Shown here one piece after another: positions 1-64,000 of a stretch of DNA of 64,000 nt. Source of the stretch: Candidatus Calescibacterium sp. (lineage in GTDB: Bacteria > Calescibacteriota > Calescibacteriia > Calescibacteriales > Calescibacteriaceae); the NCBI GenBank assembly GCA_025060505.1, contig JANXBU010000007.1, positions 1 to 64,000 on the forward strand, written 5' to 3'. Each line of letters opens with the position of its first letter. Position 1 is the first letter of the stretch. The notes below the pieces were generated by a model. It saw nothing but the letters and a program-made list of their open reading frames with translations, ran no database searches and was not told the origin of the DNA. The translations under genes were made by a program, and so were the position numbers.

Positions 1-790
1 CCTCTACCGCTTCTCTTCCCATCGGCAATCCATCTCTCTCAAATATCCTGTTTCGGTCCCCTATCCTCTCTCGTGTCATCTCCTTGTTCCTTGATATATC
101 CATCAAAAACTTCTCCAACATCTGTATCTTATACTCAGTCTTGTATATCTCCTCTCTTATATCCTCTATCCTCCTCACTCGCTCCTGTATCTGTGTCCTT
201 GGATCTACCACACCTGTATCCTGCACCAAACTCGCTAAACTATCATACGATAACCTCAACCTCTTTGATACATCCTCTGCTGACGCTTTCAAATACTCCA
301 TTGAACTATCTATAATCTCCTCAAAGCGCTGTCTTGATATCCCTACATACGCCCTTGCTACTGCATCCGCAACCTCCTTTGATCTCATAGGATCATCTGT
401 ATATGCACTAACCGATATTGTATTATCTCTCTCACTGTATGATACCTCTATCATACTCGCTAACTTCCCTATATCTTTCTCAGACCAACCCAAAATCTTT
501 ATTGCTTCTTTCAGGTTTTTATCTGACTTTATGCTATCTGCTTCATAAGAGAGATTGATCTTTATCGGTCTTACACCAAGGTTCAGTGTTGAGAGAACAA
601 GAGGTAGAGATGATTCGTGAGTGACCCTGATGACAGCAGTTGCCTTGTAGATTTTTTTTCCTCTTTTTGGCAGAGTCTGTAAGGAGAATATAACGGCGAA
701 GACCAGAAAAGAGAATATAAATATGTGTTTTTTCCATTTTTTGAGAGTATGGAGTATCTCACTTAGGGATATTTCTTCGGATGACTGCAT
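1..790 (-). CDS. Wzz/GumC-type polysaccharide chain-length determinant, N-terminal part (cut by window edge)
   Basis: An open frame runs from ATG at 790 to the left edge without a stop, giving 263 residues. The protein starts MQSSEEISLSEILHTLKKWK, followed by a single hydrophobic segment at about residues 22-38, then a probable periplasmic region with long charged helices (around 150-230, with many Glu, Arg and Ile). A short cytoplasmic N-terminus ending in basic residues, one membrane span and a coiled-coil periplasmic part are the hallmark of Wzz/GumC/ExoP chain-length proteins, which set O-antigen or exopolysaccharide length in the inner membrane. The second membrane span and any tyrosine-kinase domain would lie outside the window. 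There is no clear Shine-Dalgarno site. The family call rests on topology and N-terminal pattern, not on a catalytic motif. Confidence 0.72.
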   Translation of the reverse strand, partial: MQSSEEISLSEILHTLKKWKKHIFIFSFLVFAVIFSLQTLPKRGKKIYKATAVIRVTHESSLPLVLSTLNLGVRPIKINLSYEADSIKSDKNLKEAIKILGWSEKDIGKLASMIEVSYSERDNTISVSAYTDDPMRSKEVADAVARAYVGISRQRFEEIIDSSMEYLKASAEDVSKRLRLSYDSLASLVQDTGVVDPRTQIQERVRRIEDIREEIYKTEYKIQMLEKFLMDISRNKEMTRERIGDRNRIFERDGLPMGREAVE

Positions 791-1877
791 ATTTTCAATT
801 AATAATTAATAATCATATTTTCCATAAAAATCAAAATTTTTCAAAAATTTTCATCTATTTCTTTATATTTGTTATCTGTGATAATCAAAATTATTAGTAA
901 ATATAATCGGATAAAATTTTACAAATTTCAATCATTCATTTCACCTCCGAAATTACTGAGTTTTGTCAACTTTCTTTAATGAATTTTCTATGGTTTATAG
1001 ACGAAAAAATAAAAGAATGATATATAAAAACTTCGCTTGCCTGATGTGAGAAATCCTAAACATAAATCATTTAACTCAGGTTTTACCCTTGACCACGTTT
1101 CCTTCTGCCTACATAAAATCAAGAAATCTTACTTACCAGTTGAACTCTTAACCAAATTCATCATAACTAAGGGGAGGTTTCTTCTATGTATTGCTAAATT
1201 TTTTGTATCATTTCAAAGATAATTAAAAGCTAACAGAACCAATTATAAGGAGTCAAAGACTGGATGTTTTGTTGCATTTATCGTTGAAGCAATTTTGATA
1301 TTTTTCAAACGAAACATTTTTGATTACCAAAGGAACACCTCTGAATCATTTGCAATCATACAACAAAATTCAGAAATCTTTTGACAGAGCAAATTGTATA
1401 TGTTTGCCAGAAAAATATAATAAAAAATCTACGGATATTTTTGGTATTCATATCAGATATAATCTTCATTAAATCACTTGATTTATCAAAGATCGTCTGC
1501 AGAAAAAAATTCGATATATCTCCTAGAAGTCTGAAATAAATTTTTGAATAAGAATATAGATTTCATCAAATTTGTGTTATTGAGAAATTTTGCTGTAATC
1601 ATAAAACAACATCTTACACAGTAATTCTTCATAACTTTTACCAGAAGAAAAATTCAAATCTGCAACAGAGATGAAAAAAATACTCTACTCTGATTATAAT
1701 TATATCTGTTTAAGTCATACGAAAGCCAATATACAACCGATCAAGCAAAAGATTATAAAAACATACAAAATAACAAAAATCAACAAATAAAGTTTTCTTA
1801 GATAACTAATTTACCATTATTTATTTAATCTTTCCGAAAATTAAGCAAAAATAACATATTGTTTTATTGAGTCAAGT
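791..1877. other. Long AT-rich intergenic region without a recognisable gene
   Basis: About 1.1 kb of very AT-rich DNA separates the divergent Wzz-like and chemoreceptor genes. The only open frame over 60 codons (1037-1222, plus) has no ribosome binding site, no recognisable motif and no family resemblance. The region has many stops in all frames. It could be a decayed gene or mobile element, but I see no terminal inverted repeats or transposase motifs that would show this. It must contain the two divergent promoters. Confidence 0.6.
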
Positions 1878-3104
1878 ATGAAGTACAGAGTAAAACTGAG
1901 CCTATATTCAAGGTTTATTTTGGTATTTCTTCCATTTTTGATAGGAGATATAGTTATTCCTACACTTCTGATATCTTTACTAAACAGTATTGAAAATCCT
2001 CCACCTGTTGTAAATACGTTGAAGCACTTGATAATTGGGATATTTGGTTTTTATTTCTTCGTCATAATAGGATTGACTATAGGAGGCATATACTATGCAG
2101 CAAGACCTGTTAGAAAGTTTGTACAAAAAATAAGAGATATAGTGGAAAGACAATCTGAAGAGACCTTGAACGAAGAAGATTTCATGCAAGATTTCGGTAT
2201 CATTAAATTTGAAGATGAAAATACAGATTTAGCAAGAGAAATAAACAAACTCATAAAATTTTTGCTCAGAACAAAAAGAGATGTTGCAAATCTCTGTTCA
2301 GGAATAGTTGATACTGGTACAAAAGTATCTACCTACGCATCGCAAGTAAAATCAGGATCTGAATTGGTTTCAAGAGAAATAGAAAGATCAACAATGAATT
2401 TTGAAGGCTTAAAGCAATCAATAGAAGAGATCACAAAAAGAATAACTCATATTGTTTACCTACTAGATAATCTCAAAGAATTTTCACAGAGGGGTAAGGA
2501 GAAAATATCAGAATCTCTTGGTTCTATCAAGAATGTTATAAATACCATAGGGAAAGTAGCTGAGATAGCAGACAACATATCATTTGTGATGAAAAGAGTA
2601 AATGATTCAATATCATTCATAGAAGATGTAACAGATCAGGTAGATCTCTTGGCGTTGAATGCAGCCATTGAGGCGGCACGAGCTGGTGAGCAAGGAAGAG
2701 GCTTTGCTGTTGTTGCAGATGAAGTAAGAAAGCTTGCCGACAGAACCAGAAGATCAGCAGCTGAGATAAAGCAAAACATAGAAGAAGCAGGAAAAGTTGT
2801 GGACAAAGCCGTTCAGACCATATTATCTTTACAGAACGAAGCTGAGGGGATACTCAAAGCATCAGATCTTATTGTTAGCGAATTTGAAAACATAGTCTCT
2901 GGTATATCAAATATACATGAAAATACCACAGGAGTTGCCTCAGCAGTTGAGGAGCAAGAAGCAATAACCAGAGAAATATCAAGATCAGCAGAATCTGTAG
3001 CCAAAACCATTGACGATTACAGAAGCATCTCCAATAAACTTTTTGAGTTTGTAAGAGAACTATCACAACTAACAGACAAACTAAAAGCCATATTTAAAAC
3101 TTGA
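1878..3104 (+). CDS. Methyl-accepting chemotaxis protein lacking a sizeable sensor domain
   Basis: This 408-residue chemoreceptor has two membrane segments near the N-terminus (about residues 12-35 and 47-75) separated by only about a dozen residues, so it has almost no periplasmic ligand domain. A HAMP-like linker begins at [14 protein letters not shown] (around 77). The long cytoplasmic coiled coil holds the conserved signalling hairpin, [20 protein letters not shown] (about 257-276) followed by [15 protein letters not shown]. It should relay a signal to CheA/CheW, but neither gene is in the window. The receptor may sense membrane state or a partner protein (inference). It ends with TGA, which shows that TGA is a stop in this organism. 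The next gene starts 40 bp downstream. Confidence 0.93.
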
Positions 3105-3144
3105 AGTAAATAATAAATGACACAAAATAATTAAAATTGTTCGT

Positions 3145-3711
3145 ATGTCAAGCAGAAAATATTTTGTTATCGGCTTCTTCATTCTCTGCTCCATACTTAA
3201 GTCAGAAGTATTAGGTCACGAATACGAAGAAGAAACAACAGCAGAAAAAGTAGAAATAACAGAAGAAGTGGGAACAGGTGAAACAACACAGGAAATAGAT
3301 CAAATAAAAATATTTGAAATTTCAAATCTTTTTGATCATCTCCACAACAAATTAGTTCATTTCCCAATTGCTGGAGGTATATTTGCTGGAATATTTGAGA
3401 TAATATCTTTGAAGTTCAAAAATTTTGTAGTCCCAACAAATGTAATTCTCGGGATAACCGCGATAAGTTCGCTCGCAGCCTTTTTATCTGGGAAAGCAAT
3501 TGAAGCTGAGTACAAAGAGGATATCTCTCCGGGACTTGAAAGAGCTCTTGAGCTACATGAAACATTCGGTTTCATAACTATGATAATATACTTTCTCGCA
3601 CTCGTTTTGAAGTTTATACCCAAAATGGATAAAATAGGTTCTGCCATAGTAATTCTGATGATGGCAGTAGTTGGAATAACAGGTTATCTCGGCGGATTCT
3701 TGGCTCACTGA
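3145..3711 (+). CDS. DUF2231 family membrane protein
   Basis: The 188-residue product has an N-terminal signal-like hydrophobic stretch (about 7-22), an acidic Glu/Thr-rich segment (25-55), then four membrane helices. The motif DHLHNKLVHFPIAGGIFAGI at about 73-92, a small-residue helix ending SGKAIEAE, and a later LELHETFGF match the DUF2231 pattern, with His residues in HNKLVHFP and LELHE. Members often sit beside cytochrome or heme genes and may bind a metal or heme, but the function is not established. It lies 40 bp after the chemoreceptor on the same strand and may be cotranscribed. Confidence 0.72.
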   Translation: MSSRKYFVIGFFILCSILKSEVLGHEYEEETTAEKVEITEEVGTGETTQEIDQIKIFEISNLFDHLHNKLVHFPIAGGIFAGIFEIISLKFKNFVVPTNVILGITAISSLAAFLSGKAIEAEYKEDISPGLERALELHETFGFITMIIYFLALVLKFIPKMDKIGSAIVILMMAVVGITGYLGGFLAH

Positions 3712-3930
3712 ATGCAACAGAACTAAACCTTTTTATATTCCACATTTCAGGCAAAAGATTCAATATCAGTTCTATAGTTTGAAAATAAGATTGAAACGAA
3801 ACGTGTTGATTTAAAAATTCTTGGAAGTTTTGTAATGTGAATTATTGCCAAAGCGTTTAACGAGGCAATTGACAGAAACATCAAGATAAAATAGCGCGGT
3901 GAAATTGAGCTGAGCACATCTAGAGCGTTT

Positions 3931-6900
3931 TTACTTTTGAGAAATATAAATCAACTTCCTTATTCTTAGAACAATAAGCAAAACAAAGATTGATACGACT
4001 GCTTCAAGATCAAATGAAGAACAACCACTGGAGCTTCTTTGCCCAGAAAATAGATCAGACCTACTTTCATAATTGAATATATTTTCATTCGCATCAGCAA
4101 AAAGCTGTGGAGCCGGGGCAAGAGTTCCACAGGCTCCAACAACATTACCACCTGAGGACTCAGAGAGCGTCAGAGGCGCAACTGAAACAGATACTGTTAT
4201 ATCAGCTGTGAGCGGTGTAGAGAACTCATCAAATCCGCCAGCGGATACTATTATATCTTGAACGTTTTTGAGTCCGCATGTGTTCTCCGATATCTCAGTG
4301 ATGTATATATCATAAAGACCGTTTCCAAAGCTATCGGTTGAAGCAACAAGAATAAGCTTTCCATCGCTTCTGGTAACAAATGAAGCTTTACCAGCGCTGA
4401 AAGCAGATGATCCTGAGTTTCCGAGTTCGTTTGAACCTCCACCAAGCAGATTCATCTGTAATATATTTCCGTCTGTATCAAATTTTATGAGAATGATGTC
4501 AGAAGTTGGAGGTATAGAGTCTGTTCTACCAACTATAATAAAGTTTCCATCTGGCGTTTTTGATATTGAGTGTCCATACTCGTGACTTGATGTAGAATAC
4601 CCCCAACCAACAACTTTCTTCCATATAACTCCCCCATCTTTATCAATCTTACCAAAGAAGATATTGTAGTCATCTGAACCGACAGATGATCTGAGTGACC
4701 CCAAGAATATCGAGTTTCCATCTTCTGCTTCTACAATAGATGGAGCATCATCATCCTGAGGACCACCAATAGACTTTAACCATAGCAAATTACCGTTCTC
4801 ATCAACCTTCATTATAAAACCATCGTTACCAGAACCCACCCTGAAGCTCTGTGTTATACCTGTTATTATATAGTATCCATCTGATGTTTTTATTATTGAT
4901 GATGGTTGATCAGAAGCTGAACCATATATCCTTTTTGCCCAAATTTTGTTCCCGTTTGAGTCAAGTTTCACGAGTATCACATCATGCGATGTTGAAGCAA
5001 CATTTGACCGAACCAGAACCAAGTAACCCCCATCTGATGTTTGAACAACACCTCTACCAGCATCATCAGTAGTGTAGTCTATCCTTCTTATCCACAAGGT
5101 TGTTCCAGAAGAAGATATTTTAGCAACAACCGCATCTCGGTTAAGCAGTGGACTATATGTACCAACAATCACAAAATTCCCGTCTGAATCTTGAATAACA
5201 GCTCTTGCATCATCTGATGTATTTAATGCTCCCAGAGTTTTTGACCATGATAGATTTAGATTGCTGTTGAACCTTAGGATATACATATCACCAGATGAAT
5301 CAGATATCTGTGTTGAACCCACAACGACCAAACCATCATCTGCTGTTCTTACAGCCTGATACGGAATATCCCCACCTGTTCCGCCAACTGCTATTGATAT
5401 AGGTGTATAAGCATAACACATTGAATATTCTCTCGGTCTTTGGACTAAGTTTGAAGGAGCTGGAGTTCCAATTGATGGATTAATAAACTGTGAAACTACC
5501 GCCGGAAAATTTTCAGAGAAAGATGCCGATACAACAATTGAGTTCTGTATATTTTCATTACATCCAAGCACCCCATCTTCTGAAAGCTTCAAAACATATT
5601 TATCAAGATTTCCAAAGTTATTCGTTGTACCAACCACAAGAATCTCTCCACTTTCATTTTTTATAACAAAATTTCCTATTTCATTCAAAGATGATTTTCC
5701 TATTGTTTTTGTCTGCTCAACATTCCCAGAGTTATCTATTTTCACAAGATATATATCTTTTCCAGCTGAAAAACTCGATGTTTCTCCAACAACGATATAC
5801 TTTCCATCTTTTGTAGGAGATATTGATTTTGCTATATCATCTCCGCTCCCGCCAACTAATCTGCTCCATGAAACAGTTCCATTACTTTGAATTTTCGTTA
5901 TCAAGACATCACGGTTTGGAGATACTCCGGAAGCACCGACAATAATGAAACCTCCATCACTTGTTGGGATCGCGTACTCTGGAATATCATCCGTTGCGCT
6001 TCCGATCGTCTTTGCCCAAACAAGACCAAAAGCCTGTGTTAACTTGACCGCAAATATATCATATCCACCAGCACCAAAAGAGTTTGTTTTACCAACAACA
6101 AGATACCCCCCATCAGAAGTTTCTACAACAGCTTTAGCAGAATCGTATTGCGCTCCACCAATAACTAATGCTAACGACAAACTAAAGGCATTACTGAGTT
6201 TTACTATCATCATATCCGAGCAAGTTCCACCACAAGTTTGACCAAAACTGTAGGTTTCTCCAACAACAACATAGCTTATACTCATTCCAAAATAATCCTG
6301 TAAAGATGAGAATGCTATGTCTGATAAAGAACCGCCTATAAATCTTGGAGTCGCACTACCATCTGCTCCAAACCTTACAAACAACATATCAGAACAATTG
6401 CCTCCGCAATTTCCACCGAAGCTATATGTCTCGCCAGAAATCAGAAAACCTATGTATGGGACCCCAGTTTCAACTGCTGGGGTTATATGGTAAGCCCTAT
6501 CTATATTTGCTCCTCCCAGAGTTCTTACATAAATAGTTGCACCACTTGGGTGAATCTTGGTGACCATTATGTCTTCATTACCGGCTCCAAAACTTGTTGT
6601 AGTTCCCACAATAAGGTATCCACCATCAAGATAAAGGCTTGTTCTCAAGCTAAGTGGCACTTGCACGATTCCATAGGCTATATCATTCCCCACGCCAGAT
6701 ATAGATTTTGCAAAAGCACCAAAACCCTCAACTGAAACTACATTTGAAAACGGACCCGAACCAGTTGTGTTTTTAGCATAAACTCTGTAGAACTTTGACA
6801 TGTTAGAATATGTATAGTCAACATAGTGTGTTACCGAAGGAGGCAGAAACGTTATCTGAGTAAAGTATACACCATCATTTGACCTTTCCAAAACGAAACT

Positions 6901-9333
6901 AGCAACGTTCGAAGATTGTACAGGATATTCCCACCTCAAAGTTGCATAAGAAACGCCCCAAGAATAAACTGTAAGAGAAGGGGAGTAGCACGGAGATGTA
7001 TTTTCATCAAAGTAGAAGTTACAATTGTTATCTATACCGTCACAAGTATTATCAGGAATAGAAGGGTTAATATTCACAGCGGAATCGTTGCAATCTCCTA
7101 ATCCTAATTGACTCCCCACTGTTATCATACCAGGATAAATCACCAAATCCACACACACAGATACATTGTTCGGAGCATATAAATCTCCATCCACATCCGT
7201 ATATCCCCAACTCTCTACATTACCACTACAATCATTGTCTAATACATCGTTGCAATTCAACGCAGCTCCAGGATAAACACTACTTGAGTTATCGTTACAA
7301 TCCGCAGGCTTGGGTATCGGTGTATACCCCAACGGCATCACATTCGCACACTGACTCACAGGCGTCGTCCATCCATCTCCATCCTGATCCTCATAATACC
7401 ACATCTCCACATGTCCTGAACAATCCTCATCCAATGCATTATTGCAGTTCAACGCAGCTCCAGGATAAACACTACTTGAGTTATCGTTACAATCACCTCC
7501 CGGTATCGCTACATATGTCGCATTGTTCGGTGCATACGGATTCAAACAGCTTATACTACTACCTCCCACAGGATAGTATCCATCTACATCTCCATCCAAA
7601 TACCACCTCGTACCAGGATTCATCCGGCTATCTCCATCATTACAATCTCCACTCGTTGATACTAGCTCGGAACCCAACTTGTATCCCAACGGCCTCATAC
7701 ACTGCAACTGCGTCACTCCACTTGAGTATCCATCTCCATCCATATCACTATACCACACAGTACCTGGATTTATTGCTGGACTTGTATCATCACAGTCAAG
7801 AGCGTTTGAAACATATCCCGGAGGTTGCGAAGCTGCCTGTATTGAAGATGCTGGATTTCCGAAACCATCTCCATCAAGATCTCGATAGAATGTTGGCAAG
7901 CCAGCTCCCTCGTCCACCAAACCATTACAGTTATCATCTACACCGTTTATAATTTCTACCGCGCCCGGTTTAACATTTGAACTCGAATCATTGCAGTCAA
8001 ATGAATTCATAACATATCCATTAGGCTTTACACATCCCTGTGTTAAAGGAGAAGGACTACCATAACCATCTCCATCTGAATCAATATAGAACGTAAGTAA
8101 AACACCTTCATCTATTTGACCATTGCAGTTATCATCTATGAAATTACAAAACTCTGCCGCACCGGGTTTCGTTTCCGAACTCGTATCGTCACAATCATTT
8201 GTTCCAGAAGCATCTGAAATAGCTATCAGACCATATGAAATTTCATTTACGCAGGTCGAAACACTATTAGGAGAGTATTTGTCACCATCCAAATCCCTAT
8301 AAGCAAAGAATTCAACTTTTCCGTCACAATCATTATCAAAGTTATCAAGGCAGTTCAAAGGAGCAGTTGGAAAAACTTCTGCTCTTGAATCATCACAATC
8401 ACCAAAGCCAAAAATAAGATCTATAGGCTTCAGAGTGCTATCCTCTAATTTCAAAACACAAACAGGTGCAGAAGAAGATGCAAAACCATCTTGATCTTTG
8501 TCTTCATACACAAAAAATCCATCGGAACCATCACAATCAGAATCTATACCGTCACCGCAAGCATCTTGAGCTTCTGGATGTATGTTCTTATCTAAATCGT
8601 TACAATCAAAAAGCGGAACACCATTTTGTTGTGAATACTTGAGCTGACCTTCTGTAACATAGTTTGGAAAGCTGTTTATCCCATATATACTAACACCAGA
8701 AGGATATGTATCTCCATCAAAGTCAAAGAAAAAGAGAGTTGGATTAATATCCAACTTCACCCAAGCGGTCATACTTGGAATATAGTTGAACTTGCGAGAA
8801 AACGTCTTTACAATCTTCCCACCATCTTCCGTGTGTATCTTTATGTAATATATCTTTTCATCTCTTGCTGGTATTGAAAAGTCTACATAGTACAAGTTCT
8901 CACCCTCAACAGCTTTGAATTCAGTTTGTTTATCAATATTTCCAATAAGAACAGCTTTCTCACAATTCAAGTCCGCTTCTTCTCCGGCAACCTTCCAGAT
9001 ATAGAAGTTATCACATTTTTTGAGCTGATCTGTTGTCAGAAGAAATGATGTGACTCTTTCCATGAACTTCTTTCCTCCAAGCTCCCCATATCTTATCTGC
9101 TCATATATCTCTTCATCTACTATGGGTTCGGAGGGTATCTGACCTTCCAGAACAATCACCTTCAAGACCAAATTTGAACGCTTTATTCTTTCCACATCTT
9201 CCTTGATAAAAACAGCTCTCACCTTCATTCTGAAGTCACCCTCTTTTCCTCTAACAACACAACTGTACTGAACAAACAAAACAACAAATGCCAAAAGAAC
9301 TAAAAGATTCTTGAACTTATTTGTGATTTTCAT
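3931..9333 (-). CDS. Giant exported repeat protein: MopE-like acidic repeats, FN3 domain, two seven-blade propeller arrays, CTERM-like tail
   Basis: This 1800-residue protein starts with a signal peptide (hydrophobic residues 9-25). Residues about 200-785 hold ten DC(N/D)D...PGA...DNDCDG units, each with a DxDGDGY-type loop. These are the acidic putative metal-binding repeats of MopE-like surface proteins (PF11617 type) and would bind Ca2+ or another cation. An FN3-like domain follows (about 785-875, LRWEYPVQ... to FYRVYAKN). Then come 14 units of the pattern GGYLVVGxTxSFG...DIxxxKL, arranged as seven plus seven (about 876-1298 and 1311-1684). Each set is followed by a Cys-containing segment with IVVSA or IIVSA. 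The C-terminus has SSSGCSS, a hydrophobic helix and basic residues, like a CTERM sorting tail. A strong AGGAGGTGAGG site precedes the ATG, which overlaps the upstream stop by 4 nt. Probably a cell-surface or secreted protein. Confidence 0.85.
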   Translation of the reverse strand: MKITNKFKNLLVLLAFVVLFVQYSCVVRGKEGDFRMKVRAVFIKEDVERIKRSNLVLKVIVLEGQIPSEPIVDEEIYEQIRYGELGGKKFMERVTSFLLTTDQLKKCDNFYIWKVAGEEADLNCEKAVLIGNIDKQTEFKAVEGENLYYVDFSIPARDEKIYYIKIHTEDGGKIVKTFSRKFNYIPSMTAWVKLDINPTLFFFDFDGDTYPSGVSIYGINSFPNYVTEGQLKYSQQNGVPLFDCNDLDKNIHPEAQDACGDGIDSDCDGSDGFFVYEDKDQDGFASSSAPVCVLKLEDSTLKPIDLIFGFGDCDDSRAEVFPTAPLNCLDNFDNDCDGKVEFFAYRDLDGDKYSPNSVSTCVNEISYGLIAISDASGTNDCDDTSSETKPGAAEFCNFIDDNCNGQIDEGVLLTFYIDSDGDGYGSPSPLTQGCVKPNGYVMNSFDCNDSSSNVKPGAVEIINGVDDNCNGLVDEGAGLPTFYRDLDGDGFGNPASSIQAASQPPGYVSNALDCDDTSPAINPGTVWYSDMDGDGYSSGVTQLQCMRPLGYKLGSELVSTSGDCNDGDSRMNPGTRWYLDGDVDGYYPVGGSSISCLNPYAPNNATYVAIPGGDCNDNSSSVYPGAALNCNNALDEDCSGHVEMWYYEDQDGDGWTTPVSQCANVMPLGYTPIPKPADCNDNSSSVYPGAALNCNDVLDNDCSGNVESWGYTDVDGDLYAPNNVSVCVDLVIYPGMITVGSQLGLGDCNDSAVNINPSIPDNTCDGIDNNCNFYFDENTSPCYSPSLTVYSWGVSYATLRWEYPVQSSNVASFVLERSNDGVYFTQITFLPPSVTHYVDYTYSNMSKFYRVYAKNTTGSGPFSNVVSVEGFGAFAKSISGVGNDIAYGIVQVPLSLRTSLYLDGGYLIVGTTTSFGAGNEDIMVTKIHPSGATIYVRTLGGANIDRAYHITPAVETGVPYIGFLISGETYSFGGNCGGNCSDMLFVRFGADGSATPRFIGGSLSDIAFSSLQDYFGMSISYVVVGETYSFGQTCGGTCSDMMIVKLSNAFSLSLALVIGGAQYDSAKAVVETSDGGYLVVGKTNSFGAGGYDIFAVKLTQAFGLVWAKTIGSATDDIPEYAIPTSDGGFIIVGASGVSPNRDVLITKIQSNGTVSWSRLVGGSGDDIAKSISPTKDGKYIVVGETSSFSAGKDIYLVKIDNSGNVEQTKTIGKSSLNEIGNFVIKNESGEILVVGTTNNFGNLDKYVLKLSEDGVLGCNENIQNSIVVSASFSENFPAVVSQFINPSIGTPAPSNLVQRPREYSMCYAYTPISIAVGGTGGDIPYQAVRTADDGLVVVGSTQISDSSGDMYILRFNSNLNLSWSKTLGALNTSDDARAVIQDSDGNFVIVGTYSPLLNRDAVVAKISSSGTTLWIRRIDYTTDDAGRGVVQTSDGGYLVLVRSNVASTSHDVILVKLDSNGNKIWAKRIYGSASDQPSSIIKTSDGYYIITGITQSFRVGSGNDGFIMKVDENGNLLWLKSIGGPQDDDAPSIVEAEDGNSIFLGSLRSSVGSDDYNIFFGKIDKDGGVIWKKVVGWGYSTSSHEYGHSISKTPDGNFIIVGRTDSIPPTSDIILIKFDTDGNILQMNLLGGGSNELGNSGSSAFSAGKASFVTRSDGKLILVASTDSFGNGLYDIYITEISENTCGLKNVQDIIVSAGGFDEFSTPLTADITVSVSVAPLTLSESSGGNVVGACGTLAPAPQLFADANENIFNYESRSDLFSGQRSSSGCSSFDLEAVVSIFVLLIVLRIRKLIYISQK
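7252..7494. repeat. Near-identical 51-bp direct repeats inside the MopE-like region
   Basis: The 51-bp segments 7252-7302 and 7444-7494 differ at one position. They lie 192 bp apart, exactly 64 codons, so the reading frame of the 1800-residue protein is kept. Each encodes the conserved core DCNDNSSSVYPGAALNCN. Other repeats of the protein are much more diverged, so this is a recent unit duplication or gene-conversion event. Confidence 0.9.
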
Positions 9334-11363
9334 TTTTTGTCCTCACCTCCTTTATTCTGTTCCGAGTTTTCTTTATTTTCCATAGAATTACCTTCCGAAT
9401 TATTCTGGGATTCTCCTGGGATATCAGAACTTTTCTTCTGCTCTTGGCTCTCATCCTTTATCTCTCTTTTTCCTTGATCGGGTCTTATTTGTTCTAGATT
9501 CCGCTCATTTCCCATTTTCTCTGTATTCTTTCGCTGATGTTCCTGTATATTCTCTTCGGTTTTTGGAAATAAACCGTTGCCCGCTTCACCTTCAGATAAT
9601 TTCTTCACTACAACTCTTCTGTTTTTTTCTCTATTCTCCGGTGAATCGTTCGGTACAACCTGAGACTCAGATCCCTTACCTTCAACAATTAATCTTTCAG
9701 GACTAATCCCTTTGAGTATAAGATAACCCTTTATCTCCTCAGCAGTGGTCTCAGTAACTAACTCATCTAAATTCTGATTTGCGGTCCTATCAACATATAC
9801 TTCTATTGATACTTTCAGGTCTGGTCTCATCTTTAGATAATCAGAAAAAAGATCAAGTGAACCATATGATTCCTTGTAGAGCCTACCAGTTACTCTGTCG
9901 AATTTAATTTTTGGTATGTTGTAGTAAGTTTCCTTCCCATCAGATACCTCAACAACGCTTAGACCTCCTTTTATTCTGTTCAGAGCAACAACAACCTTGA
10001 CATCCTGATCTTTATTTATATCTATGTCAACTTGGCGTGTATAGAATGTTTCAGATGAAAAAAGCAGAGAATATCTTCCGGGAGTAATTTCAAATTCGAA
10101 CTCGCCTTTTTGATTTGTTGAAAACTTCTGCTTGGTTTCATATACAATAACATCTCCCTGTAAAGCTTCACCTTCTTCATCTAAGATCACACCCGAGACT
10201 TTTGTTGAAATATTTTTTTTCTGAAGCTTTATAACAATCTGTTGATCATACATTGCTGAGGATATATACTCCTGTGGTTTGAATCCTTCCTTTGAAACCA
10301 TGAGCCTTAAGCTATCTTTTCCCTCTGGTACTCTTATTGTAAAAAAGCCCCCACCACTGGATATCGCTCCGTATCCATCTACTTCATAAACAACAGCTTC
10401 ATCTATGGGATTATCATTCTCATCTACAACTCTACCAGATATTTTTATAAGATCAACCCCTTTCTTGATTCCACCAATGACATGCACACCAAAATAAACA
10501 AGATACGGAGTTGGATAATTCATACCAAACCCGTCTGATCTAAGGTAGAGATCAGAACCTAAGTTCAGAACAAACCAATCAATTGGACTAAGCTTCAGTG
10601 TTGGAGAAAAACCAGCAGCTATCTTACCTTCTGTATAATATTTCACAGAAAACCTGACCCCAAAAGCTGTCTTTATGAACTTGAGGAAATCTGGAAAATA
10701 AGGAATAGGCTCGGCAGAGATAAGAAAAGATAAAGATAAGCTGTTCGACGTTCTGAAAATTTGATCTATGTTTCTGTTAGAAGAGCTTCTATCAAAATTC
10801 AAAGTGAATTCCGGGTATAAAAAAACAGAGAAATCTTTCGCGTCAATTCTATGAAGTCCGAAAAGCGAATACGAATGATATATAAGAAAAAGCGAACTCG
10901 TAAAAGCTACTTCTGGTGAAAAGCCAATGACTATATCTTCTCTTGGGAAAACAAGAGTTCGTGGAGAAAAAGATGCAGCATAGAGAAAAAGTTTATCCAT
11001 CTTCTCATACCTGTTCATATAAGTCGTTTTCAGAGTATTGCCTATCGTGAAAACTTTTATATCTAGATTCTGAACGAATCTATTAAAATTTCCTTCAATT
11101 TCACGCGAGAAAATTCCAGCACTTACACCAACTAATCCCAAAATACGGTCAAAAGAACTTACTCTGTAAGCTATATCATCGGAGAAAGAAGAGAACCCAA
11201 AGTATGAAAAAGCAATACCTTCACGAAAATCAAGAGGTATAAGATTACTTTTTTCCTTAAAGTCAAAAAGAGATATCGCTCTTGTATCTGCAGCAGCTGC
11301 GCCCCCATAAAAGAAAGCAATCAAAAGAGCAAATTTAAATCTCCCTATATTTATCCCCTTCAT
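9330..11363 (-). CDS. OmpA-like outer-membrane protein with two carboxypeptidase-regulatory-like domains
   Basis: The 677-residue product has a signal peptide (about 1-25, ending FYGGAAAADT). A region rich in alternating aromatic and polar residues (about 30-300) is likely a beta-barrel or barrel-like domain. Two carboxypeptidase-regulatory-like (beta-sandwich) domains follow, starting ISGRVVDENDNPIDEAVVYE (about 308) and VSGVILDEEGEALQGDVIVY (about 390). An OmpA-C-type domain occupies about 485-590, ending NREKNRRVVVKKL, and keeps the Arg pair that binds diaminopimelate. Its central GHTD and RA motifs are altered to YVDRTANQNL. The last 85 residues are Glu/Lys/Asn/Gln-rich and look disordered. 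It overlaps the giant repeat protein by 4 nt (ATGA), implying translational coupling. It may anchor or export that protein at the outer membrane (inference). Confidence 0.85.
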   Translation of the reverse strand: MKGINIGRFKFALLIAFFYGGAAAADTRAISLFDFKEKSNLIPLDFREGIAFSYFGFSSFSDDIAYRVSSFDRILGLVGVSAGIFSREIEGNFNRFVQNLDIKVFTIGNTLKTTYMNRYEKMDKLFLYAASFSPRTLVFPREDIVIGFSPEVAFTSSLFLIYHSYSLFGLHRIDAKDFSVFLYPEFTLNFDRSSSNRNIDQIFRTSNSLSLSFLISAEPIPYFPDFLKFIKTAFGVRFSVKYYTEGKIAAGFSPTLKLSPIDWFVLNLGSDLYLRSDGFGMNYPTPYLVYFGVHVIGGIKKGVDLIKISGRVVDENDNPIDEAVVYEVDGYGAISSGGGFFTIRVPEGKDSLRLMVSKEGFKPQEYISSAMYDQQIVIKLQKKNISTKVSGVILDEEGEALQGDVIVYETKQKFSTNQKGEFEFEITPGRYSLLFSSETFYTRQVDIDINKDQDVKVVVALNRIKGGLSVVEVSDGKETYYNIPKIKFDRVTGRLYKESYGSLDLFSDYLKMRPDLKVSIEVYVDRTANQNLDELVTETTAEEIKGYLILKGISPERLIVEGKGSESQVVPNDSPENREKNRRVVVKKLSEGEAGNGLFPKTEENIQEHQRKNTEKMGNERNLEQIRPDQGKREIKDESQEQKKSSDIPGESQNNSEGNSMENKENSEQNKGGEDKK

Positions 11364-11805
11364 CTTTGCACAAAGGAATAATATAATAACTTTAGCTCAA
11401 AAATTTTTTATTTTTATCAAATCTAACAAAAAAAAATAAATAAAAAGTTATCATAGCTAACAAACTAAAGATGCTAATCTACAACAATATCAATATATCT
11501 AATCGATCGGAACATTGAAGAATTTTGTATCGCTTTGACGAACTAATTTGCTCTACTGCGCATACTCGTTGCATAGATTTTTTCGTATTAAGAAAATACA
11601 TAGCTTTTGCGAAATTTGCCAACATTTCTCTCCACAATCATTCGGAATTTGTCGCAACCACACTGGAAACAGGCTTTACATCATTCCGCACTATATACTT
11701 CCAAAAACATAAAATTTTCAAAACCATACTTTTTCTGGACTCTGCAACAGAGCAAAATCTACCGATATATATACAATTGAAAAGATCAAGTATAATCATA
11801 TCATA
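11364..11805. other. Divergent intergenic region
   Basis: This 442-bp gap separates the surface-protein operon (minus) from glnD (plus) and holds both promoters. A TATAAT box at 11791-11796 serves glnD. On the other strand a TTATATTA-like box lies about 20-25 nt before the ATG at 11363. The open frame at 11525-11805 shows no coding motif and no ribosome site, and I do not regard it as a gene. Confidence 0.5.
11791..11796 (+). promoter_or_regulatory. -10 box of glnD (leaderless-type)
   Basis: A perfect TATAAT lies 9 nt before the ATG at 11806, and no Shine-Dalgarno sequence is present. Transcription would begin about 6-8 nt after the box, at or just before the start codon, giving a leaderless mRNA. 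No good -35 hexamer is visible at the usual distance. Confidence 0.55.
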
Positions 11806-14304
11806 ATGGAAGCGAGGGAAAAAGCATCATCCCTGTTTGAGCAAAACATCTTCAAGAAAAACATAAAAGAAATCCTCGAACAAATAACGAACATCTTTGA
11901 AGAGGAAGTAAAAGAAGTATGGAGAAAATTCCTACAAGATCTCTCAGATGAAATGGTACTTCTTGGATTTGGAAGCTTTGGAAGAAAAACCATGACACCT
12001 TTTTCTGATATAGACATAGTACTTCTGACAAAATCAAAAAAATCGGAATATGAGCAAAAAATATCTGACTTCATAACTGCTCTTTGGGATAGAGGCTTTG
12101 GAAAAATTGAACACTCCGTAAGAACAGTAGAGGAAACTTTAAAACTCTCGCTGGAAGATGTAAAAGTCTTATCTTACCTAACCGATCTGAGATTCATTGC
12201 CGGAAATTTCAGAATTCTTGAGAAACTAAAAAAGCAAAAAAAGAAATTCTGTAAAGAACATAAAGAACATATATTCAATGAACTCTACAAAGACAGAAAT
12301 TCAAGGATCTCAAAATTTACAAATTTGCTTGAACCAAACATTAAAAGCTCACCGGGAGGCATCAGCGATTTCCTTTATCTGAATTATCTTAAAGATCTTG
12401 TCAGCAGAGACATCCTTGTGAACATCAAAGATATAAAAAAACAATATGAGAAACTCATTGAGATCAGAAGTATCCTACACTTCATCTTGAAAAAAAACGA
12501 AGATAAAATAAGCTCAGGTTATATTGAAGAGGTTGTCAACTTCATCAGTGCAAAAAAAGGAAAAAAGCAAAACCTGAAGAAATTCATGACCCATTTGATT
12601 GATGATATGCACAGAATATACGTAATAACAAACATCGCTCAGGAATATGTTCAAAAAAGCATAAGATATTCTCTTGAACTTTCCAATTTAGGTGATAAAT
12701 TTCAAACAGATTCTCAATTCATTTACTACAAAAATTCAGAAGCACTAAATCCAAGGTGCGTTATGGAAGCATTCAAACTATCAAAGGATAACAACCTCAA
12801 AATATCCCCAGAATTCTCATATAAAATTTTGAAGAATCAGAAAGCTTTGAAAGAAATGTGGACAGATCAGGAGTCAACGAAAATATTCTGTGAAATACTC
12901 ACAGACCCCGGTGGTGTTGGAAGAACTTTACTATATATGAGAGATCTTGGAGTTTTACATAAGGCTATTCCTGAGTTTTCTTATGTAAAAAATTTATATC
13001 AGATTCACCCTCCGCATGTTTATCCAGTAGATCTGCATCTGATAAAGTGCGCAGAGGAAGCAGAAAAAATACTCCTTGGAATGAAACCGCAATATATAAA
13101 TTTTATACCCGAATTAAGTTTGGAAAAGAGAGGTATTCTTATATTCTCCGCCCTACTACATGACATAGGTAAAGGAAGAAAAAAAGATCACTCGGAACTT
13201 GGTGAGAAACTCTCCGAAAAAATTGCTAAGAGGTTTGGTATAGTTGGAGAAAATCTTGAGATCTTGAAATTCTTGGTCAAAAATCATCTGGCATTATCTC
13301 ACTATTCTCAAAGAAGAGACATACATGAAGAAAACTATCTCAAAAAAGTTGCTGGGAGTTTTCCTGACACCTTATCTCTTGATATGTTGTATCTTCTTTC
13401 ATTAGCTGACGCGCTCGCTACAAATCCCAACAACTGGAATAGCTGGAAAGCTCATCTCATCTCAGAAATATACATAAAACTCTCTGAAATAATAAGAAAA
13501 GGACTTGAATACACGGAAGGACAGCATATAGATGTATCCTTACTTGTAGAAGATCTGAAACACTTTTTTCCATCAGATATAGTTGTACAAGCTGTATCAT
13601 CTCTGTCTCAGAAATTCATATCTTTCTTCAATTACGATAGACTCTTCCGTTATATTCTCTTCCTACTCAAAGCATACTTTTCTCAATCAAGATATGTAGC
13701 TTTCACGAAGAGGGAGGAAGGTATAATAGAGATAATAACAATAGGAGATGATGTAGAAGGTTTCCTTTGTGAATGTGCCGGAATGTTGTTTGTTTCTGGA
13801 TTCAATATTCTCTCGCTTTACGCAGAAGGAGCTGTTTTAGGAAAAGCAATCAATATATTCTGGGTGGAACCTCCGGATGTAGGGAAATACCGAAAATTTG
13901 AGAAAATATTTTATTCAAGAAGGCTTGAAGATTTACTCGGTGAAATCTATGAGAAGAAAAAGAAATTGATACCCTACTTTATCCAAGCAAACCCGTTTGC
14001 AAATCAGAATACAGAAAAAACTATAAAAGTGATATTTGACAACACATCATCGGAAGATTACACAATAGTCGAAGTCTACTGCTTTGATAGACCTGCTTTA
14101 CTTTTTGACATAACCTACGCCATAACTTTTTCTGGATATGATATTTCTGTTGCGAAAATCTCAACCAGAGAGAACAAGGTAGCCGATGTGTTTTACATAA
14201 GAGATAAGAAGAAAATCAACGGAAAGCTTTCAGAAGCTCAGTTCAAAGATCTTGAAAGTAAAATCATATCTGCCATCATTCAAGGGATTCCTCCTGTCCA
14301 ATAG
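11806..14304 (+). CDS. glnD: [Protein-PII] uridylyltransferase / uridylyl-removing enzyme
   Basis: The 832-residue protein has the GlnD layout. A nucleotidyltransferase domain carries GFGSFGRKTMTPFSDIDIVL at about 50-70, with the paired Asp metal ligands. A helical domain follows, then an HD hydrolase domain with ALLHDIGKGRKKDHSELG at about 449-466, and a C-terminal ACT domain near 755-800 (IVEVYCFDRPALLFDITYAI). GlnD uridylylates and deuridylylates PII in response to glutamine, controlling nitrogen assimilation. It is slightly shorter than the typical 850-900 residues. Only one ACT domain is obvious; a weaker one may lie at about 640-710. No PII or glutamine synthetase gene is in the window. 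The last 29 nt overlap the convergent ParB-like gene. Confidence 0.92.
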   Translation: MEAREKASSLFEQNIFKKNIKEILEQITNIFEEEVKEVWRKFLQDLSDEMVLLGFGSFGRKTMTPFSDIDIVLLTKSKKSEYEQKISDFITALWDRGFGKIEHSVRTVEETLKLSLEDVKVLSYLTDLRFIAGNFRILEKLKKQKKKFCKEHKEHIFNELYKDRNSRISKFTNLLEPNIKSSPGGISDFLYLNYLKDLVSRDILVNIKDIKKQYEKLIEIRSILHFILKKNEDKISSGYIEEVVNFISAKKGKKQNLKKFMTHLIDDMHRIYVITNIAQEYVQKSIRYSLELSNLGDKFQTDSQFIYYKNSEALNPRCVMEAFKLSKDNNLKISPEFSYKILKNQKALKEMWTDQESTKIFCEILTDPGGVGRTLLYMRDLGVLHKAIPEFSYVKNLYQIHPPHVYPVDLHLIKCAEEAEKILLGMKPQYINFIPELSLEKRGILIFSALLHDIGKGRKKDHSELGEKLSEKIAKRFGIVGENLEILKFLVKNHLALSHYSQRRDIHEENYLKKVAGSFPDTLSLDMLYLLSLADALATNPNNWNSWKAHLISEIYIKLSEIIRKGLEYTEGQHIDVSLLVEDLKHFFPSDIVVQAVSSLSQKFISFFNYDRLFRYILFLLKAYFSQSRYVAFTKREEGIIEIITIGDDVEGFLCECAGMLFVSGFNILSLYAEGAVLGKAINIFWVEPPDVGKYRKFEKIFYSRRLEDLLGEIYEKKKKLIPYFIQANPFANQNTEKTIKVIFDNTSSEDYTIVEVYCFDRPALLFDITYAITFSGYDISVAKISTRENKVADVFYIRDKKKINGKLSEAQFKDLESKIISAIIQGIPPVQ

Positions 14305-15136
14305 CTCCTTTGAGTTCCTCAGGATTCTCTCTTAAATTAATCAGTTTTTCCTTCACCTGAGAAAATATCTCATCAAACTCAACAATAGCTCTTTGTCTTT
14401 TGATTGGATTAGCGTATGACACAACTTCCTTATAAACAAATGGGTGAGATATACCAATATCTTTTAATCTTGAAACAATTTCTTTAACCAGCAGGTGAAG
14501 CTCCTCCAAAGTCTGAGCCCTTTTTTCTCTTTTGACTTTCGCTTCCTTCAACGGCAGATCAAAGGGCCAATCAGTTTTTTTCAAAATTGGCTCCCAAGAA
14601 GAACCTGAAAATTTATCTTCCTTCTCATACACCATTCCGACTGTGACAAAATAAATCTCTTCAACAGATTGCAAAATTTCATCGTCTGTTTCCCTTTTAT
14701 CTGGGAACATATCAACAAGCTCATTGTACACGCGTAAAGCAACATAGGATTTTTCTTTTATGTTAGGTTGCTTTTCTATATTCAAGTTTATCATCAAAGT
14801 CGCATACTCCCATGGTATAATAACACAGGGAAGTTTCCTTATTCCAAGATCAAGACAAGCTAGATATCTGTGCTGGCCATCAAGTATTATGAATTTATCT
14901 TCTCCGGGCTTTTTAGCAACAACAAGTGGAACAACAAAACCCACAGTTGAAATAGATTTTATAAGACTTTTTACGTGAGGCTTTGAAGGTTTTCTCTGAT
15001 AAACAACAACCTCAAGCTTCTGAGTAGGTATTTCAGCAATATAAAGATCATAACCTTTGTACTCATCTCTGATCTGTAAAAATCTTCCAGAAGATACAGA
15101 TTTTATATATTCAGCTAAGTTGCCATCTAAAGCCAT
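14276..15136 (-). CDS. ParB/Srx N-terminal domain protein
   Basis: The 286-residue protein contains a ParB-type nucleotide-binding fold at about residues 35-110. The segment runs from VVVYQRKPSKPHVKSLIKSI through VGFVVPLVVAK to ILDGQHRYLACLDLGIRKLP, where DGQHR is the ParB/sulfiredoxin box. The usual HTH region of chromosome-partitioning ParB is not evident. The C-terminal half is charged and helical, and no parA is adjacent. It is therefore more likely one of the stand-alone ParB-like CTP/ATP-binding proteins than the segregation ParB. It converges on glnD with a 29-nt overlap. Specific role unknown. Confidence 0.78.
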   Translation of the reverse strand: MALDGNLAEYIKSVSSGRFLQIRDEYKGYDLYIAEIPTQKLEVVVYQRKPSKPHVKSLIKSISTVGFVVPLVVAKKPGEDKFIILDGQHRYLACLDLGIRKLPCVIIPWEYATLMINLNIEKQPNIKEKSYVALRVYNELVDMFPDKRETDDEILQSVEEIYFVTVGMVYEKEDKFSGSSWEPILKKTDWPFDLPLKEAKVKREKRAQTLEELHLLVKEIVSRLKDIGISHPFVYKEVVSYANPIKRQRAIVEFDEIFSQVKEKLINLRENPEELKGAIGQEESLE

Positions 15137-15326
15137 ACTTAATCGTTATAGATTCTCTAAGAAATGTTCCGTTTTCCAGATTTATTGCATAGATTTGTAT
15201 TCGGCACAACTTTAAAATACTTTCGGTAATTTTTTGATGTCAAAAGAGCAGCAAAGTTCTAAGAGAGTTTCACCAAATCTGAATAGATACACTGAGCCAA
15301 AAATTTTGAGTCAACTCCAAGTAAAA

Positions 15327-16556
15327 TCAAGTGTATATATATTCTTTTATCTCTTCTTCTGATATTCTATACTTTTTAATTTCTTCGTCAACTCTCTTCA
15401 TATCTCTATCTTGCTCTCTCTTTCGTTCTTCATCTATTTGTTTCTTAGCTAAGACCATATCAACTGCAAGATTTATAGCAGATTTCATAGATGAGTGATC
15501 AGCAACTCCTTTTCCCGCAATATTATAGGCGGTTCCGTGCGCAGGAGATGTTCTTATTACAGGAACTCCTATTGTTATATTGACTGCATTATCAAAATCA
15601 AGAAGCTTAACAGGTATGAGTCCTTGGTCGTGATACATAGCAATCACGATATCAAACTCTCCTCTGTGGGCACGCCAGAAAGCTGTATCCGGAGAAAGTG
15701 GTCCCTCAACATCTATACCTATTGACCTCATAGATACAATTGCAGGATATATCATATCTTTCTCCTCATCTCCGAACATTCCTCCCTCACCGGCATGGGG
15801 ATTTATTCCACACACACCAATTCTTGGATTCTTTATTCCAAAAAATTCTCTCAAAGTTTTCCAAGAAAGAAGTCCAACCTTATAAATTCTCTGTGGAGTT
15901 ATTCTCATTGAAACATCTTTAAGCGGTAGGTGAATTGTGACAAGTGAAACTTTGAAATGCTTTGAAACAAACATCATTGTGAATTCCTTTGCACCAGTCA
16001 ACTCAGCAATTATCTCCGTATGCCCACCATATCTGTATCCAGCTTCGTTTATTATCTCCTTGTTTATAGGTGCTGTTACTATTGCTTCTATGATTCCCTG
16101 TTTCCATGCATCAACAGCCTCCTTTATGTAGTTGACCATAGCTCTACCACAGTTTCTGTCAGGTCTCCCGTATCTCAATCTTGTCATCTTTAAGTTAGAT
16201 ATACTTTTGACATATATCTCTTTGTCGTCTATTTCTATCTGCTTTATGTTCTCAACCGCCGCAAGTTCCCTTATTCTCACTTTCATACCAATATCCTCTG
16301 CAACTCTGTTCAGAACACCTTTATCCCCAAAAACAACAGGTATAACTCTGTTTCTTATAGATTTATCCATAAGAGATTTTATTATAACCTCCGGACCTAC
16401 ACCCGTTGGATCTCCCATCGTTATACCTATGACAATGCGTTTATCATCTGTTTCCTTCAACTTGAGTTTCGGCAGTCTTCCTCTTTTTTTAACTTCCTCA
16501 GATTTTATTATTTCTTTCTTTCTATCTTTTGCTTTCTTTTCTGACCTTCTAGCCAT
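15327..16556 (-). CDS. pdxA: 4-hydroxythreonine-4-phosphate dehydrogenase
   Basis: PdxA oxidises 4-phosphohydroxy-L-threonine in the DXP-dependent pathway to pyridoxal phosphate. Diagnostic segments are ITMGDPTGVGPEVIIKSL (about 45-62), the metal-binding GHTE within GYRYGGHTEIIAELTGAKEF, NPHAGEGGMFGDEE and MYHDQGLIPVKLLDFD. At 409 residues it is longer than the usual 330. It has about 42 extra Lys/Arg/Glu-rich residues before the first strand and a charged C-terminal tail. The ATG at 16556 has an AGGAGGT about 9 nt upstream, so this start is supported although it overlaps surA by 49 nt; a TTG near 16460 is a weaker alternative. The surA-pdxA order matches that of gammaproteobacteria. Confidence 0.95.
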   Translation of the reverse strand: MARRSEKKAKDRKKEIIKSEEVKKRGRLPKLKLKETDDKRIVIGITMGDPTGVGPEVIIKSLMDKSIRNRVIPVVFGDKGVLNRVAEDIGMKVRIRELAAVENIKQIEIDDKEIYVKSISNLKMTRLRYGRPDRNCGRAMVNYIKEAVDAWKQGIIEAIVTAPINKEIINEAGYRYGGHTEIIAELTGAKEFTMMFVSKHFKVSLVTIHLPLKDVSMRITPQRIYKVGLLSWKTLREFFGIKNPRIGVCGINPHAGEGGMFGDEEKDMIYPAIVSMRSIGIDVEGPLSPDTAFWRAHRGEFDIVIAMYHDQGLIPVKLLDFDNAVNITIGVPVIRTSPAHGTAYNIAGKGVADHSSMKSAINLAVDMVLAKKQIDEERKREQDRDMKRVDEEIKKYRISEEEIKEYIYT

Positions 16557-17323
16557 AGTTCAAATACCTCCTTGTACTTGGTTTTTACATAAAATTCCCG
16601 AAAATCCAAACTATCTTTAAGCTCAAAAAAATCTGAATGGGAAATTTTTGAAATAAAAAATATCAATTCTCCACCATCTGTGCTGACCGGTTGAGTAAAA
16701 CCTGTAGTTGGCAAAGAAAATATAACTTGGTCAAAATCTTTTTTAAGCTCCCCTCTTCTTACCCAGCCTATTTCTTTCATATCATCTATTTTCGGTTTAA
16801 GTGAAACATCTGTCAGTTCTTGATAGTATACGAATCTTCTTTCAAAAGCCCTTCGTATTTCCTCTTCATTCTGGTCATAGAATTTTTTCATTTCCTGATC
16901 TGTTATAAATGCTCCACCAACAAGTTCTATGAATATTTGGTCTGCGAATTTTCTCGCCTTAATAAAATCTTTGTACTCATCATAGCTCATCCCAAGATTT
17001 TCGAGCTCTCTGGTTATATCAGATATTTTGCCCATCTTTGATATTATCTCCTCTATCTCTCTATCTTGAACCTGAATAGATTGGGAGCTTATATAATTTA
17101 GTATAATGTAGGAGTTTATAACAAAATCAAGCGCCTGATCAAAATCTTGCAATCCAAAGACTCTTATAACAGACTCAACAATACTTTTCGTAACTGGTCT
17201 TTCTCCTACAACAGCTATAATTTCATCTGAAAGAGCGAAAAGTTTTTGAGTATTAGAGATCAAAAAACAAAGCGAAATGATCATTACACTTCGTATGGTT
17301 TTGGGGAGCATAAAAATGTTCAA
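16508..17323 (-). CDS. SurA-like periplasmic chaperone / parvulin-type peptidyl-prolyl isomerase
   Basis: The 271-residue product begins with a signal peptide (about 10-30, ending KLFALSDEI). A SurA-type N-terminal helical domain follows, starting IIAVVGERPVTKSIVESVIR. The C-terminal part resembles a parvulin domain, with IGWVRRGELKKDFDQVIFSL, a proline/glycine loop TGFTQPVSTDGGELIFFISK and a final helix. SurA helps outer-membrane proteins to fold. The parvulin domain is diverged and short, so isomerase activity is uncertain. The gene overlaps pdxA and the two are surely cotranscribed. A TATAAAAT-like box lies about 25 nt upstream of the start. Confidence 0.82.
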   Translation of the reverse strand: MNIFMLPKTIRSVMIISLCFLISNTQKLFALSDEIIAVVGERPVTKSIVESVIRVFGLQDFDQALDFVINSYIILNYISSQSIQVQDREIEEIISKMGKISDITRELENLGMSYDEYKDFIKARKFADQIFIELVGGAFITDQEMKKFYDQNEEEIRRAFERRFVYYQELTDVSLKPKIDDMKEIGWVRRGELKKDFDQVIFSLPTTGFTQPVSTDGGELIFFISKISHSDFFELKDSLDFREFYVKTKYKEVFELWLEGQKRKQKIERKK

Positions 17324-17434
17324 CTCAGCTGCAATTTTATATTTTTATTCTTACACGAAAACAATAATACTTTTTACAGGAATTCGGTTGATTAATTTAT
17401 TTTAGTTAGTTGCTCACGTCAATTCATTTATTAA

Positions 17435-18712
17435 TCAATTAGTTGCAGCCTGTTCAATCCATTCAGCAGGTTTTCCTTTTGATGTAAATAATCTTTTAGA
17501 TATAACTATTCTCTGAGCTTGACCGGTTCCTTCGAATATATCAAAAACTTTTATATCTCTGAAAGCTTTGTGGACTATGTGGTGGTATTCAAGCGTTCCT
17601 TCTTCACCCAGAAGCTCGATGCACTTTGATATTACATCAAGAGCAATAGGAGGCGCGTAAGCTTTTGCTTCAGAAGCTTCTTTTGCATTTGGTTTCTTCA
17701 TATCCATAAGATACGCTGCTTTGAGGCACATCCATCTTGAAAGATCAAGTTTCCTTTTCATTCTTTCAATTTCCGATTTAACTTTTACAGCAAGAGGAGA
17801 AACAGCATTGAGCATGTAGTTTTCTGCAAAATAATCTCTGGTATATTCATAGGCTGCACGAGCTATTCCAATAGCCATAGATGCTACAGCTGGACGAGTC
17901 ATATTGAATGTCTCCATTGCTCCCTTGAAGCCTTCCTTTGATTTATAATACTCTTCTCCTCCTAAAAGAAGCTCAGCTGGTACCTTACACTCTTCAAAAA
18001 CAAGTCCAGCAGTTTCAGAAGCATGCAGACCCATCTTCTTTTCTATTCTTGAAACCTTGAACCCCGGAGTTCCTTTTCTAACCAAAAAGGCTCTATGTCC
18101 TGCTCTTCCTAACTTAGGATCTACTGTTGCAAAAACAACAACCCATTCAGCTCTTGCTCCGTTTGTGATATACATCTTCTCGCCGTTGAGTACATAGTAA
18201 TTTCCTTCCTTCCTTGCAGTTGTTCTTATACGAGCAACATCTGATCCGGCCCCCGGCTCCGTTAGACCGAAAGCTCCCCATACTGGCTTTTCTGATTTCT
18301 TGAACACCTCATTGAAAATCTCTCTCTGATAATCATTTGCCATTATTCTTACCGGCGGAGAAGCGAGACCCGGACCGGGGAAGGACATAGCAACTCCCTG
18401 ATCTCCCCAAGCCAAAATTTCCGCTCCAACAACCGCCAATGTTGCTAACATCGGATTCTGAACATCTCCTGAAATACCGAATCTTTTCATACGCTCGCGT
18501 AGATTATCTTTATCTTCTTTTCCCTCCTTTCCGCCACTGAACATTCCCATTTCTATACCCATCGCCTTGATCTCGTAGAAAAATGGATGATCCGGAGGAA
18601 TAGGTTCTTCCTTCTTATCAAACTCAAGACCAAGTGGTCTTAGCTTTTCTCTTGCAAGCCACTTTATAAGTTCTATTATCTGCTTGTGATGCTCAGGTAA
18701 CTCAAAGTCCAT
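17435..18712 (-). CDS. Acyl-CoA dehydrogenase
   Basis: This 425-residue flavoenzyme has the full acyl-CoA dehydrogenase fold. The N-terminal helical domain starts MDFELPEHHKQIIELIKWLA. The FAD-binding middle domain carries GAFGLTEPGAGSDVARIRTT (about 151-170) and YVLNGEKMYITNGARAEWVV. The C-terminal helical domain ends with DIFEGTGQAQRIVISKRL, where the Glu of FEGT is at the position of the catalytic base in medium-chain enzymes. An insertion of about 25 charged residues (GKEGKEDKDNLRERMKRFG) follows the first helices. It would oxidise an acyl-CoA and pass electrons to electron-transfer flavoprotein; no etf genes are near. GGAGGT lies 8 nt before the ATG. Confidence 0.93.
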   Translation of the reverse strand: MDFELPEHHKQIIELIKWLAREKLRPLGLEFDKKEEPIPPDHPFFYEIKAMGIEMGMFSGGKEGKEDKDNLRERMKRFGISGDVQNPMLATLAVVGAEILAWGDQGVAMSFPGPGLASPPVRIMANDYQREIFNEVFKKSEKPVWGAFGLTEPGAGSDVARIRTTARKEGNYYVLNGEKMYITNGARAEWVVVFATVDPKLGRAGHRAFLVRKGTPGFKVSRIEKKMGLHASETAGLVFEECKVPAELLLGGEEYYKSKEGFKGAMETFNMTRPAVASMAIGIARAAYEYTRDYFAENYMLNAVSPLAVKVKSEIERMKRKLDLSRWMCLKAAYLMDMKKPNAKEASEAKAYAPPIALDVISKCIELLGEEGTLEYHHIVHKAFRDIKVFDIFEGTGQAQRIVISKRLFTSKGKPAEWIEQAATN

Positions 18713-18805
18713 TATATCTACCTCCTTCTATATCTGGTAGGGTTTTTATACGAATCTAACAAGATTTACAACAATTTTTATATCGATTCACAATGAAAAA
18801 TCATT

Positions 18806-20323
18806 TCATTCCCACTCGATTGTAGCCGGAGGTTTTGATGTTATATCATAAACCACTCTTGATATTTGTGGAACAGAAGCCACTATTTTTCGCGCTACTG
18901 TATCGAGGAAAGTATAATTTAGGTGTGCCCAGTCAGCCGTCATAGCATCAACAGACTCAACAACCCGAAGAGCCAAAACCCAACCATATCTTCTCCTATC
19001 GCCAACGACCCCGACACTCTTTGAATTAGTCAAAACACAAAAAGCCTGCCAGACTTTGTAGTAAAGTCCAGCCTTCATCAATTCTTCCTCAAAAATCTCC
19101 TCTGCTTCCCGAAGTATGCGAAGTTTTTCTTCCGTAACCTCCCCTATTATTCTAACAGAAAGACCTGGTCCTGGAAAAGGATGCCTGTTCATTATCTCCT
19201 CTGGTATGTTTAAAATCTTGCCGATCTCTCTGACTTCATCTTTATATAGGTATCTAAAAGGCTCTATGATTTTAAAATTAATATCCGATGGCATTCCACC
19301 AACATTGTGATGTGTTTTTATTACATCTGCCTTACCTGAAACAGAAACCCCACTTTCTATAACATCTGGATAAAGCGTCCCCTGTGCAAGATACTTCATA
19401 CCTTTGTAGGAATTAATTATACTACCGAAAACCTCTGCGAAAACCCTGCCGACTATCTTTCGTTTTTCCTCTGGATCCTCAACTCCCTTGAGCTGAGATA
19501 GAAAATTTGAAGATGCGTCAAAGACATCTATTTGTATTCCAAGAGAATTGAAATTTTTCCTGATTTTTTCGACGTCGTTCTTTCTGAGAAGTCCAGTATC
19601 TATAAGAAAATACTTGACATTCATGTTCTTGATCCTACTCAAAAGAACTGCAAGAACTGTCGAATCGGTACCTCCAGAAACAGCACAAAGAACTCCTTCC
19701 TTTATTTCAGAAAGTTCCTTCAACTTGCTCTCTAAATAAGATTCTATATTCCAATCTCTCTTTGCCCTACATATACCAAAAACAAAATTCTCAATAATTC
19801 TATCTCCAAACTGTGTATGATAAACCTCCGGGTGAAACTGAACTCCCCAGATATTCCTAAATTTAAAAACAGCGTTCGGTGAAAAATCTGTATGAGCTAA
19901 AACTTCAAAATCCTCTGGAAGAGAATCAATCACATCACCGTGAGACATCCAAACGAAAAATTCTTTCGATGGTATGCCAGATAGTATTTTATTTTTCTTT
20001 AAAACTCTGAGCTTCGTTCTACCATATTCTCCAACATCTGCCTTTCTCACTCTTCCACCAAAAATGTGAGCAATAAGCTGGCTCCCATAACATATACCGA
20101 GAATTGGTATTGGTATTCTGAAAAGTTGCAAATCAGGTCTTAAAGATTCATCAGAGTACACACTCTGCGGACCACCAGACAAAATCACTCCCGATGGATT
20201 TAACTCAGAAACTTTCTCAGAACTCACATTAAAAGGAAGAACCTCAGTATATACTCCGAGATTTCTTATTCTTCTTGAAATAAGATGAGTGTACTGAGAT
20301 CCAAAGTCAAGAATAACTATCAT
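18806..20323 (-). CDS. guaA: GMP synthase (glutamine-hydrolysing)
   Basis: The 505-residue protein has all GuaA domains. The class I glutamine amidotransferase carries nucleophile Cys in GICYGSQLIAHIFGG (about 77-91) and His-Glu in WGVQFHPEVYHT. The ATP-pyrophosphatase P-loop is CAVSGGTDSTVLAVLL. The C-terminal dimerisation domain includes RHPFPGPGLSVRIIGEVTEE and ends PPATIEWE. It converts XMP to GMP. A TATATT box at 20329-20334 sits only 5 nt before the ATG, and there is no Shine-Dalgarno site, so the mRNA may be leaderless. It is monocistronic; guaB is not in the window. Confidence 0.97.
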   Translation of the reverse strand: MIVILDFGSQYTHLISRRIRNLGVYTEVLPFNVSSEKVSELNPSGVILSGGPQSVYSDESLRPDLQLFRIPIPILGICYGSQLIAHIFGGRVRKADVGEYGRTKLRVLKKNKILSGIPSKEFFVWMSHGDVIDSLPEDFEVLAHTDFSPNAVFKFRNIWGVQFHPEVYHTQFGDRIIENFVFGICRAKRDWNIESYLESKLKELSEIKEGVLCAVSGGTDSTVLAVLLSRIKNMNVKYFLIDTGLLRKNDVEKIRKNFNSLGIQIDVFDASSNFLSQLKGVEDPEEKRKIVGRVFAEVFGSIINSYKGMKYLAQGTLYPDVIESGVSVSGKADVIKTHHNVGGMPSDINFKIIEPFRYLYKDEVREIGKILNIPEEIMNRHPFPGPGLSVRIIGEVTEEKLRILREAEEIFEEELMKAGLYYKVWQAFCVLTNSKSVGVVGDRRRYGWVLALRVVESVDAMTADWAHLNYTFLDTVARKIVASVPQISRVVYDITSKPPATIEWE

Positions 20324-20442
20324 AACAAAATATATCTTGATTTTATTGCAACATATTTTCCTTAAAATAATTTCAAAATACTAAAATGGCTTGAAGTAAG
20401 CTCTTTCTTACATTCTGCGAAGAAACTTTATCTCAGTCTTAG

Positions 20443-20543
20443 CAGGGTTGCAATAACATAAGGTAATCTGAAAAAGAATTTTGGAGCAACTTATATATTA
20501 ATGACTCAAGCAAGGGTGCAATGACATAAGGTAATCTGAAAAA
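20443..20543. repeat. Pair of 31-33 bp direct repeats separated by 37 bp
   Basis: The segments 20443-20475 and 20513-20543 share the core gcaatRacataaggtaatct (R = A or G), followed by gaaaaa, plus a conserved aggg at the left end. One base differs within the core and there is a 2-nt indel. The dimensions resemble one repeat-spacer-repeat of a CRISPR, but only two copies are seen and no cas gene is near. Confidence 0.75.
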
Positions 20544-20674
20544 CATTTGTAAGTTCCTTTATTTCCTGACCAAAATACAGAAACTACCGGATCCAAGAAT
20601 CTTGTATAGCAAAGGAATTCCGCAATCATTCAGATTTCAGTTCATAGCTTCTCTTAAACTGATATATTTTCTTA

Positions 20675-20716
20675 TTTCACTTTTTCTCATTGCACTTTCA
20701 CTTTTTCTTATTGCAC
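20675..20716. repeat. Tandem 21-bp repeat (two copies)
   Basis: Two adjacent 21-bp units, tttcactttttcTcattgcac-like, differ at one base (20675-20695 and 20696-20716). They are pyrimidine-rich on the plus strand and lie in non-coding DNA. Function unknown; slippage is the simplest origin. Confidence 0.8.
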
Positions 20717-21009
20717 TCAGCTCTCCTACTTATTATCTCTATTCTATCCGTCAAGTCAGTTTTCTTTTGCTTTTTGCAATCATGGAAACTTCAGATGGGT
20801 TTTGAACCTTGTGATTGGTTTTGAGCACTCCATAGAACTTTGTATGTTTGCCAATGAGTACTCTGTCACAATTTTTGTCTTGCGTCCGCTTGAAATCCTA
20901 TATTTGTATTCAGAAAGAACCTACAACAAAGCAACTTAGATTTTTTAGAGCAACAAAGTATCCTATTTTCATAACACTTTATTCAGATATTTATAAAATT
21001 TTGCCAAAC

Positions 21010-21897
21010 ATGGGGAAATATGATATATCTTTCAAGGAACTGATCTCAGGAGCTGAAAAAGAACTACTGAGCATCGTTGGATTAGATGTTCAGGAACTTC
21101 AACCTATGAACGTAGAATTTGCATCTGTGAGAGAAAAAAGAGCCGATAAAGTATATCTGTGTACTGTAGGCTCACAGAAAGCTCTGGCTCAAATAGAAGT
21201 TCAGCTATACTACGAAAAAGATTTTCCAGTAAGAATGGTTGGGTATTGGGCTGATTTGAAACTCGGTTTCCCAAACTACCCAATAATCCAGATAGTTCTG
21301 ACCTGCGGTAAAAAGCTAAAGGATTCAATAGATGAAGAGTTCTTCTCAGCATACCTGAAATTCAGATACATACTTGTAGATCTCTGTGAAATACCTTTTC
21401 GTAAGTTTCTAAGTTTCAACAATCCAAATATAAACGCTTTTGGGATTTTGAGCAATGATTGCAATGTTAGGGAACTGATTGAAAAGCTCCTTGAATACAA
21501 ACTTGAGAAATCAGAAATTTCATCTTTGGTAAATAAAATATACATATTGAGCAAGCTTACCGAAAGAGATAGGGAGGTGCTGAACGCTATGGAAGATATA
21601 CAGAAGATAGATATAAGGGAACTTGAACTATTTCAAATAGGGAAAAAAGAAGGGGTTCAGGAAGGAATTGAGAAGGGAATCAAGGAAGGTATGCAGAAAG
21701 GAATCAAGGAAGGTATGCAGAAAGGTTTGAGAGAAGGATTGGAGTTAGCATTGAGATTGAAGTTTGGAGCTCAGGCTCAGAAGTTCATAACGAAGATAAG
21801 GAAGATAAGAGATGTAGATACACTAAGAGAGATAGCAAAGAAGCTCCAAAGGGCAAAGACACTGAGAGATATTCAGAAGATCTTAGATTCAAATTAA
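21010..21897 (+). CDS. Rpn / PD-(D/E)XK nuclease-family transposase-like protein
   Basis: Taken from the ATG at 21010 (MGKYDISFKELISGAEKELL), the product has 295 residues. An Asp in KRADKVYLC and the pair IEVQ in KALAQIEVQLYYEKDFPVRM form the PD-(D/E)XK-like core of the Rpn/PDDEXK_2 group. A membrane-independent globular part follows. After about residue 205 come KEGVQEGIEKGIKEGMQKG-type repeats, typical of the C-terminus of these proteins, and then a helical tail. Related Rpn proteins promote recombination or act as DNA nucleases in mobile or defence contexts. No partner genes lie nearby. The in-frame extension back to 20848 is not family-like. Confidence 0.8.
   Translation: MGKYDISFKELISGAEKELLSIVGLDVQELQPMNVEFASVREKRADKVYLCTVGSQKALAQIEVQLYYEKDFPVRMVGYWADLKLGFPNYPIIQIVLTCGKKLKDSIDEEFFSAYLKFRYILVDLCEIPFRKFLSFNNPNINAFGILSNDCNVRELIEKLLEYKLEKSEISSLVNKIYILSKLTERDREVLNAMEDIQKIDIRELELFQIGKKEGVQEGIEKGIKEGMQKGIKEGMQKGLREGLELALRLKFGAQAQKFITKIRKIRDVDTLREIAKKLQRAKTLRDIQKILDSN
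21673..21720 (+). repeat. 24-bp tandem repeat encoding KEGMQKGI units
   Basis: Two 24-bp units (21673-21696 and 21697-21720) differ at one base and encode successive KGIKEGMQ octapeptides. The unit keeps frame, so copy number can change without breaking the protein. This matches the variable repeat linker known in Rpn-family proteins. Confidence 0.85.
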
Positions 21898-22186
21898 TCG
21901 ATTTTTGGATCAATCAACATTTCTGCTACAGTTATAGATTATGTTTTGGCTATGGATTAATCTTTTTCATAAAAACTTCGAATACAAGATTTTGTGGTTG
22001 CAACAAATCCTCCTTGTCAAGAAATTATATCTCAGCTGTGGTGTGGGATGACGAAGATATGCAGGAAGATATGAAAAATTCTTGGCGGTTTTGTTATTTC
22101 AATTTCTTGGTGAAGCAGAGAAGTTATTTGAATGATTTTGAAGTTTTTTCGGAGATTTTGCTGAGATCATATTTATAACTCTATTT

Positions 22187-23419
22187 TCAAAGGATATTTA
22201 ACCTTCTTGTAATGAATTCTGCGAATGAGGTTATTGGATCTGGAAACTTGCAGACTTCTGGTTGATATGAAAGCTCAAATCGTCTGATTTCGCTTAAGCT
22301 TATTTTCTTTTTCATTGAAATGTAAGATATATCAAGAAGATGTCTTACTTCTGAACGAAGCTCGCAAAATGCTTGGATCTCTTGAATTAATCCGCTATTG
22401 TCTACCTCCGTAAAGATACTAAGTTTTCTATCATCAAAGGGTAGAACTTTCATTTCAACGGATAATTTCTGGATGTTTTGTGGTTTGTGTATTCTTGCGG
22501 TTTTTCCTATCTCATATCCAAATGCCTTTATAAGAACTGGTGGAATTATCAGCTCATACTTTTCATCTGGTTCTTTTCCTTCCAAAATCTTTTTTATATT
22601 TCTTGCGGAAACCCTTGCTTGCTCAGCAGCAATCGGAGCGACTCTCGGTATTTTTATGTCGTATGATATGCAATCTCCTGCTGCGAATATTCTTTCAAAT
22701 GGTTTTTGATTTGAAACATCAATTACTCTCATAAAGTCATCTACTCTGATTTCAAAATTCATCGGGGATACAGGTTTGAATCCTGTGCAGAATATCAGAA
22801 GGTCAAGATCTGGGGGCTCATTTATAAATTTTCCAAAGTGAAATTTTATGTTTTTCAAGCTTATTTTCTGCATAAGTTTTTCTGCTAGATTTTTTTCTAG
22901 AAGATCGGGGAGAATTTGATCTTTTGCTTCAAAAACTTCTATTTCAATTGGGTAATTGCAAAGCGCACTTGCAAGTTCCAGCCCTAGAATCCCTGCTCCA
23001 ACTATCCCGATCCTTTTTGAATAAGGTATATTATTTTTTATGTTCAGAACATCTTCATATTTTGTTGCCTTGAAGATTTTGGGACTTTGATAGGGTATTT
23101 TTATTTCTCCACCTGTTGCTATGAATAGAAAATCAAATTCAATCTGATCCATGGTTCCATTTTTTTCATACGATACAGAGAGCTTGTAAGGATCTACATG
23201 TTTTGCTTCGCCAATGAATTTTATCTGGTATGTTCCAAATGGCTCTATAAGTTGTTCTGTTTTTATTTTTCCTTCAATTGCTTCTGGTATTGAACAAGGA
23301 TGGAATACAGATAAACCTCTTTTTTCAAACAGGAAGATTTCACATGGAACTTTTAGTCTTCTGATTTCAGATATAAAAGTTATTCCAGCGGTTCCAAGTC
23401 CTATTACTCCGATTCTCAT
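22187..23419 (-). CDS. FAD/NAD(P)-dependent disulfide-reductase-family oxidoreductase (CoA-disulfide reductase/NADH oxidase-like)
   Basis: From ATG at 23419 (MRIGVIGLGTAGITFISEIR) the protein has 410 residues. It shows an N-terminal FAD Rossmann motif GLGTAG, a second dinucleotide motif GIVGAGILGLELASAL at about 140-155, and the FAD-closing motif FERIFAAGDC. A single Cys in VFHPCSIPEAIEG near residue 40 occupies the position of the redox Cys of CoA-disulfide reductase, NADH oxidase and polysulfide reductase. The C-terminal dimerisation domain is present but diverged. The substrate cannot be told from sequence. A TTG eight codons upstream is in frame, but the ATG lies just past the nagZ stop, giving tight spacing and probable cotranscription. 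Confidence 0.82.
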   Translation of the reverse strand: MRIGVIGLGTAGITFISEIRRLKVPCEIFLFEKRGLSVFHPCSIPEAIEGKIKTEQLIEPFGTYQIKFIGEAKHVDPYKLSVSYEKNGTMDQIEFDFLFIATGGEIKIPYQSPKIFKATKYEDVLNIKNNIPYSKRIGIVGAGILGLELASALCNYPIEIEVFEAKDQILPDLLEKNLAEKLMQKISLKNIKFHFGKFINEPPDLDLLIFCTGFKPVSPMNFEIRVDDFMRVIDVSNQKPFERIFAAGDCISYDIKIPRVAPIAAEQARVSARNIKKILEGKEPDEKYELIIPPVLIKAFGYEIGKTARIHKPQNIQKLSVEMKVLPFDDRKLSIFTEVDNSGLIQEIQAFCELRSEVRHLLDISYISMKKKISLSEIRRFELSYQPEVCKFPDPITSFAEFITRRLNIL

Positions 23420-23423
23420 ATTG

Positions 23424-24398
23424 CTATGATATTTTTTTTGCAAAATTTCTTTTAAATCTCAGGAATGCCATTCGTTTTACCGAATCCTGTATTCTACTTT
23501 GTTCAAATCTTTTTGCTTCGCGAGAAAAATCCTCAAAGACCTTTGCAAGAAGGTTATAGTCGTTTTTACAAATAAGTAGAGCATCGCATCCTGCTTCAAA
23601 TGATTTTAGAGCTAAGGATGAAATATCACCAAAACCATCAAGTGCTTTCATACCAAGATCATCTGTTATAACACATCCTGAAAAGAAACTCTTGAGAATT
23701 GAGATTGTTTTTGCTGAAAGCGTTGCTGGCAGTTTGGGATCGATATCTTTTATGATTATATGGGCAGTCATTATACCGTAAACTGTTGAAGAAATCAACC
23801 TAAAAGGTTTTATATGATTTTCTAAATCCGAAAATTTCTGGTAGGGTAATACGTGATGTGAATCTTCTTCAACAAGGCCGTGTCCTGGAAAATGTTTGGC
23901 AACAGGTAGAACTCCGCCAGAAATCATACCTTTTGAAAAGCTTTCTGCAATTCTTGCAACAATATTGGGATCATCTGAGTATGCTCTATCTCCTATTACA
24001 GAGAAGTTATATCCATATAGATCTACGCAAGGAGCAAAATTTACATCAATTCCAAGATATGATAAAAATGAGCCGAGCTTCTGTCCGAGTTCAAATACGT
24101 CATCATCCGATATTACCTTTTTCTCATACATTGAGCCTATTTCGCGAGGTGGAGGGAGCTCAAACGGTGGCTTTATTCTCATAACTCTTCCACCTTCTTG
24201 ATCTACGCAGATAAAGAGATTGTATCCGATTTTTCCCTTTATTGAATAAAGAAATTCTCTTGTGGTCTCGTAATCATCAGGTATATTGTGTGAGAAGATA
24301 ATTATGCCAGATGGTTTATATGTATTTAGGAAATCAATTAGCTCCTGAGTTATGTTATTTTTTTCCTTTATACCAACTATAAAAAATCCAGCAAACAT
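23424..24398 (-). CDS. nagZ: Beta-N-acetylhexosaminidase (glycoside hydrolase family 3)
   Basis: The 324-residue protein carries GH3 NagZ motifs: FICVDQEGGRVMRIKPPF (about 76-93), GIDVNFAPCVDL, KHFPGHGLVEEDSHHVLP with the His-Asp pair used as acid/base, and VITDDLGMKAL with the nucleophile Asp. NagZ removes GlcNAc from muropeptides during cell-wall recycling, normally in the cytosol. No signal peptide is needed; the first residues (MFAGFFIVGIKEK) are the first barrel strand. A GATAAAAT box at 24404-24411 lies 5 nt before the ATG without a Shine-Dalgarno site. The flavoprotein gene follows after 4 nt. Confidence 0.93.
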   Translation of the reverse strand: MFAGFFIVGIKEKNNITQELIDFLNTYKPSGIIIFSHNIPDDYETTREFLYSIKGKIGYNLFICVDQEGGRVMRIKPPFELPPPREIGSMYEKKVISDDDVFELGQKLGSFLSYLGIDVNFAPCVDLYGYNFSVIGDRAYSDDPNIVARIAESFSKGMISGGVLPVAKHFPGHGLVEEDSHHVLPYQKFSDLENHIKPFRLISSTVYGIMTAHIIIKDIDPKLPATLSAKTISILKSFFSGCVITDDLGMKALDGFGDISSLALKSFEAGCDALLICKNDYNLLAKVFEDFSREAKRFEQSRIQDSVKRMAFLRFKRNFAKKIS

Positions 24399-24692
24399 AT
24401 TAGATTTTATCTTGAATTCGGGGGAGATGGGAATGATAAAAATAGAAATTAATTTTATTTTATTTAGAACCGTGCAAAGCTTTTCCGTTGAGATTTAGGA
24501 GGATATTGGTTCGGCTTTTGTAGTAATGTAATTTTTTGGTCAATCTTTTTCTCAATTATAGAATTTTGTCCTGCACTGTTTTTGAAACCTGAATTTTAGA
24601 GTTTTTGATTTTTGCGATAGATCAATCAATTTTTTTCTTTTACAAGGTATTATGTTCAGGAAAAATTTTTCATGATGTATTATATTTAAACT

Positions 24693-25640
24693 ATGCTTTT
24701 GCTGAGTCTTGTATTCATAGGTAATATAACTATCAAGTTTGCGTCAATAGCTCCCGAGGGTTCATACTGGTATAATATGGCTAAGAACGTAGAGAGGACT
24801 TTATCAAAGGATCAGGGTATAAAGATTATTATATATGGTGGAACTTCTATGGGAGATGAGACGGAGATAGTGAAAAAAATAAGAATAGGTCAGCTTCATG
24901 CTGCTGGTATGACAAGCCACGGACTTGAAATGATAGCTCCGGAAATAAGAGCATACGATATACCACTTGTTTTTGAATCTTATGAAGAGTTTTTTGCTGT
25001 AAGAGATGCTTTGTTCCCAGAATTGCAGAAGAGATTTGAAGAAAGAGGATACAAATTACTTTCTCATTTTGCAATAGGATTTATATATATTTTCTCGCGT
25101 AAGGAGAATCCTTGGAACACAAATCTTTGGGTTTGGGTTGGGGATGTTTTGTCCGAAGCTCAAGGAAAGGAGATGAGAGAGCTTTTCAAGGTAATCCCTC
25201 TTCAGATTGGAGATGTTTTGCAAGCGTTGGCAACAGGTATGATAGATTCTGTTTTTAATGCTTGGTACGCTCTTCAGGCTTTGCAATGGGGAAATCATAT
25301 AAAGTCTTATATATCTGTACCGCAGCATCTTTATACTGCTGGGATAGTGATAAGAAAAGATGTTTGGGATAAACTACCAGAGGATGTAAAAAGGGAGGGG
25401 CAAAAGAGTATTTTCGAAGCTGGTATTAACACTGAAAGGGAAGTTATAAAACTCAATCAGGAGACCCAAGAACGTTTTCTCAGCAAAATGAAAAGAATTT
25501 CAGAACCCAAAGAAAACATAGAAAAATTGAGAGCATCTATGCAGAGAATTAAACAAAGAATTCTTGATGAGAATCAGAAGATAAAGGAATTTTATACCCT
25601 TATAGAAAAGGAGCTTGCGAAAATAAGAAAGCCTAACTGA
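24693..25640 (+). CDS. TRAP-type substrate-binding protein (DctP-like), orphan
   Basis: The 315-residue protein has a very short signal sequence (MLLLSLVFIGNITIKFAS) and a DctP-fold body. Recognisable segments are IKFASIAPEGSYWYNMAKN, IIIYGGTSMGDETEIVKKIRIGQL, WVWVGD and VLQALATGMIDSVFNAWYALQAL. It would bind a carboxylate or similar solute in the periplasm for a TRAP transporter. No DctQ or DctM membrane component is in the window. The C-terminal 60 residues are a long charged helix. The usual substrate-carboxylate Arg is not obvious, WVWVGD standing in its place. Leader peptide cleavage is uncertain because the hydrophobic part is short. Confidence 0.85.
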   Translation: MLLLSLVFIGNITIKFASIAPEGSYWYNMAKNVERTLSKDQGIKIIIYGGTSMGDETEIVKKIRIGQLHAAGMTSHGLEMIAPEIRAYDIPLVFESYEEFFAVRDALFPELQKRFEERGYKLLSHFAIGFIYIFSRKENPWNTNLWVWVGDVLSEAQGKEMRELFKVIPLQIGDVLQALATGMIDSVFNAWYALQALQWGNHIKSYISVPQHLYTAGIVIRKDVWDKLPEDVKREGQKSIFEAGINTEREVIKLNQETQERFLSKMKRISEPKENIEKLRASMQRIKQRILDENQKIKEFYTLIEKELAKIRKPN

Positions 25641-25700
25641 ATAAATAATTGATGAGTGTTCTGGAAATTTTATCACGTTGGGCAGATTTGTGTTCTCTCA

Positions 25701-27626
25701 TCACTCACTCTGAAAACATTCTTTAGATTCATCTAAATACTTTCTTAACTTGTCTAATAACTCAGTTCTCAGGTATATTGTATATGTGTGAGCATTTCCT
25801 CTTATATCTTTTGTTTTATGCGATAACAACAAAGTGAATTTATTTTTATCAGTGAGATCACTCTTGTTTATATCGCTTTCTTCTCCTGAAATTATCAGGA
25901 CATCGGATATATTTACAGAGTTTATACAGGAGGAAAAATTATTTGTTTCCCATTTGTGTATGGATCCCCAGAACAAGAACGAACATCCAGATTCTACTAG
26001 TTTACCTTCTTTTATATATCCACACTTTATATTTATTGGATCTTGATAATTAATATTTACTGTCTGTATAAGTGTTGATACTTTTTGGTAGTGTTCAAAC
26101 CAAGGAGAATATTTCAAAAAGTATCGGTCATAAAGAGTGCACTGCGGTTTATTCTTCAGGGTTTCTATTATTGGATTGAAAGCAAGGAGTGGTTGGTCTG
26201 TTTTTGGCATCTTTGGAAAATTGGTCAGAAATTGCAAAATAAAGAGTAATAAGACCAGAATTTTTGCTGTTCTGTTCCCAACAATTGCAGAGAAGGGATA
26301 TGTTAAAATAACAAACCACATGAAAAATCTTCCCTGAACATGTATTGTTGGGAGAGCTGACCAGAGCATGTATATTAACGGAGCAAAGATTGATACAGTA
26401 AGAAAAAGCGCTAGATCTTTCTTCCGCAGAGACCTAACAAAAAACAAAAGGAAGGTGTGTAGAGAGAAGATCCAGAAAAATATTCCGAAACCTTTATGGT
26501 AGCTTATTTCTAAATTGTCGTACTTTATGAATGCTAAAAATATTCTTATGTATCTGTGCCAGAGAACTTGGGGGTTGAATATATCTTCTCCCTGAGGGTA
26601 TATCATTTTGCCTAGTTCTGAAAACGGATTAGGATATACTGGGAATCCAAAATCAATGAGATTCAGAACATACCAGGGAGCTGATGTGATCACGATTACA
26701 AAGTTTCCAACCAAAAAATATTTTCTGTGCAAAATTAGTATGATTTCAAGAGCTGGAAGAAATAGAAGTCCTGTGTATTTTGTTCCTATTAAGTATCCCA
26801 TGTAAAGTGATGCTGTGGTTATGTCAAGAAGACTTGGTTTTATTTTCTCTTTTATTATTTTGAACTGGAACGCAAAAGATGAAATGAAAAATGCTGCAAA
26901 GGCAAGATCAACATAATTTGATCTGAGTTGTCCTATAAAAACAGGTGTTATGAATGTGAAGGCTGAAACTAAAAAAGATTGCTGTAATTGTGCTCCAAGA
27001 ATTCTTGAAATATAATATACTGCGTTTGCACATATGAGAAGAAATATTATGTTTGCAAAGTCAACAAACCTATCGCTTCCTGAAATGAGAATATATGTTT
27101 CAAACACTGTGTATGGTATCTGTGGAAAAGCCATTCGTGGATCGCAACTTTCGTTTAGTCTTATGAGTTTTCCGCTCCTTATATTTTCCCAAATTACAGG
27201 AAGTCTATATCCGTAATCATCTGTTCCCGTTGGAGGAAAAAAGAAAGCGATAATAAACACATAGACCAAAGAAACTGAAACCAGTAACAGAGCAACTTTT
27301 GATGATAAGGAGAGCGAGCCAAAGAACGATACAAATTTTTTAATTGTTTCCGAGCTCCTTAAATTCTTTTTTGGGATAATCAATAAAGATATTACCAAGT
27401 TGAGTATTACAAAGGCAATAGGTTTTTTCATTGAAACAACTGAAAGAAGGAAGTTTGTGGAATAAATTTGTAAAAATGCGTAGCAGAATGCGTGAATTAG
27501 TCTTTCAGAAAGTGATTCCTTCTTTATAGTGATTAGCCATACGAAAGTTATTGAGAAAAAGAAAATGAGAAACAATAAAAGGTAAGCAGATTCTCTGAGA
27601 AACAAAAGAATTATATCCAGAGACAC
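25701..27626 (-). CDS. Polytopic membrane glycosyltransferase, GT-C superfamily (ArnT/PMT-like)
   Basis: The 641-residue protein has roughly 12 hydrophobic segments, followed by a soluble domain of about 150 residues at the C-terminus. The first large loop carries FFFPPTGTDDYGYRLPVIWE (about 129-148), an acidic pair after a membrane helix as in GT-C enzymes that use polyprenyl-phosphate sugars. Such enzymes add sugars to proteins or lipids on the periplasmic face. The start is GTG at 27626; no Shine-Dalgarno site is clear. It is divergent from rfbB, 94 bp away, which fits a role in surface polysaccharide or glycoprotein assembly. Acceptor and donor are unknown. Confidence 0.7.
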   Translation of the reverse strand: MSLDIILLFLRESAYLLLFLIFFFSITFVWLITIKKESLSERLIHAFCYAFLQIYSTNFLLSVVSMKKPIAFVILNLVISLLIIPKKNLRSSETIKKFVSFFGSLSLSSKVALLLVSVSLVYVFIIAFFFPPTGTDDYGYRLPVIWENIRSGKLIRLNESCDPRMAFPQIPYTVFETYILISGSDRFVDFANIIFLLICANAVYYISRILGAQLQQSFLVSAFTFITPVFIGQLRSNYVDLAFAAFFISSFAFQFKIIKEKIKPSLLDITTASLYMGYLIGTKYTGLLFLPALEIILILHRKYFLVGNFVIVITSAPWYVLNLIDFGFPVYPNPFSELGKMIYPQGEDIFNPQVLWHRYIRIFLAFIKYDNLEISYHKGFGIFFWIFSLHTFLLFFVRSLRKKDLALFLTVSIFAPLIYMLWSALPTIHVQGRFFMWFVILTYPFSAIVGNRTAKILVLLLFILQFLTNFPKMPKTDQPLLAFNPIIETLKNKPQCTLYDRYFLKYSPWFEHYQKVSTLIQTVNINYQDPINIKCGYIKEGKLVESGCSFLFWGSIHKWETNNFSSCINSVNISDVLIISGEESDINKSDLTDKNKFTLLLSHKTKDIRGNAHTYTIYLRTELLDKLRKYLDESKECFQSE

Positions 27627-27720
27627 AGTTTAGCAGAAACTATAAATTTATATATACTTCGCAAAGTTTTAAAATCTTGTAATTACTTTTTGAATTTGAG
27701 TTTGTTGAAAATTTCCTTGT

Positions 27721-28725
27721 ATGAAGATACTTGTTACAGGTGGTGCTGGATTTATTGGTTCAAATCTTGTAAGATTTCTTGTTGAGAATGTTTCTCAAGC
27801 TAAAATAATTGTTCTTGACGCTTTGACGTATGCTGGAAATCCAGAGAATCTTTTAGATGTAAAAGATAAGATAAAGTTCATAAAGGGAGATATATGTGAT
27901 GACAAATTAGTTGATGATTTATTTTCAGATAAGATAGACATTGTTTTTCATTTGGCAGCAGAAACTCACGTTGATAGATCTATATATGAGCCTCCAAAAT
28001 TTTTAAGGACGAACGTTCAGGGAACATATGTTCTTCTTGAAAGTGCTAAAAAATATGGAGTTGGTGTTTTTCTTCATGTTTCTACAGATGAAGTTTACGG
28101 TTCAGTAAAAAAAGGTTTTGCAACTGAGAATTATCAAATGAAACCTTCTTCTCCTTATTCTGCTTCAAAGGCAGCGGGTGATCTACTTGCTCAATCATAC
28201 TTTCATATGTTTCATGTTCCAGTAATAATAGTCAGACCATCTAATAATTACGGACCTTATCAGTATCCGGAGAAATTCATTCCTTTATGTATAACAAATG
28301 TGATAGACGATAAACCTGTTCCGATATACGGTAAGGGACTTAACAGAAGAGATTGGCTATATGTTCAAGACTGTGCAAGAGGTATTTACTTGTGTGCTAC
28401 AAAAGGTAAGAAAGGAGAAATCTACAATCTTGGAGCTGGACAAGAATTCAGAAATATAGATGTTGCTAAAAAGATAATCAAGGAGCTTGGAAAAAGTATG
28501 TCTTTGATCAAATTCATAAAGGATAGACCAGCGCATGATTTCAGATATGCTATGGATTCTTCGAAGATCAAAAAACATACCGGTTTTAGGCCTCTCGTTA
28601 AGTTTAACGAAGGAATAAAGAAAACCATAGATTGGTATATGAAAAATAGAAATATATGGGAGAAAATCAAAAACTCTCCGGAGTTTGAGGAGCATAAGAG
28701 GAGAATATATGGAAATCTGTTTTAA
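27721..28725 (+). CDS. rfbB: dTDP-glucose 4,6-dehydratase
   Basis: This 334-residue short-chain dehydrogenase/reductase starts MKILVTGGAGFIGSNLVRFL with the NAD-binding glycine motif. It continues with DALTYAGNPENL, FHLAAETHVDRSI, the catalytic HVSTDEVYGSV and YSASKAAGDLL, and the sugar-binding RPSNNYGPYQYPEK. These segments are specific to RfbB/RmlB, which makes dTDP-4-keto-6-deoxyglucose for rhamnose and other deoxysugars. The other rml genes are absent here. It sits between the GT-C membrane protein and hisD on its own promoter. Confidence in the enzyme class is very high; the final sugar product is unknown. Confidence 0.95.
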   Translation: MKILVTGGAGFIGSNLVRFLVENVSQAKIIVLDALTYAGNPENLLDVKDKIKFIKGDICDDKLVDDLFSDKIDIVFHLAAETHVDRSIYEPPKFLRTNVQGTYVLLESAKKYGVGVFLHVSTDEVYGSVKKGFATENYQMKPSSPYSASKAAGDLLAQSYFHMFHVPVIIVRPSNNYGPYQYPEKFIPLCITNVIDDKPVPIYGKGLNRRDWLYVQDCARGIYLCATKGKKGEIYNLGAGQEFRNIDVAKKIIKELGKSMSLIKFIKDRPAHDFRYAMDSSKIKKHTGFRPLVKFNEGIKKTIDWYMKNRNIWEKIKNSPEFEEHKRRIYGNLF

Positions 28726-28756
28726 AATTCGGAAATGAATAAAATTTTGTATTTAC

Positions 28757-30133
28757 ATGCTTTTCATATCAACAACTGATTCGGAGTTTGACATTTTGTT
28801 CCCAAAATTATGTGCAAGAATAGTTCAGGATGAGAGTGAAGTAGAGAAGAGGGTAAGGAGTATACTTGTTAACATAAGAGAAAGGGGCGATCAGGCACTT
28901 TTGGATTACACTAGAAAATTTGATGGATGGAGTCCACAGTCTCCGGAGAGTATTGTAATGACTAAATCGGAGATAAATCAAGCGGAAAAATTTATAACAA
29001 AGGAAGAAAGAAAAGCAATAGAGTTTTCAGCAGAAAGAATATTCAAGTATCACAAGACAACATTTCCGGGCAATGTTATATACAAGGAAAGAGGTATCAA
29101 GATTCAAAGAAAGGTAATTCCTCTTGATAGAGTTGGGATATACTGTCCCGGTGGCAAGGCAGGTTATCCGTCAACTGTTCTTATGACCGCAATTCCAGCT
29201 CTGGTTGCTGGAGTTAAAGAAATAAGTATGGCGACTCCTGCACCGGGGGGAAAGCTCAATCCTTACACTATTTTTGCTGCCAAAGTTGTCGGGATAGAAA
29301 CAATATACAAGATTGGAGGCGCTCAGGCTATATTTTCTTTGGCTTACGGTACAGGTGTGGTAAAGCCGGTTGATAAAATTGTTGGTCCGGGGAACATATA
29401 TGTGGCTACTGCAAAGAGGTTGGTTCAGGGCTCTGTTGGAGTTGATCTCATAGCTGGTCCGTCTGAGCTCGTTGTTATTTGTGATGGAAGTGTCAATCCT
29501 ATAATTCCTGCGGTCGATATTATAGCACAGGCTGAGCATGATGAGAGAGCTTTCTGTGTTGTTGTATCTAATCTTGAGTCATACCTTGTTCAGGTCAAAA
29601 ACCTTATTCATGCGATAATGAAAACTATGCCAAGGAGAGAGATAATAGAAGAAGCTTTTAGAACAAATTCTTATTTAATTCATACAAGAAGTTTGGAGGA
29701 ATCAATAGATGTAACAAATCGTCTTGCTCCAGAGCATGTTGGTATATTGACAAAGAATTCATTTTCGGTTGCGAACAAAATAAGGAATGCGGGAACTGTT
29801 TTTGTTGGAGTTAATAGTCCGCCGGCTGTTGGAGATTATCTTGCGGGACCAAGCCATGTTCTTCCAACAGGTGGGACAGCCAGATTTACAAATGGTCTGT
29901 CTGTTGAGGACTTTGTTAAAAAAACAAACATTATTTTCTTCACAAAACGCAGAATGGTTGAAGTTTCTGAACACACTATAAAGCTTGCAGAAATGGAAGG
30001 GCTTTTTGGACATGCGCATTCGGTCAGAACCAGAATAAACTCAATAAAATCTCTTGATTACGTTCTCCAGATGCTTGATGAATCTCCCAATCAGGAAAAA
30101 AGAAAAGAACAGAATGGAAGAAGAAAGAAATAA
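28757..30133 (+). CDS. hisD: Histidinol dehydrogenase
   Basis: The 458-residue product matches HisD throughout: RVGIYCPGGKAGYPSTVLMT (about 125-144), IGGAQAIFSLAYGTG, VDKIVGPGNIYVATAKRLV, DLIAGPSELVVICDG, AEHDERAFCVVVS with zinc ligands, RLAPEHVGI with the catalytic Glu-His, and FVGVNSPPAVGDYLAGPSHVLPTGGTARF. It catalyses the last two steps of histidine synthesis. No other his gene is present. It starts 31 bp after rfbB and may be read through from it. The last 20 residues are a polar, Lys/Arg-rich extension. Confidence 0.97.
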   Translation: MLFISTTDSEFDILFPKLCARIVQDESEVEKRVRSILVNIRERGDQALLDYTRKFDGWSPQSPESIVMTKSEINQAEKFITKEERKAIEFSAERIFKYHKTTFPGNVIYKERGIKIQRKVIPLDRVGIYCPGGKAGYPSTVLMTAIPALVAGVKEISMATPAPGGKLNPYTIFAAKVVGIETIYKIGGAQAIFSLAYGTGVVKPVDKIVGPGNIYVATAKRLVQGSVGVDLIAGPSELVVICDGSVNPIIPAVDIIAQAEHDERAFCVVVSNLESYLVQVKNLIHAIMKTMPRREIIEEAFRTNSYLIHTRSLEESIDVTNRLAPEHVGILTKNSFSVANKIRNAGTVFVGVNSPPAVGDYLAGPSHVLPTGGTARFTNGLSVEDFVKKTNIIFFTKRRMVEVSEHTIKLAEMEGLFGHAHSVRTRINSIKSLDYVLQMLDESPNQEKRKEQNGRRKK

Positions 30134-30438
30134 ATAGAAAAGTAAAGGATTATCAGTAGACTTTTACAATATACGTATTTTTGTTTTTGTGTTGCTTGTG
30201 TTGTGAACATCTGTACAATTTTGGAACAGATTTATGACAAATAAATAAGTATTCTTTAATAAATACATCTTGTAAATAGGAAGAATGATATTACAAACAT
30301 AAATATGGAAAATAAGGGAGAGCAAATTTATAATTATCTTATTGTGTTGCTGTAAGTATTCGCTTCACAATAACAGGGGGTCTGATAAGATACGGGAGAA
30401 AGGGATTCTGTAGAAATTTGAATTCATGGAGGATTATA
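30134..30438. other. Intergenic region before the interrupted chemoreceptor
   Basis: About 305 bp of AT-rich DNA. I find no gene or clear RNA structure. A G-rich stretch near 30375-30405 (cagggggtctgataagatac) is unusual for this sequence, but I cannot fit it to a known riboswitch. The downstream ATG at 30439 has GGAGG 6 nt upstream. Confidence 0.45.
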
Positions 30439-31956
30439 ATGTCTTTTAGAGCAAAGATTCTTTTGATATTTGTTTCATCTATCTTATTTATAGAGCTTGT
30501 ATTTTTTGCTATTATATTCGTTCTTGAAAGGAGATCTATTTTGAAGCTAATAGATGAAGTTTCATACTTTATTTCATCTCCGTTATCTCTTCCTGTGTCA
30601 TTTGAAGCTTATGAAGCTACTGAAAAGCTTTTATCTTTGATATGTGAAAACTTATCTAATATAAAGATAGAATATTTATATGTTTTTTTAGCGTCGGGCG
30701 ATCTTATAGCAAAGTATCCAGCGGATGTGCAAGAAAAAGCTCTTGGACTCAATCCAAAAGATATAACGGAGGGAACTAGATTATCGGGACGAGAAATTAT
30801 TGTTCATAGAAAAATTTTAAATCCAGATAATTCAGATCTTCTCGGAGTTGTTGTCATGAGTGTTAATTCTGAGATAATTTATTCAACTGTTTTAAATGCA
30901 ATGATTTATACTTTTCCGATTTCAATTTTCATAGCATTGATATTTGTTTTTATCTTCTTTAAGATATCGCATGTTTCTATGCAAGGTCTTGATAGGTTGG
31001 GTGATGCTTTTGAGCTTTTGAGCAAAGGAAAGGCTCAGAATGTTGATGTTATGTCTTACGATGAGTTCGGTAGGATAGCGAGGGTTTGGAATGGTGCTGT
31101 AAAAACTATAAGAGATATGCTTTTTTTAATTTACAAAGAATCTGAAAAGTTATTTTCACATGCTAAAGAAACTGGAGGAAGCTCGGAGCAGATTTTATCT
31201 TTTATATCAAAACTTGGGGGAAGCATATCTTCTATATCAAATGCTGTTGAAGAATTTTCTTCAACTTTAAAAGAAAGTGTAAAGAGAGTGGAAGATATTG
31301 CGAAGGTTTCCGAGAATACTTATGTGTTAGCTGAGCATGGAAAGGCTAAGATAGAGAAACTCTCTGTATCTATAAATAACTTTTCCGTGGTTCTTAATTC
31401 ACTTTTGGCTGAGTTTGGTTGAATAGAGACATCAATACAGAAGATAAATTCTATCTCAAATATAATAGAGGATGTTGCAGATCAGACGAACCTTTTAGCT
31501 TTGAATGCGTCTATTGAAGCGGCCAGAGCAGGTGAGCAGGGAAAGGGTTTCGCTGTTGTCGCGGGCGAGATAAGGAAACTTGCTGAAAGATCGATGACGG
31601 AACTTAAAAGAATTCGAGTTATAGTAGATAAAGTAAAGGATGTCTATAAAGTTGTTCAAGATTATCTCAGATCCGTTAGTTCTCTTTTTGAATCAATGGT
31701 TGGGGATTTTCAAGAATCAAAGAAAGGTTTTGTTACGATTCTGGAAAAGTCAAAGCAGCAGAAAGATTCAACAACAATACTTCTGAAAACTTTCACTCAG
31801 CAGTCGGCAACATCTGATGGAATTGTGAGAAATTTATCAAGTATAGTGAAATCATCCGATGAAGTAAGAGAACTTGCTTCAAATCTTTTGGATTTGACTA
31901 TGAAACTTAAGGAAGTTGTTGAAAGTCTGAGAAACATTGCTTCATCTTTCAAGTGA
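30439..31956 (+). pseudogene. Methyl-accepting chemotaxis protein interrupted by an in-frame TGA
   Basis: The frame from ATG 30439 (GGAGG 6 nt upstream) encodes an N-terminal membrane span, a periplasmic domain of about 110 residues with LASGDLIAKYPADVQEKALG (Cache-like), a second span (about 160-180), HAMP, and the start of the signalling coiled coil. A TGA at 31420-31422 ends it after 327 residues. The same frame continues without another stop to 31956 and includes [20 protein letters not shown], the conserved signalling tip. Without the TGA the receptor would be a normal 505-residue MCP. TGA is a true stop elsewhere. A nonsense mutation, for instance from AGA or GGA, or a sequencing error is most likely; recoding is possible but unsupported. 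The truncated product would lack the kinase-control tip. Confidence 0.85.
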
Positions 31957-31980
31957 TTTTTTTGAGTTAATTGTCCTTCA

Positions 31981-32463
31981 TTAATAAAGCAACTCAATAA
32001 TTTTCTTTCTTTCTTCTTTTGGTAATTTGTCTATTATGAGTTTTCCATCAAGGTGGTCTATTTCGTGTTGAAAAAGAACACTTTCAAGATCTTCTACTTC
32101 TTTCTGTTGCTCAAGTCCGTTTTCATCAATCCATACTACCTTTATCTTTTTGCTTCTTTCCACATTTAACCTGAGTCCGGGTATTGATAGGCACCCTTCG
32201 TTGTATATGATTTTTTCTGGACTTTTCCAGATTATTCTTGGATTTATTGCGATCTTTGGAGAGTTTTTCTCTTCACTCAAATCATATACGAAAAACCGCT
32301 GATGTATTCCTACCTGAGTTGCTGCTAAACCAATCCCGTCTTTCTCATACATTAGATCAAAAAGTTTTGTGAGATTCGATTTTATTTCTGGATCAAGAAA
32401 TTTTATCTCTTTTGCTTTTATTCTCAAACGAGGATTTGGAAAGGTTAGAATCTTCAATTCCAT
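31981..32463 (-). CDS. def: Peptide deformylase
   Basis: The 160-residue enzyme has the three deformylase motifs: GIGLAATQVG (about 43-52), EGCLSIPGL with the metal-binding Cys, and QHEIDHLDG with the HExxH metal site. It removes the formyl group from new proteins. It is divergent from cinA (150 bp) and convergent with the interrupted chemoreceptor gene (24 bp between ends). fmt is not adjacent, unlike in many bacteria. Confidence 0.96.
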   Translation of the reverse strand: MELKILTFPNPRLRIKAKEIKFLDPEIKSNLTKLFDLMYEKDGIGLAATQVGIHQRFFVYDLSEEKNSPKIAINPRIIWKSPEKIIYNEGCLSIPGLRLNVERSKKIKVVWIDENGLEQQKEVEDLESVLFQHEIDHLDGKLIIDKLPKEERKKIIELLY

Positions 32464-32613
32464 AGTTTCTAAATTAATAACTGAAATATAAAAAAGAGAA
32501 AATTGCTACAACAATTGATAACTAACTAAATAATGGATGGAAAAGAAAAATTCATCGAAGAATAAAATAAAACGAATGGAAGCATATCGGAATAAAATTA
32601 AAGAAAAAACAGA

Positions 32614-33843
32614 ATGAAGATTTCTTTCATAATAACTGGGGAGGAAATAATATCTGGTTTCAGGCAAGATAAAAACTTTTCTTATGCATCAAAGATACTT
32701 TATGAGTATGGCTTTTCAGTTCATACTCAGTTTGTTGGAGATAGGAAAGGGGATTTTATGTTTGCTTTGGAGTGTGCTGAGAAATTCTCAGACATTATAG
32801 TTTGCTCGGGTGGTCTCGGTTCGACATCCGATGATCTTACAAGATTCGTTGCTGCGGAATACTTTGGTGTAGAACTGCAAGAAAATCCGGAGGCCATAGA
32901 ACACATAAGGAAGAAGATTTATGAAAGGAGTGGTAGGTTGGAGATTCCAGAGCCACTCAGATTACAAGCGACTTTTCCAAAAGGTGCTGAACCTATATTC
33001 AACGAAAAGGGCTCAGCGCCCGGATTCAAGATAGAAAGGCAGGGCAAAAGCTTTTTCTTCCTCCCCGGTGTTCCAACTGAGTTTCAGGATATGTTTTCAA
33101 AATATGTGATCACGCATATAGAGAAAAGGTATCCTAATGCCAAGAAGAAAAATGTAAAAGTATTCAAAATATTTGGTATAACAGAAACTTATGCGGAAAA
33201 GGAAATCGAGAGTATAGGAATACCAAAGAATGTGAAAGTATCCTACTTCCCGTCTTTTCCAGAGCTAACTATAAGAATATATGGAGATGAAATAGAGGAT
33301 TTTTCAGAAAAGGTTAAAGAGAAACTAAGAGAACACATTTATTCTGAGTCAGATTCTGAGACATTCAATCAGGTAGTAGGTGAAATTTTGAAAAGAGAAA
33401 ATCTTACTATATCAACTGCTGAATCTCTTACAGGAGGTGAGCTCGCAAATATGCTCACAGATATTCCTGGTTCGTCTCTATACTTTAGAGGAAGTCAGGT
33501 TGTTTATCATCCAGAAGCTAAGTTGAAACTCGGTGTTAAGAGAGAAACTATTGAAAAATTTGGAACTGTATCTGAACAGTGTGCTAAGGAGCTTTCAGAA
33601 AGTGTGAGGGAATACTTCGGTTCAGATATAGGAATATCAACTACGGGGGTAGCTGGACCGGATTCAATCGAGGGAAAACCTGTCGGACTTTTTTATATAG
33701 GTTTTTCAACTAAAAATTCGACAGAAGCATTTGAGTTTCGATTCAATGTTGGCAGAAAGAATGTAAAGATTCTTTGTTCTTATCTAGCAATGAAAATACT
33801 TAAAGATAAAATAAAGGATACAAGCAAAGTAAAGTATGATTGA
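32614..33843 (+). CDS. cinA: CinA-type protein: molybdopterin-binding-like domain plus nicotinamide-nucleotide amidase (PncC)
   Basis: The 409-residue protein has a MoaB/MogA-like N-terminal domain (SFIITGEEIISGFRQDKN, SGGLGSTSDDLTR, FLPGVPTEFQDMF) and a C-terminal PncC amidase domain. The latter is marked by STAESLTGGELANMLTDIPG (about 267-286), VVYHPEAKLKLGV and GISTTGVAGPD. In other bacteria the fused form hydrolyses NMN and ADP-ribose for pyridine nucleotide recycling; the competence link is historical. prmC follows 45 bp downstream on the same strand. Confidence 0.93.
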   Translation: MKISFIITGEEIISGFRQDKNFSYASKILYEYGFSVHTQFVGDRKGDFMFALECAEKFSDIIVCSGGLGSTSDDLTRFVAAEYFGVELQENPEAIEHIRKKIYERSGRLEIPEPLRLQATFPKGAEPIFNEKGSAPGFKIERQGKSFFFLPGVPTEFQDMFSKYVITHIEKRYPNAKKKNVKVFKIFGITETYAEKEIESIGIPKNVKVSYFPSFPELTIRIYGDEIEDFSEKVKEKLREHIYSESDSETFNQVVGEILKRENLTISTAESLTGGELANMLTDIPGSSLYFRGSQVVYHPEAKLKLGVKRETIEKFGTVSEQCAKELSESVREYFGSDIGISTTGVAGPDSIEGKPVGLFYIGFSTKNSTEAFEFRFNVGRKNVKILCSYLAMKILKDKIKDTSKVKYD

Positions 33844-33888
33844 ACAGAGTAGAATGTGTGAGAGTTCCATAGTTATTTCAACCGAAAA

Positions 33889-34575
33889 ATGAATTCAGAA
33901 TCTGATCTCTCAGAAAAAATCGTTGAGTTTTTTGAGTACTCCTTTTTGGTAGAAGAGGGGATTTTTGAACCAAGACCTGAGACCGAGATTCTTGTTGAGA
34001 TAGCTCTGGAATATATAGGTAAGCTTGCAAAAGATAAGGAGAAATTTGTTGTAGTAGATGCTTGTACAGGTTGTGGTTGCATAGGAATATCAATAGCCAG
34101 AAAAGTGAAAGAGAAAAGTCTCGGTAAAATACTCTGCGTCGCAACTGACATAGATATGAAATCTTTAAAGCTATCAAGAAAAAACGCACGGGATGAGAAA
34201 ATCTTTTTCTTGAAGACGGATCTTGTTTCTGGAATAAGGTATGCAGATATGATTGTTTCAAATCCTCCATACGTATCTTTGAAGGTAAAAGATAGAATAA
34301 ATGTAAATGATCCGCCAAGATCTTTGTTTGGTGGAGAAATTGGTTATGAGATAACTGAAAAATTGATTCAGCAAAGTTCTCAGATATTGAGAGGTGAAGG
34401 TATTCTGATTTTCGAGACAGGATATGATGATTTGAGGTTCTTCGGAGAGCAAAAAATTCTGGAACAATATAAAAGCTCGCTTTTTAGATCCATAATTGAA
34501 AATGGATTCAGGATTTTAGATATAGTTAAGGATTACTCAAAGATAGAGCGCATACTTGTTCTTGAAAAGTTATGA
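33889..34575 (+). CDS. prmC: PrmC/HemK-type glutamine N5-methyltransferase, short form
   Basis: The 228-residue protein carries GIFEPRPETEILVEIALEYI (about 24-43), the SAM-binding VVDACTGCGCIGISIARKV and the catalytic VSNPPYVSL. This set is typical of PrmC, which methylates the GGQ glutamine of release factors. The usual N-terminal helical bundle of about 75 residues is almost absent: only about 25 residues precede the RPETE motif. The short form may still be active or may have another substrate. prfA is not adjacent. The start ATG has no good Shine-Dalgarno site, and no earlier in-frame start extends it usefully. Confidence 0.83.
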   Translation: MNSESDLSEKIVEFFEYSFLVEEGIFEPRPETEILVEIALEYIGKLAKDKEKFVVVDACTGCGCIGISIARKVKEKSLGKILCVATDIDMKSLKLSRKNARDEKIFFLKTDLVSGIRYADMIVSNPPYVSLKVKDRINVNDPPRSLFGGEIGYEITEKLIQQSSQILRGEGILIFETGYDDLRFFGEQKILEQYKSSLFRSIIENGFRILDIVKDYSKIERILVLEKL

Positions 34576-34607
34576 TTTGGGGATTTGGATTATGTTGTTA
34601 ATCAATT

Positions 34608-36242
34608 TTACGGAGTTATGTCTTCAATAGTATTGGTATCTCTCTTCACTCTATACTTTTTAACAAGTATTTTTTCTGTCTTTTCAACTTCTGGCTCTTG
34701 TGTTGAGGATGTTCTCCAGAGTTCAACTATTGCTTCTTCGGGCGTCAGTTCGCAAACAGTATAACCATGGTAGCGTGAGTTGAAGAATTTTAGATGCTTG
34801 TTAGATCTTATTAGTGTTTCTTCAATGGTTTGGAATGTTTGTTCTGTCATTCTCAAAAGAGTTCCGAGGTTTGCAGAAGTTATTGAAGTGCTTGCAAATT
34901 CTACTCCTGCTCTGTTTGGATTGGAGGCTTGGAAATCATCATACAGTTCTGCTACTACAAAAGTGTGGAAATCGCCAGTTACGACAAAATAGTTTTTTAT
35001 GTTGTTTTGAACTATGTAGTTGAATATTTTCGTTCTTTCCGCTGAGTATCCATCCCATTGGTCAAGGTTCAAAAAGGTTTTTCTTCCGTCACTTGAAACA
35101 AACATCATCTGGCTCATACACACTTCGTTCCCGTGGATTTTCCATATAACTCCATCATCTTGGGCTTTTTTAAGTTCTTTAAGGAACCAGTCAAGTTGTT
35201 CTTCTCCGAGCATTGTTGTATTTTTCACGTTTTCACAGTAAGCAAGATATCTTTGGCCAACGCCTCTGGTTCCGCATGGTTGTGGGGATCTATATAGTCT
35301 TTCATCTGTCATAATTAATCTTGCAAGTGGGCCAAGGTCGAATGATCTATATATCTTTATTTGCTTTGCAGGATCCTGTTCTTTTGGATCAAAGTAAACA
35401 TCTACTGGGAGATATTCGTCCCATGCTTCGGATGCTATTAACCTTCTTTGAGGCTGGATTTCTGAACCGTAGAAATCTTTTCCATTGTCTGGAGAAAGTG
35501 TGTATGCTGAATCGTTAGCGAATTCATGGTCATCCCATACTATGTAAAAAGGAAATTTTTCATGTGCTATCTGTAGGTATCTATCTGATTTGTATACTTT
35601 GTAAAGTTCCCAGTAATCTCTTTTTTCAAGGGCAACTTTCCTTCCAGATGTAAGATCAATTCTTCTTAACTGTGCATATTGGAAGGATGGTTCATATGTG
35701 GTTTCATATATATAATCTCCAAGATGAATTACGAAGTCAAGGTTTTCCTGAGAAAGATGATACCATGCTGAGTAAAATCCGTTTGTGTAGTCTTGGCACG
35801 AGACAAATGCGAACCTTATTCTTTCAGACTTCGGATCAACTGTTTTGAAAGTTCCGACCGGTGATGAAGATTCGTCTTTGAGGAATCTGTAATAATATCT
35901 TGTTGCTGGTTTGAGATTTTGAACTTTGAGCTTTATAGTGTTGTCTTTGTCTTCTGTAGGGGTGACTACTTCATTGAAAACGATTGAGGAGAAATCTTCT
36001 GTTTCAGAGACCTGGCAGACAATCGGTGTTCCGGCAATGGAAGTTCTTGTCCAAATAACAGCGGAGTTTTGTGTTACATCTCCCGATGCGACCGATTGAG
36101 GGAAAGTGTTCAGGTCAAAGCTCTTGGTTCCGGATGAACCTGAGGAGCAACCATATATAGGAAAATATTTAGCAAGCCAGAAAGCACCTGTTGTTTTCAT
36201 TAAAAAAAGCAAGAATTCCCTTTTCCTTCTGTCTATTACCAT
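34608..36242 (-). CDS. phoD: PhoD-family alkaline phosphatase, predicted Tat-exported lipoprotein
   Basis: The 544-residue protein starts with a twin-arginine-like signal (DRRKREFLLFLMKTTG) followed by IYGCSSGSSG, so Cys31 may be lipidated. A PhoD N-terminal sandwich domain follows (SVASGDVTQNSAVIWTRTS). The metallophosphatase domain includes FAFVSCQDYTNGFYSAWYHL, FVIHLGDYIYETTYEPSF, IVWDDHEFANDSA, and VTGDFHTFVVAEL late in the chain. PhoD enzymes are Ca/Fe-dependent phosphodiesterase/phosphomonoesterases that release phosphate outside the cytoplasm. Overlap of a Tat motif with a lipobox suggests membrane anchoring. No pho regulatory genes lie nearby. Confidence 0.92.
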   Translation of the reverse strand: MVIDRRKREFLLFLMKTTGAFWLAKYFPIYGCSSGSSGTKSFDLNTFPQSVASGDVTQNSAVIWTRTSIAGTPIVCQVSETEDFSSIVFNEVVTPTEDKDNTIKLKVQNLKPATRYYYRFLKDESSSPVGTFKTVDPKSERIRFAFVSCQDYTNGFYSAWYHLSQENLDFVIHLGDYIYETTYEPSFQYAQLRRIDLTSGRKVALEKRDYWELYKVYKSDRYLQIAHEKFPFYIVWDDHEFANDSAYTLSPDNGKDFYGSEIQPQRRLIASEAWDEYLPVDVYFDPKEQDPAKQIKIYRSFDLGPLARLIMTDERLYRSPQPCGTRGVGQRYLAYCENVKNTTMLGEEQLDWFLKELKKAQDDGVIWKIHGNEVCMSQMMFVSSDGRKTFLNLDQWDGYSAERTKIFNYIVQNNIKNYFVVTGDFHTFVVAELYDDFQASNPNRAGVEFASTSITSANLGTLLRMTEQTFQTIEETLIRSNKHLKFFNSRYHGYTVCELTPEEAIVELWRTSSTQEPEVEKTEKILVKKYRVKRDTNTIEDITP

Positions 36243-36682
36243 ACAAATTCAAGTTTATTCCTATCTTATAAAAAGTTGTTTAAGCCAGAAAGATTTCATT
36301 TGTTCAGTAAAAAATGAATACCCAATTGCTTCGGGAGATTATATCTCAATTGCGAGATATTTTAGTCGCGAGGTATTTCAGGGAGCGGCAATACATAGAA
36401 AGTAATTATTTTTGTTTATGTAATTTTCTACTGTGTCCAAAAAATTGCCTAATAATTTCGTACCTGATTTGTGATGGTTTTATAAAATGTCAGACTCAAA
36501 TTCTGAAGTAGCTGAATATCAGACATCAGAGAGCATTACTGGACACAGCAGTAATTTTCCTCATAGAATACTAGATTCTGTGCTATTGTTTCAATGTTTC
36601 TATTTTCTCAGGTATCAATTCGGTTTTCTCCAAATGTTACATCTGATTTCCTGAACTCAGAAGTGGTGATTAAAGTTAAAAT
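36243..36682. other. Intergenic region between phoD and sodC
   Basis: A 440-bp divergent gap. A 9-bp inverted match, ctgtgtcca near 36432 and tggacacag near 36540, lies 100 bp apart and is too short to be convincing as a mobile-element end. The ORFs here (36106-36405 and 36314-36511) overlap phoD or lack motifs. It should contain promoters for phoD and sodC. Confidence 0.45.
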
Positions 36683-37189
36683 ATGCTTGAATTTATAGTT
36701 TTTACTTTTTTGCTTCTAACGGATTATGACGGAGAAGCGGAACTCATAAACAAAGATGGTAATGTTGTGGGAAAAGCTCTTTTAAAGGAGACTCCGCATG
36801 GTGTTCTCATATACGTTGAAGCAACTGGGCTTCCACCTAGTTCAGAATTAGCCTTTCACATACATGAAAAAGGTTTGTGCGAACCTCCTGATTTCCAAAC
36901 AGCGGGTGGGCACTTCAATCCAGAAAAGAAAAAGCACGGATTCCTGAACAAAGATGGATACCATGCAGGAGACATGCCAAACTTTTTCACAGATAAAGAA
37001 GGTAGAGCGAGATTCCATGTTCTAAATACGAAAGTTACAATGAAAGAGGCGAGACCAAACTCCATTTTGGGACTTTCTCTTATGATACATGTTCACAGAG
37101 ATGACTATGTAACAGATCCAGCGGGTGGTGCTGGACACAGAATAGCTTGCGGATTGATAAAAAGATCTGAGAAGAAAGGAAAGCAATAG
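36683..37189 (+). CDS. sodC: Cu/Zn superoxide dismutase
   Basis: The 168-residue enzyme has the complete Cu/Zn SOD ligand set: FHIHEKGLC (two Cu His), GGHFNPEKKKHG (bridging His and Zn His), YHAGDMPN (Zn His and Asp), and LMIHVHRDDY with the last Cu His. The disulfide pair is Cys in GLCEPP and Cys in GHRIACGL. A short hydrophobic start (MLEFIVFTFLLLTDYD) may act as a signal peptide, though it is brief and lacks an N-terminal basic residue. SodC detoxifies superoxide in the periplasm. Its neighbour korAB, downstream, encodes an oxygen-sensitive iron-sulfur enzyme; whether they are linked is unclear, as they are 117 bp apart. Confidence 0.94.
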   Translation: MLEFIVFTFLLLTDYDGEAELINKDGNVVGKALLKETPHGVLIYVEATGLPPSSELAFHIHEKGLCEPPDFQTAGGHFNPEKKKHGFLNKDGYHAGDMPNFFTDKEGRARFHVLNTKVTMKEARPNSILGLSLMIHVHRDDYVTDPAGGAGHRIACGLIKRSEKKGKQ

Positions 37190-37306
37190 AGAAACAATAA
37201 TCGAAAAAACTTTTAAAATTCTGTTGTATCTTTAATCTTGTGAAATTTTCAGTTTTTATTGTGATTTGTGCTCAAATAAACTAATCTAAAAAGAAAGGAG
37301 AAAAAA

Positions 37307-39250
37307 ATGGAAGAACTCATTGAAGAACACAGAAGATCTGAAAAGAGAAGAGTAGTGGCGAAATTCGCTGGAGACTCCGGAGACGGAATTCAGCTCATCG
37401 GATCACAATTTACATTAGCAACTGCTATATATGGAAACGACTTTGCTGTTCTTCCTGAGTTCCCTGCTGAAATAAGAGCTCCTGCTGGAACAACATATGG
37501 TGTTTCATCCTTTCAGATACAGTTTGGAGGGCTCGATATACTTACTCCCGGCGATGTGCCAGATATACTTGTGGCTATGAATCCTGCTGCTTTAAAGATA
37601 AATCTCTCAAATCTGAAACCTGATACAATAATTGTGATAAACGAAGATGAGTTTGACGAGATAAACTTCAAAAAAGCTGGTTGGACGAGTATTATATCCG
37701 GTGAAGAGAAACTTGACGATATACTTTCAAAATATTCAGTGATAAAGGTAAAAATGAACCAACTTGTTGTGGAAGCCCTAAAAGATGTTAATATTGCTCA
37801 TAAAGAGAAAGTGAGAACAAGAAACTTTTTTGCTCTGGGGCTTGTATGTTGGATATTTGGAAGACCTCTTGAGCCGATTCTCGACTTTGTAAAGGAAAAA
37901 TTTTCCAAAAATCCGGAGGTTAAGAAAGCGAATGAACTTGCTCTAAAGGCTGGCTACAACTATGGGGAAACGCTTGAGATCCAGCACAAATTTACTCCTA
38001 TATATATCCCAAGGTATCAATTTGAACCTGGGAAGTATAGGTATATATCTGGTAACGAAGCCTTTGCTCTTGGGATAGTAACACTCAAGGAGAAACTAAA
38101 CATTCCTGTTGTATTTGCTTCATATCCAATAACTCCGGCAAGCGATATATTACATTATCTTTCCGCATGGAGAAACTTTGGAATAATAGCTTTGCAGATG
38201 GAAGATGAGATTGCCGCTGTGAACACTGCAATAGGTGCGAGTTTTGCCGGAGCCCTTGGTATAACTGCCACGTCCGGTCCCGGGCTTTCTCTGAAATCGG
38301 AGGGAACAAACCTTGCAGTGATGACGGAACTTCCTCTGATAATAATAGATAACCAGAGATCTGGTCCTTCAACAGGTATGCCAACAAAGACCGAGCAAAC
38401 AGATCTGCTTTTCGCAATGTATGGAAGACACGGTGAATCTCCTTTGATAGTACTTGCTCCAACGAGCCCGGGAGATTGCTTTAACACTATAATTGAAGCT
38501 GCTCGTCTTGCAATAAAGTATATGACACCGGTGATAATACTTTCAGATGGATACTTAGCTATGGGATCGGAACCTTGGAAAATTCCAGATATAGAAAAGA
38601 GTATATCTAAAATTCAAGTTGAGTTTTACAAGGGTGATCCGAAAAACTTTACACCATATTCCAGAGATGATGAAACTTTAGCAAGACCTTGGGCAAAGCC
38701 CGGAACTAAAGGTCTTGAACACAGAATAGGAGGACTTGAAAAATCTAATGTATATGGGAAAGTATCATATGATCCACAAAACCATGATCTTATGGTGAAG
38801 ATGAGATCAGAAAAAATAAGAAGAGCTCAAAGAGATATAGAGGAGCTCCAAGTCTATGGTCCTGCTGATGCTGAGCTTTTGGTTTTAGGCTGGGGAAGTA
38901 CATTTGGGAGCATAAGAGCAGCGGTTGAGTATGCTATATCAAAAGGCTGGCCAGTTGCTCACGCTCAACTCAGACATATCAATCCATTTCCGAAGAACCT
39001 TGGAGATGTTCTTGCAAGATACAAAAGAGTTCTCATTCCTGAGCTAAATCTCGGACAGCTTCTGCTTCTTATAAGAGGAAAATTCGCAGTAGATGCGGTT
39101 GGGTTCAATAAAGTTACAGGAACTCCCTTTAAGGAATCAGATCTGAGACAAGCTATAGAGAAAGAACTTATAAACCTTGAAAAGGAAGGAAAGATTTCAA
39201 AGCATATAAAAATAGAAGAAGGAGGTGCAAAAACATATGCAGTCTCATGA
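37307..39250 (+). CDS. korA: 2-oxoacid:ferredoxin oxidoreductase, fused gamma-alpha subunit
   Basis: The 647-residue protein joins the gamma domain (about 15-200, with GDSGDGIQLIGSQFTLATAI and LPEFPAEIRAPAGTTYGVSS) to the alpha domain (about 215-640, with YPITPASDILHYLSAW and GITATSGPGLSLKSEGTNLA). This gamma-alpha arrangement with a separate beta subunit is typical of 2-oxoglutarate:ferredoxin oxidoreductases (KorAB), although other 2-oxoacids cannot be excluded. It links the reductive or oxidative TCA branch to ferredoxin. AAGGAG lies 7 nt before the ATG. The beta gene overlaps the 3' end, so the two are cotranscribed. Confidence 0.94.
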   Translation: MEELIEEHRRSEKRRVVAKFAGDSGDGIQLIGSQFTLATAIYGNDFAVLPEFPAEIRAPAGTTYGVSSFQIQFGGLDILTPGDVPDILVAMNPAALKINLSNLKPDTIIVINEDEFDEINFKKAGWTSIISGEEKLDDILSKYSVIKVKMNQLVVEALKDVNIAHKEKVRTRNFFALGLVCWIFGRPLEPILDFVKEKFSKNPEVKKANELALKAGYNYGETLEIQHKFTPIYIPRYQFEPGKYRYISGNEAFALGIVTLKEKLNIPVVFASYPITPASDILHYLSAWRNFGIIALQMEDEIAAVNTAIGASFAGALGITATSGPGLSLKSEGTNLAVMTELPLIIIDNQRSGPSTGMPTKTEQTDLLFAMYGRHGESPLIVLAPTSPGDCFNTIIEAARLAIKYMTPVIILSDGYLAMGSEPWKIPDIEKSISKIQVEFYKGDPKNFTPYSRDDETLARPWAKPGTKGLEHRIGGLEKSNVYGKVSYDPQNHDLMVKMRSEKIRRAQRDIEELQVYGPADAELLVLGWGSTFGSIRAAVEYAISKGWPVAHAQLRHINPFPKNLGDVLARYKRVLIPELNLGQLLLLIRGKFAVDAVGFNKVTGTPFKESDLRQAIEKELINLEKEGKISKHIKIEEGGAKTYAVS

Positions 39251-40259
39251 AATTGATGTAAAGTACACACCAAAAGATTTTGATTCCGGTGAAGAACCAA
39301 GATGGTGTCCCGGTTGTGGGGACTATGCTATATTGAATGCTGTGAGGCAAGCGTTCTCACAGATGGGCATACCAAAAGAAAAATTTGTGATAGTTTCCGG
39401 AATTGGATGCTCATCTCGTTTCCCATATTACATGAACACTTATGGATTTCACGGAATTCACGGAAGAGCTCCTGCAATTGCAACTGGTGTGAAGGTTGCA
39501 AATCCTGATCTTTCTGTCTGGGTTGTCACCGGAGATGGTGATGGTCTTGCAATCGGTGGAAATCATCTGATGCATGCGATCAGAAGAAATGTAGATATAA
39601 AAATTCTACTCTTTGATAACAGAATCTACGGACTTACAAAAGGACAGTATTCTCCAACAAGTATTGTTGGTCAGGAAACAAAAAGTTCTCCATACGGTGT
39701 TATAGAAAGGCCGATGGATCCGGTAATTCTTGCTCTCTCGCAAAGAGCAACATTCGTAGCAAAAGTTATAGACACAGATATAAAAAGACAAATAGATATA
39801 TTCAAAGAAGCTGCGAAACACAAGGGAACAGCTTTTGTACAAATATACCAAAACTGTGTTGTTTTTAACGATGGAGCTTTTGAGGACTTTGCAGGAAAAG
39901 AGGTGAGAAGTGAAAGACTTATAGAACTCAAACACGGACAACCTATGATATTTGGAAAAAACTTGGATAAAGGCATAATCGTCAAGGACCTGAAACCACA
40001 AGTTGTGAAGATAGGAGAAAATGGAATAACTAAAGATGATATAACTATCTATGATGAAACTAATTACATGCTCAATTTGCTCGTTGCAAACCTGCATTAC
40101 CCGGAATTTCCAGAGCCTATCGGAATAATAAGAAGAGTAAGGGAACCAACTTACGAAGAGCTTCTTTACGATCAGATAGAAACAGCTAAGAAGAAAAGAG
40201 GAGAAGGAAATATTAAGAGATTGATTCAGGCAAACAGTTGGGAAGTCAGTCCTTCTTGA
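39237..40259 (+). CDS. korB: 2-oxoacid:ferredoxin oxidoreductase, beta subunit
   Basis: The beta subunit (340 residues from ATG 39237) holds the thiamine diphosphate and one [4Fe-4S] cluster. Cys ligands are visible in RWCPGCGDYAIL (two), SGIGCSSRF, and YQNCVVFND. The TPP/Mg motif is VTGDGDGLAIGGNHLMHAIR followed by FDNRIYGLTKGQYSPTS. The ATG has GGAGG 11 nt upstream inside korA; an upstream in-frame GTG at 39225 is less likely. The start overlaps korA by 14 nt. Together with korA it forms a complete enzyme; the ferredoxin gene is elsewhere. Confidence 0.95.
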   Translation: MQSHEIDVKYTPKDFDSGEEPRWCPGCGDYAILNAVRQAFSQMGIPKEKFVIVSGIGCSSRFPYYMNTYGFHGIHGRAPAIATGVKVANPDLSVWVVTGDGDGLAIGGNHLMHAIRRNVDIKILLFDNRIYGLTKGQYSPTSIVGQETKSSPYGVIERPMDPVILALSQRATFVAKVIDTDIKRQIDIFKEAAKHKGTAFVQIYQNCVVFNDGAFEDFAGKEVRSERLIELKHGQPMIFGKNLDKGIIVKDLKPQVVKIGENGITKDDITIYDETNYMLNLLVANLHYPEFPEPIGIIRRVREPTYEELLYDQIETAKKKRGEGNIKRLIQANSWEVSPS

Positions 40260-40278
40260 TTCAATTTACATTCACGTT

Positions 40279-41865
40279 ATGACTTTTGATTTTGTAGTTG
40301 TTGGTTCTGGTCTTGCTGGACTTTCATTTGCTCTCCGTGTACCTGAGAGCTTCTCGGTAGCTCTCGTGACAAAAAGTGAGCTTATTGAATCTAATTCTTT
40401 TTATGCACAAGGGGGTATAGCTGCGTCTCCAATATCTCCTGATGACTCTATTGAAAAACACATTCAAGATACTATCAAAGTAGGAGATGGTTTGTGTAAT
40501 ATGGAGATAGTCAAGACCATAATTTCTGAATCCAAATCTGCAATAGAGGAGCTTGTTAGATTTGGTGTTGAGTTTGACAAAGAAGATGGTAGGTATCACC
40601 TTGCACTTGAAGGTGGGCATTCAGAAAGACGAGTTTTGCACAAAGGAGATGGAACAGGAGCAGAAATACAAACCAAACTTGTCGAAAAAATACGGCAGAA
40701 AAAGAATGTAACCATATTCGAAAACTGCATAGCTGTTGATCTTATTACGAAGTTTAAATTCATAGGCAAGAAGAATAATGGCGTTGCAGATGAATGTTAT
40801 GGAGTTTACATATTCGATAAGAAAAGCTCAAATGTGGATACAATTTTTGGAAACTTTGTTGTTCTCGCAACAGGAGGGGCTGGAAAGGTTTATCTGATAA
40901 CATCAAATCCAGATGTTGCAACTGGAGACGGTATTGCGATGTCTTACAGGGCTGGGGCTAAAATAGCGAATATGGAGTTTTATCAGTTTCATCCAACTGT
41001 TCTGTATCATCACAAGGAGAAAAATTTTTTGATTTCAGAAGCTCTGAGAGGAGAGGGAGGAATTCTTCTGACAAAAGACGGAAAACCCTTTATGAAAAAG
41101 TATCACGAACTTGCTGAACTTGCACCAAGAGATGTTGTTGCCAGAGCAATTGATACGGAGCTCAAAAAATCTGGTAGCGACTATGTATATATTGACGTAT
41201 CTCATCTTGGAAAGGATTTCATAATAAGGAGGTTCCCAAAGATATATCGAAGATGTCTTGAACTCGGAATAGATATAACAAAAGAACCAATACCTGTGGC
41301 GCCCGGAGCTCACTTTTTGTGCGGAGGAGTTCTTACAGATTCTTATGGAGAAACGACTATTTCGAGATTATTTGTAGTGGGAGAATCAGCCTGCACGGGT
41401 TTTCATGGAGCAAATAGACTTGCTTCAAACTCTCTGCTTGAATGCGTAGTTATGTCTAAAAGAGCTCTGACCAAGTGTATTGAATACCCAAAAAAAATAC
41501 ATATACCAAAGGAAGATATCCCTCCTTGGAAATCTGAAAAGACAATAGCTCAGGATGAAAAAATTCTTATATCGCACGCGTGGGATGAGGTCAGAAGACT
41601 TATGTGGAACTACGTCGGAGTTGTTAGATCAGATAAAAGATTGCAAAGAGCACTTGAAAGGATTTCAATAATAAAAAAAGATGTGATGGAAGACTACTGG
41701 AAATATTATCTCTCCGCAGACCTTATAGAACTGAGAAACATAGTGATAGTGGCCGAACTTATAATAAGGTCTGCTATATCAAGAAAGGAATCAAGAGGAA
41801 CTCATTACAACATAGATTACCCTTTCAAAAACGATATTGACTTTAAAAGAGATACGATTATATAG
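40279..41865 (+). CDS. nadB: L-aspartate oxidase
   Basis: The 528-residue flavoprotein starts with FAD motif VVVGSGLAGLSFAL and has the fumarate-reductase/aspartate-oxidase pattern. Matching segments are FYAQGGIAASPISPDDS, LEGGHSERRVLHKGDGTG, VLATGGAGKVYLITSNPDVATGDGIAM, MEFYQFHPTVLY, ISEALRGEGGILLTKDGKPF, the catalytic Arg loop APRDVVARAID, and GESACTGFHGANRLASNSLLE. It oxidises aspartate to iminoaspartate, the first step of NAD synthesis; it can use fumarate as acceptor without oxygen. nadA and nadC are not in the window. It starts 19 bp after korB and may be part of that transcript. Confidence 0.95.
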   Translation: MTFDFVVVGSGLAGLSFALRVPESFSVALVTKSELIESNSFYAQGGIAASPISPDDSIEKHIQDTIKVGDGLCNMEIVKTIISESKSAIEELVRFGVEFDKEDGRYHLALEGGHSERRVLHKGDGTGAEIQTKLVEKIRQKKNVTIFENCIAVDLITKFKFIGKKNNGVADECYGVYIFDKKSSNVDTIFGNFVVLATGGAGKVYLITSNPDVATGDGIAMSYRAGAKIANMEFYQFHPTVLYHHKEKNFLISEALRGEGGILLTKDGKPFMKKYHELAELAPRDVVARAIDTELKKSGSDYVYIDVSHLGKDFIIRRFPKIYRRCLELGIDITKEPIPVAPGAHFLCGGVLTDSYGETTISRLFVVGESACTGFHGANRLASNSLLECVVMSKRALTKCIEYPKKIHIPKEDIPPWKSEKTIAQDEKILISHAWDEVRRLMWNYVGVVRSDKRLQRALERISIIKKDVMEDYWKYYLSADLIELRNIVIVAELIIRSAISRKESRGTHYNIDYPFKNDIDFKRDTII

Positions 41866-42049
41866 CTTTTGTCATCTTATCAGATTTTTCTCTGTCACAA
41901 CCATGGAAGTTCGTATTGTATAGATTTTGAAGTCTAAGATTTTTATCCAGAGAGTTTTGATGTTTTTGACAAAGCAACTGGACCTGAGACTACATTTTTT
42001 CTGCTATGCAATCTGTTTTTCAATCTTACTTAATTTTTTTGATATCGTT

Positions 42050-43159
42050 TCAGTCATCGGATATTATTTTGTATATTTCTCCACCTCTGTGATCTATAAC
42101 GTATATTTCACCTTCCTTATCTTCTGCAAAAGATGAAATAAAAAATTTTGTGTCCTGAAGCATAAAATATTGGTTTGTATTCAGATCAAGATACCATATT
42201 TTCCCAGAACAGTAATCTCCAAATATGTATTTTCCATAAAGAGGTTGTATTTTCTTACCTCTGTACACATAACCTCCTATGACTGAGCAGTTTCCATCTT
42301 TAAGTGGATATGTTGTTATGGGAAAAGCAAATTCTTCGTTGGCTTCACATTTTTTGAATCTTTCAAACCCCTCATAGCAGTTCCAACCATAGTTTTTCCC
42401 TTTTTCGACAAGATCTATTTCCTCCCATCTATCTTGTCCAACGTCACCGGTGTAAATTTTGCCTGTTTCTCTATCAAAGCTAAATCGCCATGGGTTTCTC
42501 AGACCATAGGAGAAAATTTCAGAGCAAGCATTTTTGGGTTTCTGACCGAGTCCGCACAGTGCATCTCCATAAAAAGGGTTATCTTCTGGAACAGAGTAAG
42601 GAAAGTTTCTCACATCAACCCTCAAAATCTTCCCGTGAAGTATTTTTTTGTTCTGTCCGTAGTTTAGTGGATCTCCTGCAGCACCTCCATCTCCGAAGGC
42701 AATATACAGAAAATTATCTGGACCAAATCCTATCATACCTCCGTTGTGGTTTGGAAAAGGCTGTCTCAGTTTTAGTATTATCTTCTCTTCTTTTTTGTCT
42801 ATGCTTGATCTTCTGTCGCTTGAAACGAAAAAAGAAATAATGGAGTATCCGTATTTGTTTGTGTATGAAACGAAGATTCTCCCATCTTGTTTGAACCAAG
42901 GCGAGAAGGCTATTGAAAAAAGTCCTTTTTCTCCACCGAAATCTACTCTATCTCTTATGTCAAGAAATGTTGAGCATTTTTCTCCAGACTTGCAAGCTTT
43001 CACAATACCAACTTGCTCAACAACATAAAATGTGTCATCAAAAAGTGGATTCTGAACCAGAAATACGGGATAGTCAAATTTTTCATCAAATACTTTCTGA
43101 AATTTTACTTTAACGCTCGGATTTACAAGAATCAGCGCGAATACAACATGGAACATCAT
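42050..43159 (-). CDS. PQQ-dependent aldose sugar dehydrogenase-like beta-propeller protein
   Basis: The 369-residue protein has a short signal sequence (MMFHVVFALILVNPSV) and the pattern of the soluble glucose/sorbosone dehydrogenase family. Recognisable segments are GLFSIAFSPWFKQDGRIFVS, QPFPNHNGGMIGFGPDNFLY, IAFGDGGAAGDPLNYGQN, GKILRVDVR, SYGLRNPWRFSFDRETG, DVGQDRWEEIDLVEKGKNYG and GGYVYRGKKI. The His in NHNGG and the Arg in GLRNPWR correspond to conserved PQQ-site residues. Such enzymes oxidise aldoses in the periplasm when loaded with PQQ; no pqq genes are here. Its ATG overlaps the stop of the small upstream gene by 4 nt (ATGA), so it is translationally coupled. Confidence 0.87.
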   Translation of the reverse strand: MMFHVVFALILVNPSVKVKFQKVFDEKFDYPVFLVQNPLFDDTFYVVEQVGIVKACKSGEKCSTFLDIRDRVDFGGEKGLFSIAFSPWFKQDGRIFVSYTNKYGYSIISFFVSSDRRSSIDKKEEKIILKLRQPFPNHNGGMIGFGPDNFLYIAFGDGGAAGDPLNYGQNKKILHGKILRVDVRNFPYSVPEDNPFYGDALCGLGQKPKNACSEIFSYGLRNPWRFSFDRETGKIYTGDVGQDRWEEIDLVEKGKNYGWNCYEGFERFKKCEANEEFAFPITTYPLKDGNCSVIGGYVYRGKKIQPLYGKYIFGDYCSGKIWYLDLNTNQYFMLQDTKFFISSFAEDKEGEIYVIDHRGGEIYKIISDD

Positions 43160-43545
43160 TTTTTGATTTTAATGTTTTTACCTTTTGAAGTTATAGATTC
43201 AGCAGATCTCAGATTAGATGATATTATCTTTATTGATTCAATTCTCTTTGAGTCAGCATAAGATATGTTTTCAAGCTTTGAGATGAAACCTGAAAATGCA
43301 GATTCAACTTCCGAAAACAGATTTATTATTTCTGATATTTTATCATAAGATATATTTTTAGTTTTTGAGTATTTAATTATTTCAGAGATAAGTTCTGGAA
43401 GATGTTTTAACTTTATCTCTATATCTTTGAGTTTCACATTAATGTCATCTGAGAATATGTTTGATTCTACTTGTTCAGATGCTTCTTGAATGTTTTTTTT
43501 TATATCCAAAAGTGTATTTTTGGTTTTCTCAATAACTTCATCCAT
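43156..43545 (-). CDS. Small coiled-coil protein of unknown function
   Basis: From ATG 43545 (MDEVIEKTKNTLLDIKKNIQ) the product has 129 residues, almost all predicted helix, with heptad-like hydrophobic spacing and Lys/Glu/Ser richness. It has no signal peptide and no Cys. An upstream in-frame TTG at 43608 adds 21 residues but would read through the probable promoter. I recognise no family. It overlaps the sugar dehydrogenase by 4 nt and lies behind a 30-bp tandem repeat, so it is the first gene of a two-gene operon. The function is unknown. Confidence 0.62.
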   Translation of the reverse strand: MDEVIEKTKNTLLDIKKNIQEASEQVESNIFSDDINVKLKDIEIKLKHLPELISEIIKYSKTKNISYDKISEIINLFSEVESAFSGFISKLENISYADSKRIESIKIISSNLRSAESITSKGKNIKIKK

Positions 43546-43666
43546 CACACAAAATTTAGTTATAGATTTTTTTGTTTTAGCATAAACGAAAGTTTTGTTC
43601 TGCAACAAAGATCTGCTCTTTTAAAATCTGACAGAGTGTATGTTTCCCGCAGAGTGTGGGAACTTA

Positions 43667-43727
43667 TGATATTTTTGTTATCTTATTTTTTACCATTGAT
43701 ATTTTTGTTATCTTATTTTTTTACCAT
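43667..43727. repeat. Tandem 30-bp repeat in a promoter region
   Basis: Two adjacent copies (43667-43696 and 43697-43727) are identical except for one extra T in the second copy. On the minus strand each copy contains AATAAGATAAC, a -10-like element, so the duplication may double a promoter or operator upstream of the coiled-coil gene at 43545. Just to the left, cagagtgt occurs twice 18 bp apart (43632 and 43650) around a small TTCCC/GGGAA palindrome. Confidence 0.85.
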
Positions 43728-43820
43728 AGCACTTGATTTATTTCTGAGGGAGTTTTTGAGAAGAATTCTCTCTTTGAAGCTTTATAAAGTTAGCAGTATG
43801 TCAGATCTTATACTTTTGAT

Positions 43821-45065
43821 TCAATGTTTATTTGTTTCTCTTATGATCACACCACCTTTATTTTTTATGAACTCTGCGCATTCTTCCCATATTATGCATA
43901 GCGTTGAAGCAAAGTCGGAAAACTCTGCGCTTGTGTGAAGTACAGCAACTTTTCCCTTGTTTCTTACAAATTTTGAATCGACTGGATCAAATATTTCTGA
44001 GTATTCGGAATCGGAGTCCGACACACTTACTGCTCCCTTGTGGATAATTTTCCTACCGAGAACGGAGATAGCTGTTGGTTTGGAGAAATAGAAAGAAGAC
44101 CATCCGAAGTTTATCTCGAATTCTTCTTTTCCTATTGATTTCATAAATTCAGCGAGAACATCTACAACATATCCTTTCCAAACTCCGCCAAGATCCGGTT
44201 TCCCATCTCCTTTCCAATATATGTCGAAGTATGCAATGTCTTTCCTTGATTTTTCATATTTATCTACAAGCTCCTTTATCCTACTGGACATTATATTTTG
44301 AAAATAAAAATCAGAAAATTCTTTTGATATACCTGAAACAAACTCGTGAATTTTGATGAAATCTTTTTCGGAACAATTGCAAGTCAAGCACAGGAAAGTA
44401 TCTCCAACCTCGTAGCATCTAGAACTTTTGCTGGACGATATTTTTCGTTGGAAGATTGATTTTACTGATACATTCGCAATTTTTTCATCTATTGATTTTC
44501 TTATCGCAAAAGATTTTCTTACGGCTCTTGTTGTTGCCCAAGCAGATAGGGTTGCTCCTCTTATGTTCTTTATATCATGACCAACTGTAATTTTGTCTTC
44601 TGTTTTTTTGCCCTGAAATTGTTTCAAAAACATCTTTGACCTTATCTCTCCTCCTCTTGTTTCTCTGTATTTCAGAACTTCTATGAATCTAACTGAGTTA
44701 TCCGGATTTAGACACACCAGAAAGGTTATTGGCATCTCTTTTCCAATTTCATTTACAACAAAACAGTATCCAACAATTTGATCTGAACTGAAGATATAAG
44801 CACCCTGAAATCTAGTTTCATCAAAGCTCGTTTTTGCCGGTTTCATCAGCTCCTCGAATTTTTCCATAGACTTTATATCAACTTCAACTAAAGCGAGACT
44901 TGCTGAATTCTCAAATGTTTCTTGCGCAAGATTTATAACTTGGTTCTCATAACTTTCTGCATAAAGTGAGGGAACAAGAGAGATGGAGAATAGTAGAAAT
45001 CCAGACCTTATAAGCCAGCTCATTTTGTTTTTTATTTTATTTGTTTTTATGTTTACTCTCTCCAT
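43821..45065 (-). CDS. Exported fusion of an FMN-binding (flavinylation target) domain and an ApbE-like flavin-transferase domain
   Basis: From ATG 45065 (MERVNIKTNK, GGAG upstream) the protein has 414 residues. A signal peptide covers about 15-36 (ending SLYA). Residues 40-190 match FMN_bind proteins such as RnfG/NqrC: IVGYCFVVNE, ITFLVCLNPD, KYRETRGGEIRSKMFLKQFQG and DIKNIRGATLSAWATTRAV, where Thr172 of GAT is the expected FMN attachment residue. Residues 225-410 match ApbE FMN transferases: PDLGGVWKGYVVDVLAEFMK, GAVSVSDSDSEYSEIFDP and SAEFSDFASTL. Some usual ApbE residues are changed: the His of HIIDP is Glu, and the second Gly of the GG motif is Trp. A Cys group lies at 217-231. An upstream frame extension to 45197 would overlap the porin gene by 116 nt and is unlikely. 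It follows the Fur-box porin in an operon. Confidence 0.83.
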   Translation of the reverse strand: MERVNIKTNKIKNKMSWLIRSGFLLFSISLVPSLYAESYENQVINLAQETFENSASLALVEVDIKSMEKFEELMKPAKTSFDETRFQGAYIFSSDQIVGYCFVVNEIGKEMPITFLVCLNPDNSVRFIEVLKYRETRGGEIRSKMFLKQFQGKKTEDKITVGHDIKNIRGATLSAWATTRAVRKSFAIRKSIDEKIANVSVKSIFQRKISSSKSSRCYEVGDTFLCLTCNCSEKDFIKIHEFVSGISKEFSDFYFQNIMSSRIKELVDKYEKSRKDIAYFDIYWKGDGKPDLGGVWKGYVVDVLAEFMKSIGKEEFEINFGWSSFYFSKPTAISVLGRKIIHKGAVSVSDSDSEYSEIFDPVDSKFVRNKGKVAVLHTSAEFSDFASTLCIIWEECAEFIKNKGGVIIRETNKH

Positions 45066-45081
45066 CTCTCTCCACTCCCTC

Positions 45082-46587
45082 CTATAAGCCGAACGCGAAA
45101 CCAAAAAGGATAGCATGCTGATTTTCATTGCCCGAGGTATGTATATATCGCGGGCCAGATAAAAGTGTTGTGAATTCATAAGAAATTGAGAAAACAAACG
45201 TCTTTACCGGTCTGTATGCTATTCCTACGGTGTTTCTGAACTGACTTATATCAGCTTTTTGTTCCCGAGTTATATTCCCGTCTTTGAAATCAAGTGCTAC
45301 GATTGTATTCTTGTAACTAACATACTCCGGCCGGTCGAAAAGTATGAATTGCGATTCGCCATCAAAATCAAATACTGTTCCTTGCAGGAATGACGGGAAG
45401 AATTTGAATCTGAATAGAACCCATCCTCCCTGTTTAGTATCAGCAAGAGAAAGTTCTTTGACTTTTATTTCAGAGACAATCCCAGTTGGTACAATCACGG
45501 CTGTTCCGGTTGAGCTTTGATAGAATATAGTTGTTCCGGTTTTGTGGAAGGATTTTGAGATTATATCTTGAATGACAGTGGAGAGTTTTGTAAATTGAGT
45601 GAAAGCATACTCTCCTTCAAAATCGAAGGCTGAGATAGGTTCTGCTTTGAAGTCAATGGCTGCTGTCCATAAGTTTGCGGGTACGAGGAATGAAGGAGTA
45701 TATCTACCGAAGTACCCGGAGAATCCAAGTTCATATCCAAGAGCCGGTGCTACGAAGATTCTTCCTGCAAGGGCTTTTTCCTTTTTGGTGTCAAGTCTCG
45801 CGTTCCCGAATCTGGGTTTTATAACAGCTTCAAGTTTTGCTTGATTGTATTTTACTGTTGTTGTATCATCGATCTTTCTTTCATGTCCGCCGATCACGTA
45901 AAGTTCAAAATCATGTTCAAGTGTTACACCGTTGAGCACATAAGCTTCATACCCAAGCAAAGTTTCTCCCAGATCAAAGTTTCCGTTGAATCCAGCTCCG
46001 ATTTCCATCCAAGCTGTTTTATCTGGTAGAACTGTGGCATCTCTGACAGAAAGAGGTCTTCTCGCAGGTTCCCAGATGTCATCATCATGCAGTATGTTGA
46101 ATCTGCCAACAGGTGGTAGAATTCCGCCAACTCTGAATCTCAGAGCTCTTGCTATTTCAAACTCACCCCACATCTGCTCAAGCTTTATCTCGGAGCCGTG
46201 AGTCCCTTCTATTTCAGTTTTCGCTCTCAGTCCTCCCTGATACGGAGTTAGCTCTTCAACAAGCTCAAGTAACCCGAATCTTTCGAATTCAAGTTCAGTG
46301 TAGAATCTGAGTCTTTCTTTCACAGTAGCAGAAAATGTTGGGACTATTCTTCTTAGAGTGAATGTGGATATTGATTTGTTACCTTGTGTCAGGTATTCAT
46401 ACCGAACAGAACCATATCCACCGACAGATATTCCACCTTCACGCTCAACCGCGTATGTTTCAGATGCATCGGTTAATACTAGGATTACAGCAAGAGCAAG
46501 GAAGTTTGTAGCAAGTGATTTTGCCGATCTTTTGTTTGTTTTGTTTTTGATTTTCTTTACATCTCCTGTTTTGTTTCTGTTATTCAT
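45082..46587 (-). CDS. Outer-membrane beta-barrel porin (OprO/P-like), Fur-box controlled
   Basis: The 501-residue protein begins with a long basic N-terminus and a signal peptide (about 28-46, ALAVILVLTDASETYA). The mature start is GGISVGGYGSVRYEY, and alternating beta-strands follow to a C-terminal HAILFGFAFGL, the aromatic end that typifies outer-membrane barrels. The pattern FTLRRIVPTFSATVKERLRF, GGILPPVGRFN and EPARRPLSVRDATVLPDKTAW is that of phosphate-selective-porin-type (OprO/P) proteins. The ribosome site AAAGGAGGTGATC is a near-perfect match to the 16S 3' end. Two Fur boxes cover its promoter. The FMN-binding/ApbE gene starts 17 bp after its stop, so they form one operon. Probable uptake of iron or another solute; substrate unknown. 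Confidence 0.83.
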   Translation of the reverse strand: MNNRNKTGDVKKIKNKTNKRSAKSLATNFLALAVILVLTDASETYAVEREGGISVGGYGSVRYEYLTQGNKSISTFTLRRIVPTFSATVKERLRFYTELEFERFGLLELVEELTPYQGGLRAKTEIEGTHGSEIKLEQMWGEFEIARALRFRVGGILPPVGRFNILHDDDIWEPARRPLSVRDATVLPDKTAWMEIGAGFNGNFDLGETLLGYEAYVLNGVTLEHDFELYVIGGHERKIDDTTTVKYNQAKLEAVIKPRFGNARLDTKKEKALAGRIFVAPALGYELGFSGYFGRYTPSFLVPANLWTAAIDFKAEPISAFDFEGEYAFTQFTKLSTVIQDIISKSFHKTGTTIFYQSSTGTAVIVPTGIVSEIKVKELSLADTKQGGWVLFRFKFFPSFLQGTVFDFDGESQFILFDRPEYVSYKNTIVALDFKDGNITREQKADISQFRNTVGIAYRPVKTFVFSISYEFTTLLSGPRYIHTSGNENQHAILFGFAFGL

Positions 46588-46612
46588 TGTAATTGATCAC
46601 CTCCTTTTAATT

Positions 46613-46631
46613 GATATTGATTTTCATTTTC
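46613..46631 (-). promoter_or_regulatory. Fur box, promoter-proximal copy
   Basis: Read on the plus strand, this 19-bp site, GATATTGATTTTCATTTTC, matches 16 of 19 positions of the Fur consensus GATAATGATTATCATTATC. It begins just downstream of the -10 hexamer of the porin gene (46632-46637), so Fur bound here would cover the transcription start. It is 29 bp from the second box. Confidence 0.72.
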
Positions 46632-46662
46632 AATATAGACTAATACTGATTATCATTTTCAA
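46632..46662 (-). promoter_or_regulatory. Promoter of the porin / FMN-ApbE operon
   Basis: On the minus strand TTGAAA (46657-46662) and TATATT (46632-46637) are spaced by 19 bp, slightly longer than the optimum of 17. The start would fall near 46625. The two Fur boxes overlap this promoter, as expected for iron-dependent repression. Confidence 0.5.
46642..46660 (-). promoter_or_regulatory. Fur box, -35/-10 spacer copy
   Basis: This site, AATACTGATTATCATTTTC on the plus strand, matches 16 of 19 positions of the Fur consensus and includes the central ATTATCAT core. It lies between the proposed -35 and -10 of the porin promoter. On the other side it is 6 bp from the start codon of holB, which it might affect as well. 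Confidence 0.74.
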
Positions 46663-46666
46663 TTAG

Positions 46667-47572
46667 ATGATTTTCAAAAACTTTTATCAATTTTTTCGGG
46701 AGCGTCAAATTTATAGCGTGGATCTCAAAAGACTCTATCCTAATACATACAAAGTATTCGAAAGAATGGTCCAGAATCAGGAAATCAGAAACGCTTTTTT
46801 ATTCTATGGACCGCAGGGAGTAGGTAAAATTGATTTTGCTTTACATTTTGCAAAAAGTTTTCTCTGTGGTCTTATGCCTCCGTGCGGATTTTGTTCCGAG
46901 TGTGTTTATGAGAGTCATCCAGATATACTCATTGTCAGAAAATCTGCTGATGATGAGAGACTTAAGGTGGAAAGCGTTCGTTCTGCTATTGATTTTGCAC
47001 TTGTACCGCCATACTCATCCAGAAAGTTCATAATCATTCAAGATGCTCACCTGATGACACAACAAGGATATTCAGCTTTGCTCAAAGCTCTGGAAGAGAG
47101 CAAACCTTATACAACATATATACTTACAGCGTCAAAAATTGAGCTTATACCATCCACTATTGTATCAAGATGTGTCAAGGTCAGATTCTTCCCGAATATA
47201 AAGGAGCTTTTGGAGACAAAAATTCAGGAGAAAAATTTCCCCCAAGATGTCAATGAAATCCTGTATAACATATCTTATTTCAATTTTTCTGTTATTGAAA
47301 AGGATGAAGAAACCATAAGAAGAATCTGGAAGATACTGAGTTGTGTTATTAATCCAGAAGATTCAAGGGCAGAGTTTATCAAGCTTATCAACGAAATAAG
47401 AGAGATCCAAGAGGCACGTGATATACTTGATTCTCTTGAATCTTACTTGGTGAAGAATTCAGCAAAGCTCGGTAGTTTTTCAGTCGATCTTTGGGAGAAA
47501 ATAAGAACAGCTCGTAGAAACCTTGAAGTTTTTATCAATCCAAAAATTGTTCTTTTGTCCTTGGTATTCTGA
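46667..47572 (+). CDS. holB: DNA polymerase III delta-prime-like clamp-loader subunit
   Basis: The 301-residue AAA+ protein shows FYGPQGVGKIDFALHFAKSF (about 45-64), a zinc-binding Cys group CGLMPPCGFCSEC, HPDILIVRKSADDERLKVES, IIQDAHLMTQQGYSALLKALEE and the sensor/SRC motif IPSTIVSRCVKVRFF. In the P-loop, Lys is followed by Ile rather than Thr/Ser, as expected for a delta-prime subunit that does not hydrolyse ATP. It loads the sliding clamp with DnaX and HolA. Its ATG is only 6 bp from a Fur box of the divergent porin gene. tmk, often beside holB, lies 17 kb away. Confidence 0.87.
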   Translation: MIFKNFYQFFRERQIYSVDLKRLYPNTYKVFERMVQNQEIRNAFLFYGPQGVGKIDFALHFAKSFLCGLMPPCGFCSECVYESHPDILIVRKSADDERLKVESVRSAIDFALVPPYSSRKFIIIQDAHLMTQQGYSALLKALEESKPYTTYILTASKIELIPSTIVSRCVKVRFFPNIKELLETKIQEKNFPQDVNEILYNISYFNFSVIEKDEETIRRIWKILSCVINPEDSRAEFIKLINEIREIQEARDILDSLESYLVKNSAKLGSFSVDLWEKIRTARRNLEVFINPKIVLLSLVF

Positions 47573-47920
47573 TTTTTAATCTCGCTTTGCACGGGTGTTT
47601 TTTCGTGATGTTTTTTATTATCTGCTATTGATGTTGTGTGTAGTTTAGCTTAATTTGTAGCTTGATTTGTTCATATCAATTTAGCTTGGAGTATTTTTAG
47701 ATTTTATCTTTTCACTTGATTTGTTGGAATCAACAGGGTTAGTCTTGAATGAGTCCAGATGTTGTCTTGAAGTGTATCAAATATTTTCAATAGGGTATTT
47801 GGTTTTAGAATTTCGTTTTTGTGTCTATTTGATTCATCTATATTGTTGCTAGACCAAGCTAGACCAAAAAAACACTACAAAAAGGAAAAAAAATGAAGGA
47901 ATACATAATTTTTAGGTGAT
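47573..47920. other. Intergenic region before clpX
   Basis: A 348-bp gap without an open frame of interest. It contains near-repeats of tttagctt (47644-47695) and a direct ctagaccaa pair at 47849-47868. I found no tRNA, riboswitch or terminator that I can support. Confidence 0.45.
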
Positions 47921-49198
47921 ATGGGACATTCAGACAGGGAGCGCTGTTCTTTCTGCGGGAAAAGCAGAGAAGAAGTAAAACGCCTTATAAGTGGAATGAA
48001 TAACGCTTATATTTGTTTTGACTGTGTGAAGATATGTAATGATATGGTTGAAAGTTATGAAGAAAACGAGATCCCAGAGGATTTGTTCCCGCGCGAAGGT
48101 GCTGCGAGAGCTAAAAACCTGACTCCTAAGAAAATAAAAGAATACCTTGATCAGAATATAATTGGTCAGGAGGTTGCCAAAAAGTTTGTCTCTGTTGCTA
48201 TATACAATCATTACAAAAGGATAAGACTCAAAGATTCAACAATAGAGAAGAGTAATCTTATGTTTGTTGGTCCAACTGGAACCGGTAAAACTCTCCTTGC
48301 AAAAACCATAGCCAAAATACTTGATGTTCCAATGGTTATAGTCGATGCAACAAGCTTTACCGAAGCTGGATATGTTGGAGATGATGTTGAGAACATACTT
48401 TACTATCTTTATATAAATTCCGGATATGATCTTGCAAAAACACAGATTGGAGTTGTTTACATAGATGAGATTGATAAGATAGCGAGAAAATCCGGTGAAG
48501 TTTCTTCTTCAACTCGTGATGTTTCAGGTGAAGGTGTTCAACATGCGTTGCTCAAAATAATTGAAAGCAATGGCGTGAATATTCCAATCAGAGGTAAAAG
48601 AGGACTTTCAGATACGATGTTTGTAGATACAACTAATATACTTTTTATAGCAGGAGGAGCTTTTTCTGGAATAGAAAATATTATATCTCAGAGACTTGGT
48701 AAAAAATCAATAGGATTCAAGGATTCAGATAGCAAGTCAAAGTTAAATAATGAGAAATCAAGTGAAATTGAATCTGATAGAGAGGGTGAGGTGTTATACA
48801 ATTTATCTCAAGATGATCTGATAAAATTTGGTATGATACCAGAGTTAATAGGAAGATTTCCTGTTATAGTTCCATTTCATAACCTTAATGAATCCGATAT
48901 AAGGAGGATATTGACTGAACCGAAGAATTCATATCTCAAGCAGTATATAAAGCTAATTGAGTCAGAGGGTGTAACTTTAACGATTACAGATAGTGCTATA
49001 GGAGAAATTGTTAAGAAGGTTGTATCTAAAAAAGTTGGAGCCAGAGGTATAAAATCTGTTTTAGATGAGATCATGCTTGATATAATCTTTGAGGTTCCGG
49101 AAAATCCTAATATAAAGGAAGTTGTGATAACTCCGGAAGTAGTCAGAGGTGGTAAGCCAATCTTTGTTGAAGGTAAAAAGAGGAGAAGTTTGTATTAG
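47921..49198 (+). CDS. clpX: ClpX ATPase subunit of the ClpXP protease
   Basis: The 425-residue protein has the ClpX zinc finger (CSFCGKSREEV ... AYICFDCVKICNDMV, residues about 9-45) and the AAA+ core. The Walker A is GPTGTGKTLLAKTIAKIL (about 115-132), followed by ATSFTEAGYVGDDVENIL, Walker B YIDEIDKIARK, GVQHALLKIIE and IPELIGRFPVIVPFHNL. It unfolds tagged substrates for ClpP. clpP is not adjacent, unlike in many bacteria. A segment of about 35 polar residues (DSDSKSKLNNEKSSEIESDR) before the IPELIGR helix is longer than usual. AGGTGA lies immediately before the ATG. Confidence 0.96.
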   Translation: MGHSDRERCSFCGKSREEVKRLISGMNNAYICFDCVKICNDMVESYEENEIPEDLFPREGAARAKNLTPKKIKEYLDQNIIGQEVAKKFVSVAIYNHYKRIRLKDSTIEKSNLMFVGPTGTGKTLLAKTIAKILDVPMVIVDATSFTEAGYVGDDVENILYYLYINSGYDLAKTQIGVVYIDEIDKIARKSGEVSSSTRDVSGEGVQHALLKIIESNGVNIPIRGKRGLSDTMFVDTTNILFIAGGAFSGIENIISQRLGKKSIGFKDSDSKSKLNNEKSSEIESDREGEVLYNLSQDDLIKFGMIPELIGRFPVIVPFHNLNESDIRRILTEPKNSYLKQYIKLIESEGVTLTITDSAIGEIVKKVVSKKVGARGIKSVLDEIMLDIIFEVPENPNIKEVVITPEVVRGGKPIFVEGKKRRSLY

Positions 49199-49304
49199 AG
49201 TAAGGAGTTTGTTTAAATTTGAAATATCTGGTTCTATCTGAAAACTTCGTAATGTTTTTCCAATCTTTCCCTTTCAGTATTTTGGATGACAATTCCTTTA
49301 TATT

Positions 49305-50276
49305 ATGGGTACAAGGAGTTTCTTGCGTTATAATGAAAATATAAGCAAGTTTCTTGGAATTTTACGGAGTAGTTCTGATATAGTTTCTGGTGAAACAGTT
49401 GCAAAGGAGCTCGGGATAACTCGCTCTCAGGTATTTAAGATTGTTAGGAAACTTCAGGAGCTTGGATACAGGTTTGAGCGAAAGAGAGGTTATAAGCTTT
49501 TATTTACTCCTGATATTCCATTTCCTTGGGAGATAGGTCAAAATATTGTTTTTTTCAATAGTATTCACAGTACTCAGGATGAGGCAAAGAAGCTTTTTGA
49601 AGCATCAAAAATAAAAGAAGACTACTGGGTTCTTGCACGCACTCAAACTAAAGGTAGAGGTAGAATGGGACGCATCTGGGAATCTCCGGAAGGAAATTTT
49701 TATGGATCTGTTGTTCTCAAGGCAGAAACTCCAATGAGAGATATCGTGAAAATATCTTTAATAGGTGGTATTTCTGTTTTCAGGACAATAAAAAAACACT
49801 ATGAAATTGATCAAGAAATAAAAATAAAGTGGCCAAATGATGTATGGATTATACTTGGAGATGGAAAAGCAAGGAAAATATCTGGCTGCATAGCTGAAGC
49901 TTTTGGAGAAATGGAAATAGCAAAATATATTATTCTTGGGATCGGAGTTAATGTTAAAGTCTCCCCGATTGATGGTGTTTCTATTTGTCTGAAAGATATT
50001 ACTAAGAAAGAGGTTTCCCTTATTGATTTTGTGAGGAAACTAAAAAATGAGCTTGGAACTGTTTGGAAGGAATTTTCAGATGGAAAATGGAATCAGCTTA
50101 AATCTGAGATAGAAAATAACATGTGGCGTGGTAGAGTAAAGATAAAATATGACTCAAGGGAGTTTGAGGGTATAAGCTCTGGGATCGCGGAAGACGGCTC
50201 ACTTTTAGTTCAGAAAGATGACGCTACTTTCGAAAGTGTGTATTACGGGGACGTTCTTATCAAAGTTATATCTTAG
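49305..50276 (+). CDS. birA: Biotin-protein ligase with N-terminal HTH (biotin operon repressor type)
   Basis: The 323-residue protein has a winged-helix domain (about 15-65, DIVSGETVAKELGITRSQVF), followed by the ligase domain. The latter carries NSIHSTQDEAKKL, the biotinyl-AMP loop ARTQTKGRGRMGRIWESPEG (about 105-124), KWPNDVWI and ISGCIAEAFGE with IILGIGVNV. A small C-terminal SH3-like domain ends the chain. It biotinylates carboxylase carrier proteins and may repress biotin synthesis. It lies 106 bp after clpX. Confidence 0.94.
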   Translation: MGTRSFLRYNENISKFLGILRSSSDIVSGETVAKELGITRSQVFKIVRKLQELGYRFERKRGYKLLFTPDIPFPWEIGQNIVFFNSIHSTQDEAKKLFEASKIKEDYWVLARTQTKGRGRMGRIWESPEGNFYGSVVLKAETPMRDIVKISLIGGISVFRTIKKHYEIDQEIKIKWPNDVWIILGDGKARKISGCIAEAFGEMEIAKYIILGIGVNVKVSPIDGVSICLKDITKKEVSLIDFVRKLKNELGTVWKEFSDGKWNQLKSEIENNMWRGRVKIKYDSREFEGISSGIAEDGSLLVQKDDATFESVYYGDVLIKVIS

Positions 50277-50314
50277 TTTTCTTTTTTCAGGCTTCAACTC
50301 CTTATCTTTTATTT

Positions 50315-51478
50315 TTACCAGATTTTCCCTTCACCTCTGATATACTTTGAAATTATCTCATATGTTTCTTCATCTGACATCTGGACTGGTGGATGTTTCA
50401 TGGTGAACGCAGAAACAACTTGAATAGGACCACTTAATTTTTCTTCAAGAGCTACTTTTGCAAATCTTATTGTGTCTATTACAACAGCGGCGGAGTTTGG
50501 AGAATCTTCTACTTTGAGCTTTACATCTATCTCTATTTTTGCTCCTCCAAAACCTCTTCCTTCCATTCTTATGTAGCATATTTTTGTATCGTTCAGAAAG
50601 GGTATATAGTCAGACGGTCCGATATGGACTGTGTCATAAACTCTTTCGTTGTTTATAAAATTTTCTCCGAGTACAGATGTTACAGCTTCGGTTTTTGAAA
50701 TCTTTTTCGATTTGAGACGCGATCTATCTAACATGTTTAGGAAATCAGTATTTCCTCCAAAATTGAGCTGGTATGTTCTTTCAAACTTTACACCTCTCAT
50801 TTTGAATAGGTTTGCAATTGCTCTGTGAAGGATTGTTGCCCCAAGCTGAGATTTTATATCATCTCCTATTACTGGAAGTCCAGCTGATTTGAACTTCTCT
50901 GCGTAATGCTTGTCAGAAGCTATAAACACGGGTATGCAGTTTATAAAAGCTACTCCGGCTTCAATTGCTGCATCTGCGTAGAACCTCGTTGCTCTTTCCG
51001 ATCCAACAGGTAGAAAATTTACGAGAATTTCTGCTCCGGATTCTTTCAAAACCTTGACAACATCAACGGGTTTTTTGTCAGACACCGAAAATGTTCTGTT
51101 TTTTGGGTAGTATTTCATATGTTCAGCAAATCCATCTAAAACAGGTCCCATCATAACTTCTGTTTCACCGTTTTTTATATTTCTTTCAAATATGGTTGTA
51201 CAGTTTGGCTGTTCAAGTATTGCTTGTTTTAGTTTCTTTCCTACTTTTCTTCTATCTATATCAAATGCTGCTACAATTTCTATGTCTTCAGGTTTCCAAC
51301 CTTTTATATCGGGGTGAATTAATCCTTCTTTTCTGTTCCTTGAATAGTATGATATGCCCTGAACCAATGCACTTGCGCAATTCCCAACTCCGGATATAGC
51401 AATCTTTATTTTTTTTCTCTTGTTATCTTTTGTTTTTTCTTCTTCTGAGGACCTCGCTTTTTTGTCTATGTAAATCAT
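50315..51478 (-). CDS. ino1: Inositol-3-phosphate (myo-inositol-1-phosphate) synthase
   Basis: The 387-residue protein has a Lys-rich N-terminus (1-23) and the NAD motif KIAISGVGNCASALVQGISY. Other matches are SGAEILVNFLPVGSERATRF, FINCIPVFIASD, PVIGDDIKSQLGATILHRAI and YQLNFGGNTDFLNM. These features fit the bacterial/archaeal type of inositol-phosphate synthase, which converts glucose 6-phosphate to inositol phosphate using NAD. The product may feed inositol phospholipids or compatible solutes such as di-myo-inositol phosphate, known in thermophiles. AGAGGT lies 10 nt before the ATG. No partner synthase is near. Confidence 0.94.
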   Translation of the reverse strand: MIYIDKKARSSEEEKTKDNKRKKIKIAISGVGNCASALVQGISYYSRNRKEGLIHPDIKGWKPEDIEIVAAFDIDRRKVGKKLKQAILEQPNCTTIFERNIKNGETEVMMGPVLDGFAEHMKYYPKNRTFSVSDKKPVDVVKVLKESGAEILVNFLPVGSERATRFYADAAIEAGVAFINCIPVFIASDKHYAEKFKSAGLPVIGDDIKSQLGATILHRAIANLFKMRGVKFERTYQLNFGGNTDFLNMLDRSRLKSKKISKTEAVTSVLGENFINNERVYDTVHIGPSDYIPFLNDTKICYIRMEGRGFGGAKIEIDVKLKVEDSPNSAAVVIDTIRFAKVALEEKLSGPIQVVSAFTMKHPPVQMSDEETYEIISKYIRGEGKIW

Positions 51479-51598
51479 TTCTGATACCTCTTGAGATTTA
51501 TTTTACTTTACTTTACTAAGTACTTTTTTTGCAAACTTCAAAAATTTAAGATTTATGTAAGTTTTTGAAAATCTCTCAGTTGGTTTTTCTTTGTTGTA

Positions 51599-51604
51599 TA
51601 TTAT
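51599..51604 (+). promoter_or_regulatory. -10 box of hsp20 (leaderless-type)
   Basis: TATTAT, within TATATTAT, ends 6 nt before the hsp20 ATG. There is no Shine-Dalgarno sequence, so the transcript probably starts at the initiation codon. Confidence 0.5.
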
Positions 51605-51610
51605 TCAATT

Positions 51611-52054
51611 ATGGAAAGGAAGAGATTACCAAGACTTTTTTCAGAAGGTTTTTCAAGAGAAATAGAGAGGCTTATTGATGACTTCTTCTCTCCTTTCTTT
51701 CCAGAGGAAGCTACGAGATCTTTCTTTCCTTCTATGGATATAATGGAGGATGATAAGAGCTTGATAATAAAAATGGATGTGCCAGGTATGACTCAGAAGG
51801 ATATCTCAGTTGAGATACAAGATGATCAACTTATTGTTAAGGGTGAAAGAAAAGAAGAAGAAGAAATAAAGAAGAAGAACCTTTATGTTTCAGAAAGAAG
51901 ATATGGAAGTTTTCTGAGAAGGGTAAGGCTCCCAGAATATGTAGAGGGAGATAAAGCTCAGGCGAAAATAAAAGATGGAGTTCTTACGATAACTATACCG
52001 AAAAAGGAGGAAGCCAAAAAGAAATCAGTTTCTGTTAAGATTGAGGGAGAATAA
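51611..52054 (+). CDS. hsp20: Small heat-shock protein (Hsp20/alpha-crystallin)
   Basis: The 147-residue chaperone has an alpha-crystallin domain at about 38-140. Segments include FFPSMDIMEDDKSLIIKMDV, PGMTQKDISVEIQDDQLIVK, GERKEE, YGSFLRRVRLPEYVEGDKAQ, KDGVLTITIPKKEE and the C-terminal SVSVKIEGE. It would hold unfolding proteins until refolding. The N-terminal FSREIERLIDDFFSPFFP segment is the usual oligomerisation arm. rpmI starts 5 bp downstream. Confidence 0.95.
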   Translation: MERKRLPRLFSEGFSREIERLIDDFFSPFFPEEATRSFFPSMDIMEDDKSLIIKMDVPGMTQKDISVEIQDDQLIVKGERKEEEEIKKKNLYVSERRYGSFLRRVRLPEYVEGDKAQAKIKDGVLTITIPKKEEAKKKSVSVKIEGE

Positions 52055-52058
52055 TCAG

Positions 52059-52250
52059 ATGAACAAGACTTCAAAAACCGTTACAAAGAGGTTTAAGATA
52101 AAAAAGAGCGGAAAGATTAAATACTGGCATTCGAACTGGAATCATTACAAAATTGGCAAAAGCTCAAGCTGGAAGCGAAAAATAAGAAAGGGTGCTCACA
52201 TAGATAAAAAAGGTCTACAAGATATTCTGGAAGGTTCCTTAATAAGATAG
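52059..52250 (+). CDS. rpmI: 50S ribosomal protein bL35
   Basis: From ATG 52059 (MNKTSKTVTKRFKIKKSGKI) the product is 63 residues, a usual length for bL35, very basic, and shows the KTxxxxxKRFKxxxSGKIK pattern and the conserved Lys/Arg-rich RKGAHIDKKGL region. In most bacteria rpmI sits between infC and rplT; here it follows hsp20 by 5 bp and those partners are absent. The frame extends upstream to 52041 over the end of hsp20, but the ATG at 52059 fits bL35. The match is clear at the N-terminus and weaker after residue 25. Confidence 0.82.
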   Translation: MNKTSKTVTKRFKIKKSGKIKYWHSNWNHYKIGKSSSWKRKIRKGAHIDKKGLQDILEGSLIR

Positions 52251-52420
52251 GGATATTTTATATCTTTTTATCTTTTTATTTATTTACTTTTGCTCTTCTA
52301 TTAATTTTTTTACCACTGAGAGGCACATATTGTTTTACTAGAGCGTTCTGACTTTAACTAGTTCGTTTGTATTTTTCTGAAAATAGCAATTCGTGCATTT
52401 TGTGAATTTTATTTGAGTTT

Positions 52421-53044
52421 ATGATCAGACCAGAGGGTGTAAAGTTTATTTTTGCATCTTTGTTGCTTACTGCTATTGTTTATGTTTTTGCTGGCTTTCT
52501 TTTTTCTATACCTTTTTTTGTTTTGACTGCACTTGTTATAAATTTTTTCAGAGATCCGGAAAGGTATCCTGATTCTCAAAACGAGGATGATATACTTTCT
52601 CCAGCTGATGGTAGAGTTTTTATAGTAGATGAGTCAAAACCAGAGGGTTTAGATAGTGTTTTTAAAAGAGTAGCGATATTTATGAGTCCGCTAGACGTTC
52701 ATGTCAACAGAGCTCCATCCTCCGGAGTTATTAAAGAATTAGATAGCAGGTCGGGTGGTTTTGAAAGAGCTTTTCTTGAAAAGTCAGAGAAAAATGCAAG
52801 GTTGATCTGGAAAATATCAGATAGAGATGGAAACACTTTTGTTCTTGTGCAAATAGCCGGAGCGATTGCGAGAAGAATAAAAGCTTTTAAGAAAAAAGGC
52901 GATGAAGTGAAAAGAGGTGAAAGAATAGGGATGATCTATTTCGGATCAAGAGTAGATATTTATTTACCGAAGAACTACAATATAAAAGTGAAAATTGGTG
53001 ATAGGGTTTATTCTGGTAAAACGGTGTTAGCTTCTAGGTCTTGA
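52421..53044 (+). CDS. psd: Phosphatidylserine decarboxylase-like protein, short (archaeal-type) form
   Basis: The 207-residue protein starts with a hydrophobic hairpin (about 8-42). The motifs FFRDPERYPDSQ, ILSPADGRVF, IFMSPLDVHVNRAPSSGVI and the processing site IYFGSRVDIYLP follow. The Ser of FGS is expected to become the pyruvoyl prosthetic group after self-cleavage. The compact form without the long N-terminal part resembles archaetidylserine/phosphatidylserine decarboxylases of about 200 residues. It makes phosphatidylethanolamine. The partner pssA is not in the window. Confidence 0.93.
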   Translation: MIRPEGVKFIFASLLLTAIVYVFAGFLFSIPFFVLTALVINFFRDPERYPDSQNEDDILSPADGRVFIVDESKPEGLDSVFKRVAIFMSPLDVHVNRAPSSGVIKELDSRSGGFERAFLEKSEKNARLIWKISDRDGNTFVLVQIAGAIARRIKAFKKKGDEVKRGERIGMIYFGSRVDIYLPKNYNIKVKIGDRVYSGKTVLASRS

Positions 53045-53192
53045 ATTTGATTTTACACTTTAATTTTCATTTTAACTTTTATTTTTGAAATTTTGCGGTG
53101 TTTTGTAGGATGATACTGCTGTGATAGTTTTGAGTATTCTTAAAAAATCAGTATTTCAAAAATGTTCATTTTTCTGGTGCAATATTAACTGA

Positions 53193-54398
53193 ATGGTAAT
53201 AGATCTCACACCAAAGCCAAAAATCAGGGTCAATGTTGAAATAATGCCAACTGGTGATGGGAGATTTATACTGAGAGATATTGGTGGATATGTTGATGAT
53301 GTTCTGGTTGTCAATCAGCTTTCTGCAATTATTATTTCGATGTTTGATGGAACAAAATCTCCTTCTGAGATTGCAAAGTATGTGAGTTCCCTTGTGAAAG
53401 CTGATATTCCAGAGGCTGAGGTGAAAAAAATCATCGAAACTCTTGATAGTCGCGGTTTTTTGGAAACACATAATTTTTCTCTTTTAAAGTCTCAGAAGAA
53501 GGCAGAGTTCAGAGCGCTTGCTGAGAAACCTTCTAACTTTGCTGGAAAGTCTTTCCCAGCTGGAGGAAGGGAGGCGGAGGAGTTTTTTTCATCTACTATG
53601 GAACTTTTTGGAACTGATCAGAAAGATGGAAGAGTTTTTGCTGTTGTCTCTCCACATATTGAAATACTAAACGGTATAAAGATTTACGCAAAAACATGGA
53701 GCTTTTTAAGAAACTCCTTGAAGAATCCAGATGTTTTCTTTATATTTGGAACATCTCATGCGTACTCGGAGTATCCTATAATTCTTACAGATAAAGATTT
53801 TCAGACACCGTTTGGAACTCTGAGAACTGATAAAGATATTGTAAGAGCTATATCTAATGTTGTTGGTGATGAGTCTTTTGAAGACGAGATAATACATAAG
53901 ACAGAACATTCTGTTGAATTTCAGGCGGTTTTTATAAAGTATCTTTTCCCGAATTCCAAAATTGTTCCGGTTCTCTGTTCGGCTTCTTGGGCATACAGAC
54001 AAGATGGCGTAAAAAGATACATCGAAACTCTTTACAATATATATGATAAGGTTATATCGGGTCTGAAAGATTTTATTCTTGTCGCGGGCGCAGATTTTGC
54101 TCATATAGGTACGAGGTTTGGTGACAACCCTGTAAATCAATATGAAATATCTATTGTGAGACTAAAAGATTTTATTTCTCTACAGAAGTTCGCCGAAAAT
54201 TCACAAGAGGGTTTCTTAGATAGTATTATGTTTGATCAGAATTCAAGACGAGTCTGCGGTCTTGCTCCTATATACACCGTTCTTGGTTTGACAAAGAATT
54301 TCAAAACTTACGGAAAAATAATCGGTTGGGATGTTTGGGTTGATGAAACTCTTTCTGCTGTTAGTTTCGGTTCCGCTTATCTTGGGAGAAATGACTAA
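53193..54398 (+). CDS. Memo-family protein (AmmeMemoRadiSam protein B) with N-terminal PqqD-like domain
   Basis: The 401-residue protein joins two domains. Residues 1-95 look like a PqqD-type winged helix: RFILRDIGGYVDDVLVVNQL, a helix with SIFDG-like ISMFDGTKSPSEIAKYV, and IIETLDSRGFLE. Residues about 130-400 are a Memo domain: AVVSPHIEI, FIFGTSHAYSEYPI, KDFQTPFGTLRTDKDIV, HKTEHSVEFQAVFIKYLFP, LVAGADFAHIG and RRVCGLAPIYTVLG. The His, His and Cys correspond to the metal-like site of Memo. This group is part of the AmmeMemoRadiSam system with an AMMECR1 protein and a radical SAM enzyme, neither found here. The fusion hints at peptide binding. Confidence 0.85.
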   Translation: MVIDLTPKPKIRVNVEIMPTGDGRFILRDIGGYVDDVLVVNQLSAIIISMFDGTKSPSEIAKYVSSLVKADIPEAEVKKIIETLDSRGFLETHNFSLLKSQKKAEFRALAEKPSNFAGKSFPAGGREAEEFFSSTMELFGTDQKDGRVFAVVSPHIEILNGIKIYAKTWSFLRNSLKNPDVFFIFGTSHAYSEYPIILTDKDFQTPFGTLRTDKDIVRAISNVVGDESFEDEIIHKTEHSVEFQAVFIKYLFPNSKIVPVLCSASWAYRQDGVKRYIETLYNIYDKVISGLKDFILVAGADFAHIGTRFGDNPVNQYEISIVRLKDFISLQKFAENSQEGFLDSIMFDQNSRRVCGLAPIYTVLGLTKNFKTYGKIIGWDVWVDETLSAVSFGSAYLGRND

Positions 54399-54480
54399 TG
54401 ATAAGAAATAAATAATGATAAGATCTGATTCTCACCAAAAAACTTCAAAACAGCTTGAGAAGCGATTAAATTTATAGGAT

Positions 54481-55203
54481 ATGCAATTTCTTGTTCTGTT
54501 TGTACTCTCAAGCTACATTGAGCTTTGCTACAAAGTTTATTTCGTCTTTGTTGAAGTTGGAGAAACTTGTATAAAGTATAAGATCAGGGATCAGAATGTT
54601 GAGATAAACAGTGTTTCAAGATCGACTAATGTTGGTAAGATTGTACGCAGGGTATATAATGTGGGATATTCTCTGGTAGACAAAGATACTCTCAAACCAA
54701 AGATTTTCAAATATTATCAACAGGAATACGGATTCATAAGGACTCAGGAATATGTATTTGATACAAATAGAATTTTCGCAAAGATTACAAAGTACAAAGA
54801 TCCAAAAGATAAAGTTGGGCAGAGAGAAGAATTATCTTATGAGTGGAACAATCAGTTCGAACCTTATTCAGCGGCTTTGTTTATATTCAAAAACAGCTCA
54901 ACATCTGGGAATATAGATATTTTCTATGAAAGAAAATTTTACAACATATCATTTTCTTTTTTGAGAAAGGAATCTATAAACAATCATATTGGTGATTTTG
55001 AAGCGAACATTGTTGAGATAACACCACGGGTTGAAACTGAAGGAGCTCTTAAACCACGGGGTAGCTGGACTATATGGGTTGACTCACAAAACCATATACC
55101 TTTGAAGATGAAGATTGATTTCACATTGGGAAGTATCAATATAGAACTCAAAGATATAAAAGGAGACAGAACTCTTCTCGGGAAGATTGGCAACAATATT
55201 TGA
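54481..55203 (+). CDS. DUF3108-like exported protein
   Basis: The 240-residue protein has a weak N-terminal hydrophobic stretch (MQFLVLFVLSSYIELCYKVY) and a mostly beta-strand body. It has the pattern YKIRDQNVEINSVSRSTNVG, YNVGYSLVDKDTLKPKIFKYY, EYVFDTNRIFAKITKY and WTIWVDSQNHIPLKMKIDFT, matching the DUF3108 lipocalin-like fold. Members are predicted periplasmic proteins of unknown function. It is monocistronic, between the Memo fusion and the pabC-like gene. Assignment rests on fold-like pattern only. Confidence 0.65.
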   Translation: MQFLVLFVLSSYIELCYKVYFVFVEVGETCIKYKIRDQNVEINSVSRSTNVGKIVRRVYNVGYSLVDKDTLKPKIFKYYQQEYGFIRTQEYVFDTNRIFAKITKYKDPKDKVGQREELSYEWNNQFEPYSAALFIFKNSSTSGNIDIFYERKFYNISFSFLRKESINNHIGDFEANIVEITPRVETEGALKPRGSWTIWVDSQNHIPLKMKIDFTLGSINIELKDIKGDRTLLGKIGNNI

Positions 55204-55285
55204 TCTGTTTCAAGGCTCTCTTGAAAAGATTTTCTTGATATGTTCGCTCAAAATTTTGATTTTCATTTTTTCTCTTGACATCTGA

Positions 55286-55291
55286 TAAAAT
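55286..55291 (+). promoter_or_regulatory. Extended -10 box of the aminotransferase gene
   Basis: TAAAAT preceded by TGA gives an extended -10 (TGnTAAAAT) 8 nt before the ATG at 55300. A TTGACA at 55276-55281 is too close to act as its -35. No Shine-Dalgarno site is visible. Confidence 0.45.
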
Positions 55292-55299
55292 TTCCAAAA

Positions 55300-56160
55300 A
55301 TGCGTATTTTCAGGGGCTCCGATGAAGGTCTTGAAGAGTACGATAAGTTAGACAAAAACATACTTTATCGTCTTTTTTCTGGTGTTGGACTATTTGAAAC
55401 GATGAAGATCTTGAACGGATATCCTCTTTTCATTGAAGATCACATAGATAGAATGGATTCAGCTGCGAGAAAGGTATGGGGTAAGGGAATAGATAAGGAG
55501 TTCGTTTTAAGAGCTTCTGTTGATATATCAAAATACGAAAATAATATAGGAGTATTGAAAGTTATTCTTGTTGAAGAAAATCTGAGATTCTTTTTGTTCT
55601 TCGTTCTTGATAAATATCCTTACTCTTATACAGCTGGTTTGAGATTGAAGATAACCGAGTATGAGAGAAATCCAAAGAGTTTTTCATCTGGTCTCAAGCC
55701 TTTGAGCTACTTTGATAATGTAGTTTTGCGCGAGAAATCAAACAGGGAAGGATTTGATGAAGCTATTGTTCTTTCTGGCGGTTATATAGCTGAAGGAACA
55801 AGGTCAAATATATTTTGGATAAAAAAAGATAAAGTTTTTACACCTCCGTTAGAGCTTGGAATATTAAAAGGTATAACGAGAACAAAGGTTATTGAGTTAT
55901 GCAAGAGTTTGGGTATAGAAGTTCAGGAAACAAAAGAGAAACCTGAGGAAATTTTGAGATCGGATGCTGTTTTTCTTACGAGTTCTCTTATGGGTGTTGC
56001 ACCTGTTAAAGAGATAATTTTTCTTTCAAACACCCAAAGTTTCAAAAATAATGATTTTGCTTTTATGTTGAAGGAAAAATTTTCTGAGTTTGAACGACGT
56101 TATATTTCAGATAAGCTTGGTTTTATCTCAACTCGTAGCTCACCTCACCGAAAAGTATAA
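55300..56160 (+). CDS. Class IV aminotransferase-fold PLP enzyme (aminodeoxychorismate lyase or branched-chain aminotransferase-like)
   Basis: The 286-residue protein shows fold-type IV features: GVGLFETMKILNGYPLFIEDHIDRM near residue 28-52, the PLP lysine in GLKPLSYFDNVVLREKSNRE (about 127-146), DEAIVLSGGYIAEGTRSNIFW and the C-terminal DAVFLTSSLMGVAPVKEI. The pattern GLFETMK, with substrate residues between those of PabC and IlvE, makes 4-amino-4-deoxychorismate lyase the best guess; D-amino-acid or branched-chain transaminase is possible. Its 3' end overlaps mlaE (convergent) by 38 nt. Confidence 0.85.
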   Translation: MRIFRGSDEGLEEYDKLDKNILYRLFSGVGLFETMKILNGYPLFIEDHIDRMDSAARKVWGKGIDKEFVLRASVDISKYENNIGVLKVILVEENLRFFLFFVLDKYPYSYTAGLRLKITEYERNPKSFSSGLKPLSYFDNVVLREKSNREGFDEAIVLSGGYIAEGTRSNIFWIKKDKVFTPPLELGILKGITRTKVIELCKSLGIEVQETKEKPEEILRSDAVFLTSSLMGVAPVKEIIFLSNTQSFKNNDFAFMLKEKFSEFERRYISDKLGFISTRSSPHRKV

Positions 56161-56863
56161 TTGATAGTATCACATTAACTATTATGAAACTGATAGATGA
56201 AATAAGAACTGTTCTTGCTGACGCTTTTCCTACTCCCTCGGTTGATTCTTCTGCTACAAATCCAAAGAATGTTGCTATTTGCCCAGTTATGAATCCGAAG
56301 ACAGCTGATTTTAAAAGTCCGCCAAGTAGATCTCTTATTTCTACAATGGTCCATAGCCCGTCTAGAAATATTCCCTCTTCCATACCTTTTATTTTGACCA
56401 TATAAACAAATAGTCCTGCTAGTGACGAGGCCGATACGAGTATAAACAGAACGGAGTTACAGAAGACCGTTGCGATTATTCTTGGGAATGCTACAAAATC
56501 ATACGGATTTACACCTATTGTTTCAAGGTAGGTAAATTCTCCTCTGAGTTTCATAAGTGCAATTTGTGATGAGATTGCGTTTCCAAGCACAGCTATCATT
56601 ATAAGGGTTGAAATAACGGGAGCAACTTCTCTGAGCATAACAAGATTTGTTGCGGTCGGCAAGAATCTGTAAGCACCAAAGATTTCAGCCGCTTTCCATC
56701 CATGAAAGGCTGTAATTACAGCAAATGGTATACACACTCCAAGAGTTGGTGGTAGGCTAGATCTTATAAAGTCTGCGCTTGCAAGTATAGTTTCTCTGAA
56801 AAATATTTTCCTTGTGAATGCAAGTAAAAATTCAAAATTATATTTCAAAAAGTTTAAAATCAT
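56123..56863 (-). CDS. mlaE: MlaE-family ABC transporter permease
   Basis: The 246-residue protein has five or six membrane helices and the MlaE pattern: REVAPVISTLIMIAVLGNAISSQIALMKLRGE (positions about 78-110), LETIGVNPYDFVAFPRIIAT, GGLLKSAVFGFITGQIATFFGF and EGVGKASARTVLISS near the C-terminus. It forms the inner-membrane part of a lipid transporter that maintains outer-membrane asymmetry. MlaF (ATPase) and MlaD are not next to it here, which is unusual. The start at 56863 has a TAGATA box only 3 nt upstream, so the promoter may lie slightly farther upstream. Confidence 0.92.
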   Translation of the reverse strand: MILNFLKYNFEFLLAFTRKIFFRETILASADFIRSSLPPTLGVCIPFAVITAFHGWKAAEIFGAYRFLPTATNLVMLREVAPVISTLIMIAVLGNAISSQIALMKLRGEFTYLETIGVNPYDFVAFPRIIATVFCNSVLFILVSASSLAGLFVYMVKIKGMEEGIFLDGLWTIVEIRDLLGGLLKSAVFGFITGQIATFFGFVAEESTEGVGKASARTVLISSISFIIVNVILSIILFGEVSYELR

Positions 56864-56911
56864 ATATATCTAGCAACGATAGAAGAAAAAATAATCAAAG
56901 GTGCAGAATTT

Positions 56912-57358
56912 ATGTTAAGTGAAGAAAAAAAAGATCTTTTATTTGAGGTTATATCTGTTGAGATAGACTGGGATATGGATTATCAGAAACTTGTTTTTGG
57001 TTGCAAAGTTAAGTTGAAGATGAGAATAGGAAATAGAATAAAGCTGGGTTTTGCTTCATCAAGAGATGGTCAGATAAATGCTTTTGATGTTGCACTCAGA
57101 CAGATAATAAAGGATTTTTATCCTGAGATAGATAATGTATCTATAACAAATTTTTCTGTACAGCTTGTTGAGGGAGCAGAAAAGAAGGGAACAGCTGGGT
57201 ACGTGAGAGTTAGAATTACTGTTAATTTTGAAAATGACTCAAGAGATTTTGAAGGTATGGGTGCAGATCTTGTTGCCACTGCAATAGACACGATATCAAC
57301 AGCTTACAACTATGCTATATCTGAGATAATAAACAGAAAAAAAGAAGTTCTCGTTTAG
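56912..57358 (+). CDS. Stand-alone LeuA allosteric (regulatory) domain-like protein
   Basis: The 148-residue protein resembles the C-terminal regulatory domain of 2-isopropylmalate synthase (LeuA_dimer, PF08502): a strand-rich start (VISVEIDWDMDYQKLVFGCK), DGQINAFDVALRQIIKDFYP, ITNFSVQLVEG with TAGYVRVRITVNFENDSRDF, and GMGADLVATAIDTISTAYNYAI. In LeuA this domain binds leucine at a dimer interface. No synthase catalytic domain is attached or adjacent. It could regulate a separate synthase in trans or be a remnant. AAAGGTG precedes the ATG. ppiD-like starts 20 bp downstream. Confidence 0.68.
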   Translation: MLSEEKKDLLFEVISVEIDWDMDYQKLVFGCKVKLKMRIGNRIKLGFASSRDGQINAFDVALRQIIKDFYPEIDNVSITNFSVQLVEGAEKKGTAGYVRVRITVNFENDSRDFEGMGADLVATAIDTISTAYNYAISEIINRKKEVLV

Positions 57359-57378
57359 TTCTTTCTAAAATGTAGCTT

Positions 57379-58740
57379 ATGGGTGTTTCTGTATTCAAAG
57401 CAATAAGGTCGCCAGTAGCGAAAATCATATATATCCTGCTTGCTGCTGCATTCTTCATAGGATTTGGAGTCCTGACAGCAATCCAGCCAACTCAAACTGT
57501 TCCTAAAATAGAATATGGAAAAAATGATATATACTCTGATGAGTTCTTTCTAGTTGTCAGAGAATTTCAAAATACCGAAGGAGATGAAAATCAGCTCATG
57601 AGAAACGCTTTTGATATGATGCTTGCAAGAAAGTCTGTATCGGTTCTTATGGAGCATCTTGGTTTCAATCTGACAGACGATATGATTTCTGCTATAGTTA
57701 TGGGGTCAGCTGGATTGCAGGGACAACAAGATTACATGAATCTTATACGTTCTGTTGGAGCTACAAGGAAATCTTTTGAAAACTATGTAAGAGATTCTTA
57801 CTACTTTACTAAATTCCAAGATCTGATCGTTAGAGTTCAAACAATCGGAGATCTTTCCGAGTTTCAAGAAATTATCTCCTGGATAGGAGGTTTGAGGAAT
57901 CTCTCAATTGCTGAGATAAAGAAGACTTCTTTTGAGGTAAATGTATCTGATCAAGACATAAAGAATTATTATCTTTTCAATCAATCTGATTTTAAAATTC
58001 CCGAGACAAGAGATTTTTGGATTGCACGTTTCCCTTCTTCTCAAACAGCTTCTGATTTCTTCAACTCAAACTACGGTAAGGATTTCAAGACCTTTGACGA
58101 ATTTAGATTGGCTACTGAATCTCTGGGTGGCAAACCAACAGAAATTAATATAGGTAAAGACAAAGCTACCGATGTTCTTGCTCAATTTTTCTCAGAGAAC
58201 CTGACGGAGGGAACTTTACTTCAACCGCTTGAGGTTCAGGGTCAATGGTGGGTTATATATATAAAGAAGGTTTCAAAAGAGAGGGTGAAAACCTATGAGG
58301 AAGCTCTCCCAGAGATAAAAGAAATTATTATTTCAAAAAAGCTTGTTGAAAAGGTTGAGAAGTTTATAAATGATACCAAGGAGAAAGTAAAGTCAACACA
58401 AGATTTTGAAAGCGTCTTTGATCCTATTTCAGAGAAGATATATCGTGAGAAGATTGTTGCTTACATAGGTATGTATCCAATTATAGGGGCTTCGCCTGAA
58501 ATTGAAAAAAGCGTGCTTTCAAGGGAGCAGAATTTTATCTTTCCAAAACCAATACAGAAAGAGAAAAAGATATATGTTGTTTTTATTGGAGAACATATTC
58601 CTTCACAGGATGAATTTACCAGATTTCTTATGTTTGATACAGAAAAGTTCATTCAAGATAGTGTTATATTTGTTCTTAATCAGTATGAAATCAAACCTAA
58701 ATCAAAAGACGAAGCTATAAAGGTTTTATCCGGAAGATGA
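57379..58740 (+). CDS. PpiD-like membrane-anchored periplasmic chaperone
   Basis: The 453-residue protein starts MGVSVFKAIRSPVAKIIYIL with a short cytoplasmic end and one membrane span (about 15-35), the PpiD/SurA_N_3 topology. A helical chaperone domain follows (about 50-170, NAFDMMLARKSVSVLMEHLG). A parvulin-like domain at about 230-310 (TESLGGKPTEINIGK, GTLLQPLEVQGQWWVIYIKK) comes next, then a helical end. PpiD acts at the SecYEG exit. Catalytic residues of parvulin are not obvious, so it may be a chaperone only. TAAAAT is at 57366-57371, 7 nt before the ATG. secDF lies 1.5 kb downstream. Confidence 0.77.
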   Translation: MGVSVFKAIRSPVAKIIYILLAAAFFIGFGVLTAIQPTQTVPKIEYGKNDIYSDEFFLVVREFQNTEGDENQLMRNAFDMMLARKSVSVLMEHLGFNLTDDMISAIVMGSAGLQGQQDYMNLIRSVGATRKSFENYVRDSYYFTKFQDLIVRVQTIGDLSEFQEIISWIGGLRNLSIAEIKKTSFEVNVSDQDIKNYYLFNQSDFKIPETRDFWIARFPSSQTASDFFNSNYGKDFKTFDEFRLATESLGGKPTEINIGKDKATDVLAQFFSENLTEGTLLQPLEVQGQWWVIYIKKVSKERVKTYEEALPEIKEIIISKKLVEKVEKFINDTKEKVKSTQDFESVFDPISEKIYREKIVAYIGMYPIIGASPEIEKSVLSREQNFIFPKPIQKEKKIYVVFIGEHIPSQDEFTRFLMFDTEKFIQDSVIFVLNQYEIKPKSKDEAIKVLSGR

Positions 58741-58759
58741 TTTTATTGTGAAGATGTTT

Positions 58760-60043
58760 TTATTGTGGTGAATGTTCTGTTTCCTTGATGTCTATTCCAA
58801 ATTTTCCTTCGTTTTCAATACTTTCTATGAATTTCTGAACAAGCTCGGTGTAGTGCTTTATTTTTCCTATTTCTTCTTCGCTTCTTGTGATCCAGACGGT
58901 TTTCATTTTAGTTCTCTGTGAGAAGTTTATATTTTTCTCATATATGTTTTGAGCGAGGTCAAGAGCTCTTTTAATTTCTTTGAGTAATTCTGCTATATAA
59001 ATCTGTTTCTCTTCTTCTGTTCTCAGTTCTTTTGGGATAGGGGAGGATGTTATATCTTCGAAAAGATACCTGTATGTTTCTCCTATCTTGAATACACCAG
59101 CTGTCATCCACCACGGATGCCTTTCTTTTACAGCCGAAAAATATTCTCTTTGAGCTTCAATGAGTTTTCTTACTTTCTTTTTGATATTTTCTGCATTGTC
59201 GTTGGGTATAAGAATTGCTTCAATAAATTGTATATTTCCACGACAAAGGTAAAGTATTGTTTTTGTTTCGTTTTCTTCTGTTGGATTTATGAGTATCTTG
59301 TTTATTTCAGACCATATTGATTCTACTTGTTTTTTTAGTTCTTTTGAACTTTTGGTTTCTTTGAGTTCTGAATTTGTGTTGTTTAATATTCCAAGAGATT
59401 GAGTTTTGTTCAGAAGTTCTCCGAGAATTTTTTCAGTTTTATCAAGCAGCAGTATTGTTTGGGCGAATCTTTTTCTTCTTTCATCGGAAAATTCAGCTGG
59501 ATTTATTTTCACTTCCTTGCCTTGTGCCAGCTTTATTCTTGTGGATCTCAAAACTGAGTCTTCTTTTATGTCATAGTTCTCACTTGCTGTGAGTGATTCA
59601 TATATTTTCAAAGCTTCGTTTTCATTTCCAAGTCTCTCTATACCAATTGCTAAATTGAACATTACTACTTCTCTGTATTCTTTGTTTGGGGAGTTATCTA
59701 CAAGAACTCTGAATATTTTTACTGCTGTTTCTATTTCTCCGTTTGAATAAAATTGCATAGCTTTGTCGAACATTTCTTCGTAGGTTCTCACATTAAGCTC
59801 TTCTTTCAGAGCATCGTACTCAAATATCAGTGGTTTTTTCGCGGGTGCTTTTGGTTCAGCTATATCTTGTTGAATATCCTTTTTTTTTGATTCTTTTTGC
59901 CCTGATTCTTCTTTTGTTTGGATTCTCTGTTCGCTCTGACATTCTTCGCATAGAAAGTCTATTTTCTCTATTTTTTTCGGTTCTTTGGCACAGCTCTGAA
60001 GAATCAGGAGGATACCAAGTATAAGGAATTTGTTCAAAAACAT
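58760..60043 (-). CDS. Lipoprotein with TPR-like repeats
   Basis: The 427-residue protein has a lipoprotein signal (LGILLILQSCAKEPKK, lipobox ending at Cys18), a Lys/Glu/Gln-rich linker (35-70, with a CEEC pair), and helical repeats. The segment YEEMFDKAMQFYSNGEIETA and the following NLAIGIERLGNENEALKIYE fit TPR units. The rest is helical and charged. Such proteins act as scaffolds, often in outer-membrane or cell-division complexes, but I cannot assign a role. TAAAAT is present 9 nt before the ATG. It converges on the ppiD-like gene, 20 bp between ends. Confidence 0.72.
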   Translation of the reverse strand: MFLNKFLILGILLILQSCAKEPKKIEKIDFLCEECQSEQRIQTKEESGQKESKKKDIQQDIAEPKAPAKKPLIFEYDALKEELNVRTYEEMFDKAMQFYSNGEIETAVKIFRVLVDNSPNKEYREVVMFNLAIGIERLGNENEALKIYESLTASENYDIKEDSVLRSTRIKLAQGKEVKINPAEFSDERRKRFAQTILLLDKTEKILGELLNKTQSLGILNNTNSELKETKSSKELKKQVESIWSEINKILINPTEENETKTILYLCRGNIQFIEAILIPNDNAENIKKKVRKLIEAQREYFSAVKERHPWWMTAGVFKIGETYRYLFEDITSSPIPKELRTEEEKQIYIAELLKEIKRALDLAQNIYEKNINFSQRTKMKTVWITRSEEEIGKIKHYTELVQKFIESIENEGKFGIDIKETEHSPQ

Positions 60044-60201
60044 AAAGGTATTATTTTAATTCTTTTGAATGTTTTGTCGTCTTTTCCGAGTTTTATGAAT
60101 TGTCTATTATCTTTATTTATCTTTGATTCCGTTTTTCTGTTGGCATAAATTTCTGACAAAATAAAATGTTGTTAGGTTTTCTGTAAATTCATAATAGTTT
60201 T

Positions 60202-61824
60202 ATGAACTGGCGCGCCATTTTGCTGATTTTATCTATTGTACTCTTCGGTTCAATCATAGCTTGGAGGGGTGTCAAGCTTGGTCTTGATCTTAGGGGTGGG
60301 TCTTACTTTCTTCTGAATGTCAGAACAGATCTGGCGTCTCAAAACTATGTTGAGAAATTGGCTTCAGACATCCTTTCAAAGTTCAGAGAGAGATATGGAA
60401 CAGAGATTACAGATCCTGTGCTCGTTCAAGGTGAAAGAGTATATGTAAAATACATAACAGATTTTATTGATTTCGTAAAAAAAGAGTTTCCATCTTTTGA
60501 GTATGCCAGTTTAGATTACGTTGATGGTATTAGCTATTCTATCTTTTCTCTGAATCAGAATGAAAAGAAGGAGATTGAGGATTTAGCTGTGACGCAAGCT
60601 TTGCAGGTGATAATTTCAAGGATTGATGAATTTGGAGTTGCCGAACCACAGATATTTAAGTTTGGTAGATCTCGCATAGTTGTTCAGCTTCCAGGTGTTA
60701 CAGATCCAGAAAGGGCAAAACAGCTTATTGGTAGAACGGCTCTCTTGGAGTTCAGAATACTTGATGATCAGGCTGATTATTTTGTGAATGTAAATCCACC
60801 GGAGGGTATATATAAATCCACAGAGATAGGTTCAGGTGGTAATCAGATTAGTTATTTTTGGGCTTACGAAAAGGATTTGGAGAAGCTGAGTAATTTCGTT
60901 CAGACTTTAACCCCCTATTCTCAGGGTCGTTTGATACTTCTCGGAAGAGATGAAAGAGAGGGTATTTTCAGAACTTATGTCCTTTCTCCGGTAGCTGAAC
61001 TGACGGGTGCTTATTTGAAAGATGCAAGGGTTCGTATGAATTCAATTACTAACGAGCCCTATGTTCTTCTTGCTTTTAACTCGGAGGGAGCGAGGATTTT
61101 TGAGAATCTGACTTCTCAGAATGTTGGGAGACGTCTTGCTATAGTTTTGGAGCAAAAAGTTTTCTCTGCACCAGTTATAAGGGAAAGAATTGGAGGAGGA
61201 GTTGCTTCTATTGAAGGCAGGTTCACAATAGAGGACGCAAGAGAACTCGCGGCTGTTTTGAGGGCAGGAGCTCTGCCAGCTCCGGTTGAGTTTGAGGAGG
61301 AAAGAACAGTTGGCCCATCTTTGGGAGAAGATTCCATTAGAAAGGGACTCATTGCTTCTGCCATAGGTGCCTCTGCTACCGCTCTGTTTATGATTTTCTA
61401 CTATAAAATCTCTGGACTGGTTGCAATGTTTGGTGTTCTTATTGCTCTATTGTTTATCTTCGGAATGCTTTCTATTTTCGGAGCAACTTTGACTCTCCCC
61501 GGAATTGCAGCCATAGCCCTTACAGTTGGTATGACAGTTGATAACAACATTATAATATTCGAAAGAATAAGGGAGGAGCTTCTGAAGAGATTTTCTATCA
61601 AACCGTCGGTTGACTCGGGACACAAGCTCGGTATGGCAACAATAATAGATGCTAATATGACGACTTTAATTGCTGCGATATTTATTTTCCAATTTGGAAC
61701 AGGTCCTGTAAGGGGGTTTGCTCTCAACTTAACATTGGGGATTTTGGGAGCATTTTACGGATCTATTTTCGCTTCAAAGTTAATAATGGATTTTCTCGTA
61801 AAAAGGAGGATTTTCAGTATTTGA
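60202..61824 (+). CDS. secD: Protein translocase subunit SecD
   Basis: The 540-residue protein has an N-terminal membrane helix followed by GVKLGLDLRGGSYFLLNV (D1 motif), a large periplasmic domain, ITNEPYVLLAFNSEGARIFE and the RAGALPAPVEFEEERTVGPSLGED motif. Five more helices follow, including MTVDNNIIIFERIREELLKR. SecD uses the proton motive force to pull proteins out of SecYEG. A CATAAT box lies 6 nt before the ATG. secF follows after 16 bp. Confidence 0.97.
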   Translation: MNWRAILLILSIVLFGSIIAWRGVKLGLDLRGGSYFLLNVRTDLASQNYVEKLASDILSKFRERYGTEITDPVLVQGERVYVKYITDFIDFVKKEFPSFEYASLDYVDGISYSIFSLNQNEKKEIEDLAVTQALQVIISRIDEFGVAEPQIFKFGRSRIVVQLPGVTDPERAKQLIGRTALLEFRILDDQADYFVNVNPPEGIYKSTEIGSGGNQISYFWAYEKDLEKLSNFVQTLTPYSQGRLILLGRDEREGIFRTYVLSPVAELTGAYLKDARVRMNSITNEPYVLLAFNSEGARIFENLTSQNVGRRLAIVLEQKVFSAPVIRERIGGGVASIEGRFTIEDARELAAVLRAGALPAPVEFEEERTVGPSLGEDSIRKGLIASAIGASATALFMIFYYKISGLVAMFGVLIALLFIFGMLSIFGATLTLPGIAAIALTVGMTVDNNIIIFERIREELLKRFSIKPSVDSGHKLGMATIIDANMTTLIAAIFIFQFGTGPVRGFALNLTLGILGAFYGSIFASKLIMDFLVKRRIFSI

Positions 61825-61840
61825 AAGGAGGTTTAATATA

Positions 61841-63040
61841 ATGTCTGAAAAAGATAAACTAAAAAAGAAGATTTTTAAAGAGGGAGAAAAGAAACCAGAT
61901 GAAGTAAAACCGTCTCAGGTTCAGAAAGTGCAAAAGCAGGTAGAAGCTCCGGAACCAGTTAAGGAGGAGATACCTGTTGCAGAAACAAGGCCAGAGGAGC
62001 GAAAAGAGGAAATATTGAAGATACCAGAGCTCGGAGTAGAAGTTAAATTATCTCAGAAGCAACCGATACAGCCAAAAGCTCCGAAGTTTTTCTCAATTTT
62101 TCCGCGTGGAAAAATCATAAAGTTCATGGAAAAAAGAAAGTTAGGATATATTTTTTCTGGGCTTTTGTTCATTTTTTCATTGTTTGTAATATTGTCTGGT
62201 AGGGTTCCACTCGGTGTTGATTTCAAAGGCGGGCTTTCAGCAGATGTCAAGTTTGCAAATCCCATAAGAATAGATGATGTAAGATCTCTGCTCCCGGAGG
62301 CATCAGTTCAGAGTATCGGGGAAAACGCTTTTCTTATAAAACTTCCATTAGATGTTATTGAAGCTGAGAGAACAGAGGAGGGAATCAAGAAAGATCCAGC
62401 ACAGGTTTTGTCTGAAAGAATGCAGGGACTTGGTCAGTTTGAAATAATGAAAATAGAAACTGTTGGAAGTATAATAGGTCGTGAGCTCAGAGAAAAAGGT
62501 GTTTTAGCTTTTGCTTTGAGCTTGATTGGAATATTTATATATATAACTTTCCGATTTGAGTGGAGGTTTGCAATAGGTGCGGTTTTGGCTCTAATTCACG
62601 ATATTATAATTACACTTGGAATAATATCTGTTCTTGGTGTTGAACTTTCAATTGTCACTTTGGCTGGACTTCTAACTCTTGCTGGTTATTCGGTCAATGA
62701 CTCCGTTATAGTTGCAGATAGGATAAGAGAAAAACTAAGGTTCGCAAGAGGCCTTTGGACATCTGAAACAATAAACAAGGCGATTACAGATACGCTACCA
62801 AGGACTATTATAACTGGTATAACTACTCTGTTTCCATCTGTTGCACTTATTATTTTTGGTGGAGAGGTTTTAAGAGATATCGGGATAACGTTTGCAGTCG
62901 GCTTAATAATTGGAACTTATTCTTCGATTTACATTTGTTCTGCCATCGCATATGATATATATCTTTCTCAGCGTACAAAGAAGCAGGAAGATAAGCAAAA
63001 GGTTCAGTCCACAACTACTTCTTATGTAAAAGCAAATTGA
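61841..63040 (+). CDS. secF: Protein translocase subunit SecF with long charged N-terminal extension
   Basis: The 399-residue protein carries SecF motifs: GVDFKGGLSADVKFANP, ETVGSIIGRELREKGVLAFA, RFEWRFAIGAVLALIHDII and SVNDSVIVADRIREKLR. Six membrane helices are visible. Before the first helix (about 97-118) it has roughly 95 residues rich in Lys, Glu, Pro and Val that typical SecF proteins lack. AAAGGAGGT 8 nt before the ATG supports this start. The next gene overlaps the stop by 1 nt (TGATG). Confidence 0.96.
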   Translation: MSEKDKLKKKIFKEGEKKPDEVKPSQVQKVQKQVEAPEPVKEEIPVAETRPEERKEEILKIPELGVEVKLSQKQPIQPKAPKFFSIFPRGKIIKFMEKRKLGYIFSGLLFIFSLFVILSGRVPLGVDFKGGLSADVKFANPIRIDDVRSLLPEASVQSIGENAFLIKLPLDVIEAERTEEGIKKDPAQVLSERMQGLGQFEIMKIETVGSIIGRELREKGVLAFALSLIGIFIYITFRFEWRFAIGAVLALIHDIIITLGIISVLGVELSIVTLAGLLTLAGYSVNDSVIVADRIREKLRFARGLWTSETINKAITDTLPRTIITGITTLFPSVALIIFGGEVLRDIGITFAVGLIIGTYSSIYICSAIAYDIYLSQRTKKQEDKQKVQSTTTSYVKAN

Positions 63041-63510
63041 TGAGAACCTTATACATAATTTCGGTTTTTCTCCATATACTTTCTGTTATATTCTGGCTTG
63101 GTGGAGCTACTTTTCTATCTTTTGTCTTGATACCTTCTATATCAAAGTCTCAAGAATATCCTGCTTTATTTGAGAAGATTGCAAAAAGGTACAGCGGAAT
63201 AACTTGGAGTTTGATTTTCCCACTCATACTTATCACTGGATACTTCAATGCTTATATGAGAACAGGTTTTTTCTCTCCGGCAAAATGGATTGAGGTTTCT
63301 TATGATACTTTTTTAAAATTTCATATATTTTTTCTTATAGTTCTTCTGAGTGCAGTTCATGATTTTTGGCTTGGTAAGAAAGCTGTTGAACATCTGAAAG
63401 CCGGAAAAAGTTCTCCGTTAAGGAAAGCTTCTGCTTGGATCGGACGAATAAACTTTGTTTTGGGCATAATTATGCTACTTCTGGGAATCAGGATTGTAAG
63501 AGGTTGGTAG
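63040..63510 (+). CDS. Small four-helix membrane protein (CopD/DUF4149-like)
   Basis: From ATG 63040 (MRTLYIISVFLHILSVIFWL) the protein has 156 residues and four membrane helices. His in FLHILSVIFWLGGATFLSFVLIP and WLGG match the CopD/DUF4149 superfamily, some of which carry heme or copper. KWIEVSYDTFLKFHIFFLI provides a second His in a membrane helix. Its TGATG overlap with secF shows cotranscription with secDF and then tmk. The function is unknown; a role with secretion is not implied by the fold. Confidence 0.7.
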   Translation: MRTLYIISVFLHILSVIFWLGGATFLSFVLIPSISKSQEYPALFEKIAKRYSGITWSLIFPLILITGYFNAYMRTGFFSPAKWIEVSYDTFLKFHIFFLIVLLSAVHDFWLGKKAVEHLKAGKSSPLRKASAWIGRINFVLGIIMLLLGIRIVRGW

Positions 63511-63517
63511 TATTGTG

Positions 63518-64000
63518 ATGGATTTTGACCTCAAAGAATGGATTTCCCGTATAAAATCCTTAAAAGATATTCCAAGATTTATAGCTTTTGAAGGAATTGA
63601 GGGTTCCGGAAAAACAACTCAGGCGAAGCTTCTTGGTAGCTTTTTGAAAAAGTGTGGTTTTAATGTGAAGGTTGTGAGAGATCCCGGTTTTACTCCCCTT
63701 GGAGAGAAGATAAGAAAAATACTCAAGTCTGAGGTAAACATAGACTCTGTAAGTGAACTATTCTTGTTCCTCGCTGCAAGAAGGCAGCTTGTTGTTGATG
63801 TTGTGAGACCTGCTTTGAGAAAGGGAATAGTTGTGATAACAGATAGATTTACGAATTCTACTCTTGCATATCAGGGAAGAGGTAGAGGTCTTATGCCGGA
63901 GACTCTTCCGATGCTCTGCTATATCGCAACAGGCGGGGTAGAGCCAGAGCTAACATTTGTTCTTGATATTGATCCTGAAAAAGGACTGCAAAGAGCAAAG
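63518..64000 (+). CDS. tmk: Thymidylate kinase, N-terminal part (cut by window edge)
   Basis: The frame from ATG 63518 is open for 161 codons to the right edge. It shows FIAFEGIEGSGKTTQAKLLG (about 21-40), DPGFTPLGEKIRKIL (the family usually has REPGGTPLGE) and DRFTNSTLAYQGRGRG, equivalent to the usual DRYxxSxxAYQG dTMP-binding segment. A charged 15-residue extension precedes the first strand. It phosphorylates dTMP. It lies 7 bp after the CopD-like gene in the secDF transcript. A GTG at 63515 is an alternative start. Confidence 0.93.
   Translation, partial: MDFDLKEWISRIKSLKDIPRFIAFEGIEGSGKTTQAKLLGSFLKKCGFNVKVVRDPGFTPLGEKIRKILKSEVNIDSVSELFLFLAARRQLVVDVVRPALRKGIVVITDRFTNSTLAYQGRGRGLMPETLPMLCYIATGGVEPELTFVLDIDPEKGLQRAK

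Follow-up and report, generated by a model that had tools for sequence, protein, structure and literature searches.

What kind of surface protein is encoded by the 1800-codon open reading frame at positions 3931-9333 on the minus strand, and how would a protein of this size be held on the cell? The frame lies in a 64,000-nucleotide stretch of DNA from Candidatus Calescibacterium sp. (hereafter, the window). An earlier note, made from the letters of this DNA, had described an 1800-residue surface protein, and the frame that we recovered matches its bounds exactly. On balance, our analysis favors the reading that the protein is a surface adhesin or receptor of the TraA or MXAN_5598 type, exported by a type II secretion system (T2SS), anchored through its C terminus, and equipped with a putative barrel/OmpA partner and with other binding heads. 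The components are each of a known kind, and the combination of tandem capped rings, a MYXO-CTERM-like tag, and an overlapping or fused putative barrel in an uncultured lineage is new.

Read from its N terminus, the protein begins with a hydrophobic signal sequence (9259-9333) that ends in FVQYSC, an atypical lipobox; the orthologue from a sister genus has LFGC where this protein has VQYSC. An N-terminal domain without a Pfam match (8749-9255) follows, and then an array of MopE-like acidic units (6979-8736), an FN3-like segment (6718-6978), propeller A (aa 874-1255; 5569-6714), cap A (5410-5568), propeller B (aa 1311-1684; 4282-5403), cap B (4123-4281), and a C-terminal sorting tag, GCSSFDLEAVVSIFVLLIVLRIRKLIYISQK (3931-4026), all on the minus strand. 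The segment that the earlier note called an FN3 domain looks FN3-like, though the assignment is weak, with a sub-threshold Pfam score of 13.4 bits against a cutoff of 25 (E = 0.09) and 13.9 bits in the orthologue. A Shine-Dalgarno sequence (GGAGGT, approximately 9345-9350) lies inside the last codons of the upstream gene (9330-11363), which encodes the putative barrel/OmpA protein, and the two frames overlap in an ATGA at 9330-9333. The nearest flanking genes (3145-3711 and 11806-14304) are on the opposite strand, and thus the pair resembles a two-gene operon. Scans for terminators and sigma-70 promoters gave results no better than shuffles. Both the C-terminal tag and the overlapping gene were absent from the earlier note.

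The tag consists of GCSS (Cys1771), a transmembrane helix, and a basic R/K tail, which are the three parts of a MYXO-CTERM signal, and no other long ORF in the window ends in this way. Guo, Haft and Wall described MrtX-dependent cleavage and surface anchoring of MYXO-CTERM tags in Myxococcus xanthus, with export by the T2SS (PMC11980579). Within the GTDB family, a number of large exported proteins also end in GCS-TM-R/K tags, with examples in each of its five genomes, and most of the tagged proteins were outside the set on which the tag profile was trained. In 16 tags from the five genomes, GCS was invariant and was always followed directly by a helix and basic tail, an invariance that is partly selection because the profile weights GCS. 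Each of the five genomes encodes exactly one CPBP (PF02517) protease. All five proteases have the EExxxR, H, and HxxxN residues of a glutamic active site, and their best NCBIfam models are myxosortases, with Mrt_core (NF040914) scores of 88-99 bits that fall narrowly below the cutoff of 100. Across 116 genomes, ordinary CPBP proteins scored no higher than 44 bits on this model, whereas the myxosortase-like group scored 68-142 bits. A complete GspD (TIGR02517) exceeded its cutoff in all five genomes, which are 82-86% complete, and the T2SS was judged by GspD alone. The tag, the protease, and the secretin lend support to the designation of surface protein, through a signal that the earlier note had left unnamed.

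The protein could be held more simply, either as a membrane protein on an uncleaved C-terminal helix or as a conventional N-terminal surface lipoprotein, with the GCS motif being incidental. We consider this account unlikely, although several observations speak for it. No curated tag model recognized the window tag: TIGR03901 (MYXO-CTERM) did not match it and gave at best 8.4 bits against a cutoff of 20 for any tag of the lineage, and the JDVT-CTERM model did not recognize it. Good N-terminal lipoboxes are found on the orthologue and on several other tagged proteins (LFGC, LQTC, FVGC, ITAC, LTTC, and FSSC), and an N-terminal anchor could suffice. Against this account are the partly selected invariance of GCS, always before a helix and basic tail, and the presence of one myxosortase-like protease in each genome. 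Similar tags also accompany the enzyme outside the family: two Mrt_core-positive genomes (G048 and G053) yielded Cys-TM-Arg tails (GFGCSS... and SFGCTQ...), whereas none was seen in 12 Mrt-negative genomes. A tag-only HMM run on 24 distant genomes gave scores so near noise that they could not on their own separate true tags from false ones; both of the additional tags that convinced us in that scan came from Mrt_core-positive genomes.

The preferred reading, in which the tag is a C-terminal sorting signal, likens the lineage to the MYXO-CTERM/MrtX system in three respects: a tripartite tag with an invariant Cys, a CPBP glutamic intramembrane protease, and a T2SS. The lineage differs in that its motif, GCS(S/T/A/C), is missed by TIGR03901, its protease is narrowly under the Mrt_core cutoff, and it is represented by uncultured genomes that form one small family. 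It also differs in that many of its substrates have an N-terminal lipobox in addition to the tag (L054, L051, L052, L156, L158, and L160), whereas the published account of the tagged set in M. xanthus speaks simply of N-terminal signal peptides (PMC11980579). Double lipid anchoring of the proteins that bear both signals is possible, and if both ends were lipidated, the chain would loop on the cell surface.

The operon partner (9330-11363, minus strand) is a 677-residue protein with a signal peptide, a putative outer-membrane beta-barrel (aa 28-305; 10449-11282), two carboxypeptidase-regulatory-like domains (CarboxypepD_reg; 9978-10448), a peptidoglycan-binding-type OmpA domain (9618-9902), and a charged tail. 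The barrel region, approximately 280 residues long and 18% aromatic, showed alternation of hydrophobicity over that of shuffles (p = 0.023), and the propellers showed none. AlphaFold left this region unfolded (pLDDT below 35). The barrel is putative, and we infer it from weak composition statistics and domain order. In the sister genus, the adhesin and a homologue of the partner's barrel are joined in one reading frame. The G001 orthologue (L054, 4963-11169, minus strand; apparently contig JAUQOU010000011.1) is one 2069-codon ORF that joins the 7+7 rings, the tag, a signal-like helix, and the homologous barrel/CarboxypepD region in the same frame, without OmpA, and no obvious Shine-Dalgarno sequence precedes the internal ATG at the end of its tag. 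In four of the five genomes (L148-L151, in G003 C2, G001 C29, G002 C1, and G000 C38), a second conserved family packs a similar construction into one ORF: proteins of 2.1-2.7 kilo-residues with choice-of-anchor-D repeats, a GCSCSS tag, a second signal-like helix, a putative barrel, and OmpA. Three of these four ORFs are followed by a small gene (about 260-290 aa).

In Myxococcus, the ORFs of TraA and TraB overlap, and MXAN_5598 is an adhesin followed by an internal MYXO-CTERM and then by barrel and OmpA domains (PMC11980579, PMC6372800). Descriptions of this adhesin-tag-barrel arrangement come from social myxobacteria, in which TraA/TraB help in kin recognition. The order of parts in MXAN_5598 is that of L148-L151, and of L054 as well, although the latter lacks OmpA. 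The window, in contrast, has the parts as two overlapping genes in reverse order, and the likeness drawn here is one of layout. The resemblance to TraA/TraB lies in the overlap of a tagged adhesin with a barrel protein that carries an OmpA domain. These features, together with weak matches to the TraB model in the OmpA part only, could be taken to mean that the pair is a self/non-self recognition receptor driving membrane exchange exactly as TraA/TraB do, which we regard as quite improbable. The TraB model NF033763 scored 27.6 bits against a cutoff of 700, and Pfam found no PA14-type variable domain in the whole protein or in the N-terminal domain alone; the window adhesin is made instead of MopE units and two propellers. 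In addition, the gene order is reversed, with the barrel gene first, and CarboxypepD domains stand in place of TSP-3 repeats. The curated cutoffs for TraB, MYXO-CTERM, and myxosortase were all missed, and that these proteins work like those systems is our best reading.

To define the rings, we trained a blade profile HMM on blades from the 1800-residue protein and related proteins. The profile found seven blades, a cap, seven blades, and a cap, in agreement with the 14 blades in two blocks of seven that had been counted before. When the same HMM was run on fetched proteins from many phyla, 30 of the 39 runs of at least four blades were rings of exactly seven. The recurrence of exact seven-rings in these other proteins shows that the HMM does not impose the number, and seven blades is the rule for the DUF5122-type repeat class. 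DUF5122 itself exceeded its Pfam cutoff in the 1800-residue protein (37.1 vs 27 bits); TIGR02608 (44.4 vs 76.5 bits) and the model for the Leptospira SBBP lipoprotein LipL53, NF047494 (87.7 vs 400 bits), were below theirs.

Structure prediction, which had been proposed as a check, also returned a propeller fold with seven plus seven blades. The AlphaFold2 model of the rings, built from a four-row alignment (mean pLDDT 65.5, pTM 0.48), had two separate beta domains with a low-confidence cap between them. Ring A contained 28 strands (one N-terminal strand, six sets of four, and a final three), a pattern that in the model gives seven four-strand blades with strand-exchange closure by the N-terminal strand. 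Ring B showed the same strand pattern at lower confidence. VIA-align superposed ring A on the CylK propeller over 363 residues (Z 43.9, rmsd 2.6) and ring B on the PLL lectins over some 310 residues (Z about 29); by sequence, too, CylK was the nearest solved relative (E about 3e-17). The protein shares its blade sequence family and seven-blade fold with CylK (7RON, 7FH6) and with the delta-60/DUF5122/SBBP repeat propellers, and its repeats of ~50 aa, strand-exchange closure, and propeller fold place it in that seven-bladed class. The likeness of ring B to the seven-bladed PLL/PHL lectins of Photorhabdus, at 11-13% identity, is one of fold. We rejected a single 14-blade ring: both halves have a closing strand of their own, with a cap between them, and each half aligned independently with solved rings.

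After each block of blades, the earlier note had seen a Cys segment and an IVVSA or IIVSA strand. The Cys pairs stand as sequence, 48 residues apart in cap A (Cys1258 and Cys1306) and 49 in cap B (Cys1686 and Cys1735), whereas the strand was unconfirmed as structure, and AlphaFold modeled the caps poorly (pLDDT below 50 for cap A). Spacing of 47-50 residues was found in seven caps from four proteins, and Cys pairs also follow rings in other lineages (L029, L065, L067, L073, L074, and L076). Taken together, the presence of two homologous seven-blade propellers, as the earlier note had claimed, each with a Cys-pair cap, is well supported. In a Stahlbacteria MAG (L079, 5920-8674), two adjoining separate genes each encode one seven-blade protein of the same class, the ring there being repeated as genes rather than within one chain.

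The likeness to CylK raises the question of catalysis. With CylK as the nearest solved relative in sequence and fold, the propellers might be enzymes, as are two proteins of matching fold, CylK (Friedel-Crafts alkylation) and virginiamycin B lyase, and we give this very little credence. CylK requires Arg105 from an N-terminal Ca2+ domain, which is absent here, as is the CylK catalytic domain; the window protein has tandem rings and Cys caps instead. Tyr473 of CylK aligns with Arg, in an alignment whose blade register is not unique, and this repeat class forms seven-blade rings in a wide range of unrelated proteins. When checked, CylK chemistry found no support.

Did the two rings arise by duplication of a whole propeller-plus-cap module, as had been suggested? 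The layout, the shared spacing of the caps, and a paralogue that repeats the module are in keeping with this proposal and make it plausible. In-register pairing of the blades of ring A with those of ring B, however, was not significantly better than random (p about 0.10; p = 0.35 for interior blades), and this register is no proof that a module was duplicated in one piece. The sister-genus orthologue keeps the 7+7 rings and caps at 38-39% identity, and its in-register pairing with the window blades was the best of 5040 permutations for ring A and ring B alike. From this blade-for-blade orthology across genera, the rings are old and were already distinct when the two genera split, so that any duplication would predate the split; a recent one is rejected. 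The search for the module elsewhere also recovered two paralogues, one in the same genome (L050: five or more blades, cap, seven blades, cap, and tag) and one in G002 (L055: seven blades, a cap, and the first part of another ring, where the contig ends). Together, these two proteins make tandem capped rings a recurrent feature of the lineage.

The acidic array holds nine MopE-like units (DxDxDG ... DCND) by two independent motifs (DCND/DCDD and YxDxDGDGY), one fewer than the ten counted earlier, with a PF11617 ('Cu-binding_MopE') match of 190.8 bits, and it is likely to be a Ca2+-binding stalk. Copper acquisition in the manner of Methylococcus MopE, for which the nine PF11617 units would speak, was checked and is scarcely credible, as the MopE copper site requires two His and an oxidized Trp (kynurenine) (PMC3423442), whereas the whole 599-residue array has two His, in separate units, and the units have the look of calcium sites of the DxDxDG type. 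A His/Ser/Tyr-rich antisense ORF of 222 aa runs across the array (7284-7952, plus strand) and is probably a shadow of the Asp/Gly/Asn-rich repeats rather than a gene.

The favored model for the anchored adhesin is as follows. Sec would carry the protein across the inner membrane, where the C-terminal helix would hold it, and the tag would be processed at Cys1771 by the single myxosortase-like CPBP protease of the genome. Once folded, the protein would pass through the type II secretin and come to lie on the external surface of the outer membrane, anchored by its C terminus. Since the anchor would be C-terminal, the rings would be membrane-proximal and the MopE arm distal: the two seven-blade rings could serve as ligand-binding heads, stiffened by caps with presumed disulphides, and the nine-unit array, possibly with bound Ca2+, could carry the N-terminal domain outward. 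The co-translated putative barrel/OmpA protein, as a possible physical partner, would fasten the adhesin complex to peptidoglycan as well as to the outer membrane. More tentatively, and with some doubt, we propose that myxosortase-type sorting operates in this uncultured, non-myxobacterial lineage on several giant adhesins that are paired or fused with barrels in the manner of TraA/TraB, many of them possibly lipid-anchored at both ends.

That the arrangement is conserved outside the myxobacteria, together with different binding heads and a protease close to myxosortase, suggests that Gram-negative bacteria use this way of anchoring giant surface proteins more generally. With one protease and few tags per genome, the lineage is also a small system for probing lipidation and cleavage.

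Outside this family, Mrt_core exceeded its cutoff in nine genomes of other families (G032, G048, G044, G094, G024, G095, G018, G053, and G039), and myxosortase-like enzymes may accordingly be widespread. We also observed a subtilisin-like protease in G004 (L056, 2086-4341, plus strand) that ends in GCGC...TM...RRK, which is nearer to the GCGC form of myxobacterial tags.

Follow-up and report, generated by a model that had tools for sequence, protein, structure and literature searches.

A porin and an FMN_bind-ApbE fusion protein behind predicted Fur boxes in Calescibacteriota: a candidate module for reductive iron uptake

Genes and Fur-like boxes at the locus

The window, as we call the whole 64 kb stretch of DNA analysed here, comes from a Calescibacteriota MAG and carries on its (-) strand, in this order, two Fur-like boxes, a porin gene and a gene for an exported FMN_bind-ApbE fusion protein; all coordinates below refer to this strand. 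The porin ORF (46587–45082) encodes an outer-membrane porin of 501 aa with a signal peptide. Sixteen bases separate it from the ATG at 45065, which is preceded by a GGAG-type ribosome site and opens the 414 aa fusion (43821–45065). The original prediction of Fur boxes, a porin and an FMN_bind/ApbE-like fusion was borne out by the box scan, the ORFs, Pfam and structure prediction.

Fur-like 19-mers were scored against the consensus GATAATGATAATCATTATC, and the predicted boxes are consensus matches only. The distal box GAAAATGATAATCAGTATT (46642–46660) and the proximal box GAAAATGAAAATCAATATC (46613–46631) each match at 16/19 positions, lie 29 bp apart, start to start, and are the only such sites in the window; shuffled versions of it contained a mean of 0.11 sites, and 3 out of 100 shuffles reached two. 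The distal box overlaps a -10-like GATAAT (46654–46649), although promoter-like matches were not commoner in the region than in shuffles. Similarly, the terminator scan of the region was not above shuffles.

The porin had no direct Pfam match. Its profile aligned with Pseudomonadota porins over 340 columns (hhalign probability 98.8, E 1.2e-16), one linked Pseudomonadota porin matching Porin_O_P and Porin_4, which relates the window protein to these barrels. No TonB-receptor plug was matched by Pfam in the barrel protein. The reading of the barrel as a siderophore receptor was rejected because it is a porin relative, and the earlier proposal of a siderophore-like uptake system lacks support, given that the barrel is not a TonB-dependent receptor and that the genomes have almost none.

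Conservation, genomic context and iron control

A search for genomes retaining the porin-fusion pair, which had been proposed as a check, found the two genes adjacent in all five family genomes (MAGs, 82–86% complete). All five encode Fur-family proteins and carry Fur-like boxes (16–17/19) upstream of the porin. Just one other box is conserved (17/19 in 5/5 genomes), at an FTR1-type iron permease whose N terminus is a cytochrome c domain and whose gene is not linked to the pair; this box overlaps the predicted start codon of the FTR1 gene, so part of the match could be coding sequence. The earlier claim of an iron-controlled porin operon thus gains from predicted boxes that are kept throughout the family and shared with the cytochrome c-FTR1 permease. 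Beyond the family, Fur-like boxes are enriched in Pseudomonadota with porin, FMN_bind and PepSY (26/42 vs 14/251), and in other phyla the upstream regions of porins score far above those of other genes. At the sequence level, there is strong support for control by iron and for the pairing of porin and flavoprotein, and Fur would be expected to bind the predicted boxes.

No electron donor gene was found within the window, and no PepSY protein was seen at the Calescibacteriota loci. All five family genomes encode a membrane protein with four transmembrane segments (4-TM) and an HxH motif; in the window genome its gene lies on another contig, without a good Fur box there. This protein had no family in PHROGs or NCBIfam, and its model (pLDDT 89.9) resembled helical bundles only in a generic way (Z at most 8.4; Foldseek E above 1), which leaves haem or quinone binding by it a guess. 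The carrier had been described as self-contained, which is only partly right, since the genes for its 4-TM partner and for FTR1 lie elsewhere in the genome. Regarding other importers, no FeoB_C match was detected in the five family genomes, at 82–86% completeness, and a TonB-receptor plug occurred in just two of them (G000 and G004), once each and at other loci.

Links to iron permease genes recur in three distant genomes, with FTR1 in L027 and L021 and FeoB in L018. The Nitrospirae MAG L027, from a phylum of which the search covered only two genomes, clusters genes for FTR1, the porin, a cytochrome-type barrel, the fusion and the 4-TM protein; within 15 kb it has two 16/19 Fur-like boxes, against an expectation of none, and they lie upstream of the FTR1 and porin genes. 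L018 combines a full FMN_bind-ApbE fusion with the 4-TM protein and FeoB. Flavinylation clusters are known to co-occur with iron transporters (PMC8238504). The kept pair with its predicted boxes, the co-control with FTR1, the L027 cluster and the box enrichment in Pseudomonadota together make a role in iron acquisition well supported, as far as comparison of sequences goes.

The acceptor motif and the compressed ApbE domain

The FMN_bind domain (PF04205; 44514–44744) was detected at 3.9e-6, with 27.9 bits against a curated cut-off of 22. In the AlphaFold model of the fusion (pLDDT 88.5), residues 1–195, N-terminal helix included, take the RnfG/NqrC fold (Z 10–15, with 15.2 to 9eri_G). The C-terminal half had been predicted to hold an ApbE-like domain, and the model does place an ApbE fold at residues 211–414 (43824–44435), with Z 18–20 to 19 ApbE/Ftp entries over 197–204 aligned residues (rmsd 2.3–2.9 Å). 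The signal is faint in sequence searches: ApbE (PF02424) gave a short sub-threshold match in the window protein (1.8e-4, 21.6 bits vs 25.6) that covers the DLGGxxKG motif, and matches above the cut-off in the orthologues from L026 (31.6) and L027 (36.8). With phmmer, the single fusion sequence had no match in the PDB; only the profile picked up ApbE (0.013) and RnfG (0.36). At about 204 aa, the domain is some 100 residues smaller than the usual ~300. Pfam matches confined to the middle or later part of ApbE first suggested that its N-terminal half was missing; this was ruled out, as 203 of the 204 residues in the model can be aligned with full-length ApbE, and the domain is compressed rather than truncated.

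The short fusions retain DxGxxxKG, Ser347, Asp384 and Thr388. Within the catalytic Ser241-His257-Asp285 set (V. cholerae numbering), Ser347 and Asp384 (43914–43916, the equivalent of Asp285) are present, and Asp384 with Thr388 retains the D-x-x-x-T metal motif. The general base His257, one of the three conserved active-site residues of ApbE (PMC12052999), is replaced by Glu357 (43995–43997). Each of the six short fusions has a different residue at this position (E, K, L, T, V or R), and the preceding loop is 8 residues shorter. With the general base absent and its position unconstrained, the transferase could be dead. A candidate substitute base is His377 (43935–43937), which all six short fusions share, whereas the three aligned full-length ApbEs have no His there.

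Thr172 (codon 44550–44552), the predicted FMN acceptor, lies within DIKNIRGAT. Compared with the canonical flavinylation motif D-x-x-[S/T]-G-A-[S/T], the fusion reads K-N-I-R-G-A-T, and [K/R]-N-I-[R/K]-G-A-T in Calescibacteriota: the Asp at -6 and the Ser/Thr at -3 are lost, two of the four fixed positions, and G-A-T is retained. Thr172, singled out in the original prediction, is invariant together with Gly170 and Ala171 across the six short fusions, of which the most divergent is 31% identical to the window protein, but the motif around it is not canonical. Replacing the motif Asp by Ala is reported to matter little (PMC12052999).

The main rival explanation, which keeps iron reduction, would have the ApbE-like domain as a catalytically dead pseudo-transferase retained as a flavin-binding or structural module, with FMN or FAD bound non-covalently or FAD shuttled to the FMN_bind domain. 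The substituted His257, the shortened loop, the reduced domain and the altered acceptor motif all speak for it. Nevertheless, we consider it rather unlikely, given the invariant Gly-Ala-Thr172 and the retained DxGxxxKG, Ser347, Asp384 and Thr388. In addition, the H257G variant of V. cholerae ApbE still binds and works, at a lowered level (PMC12052999), and no second ApbE match was detected in the five family genomes or in that of L027 (all MAGs, the family ones 82–86% complete). Covalent self-flavinylation at Thr172 is therefore plausible, on the strength of the invariant Gly-Ala-Thr and the lack of another ApbE match, with the general-base His and two motif positions gone; this self-flavinylating half of our interpretation is the less certain one.

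Proposed role and relation to known systems

We regard it as fairly likely that the locus is a reductive iron-uptake module induced by iron limitation and equipped with a minimal, rewired flavin transferase acting in cis. The gene pair is probably the cell's means of reducing ferric iron for import, in a hot-spring lineage seemingly without the usual iron-uptake machinery. Under low iron, Fur would come off both boxes, allowing transcription of the operon for porin and flavoprotein. The porin, whose presumed substrate is ferric iron or small ferric chelates, would admit these to the periplasm, where the FMN_bind domain, with FMN most likely on Thr172, would hand electrons to ferric iron. The electrons would probably come from the quinone pool via the 4-TM HxH protein, and, in the version found in Pseudomonadota, via PepSY proteins. 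The resulting Fe2+ may then be imported by the cytochrome c-FTR1 permease with its predicted Fur box, a step assigned to this permease because FeoB was not found. The C-terminal miniature ApbE, its active site reorganised so as no longer to depend on His257, would flavinylate the N-terminal half of the same chain. A fuller version is offered tentatively: a minimal cis-acting ApbE without the general-base His, co-evolved with an altered acceptor motif, flavinylates its own carrier domain and, with the porin and the cytochrome c-FTR1 permease, forms the main, perhaps only, iron route of a lineage in which FeoB was not found and TonB receptors are almost lacking.

Alternatively, the flavoprotein might spare iron by substituting for periplasmic haem proteins in respiration under iron shortage, the porin importing an unrelated nutrient. 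A flavodoxin-for-ferredoxin logic of this kind has been proposed for flavinylation (PMC8238504), and Calescamantes are inferred to be aerobic respirers (PMC4791363). This appears improbable, because iron permeases repeatedly turn up linked to the pair or under shared control with it (FTR1 in all five genomes of the family as well as L027 and L021; FeoB in L018) and because the FeoB_C and TonB-plug searches revealed no other iron importers in the family genomes, the two plug matches aside. It is very improbable that the porin and flavoprotein form a respiratory or extracellular conduit delivering electrons to acceptors outside the cell: the porin does adjoin a periplasmic electron carrier and a barrel protein of L027 carries a CxxCH haem motif, but Fur boxes fit assimilation and the operon encodes no multihaem protein, with just a single-haem c'-like protein following it in two genomes.

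If reductive uptake is correct, it would indicate how a deep, uncultured, oxygen-respiring thermophile lineage acquires iron, which is insoluble in its ferric form, without siderophore receptors or FeoB, and would add to flavin-based ferric reduction a porin-coupled arrangement common to several phyla. The fusion would also test whether the proposed general base is needed for ApbE chemistry once enzyme and substrate form one chain and, if it proves self-flavinylating and thermostable, a single-chain carrier of just 414 residues would be a useful tool. Our literature search, mostly outside subscription journals, found no paper joining porin, FMN-binding, PepSY and Fur.

The closest known counterparts are the Caulobacter PepSY/DUF2271/DUF4198/ApbE cluster (CCNA_03155-03159), which is Fur-repressed and needed under chelation (PMC3751524, PMC12004947), and the ferric-reduction proteins of the VciB PepSY type. 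The window locus would share with them repression by Fur and a flavin-linked reduction of ferric iron in the periplasm that supplies an iron importer. It differs in that FMN_bind is fused to ApbE, the porin is the constant partner and the 4-TM HxH protein takes the place of PepSY, which in Pseudomonadota itself accompanies the porin-FMN_bind pair. P19-FTR1 clusters likewise pair FMN_bind with an FTR1 permease, but are mostly Gram-positive, with a separate FMN_bind gene (PMC8238504), whereas Calescibacteriota have a porin and an unlinked FTR1 with a cytochrome c domain. With ApbE proper (V. cholerae 6NXI, T. pallidum Ftp), the window domain shares the fold, DxGxxxKG, the Ser241 and Asp285 equivalents and the D-x-x-x-T metal motif, but it is about a third shorter, lacks His257 and is fused to its own predicted substrate. 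Transferase and target also occupy one chain in the trypanosomatid ApbE-fumarate reductase fusion (PMC12052999), although that protein is eukaryotic and intracellular, with ApbE N-terminal and a reductase enzyme as target, whereas the window protein is an exported FMN_bind carrier. Finally, the carrier half has the fold of RnfG/NqrC, but no Rnf/Nqr genes were seen beside the fusion, and it comes with its own transferase attached.

Operon layout and conservation

The porin gene (46587-45082, minus strand, 501 aa), preceded by a strong AGGAGG ribosome site, is followed after 16 intervening bases by the gene of the exported FMN_bind-ApbE fusion (45065-43821, minus strand, 414 aa). The ATG at 45065 has a better ribosome site than the alternative start; given that the orthologues begin near Met15, the exact fusion start and the residue number 172 hinge on this codon. 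On the divergent side, at 46667-46719, a DNA polymerase III delta' gene is listed as starting 7 bp away from the distal Fur box. GTG 46719, behind a GGGAG site, is its likelier start, which makes for a larger intergenic region than the ORF table implies. At 43660-43730, separating the fusion operon from a small ORF downstream, TGATATTTTTGTTATCTTATTTTTTACCAT stands twice as a short, near-perfect tandem duplication.

The window's MAG (2.28 Mb, 86% complete) has Candidatus Calescibacterium nevadense (EM19/Calescamantes) and Bacterium HR19 as its nearest named relatives, which places it in the Calescibacteriota, and it encodes a single detected FMN_bind domain, that of the fusion. The porin-fusion pair is kept across the family: the fusion (45-51% identity) lies directly 3' of the porin in all five genomes. 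Of 386 genomes sampled, only 6 have a full-length short fusion: these five and the Nitrospirota genome that carries locus L027. In the FMN_bind tree, one side (98/99) groups Calescibacteriota, Nitrospirota, Acidobacteriota, genome G033 and one gammaproteobacterium, and the other holds Pseudomonadota porin-FMN_bind-PepSY proteins; several branches are long, which leaves the details unsure. An ApbE fused to FMN_bind or next to it was observed on the first of these sides only.

The ApbE domain and the predicted FMN acceptor

Both predicted domains were borne out. FMN_bind exceeds the Pfam cut-off, and residues 1-195 of an AlphaFold2 model (37-row alignment, pLDDT 88.5) align with RnfG (9eri_G, Z 15.2) and NqrC (Z 10-13). 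Pfam gives ApbE only as a 33-residue match below threshold; in the model, residues 211-414 match ApbE/Ftp entries end to end (T. pallidum Ftp, Z 20.0; V. cholerae ApbE 6nxi, Z 19.3 over 203 residues, rmsd 2.7 A); unrelated rows of the same comparison score much lower (Z about 7 and below). The model thus shows the C-terminal half as a whole ApbE in miniature, with about 204 residues where about 300 are usual.

V. cholerae ApbE has a conserved Ser241-His257-Asp285 triad with His257 as general base (PMC12052999). Profile alignment with 6nxi pairs RYSHIIDP with EYSEIFDP, placing Glu at the His257-equivalent position in the window protein; the other five short fusions have Lys, Leu, Thr, Val or Arg there, after a loop that is shorter by 8 residues. 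Ser347, DxGxxxKG, Asp384 and Thr388 are retained. All six short fusions share His377, 7 residues ahead of Asp384, and none of the three full ApbEs aligned has His there. The His257 equivalent is kept in the separate ApbE adjoining the FMN_bind gene in Acidobacteria (L028, L029) and in the full-length fusion of L018. Nearly all Pseudomonadota FMN_bind proteins carry the acceptor motif D-x-x-[S/T]-G-A-T, which is altered to [K/R]-N-I-[R/K]-G-A-T in the five Calescibacteriota fusions, with a similar K-V-V-R-G-A-T in L027.

Judged on sequence, the cis ApbE domain may be either a rewired enzyme or a pseudo-enzyme. The former is favoured by the invariance of Gly170, Ala171 and Thr172 in all six short fusions and by the lack of any other ApbE match in the five family genomes and that of L027; the latter by the free drift at the His257-equivalent position. 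We lean slightly towards FMN being carried covalently on Thr172, placed there by the attached ApbE domain.

Fur boxes, iron transporters and membrane partners

The two predicted Fur boxes, distal (46642-46660) and proximal (46613-46631), both on the minus strand and matching the consensus at 16/19, proved to be the only sites of at least 16/19 in the 64 kb (shuffle mean 0.11), and a box of 16-17/19 is kept at the porin operon in all five family genomes. A genome-wide scan allowing up to 3 mismatches gave few sites per genome, and one other box was conserved in all five, at a permease with an FTR1 domain, accompanied by a cytochrome c domain in the four examined. This box (L106:9053, L107:4777, L108:3842, L109:5902, L097:118) includes the predicted start codon (ATGAAAATCATT; GAxAATGAAAATCATTxTC), so that coding sequence may contribute to the match; an upstream ribosome site is absent, which points to leaderless transcription or to a wrongly placed start. 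In one MAG, two contigs (G004:C37:118, G004:C65:141) each carry this box and the 5' end of FTR1, probably through assembly redundancy. Fur-family genes occur in 5/5 family genomes, FeoB_C in 0/5 and a TonB plug in 2/5, one each.

Outside the family, L027 clusters FTR1, porin, a haem-motif barrel, the fusion and a 4-TM gene, and its 15 kb hold only two boxes (0 in 200 shuffles), one upstream of FTR1, the other upstream of the porin. Its barrel protein (5476-6897, between porin and fusion, 473 aa, N-terminal CxxCH, FSRQTDRSCSSCHVIWPG) resembles single-haem cytochrome-porin fusions. L021 has FTR1 in the neighbourhood of porin, FMN_bind and 4-TM genes. Across other phyla, boxes of at least 14/19 were found in 26 of 42 porin upstream regions vs 14 of 251 other genes of the same loci; the rank test on box scores (p = 2e-15) is only indicative, since related loci are not independent. 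L018 (G033:C30, 9267-14164) encodes a 499-aa FMN_bind-ApbE fusion with a full-length, His-containing ApbE, which gives the single-chain design a more canonical form; the 4-TM HxH protein and FeoB follow it. An exported 1800-aa protein elsewhere in the window (3931-9333) carries many DCNDxxxxxxPGAxxNCN-type repeats resembling MopE-type metal-binding repeats, with similar proteins in relatives (L017:14932-16476).

The 4-TM proteins (150-215 aa, invariant HxH; e.g. L026:8680-9150) are encoded in all five Calescibacteriota genomes and track the FMN_bind system over several phyla. In three of the five their gene adjoins the system (divergently in one), and the remaining two have it farther along or on a different contig; the gene also adjoins the system in Nitrospirota, Acidobacteriota and G033. 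By hhalign, the Calescibacteriota version is related to that of Acidobacteriota (E 8e-6); Pfam and NCBIfam searches gave no family and structure comparison no assignable fold. Because the protein occupies the place held by PepSY in Pseudomonadota, we infer the same role, electron delivery from the membrane, which makes the family a candidate new membrane electron donor. A c'-like cytochrome comes next in two genomes.

Calescibacteriota members have been inferred to be aerobic heterotrophs of circumneutral springs of about 80 C (PMC4791363). The system very probably serves iron-regulated iron acquisition, and the flavoprotein probably reduces ferric iron. Ferric iron is poorly soluble in such springs.

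Comparison with known flavinylation systems

Flavinylation clusters with iron transporters, Fur-repressed PepSY clusters and FMN_bind in P19-FTR1 clusters have all been published (PMC8238504), in a main text that uses neither "porin" nor "fusion". The Caulobacter PepSY/DUF2271/ApbE operon is repressed by Fur and aids fitness under EDTA (PMC3751524, PMC12004947), and a transferase fused to its target is known from trypanosomatid fumarate reductase (PMC12052999). Compared with the published clusters, the novelty lies in the combination of the constant porin, the 4-TM partner, the cis miniature ApbE without the base and an apparent two-operon Fur regulon that would form the phylum's main iron route.
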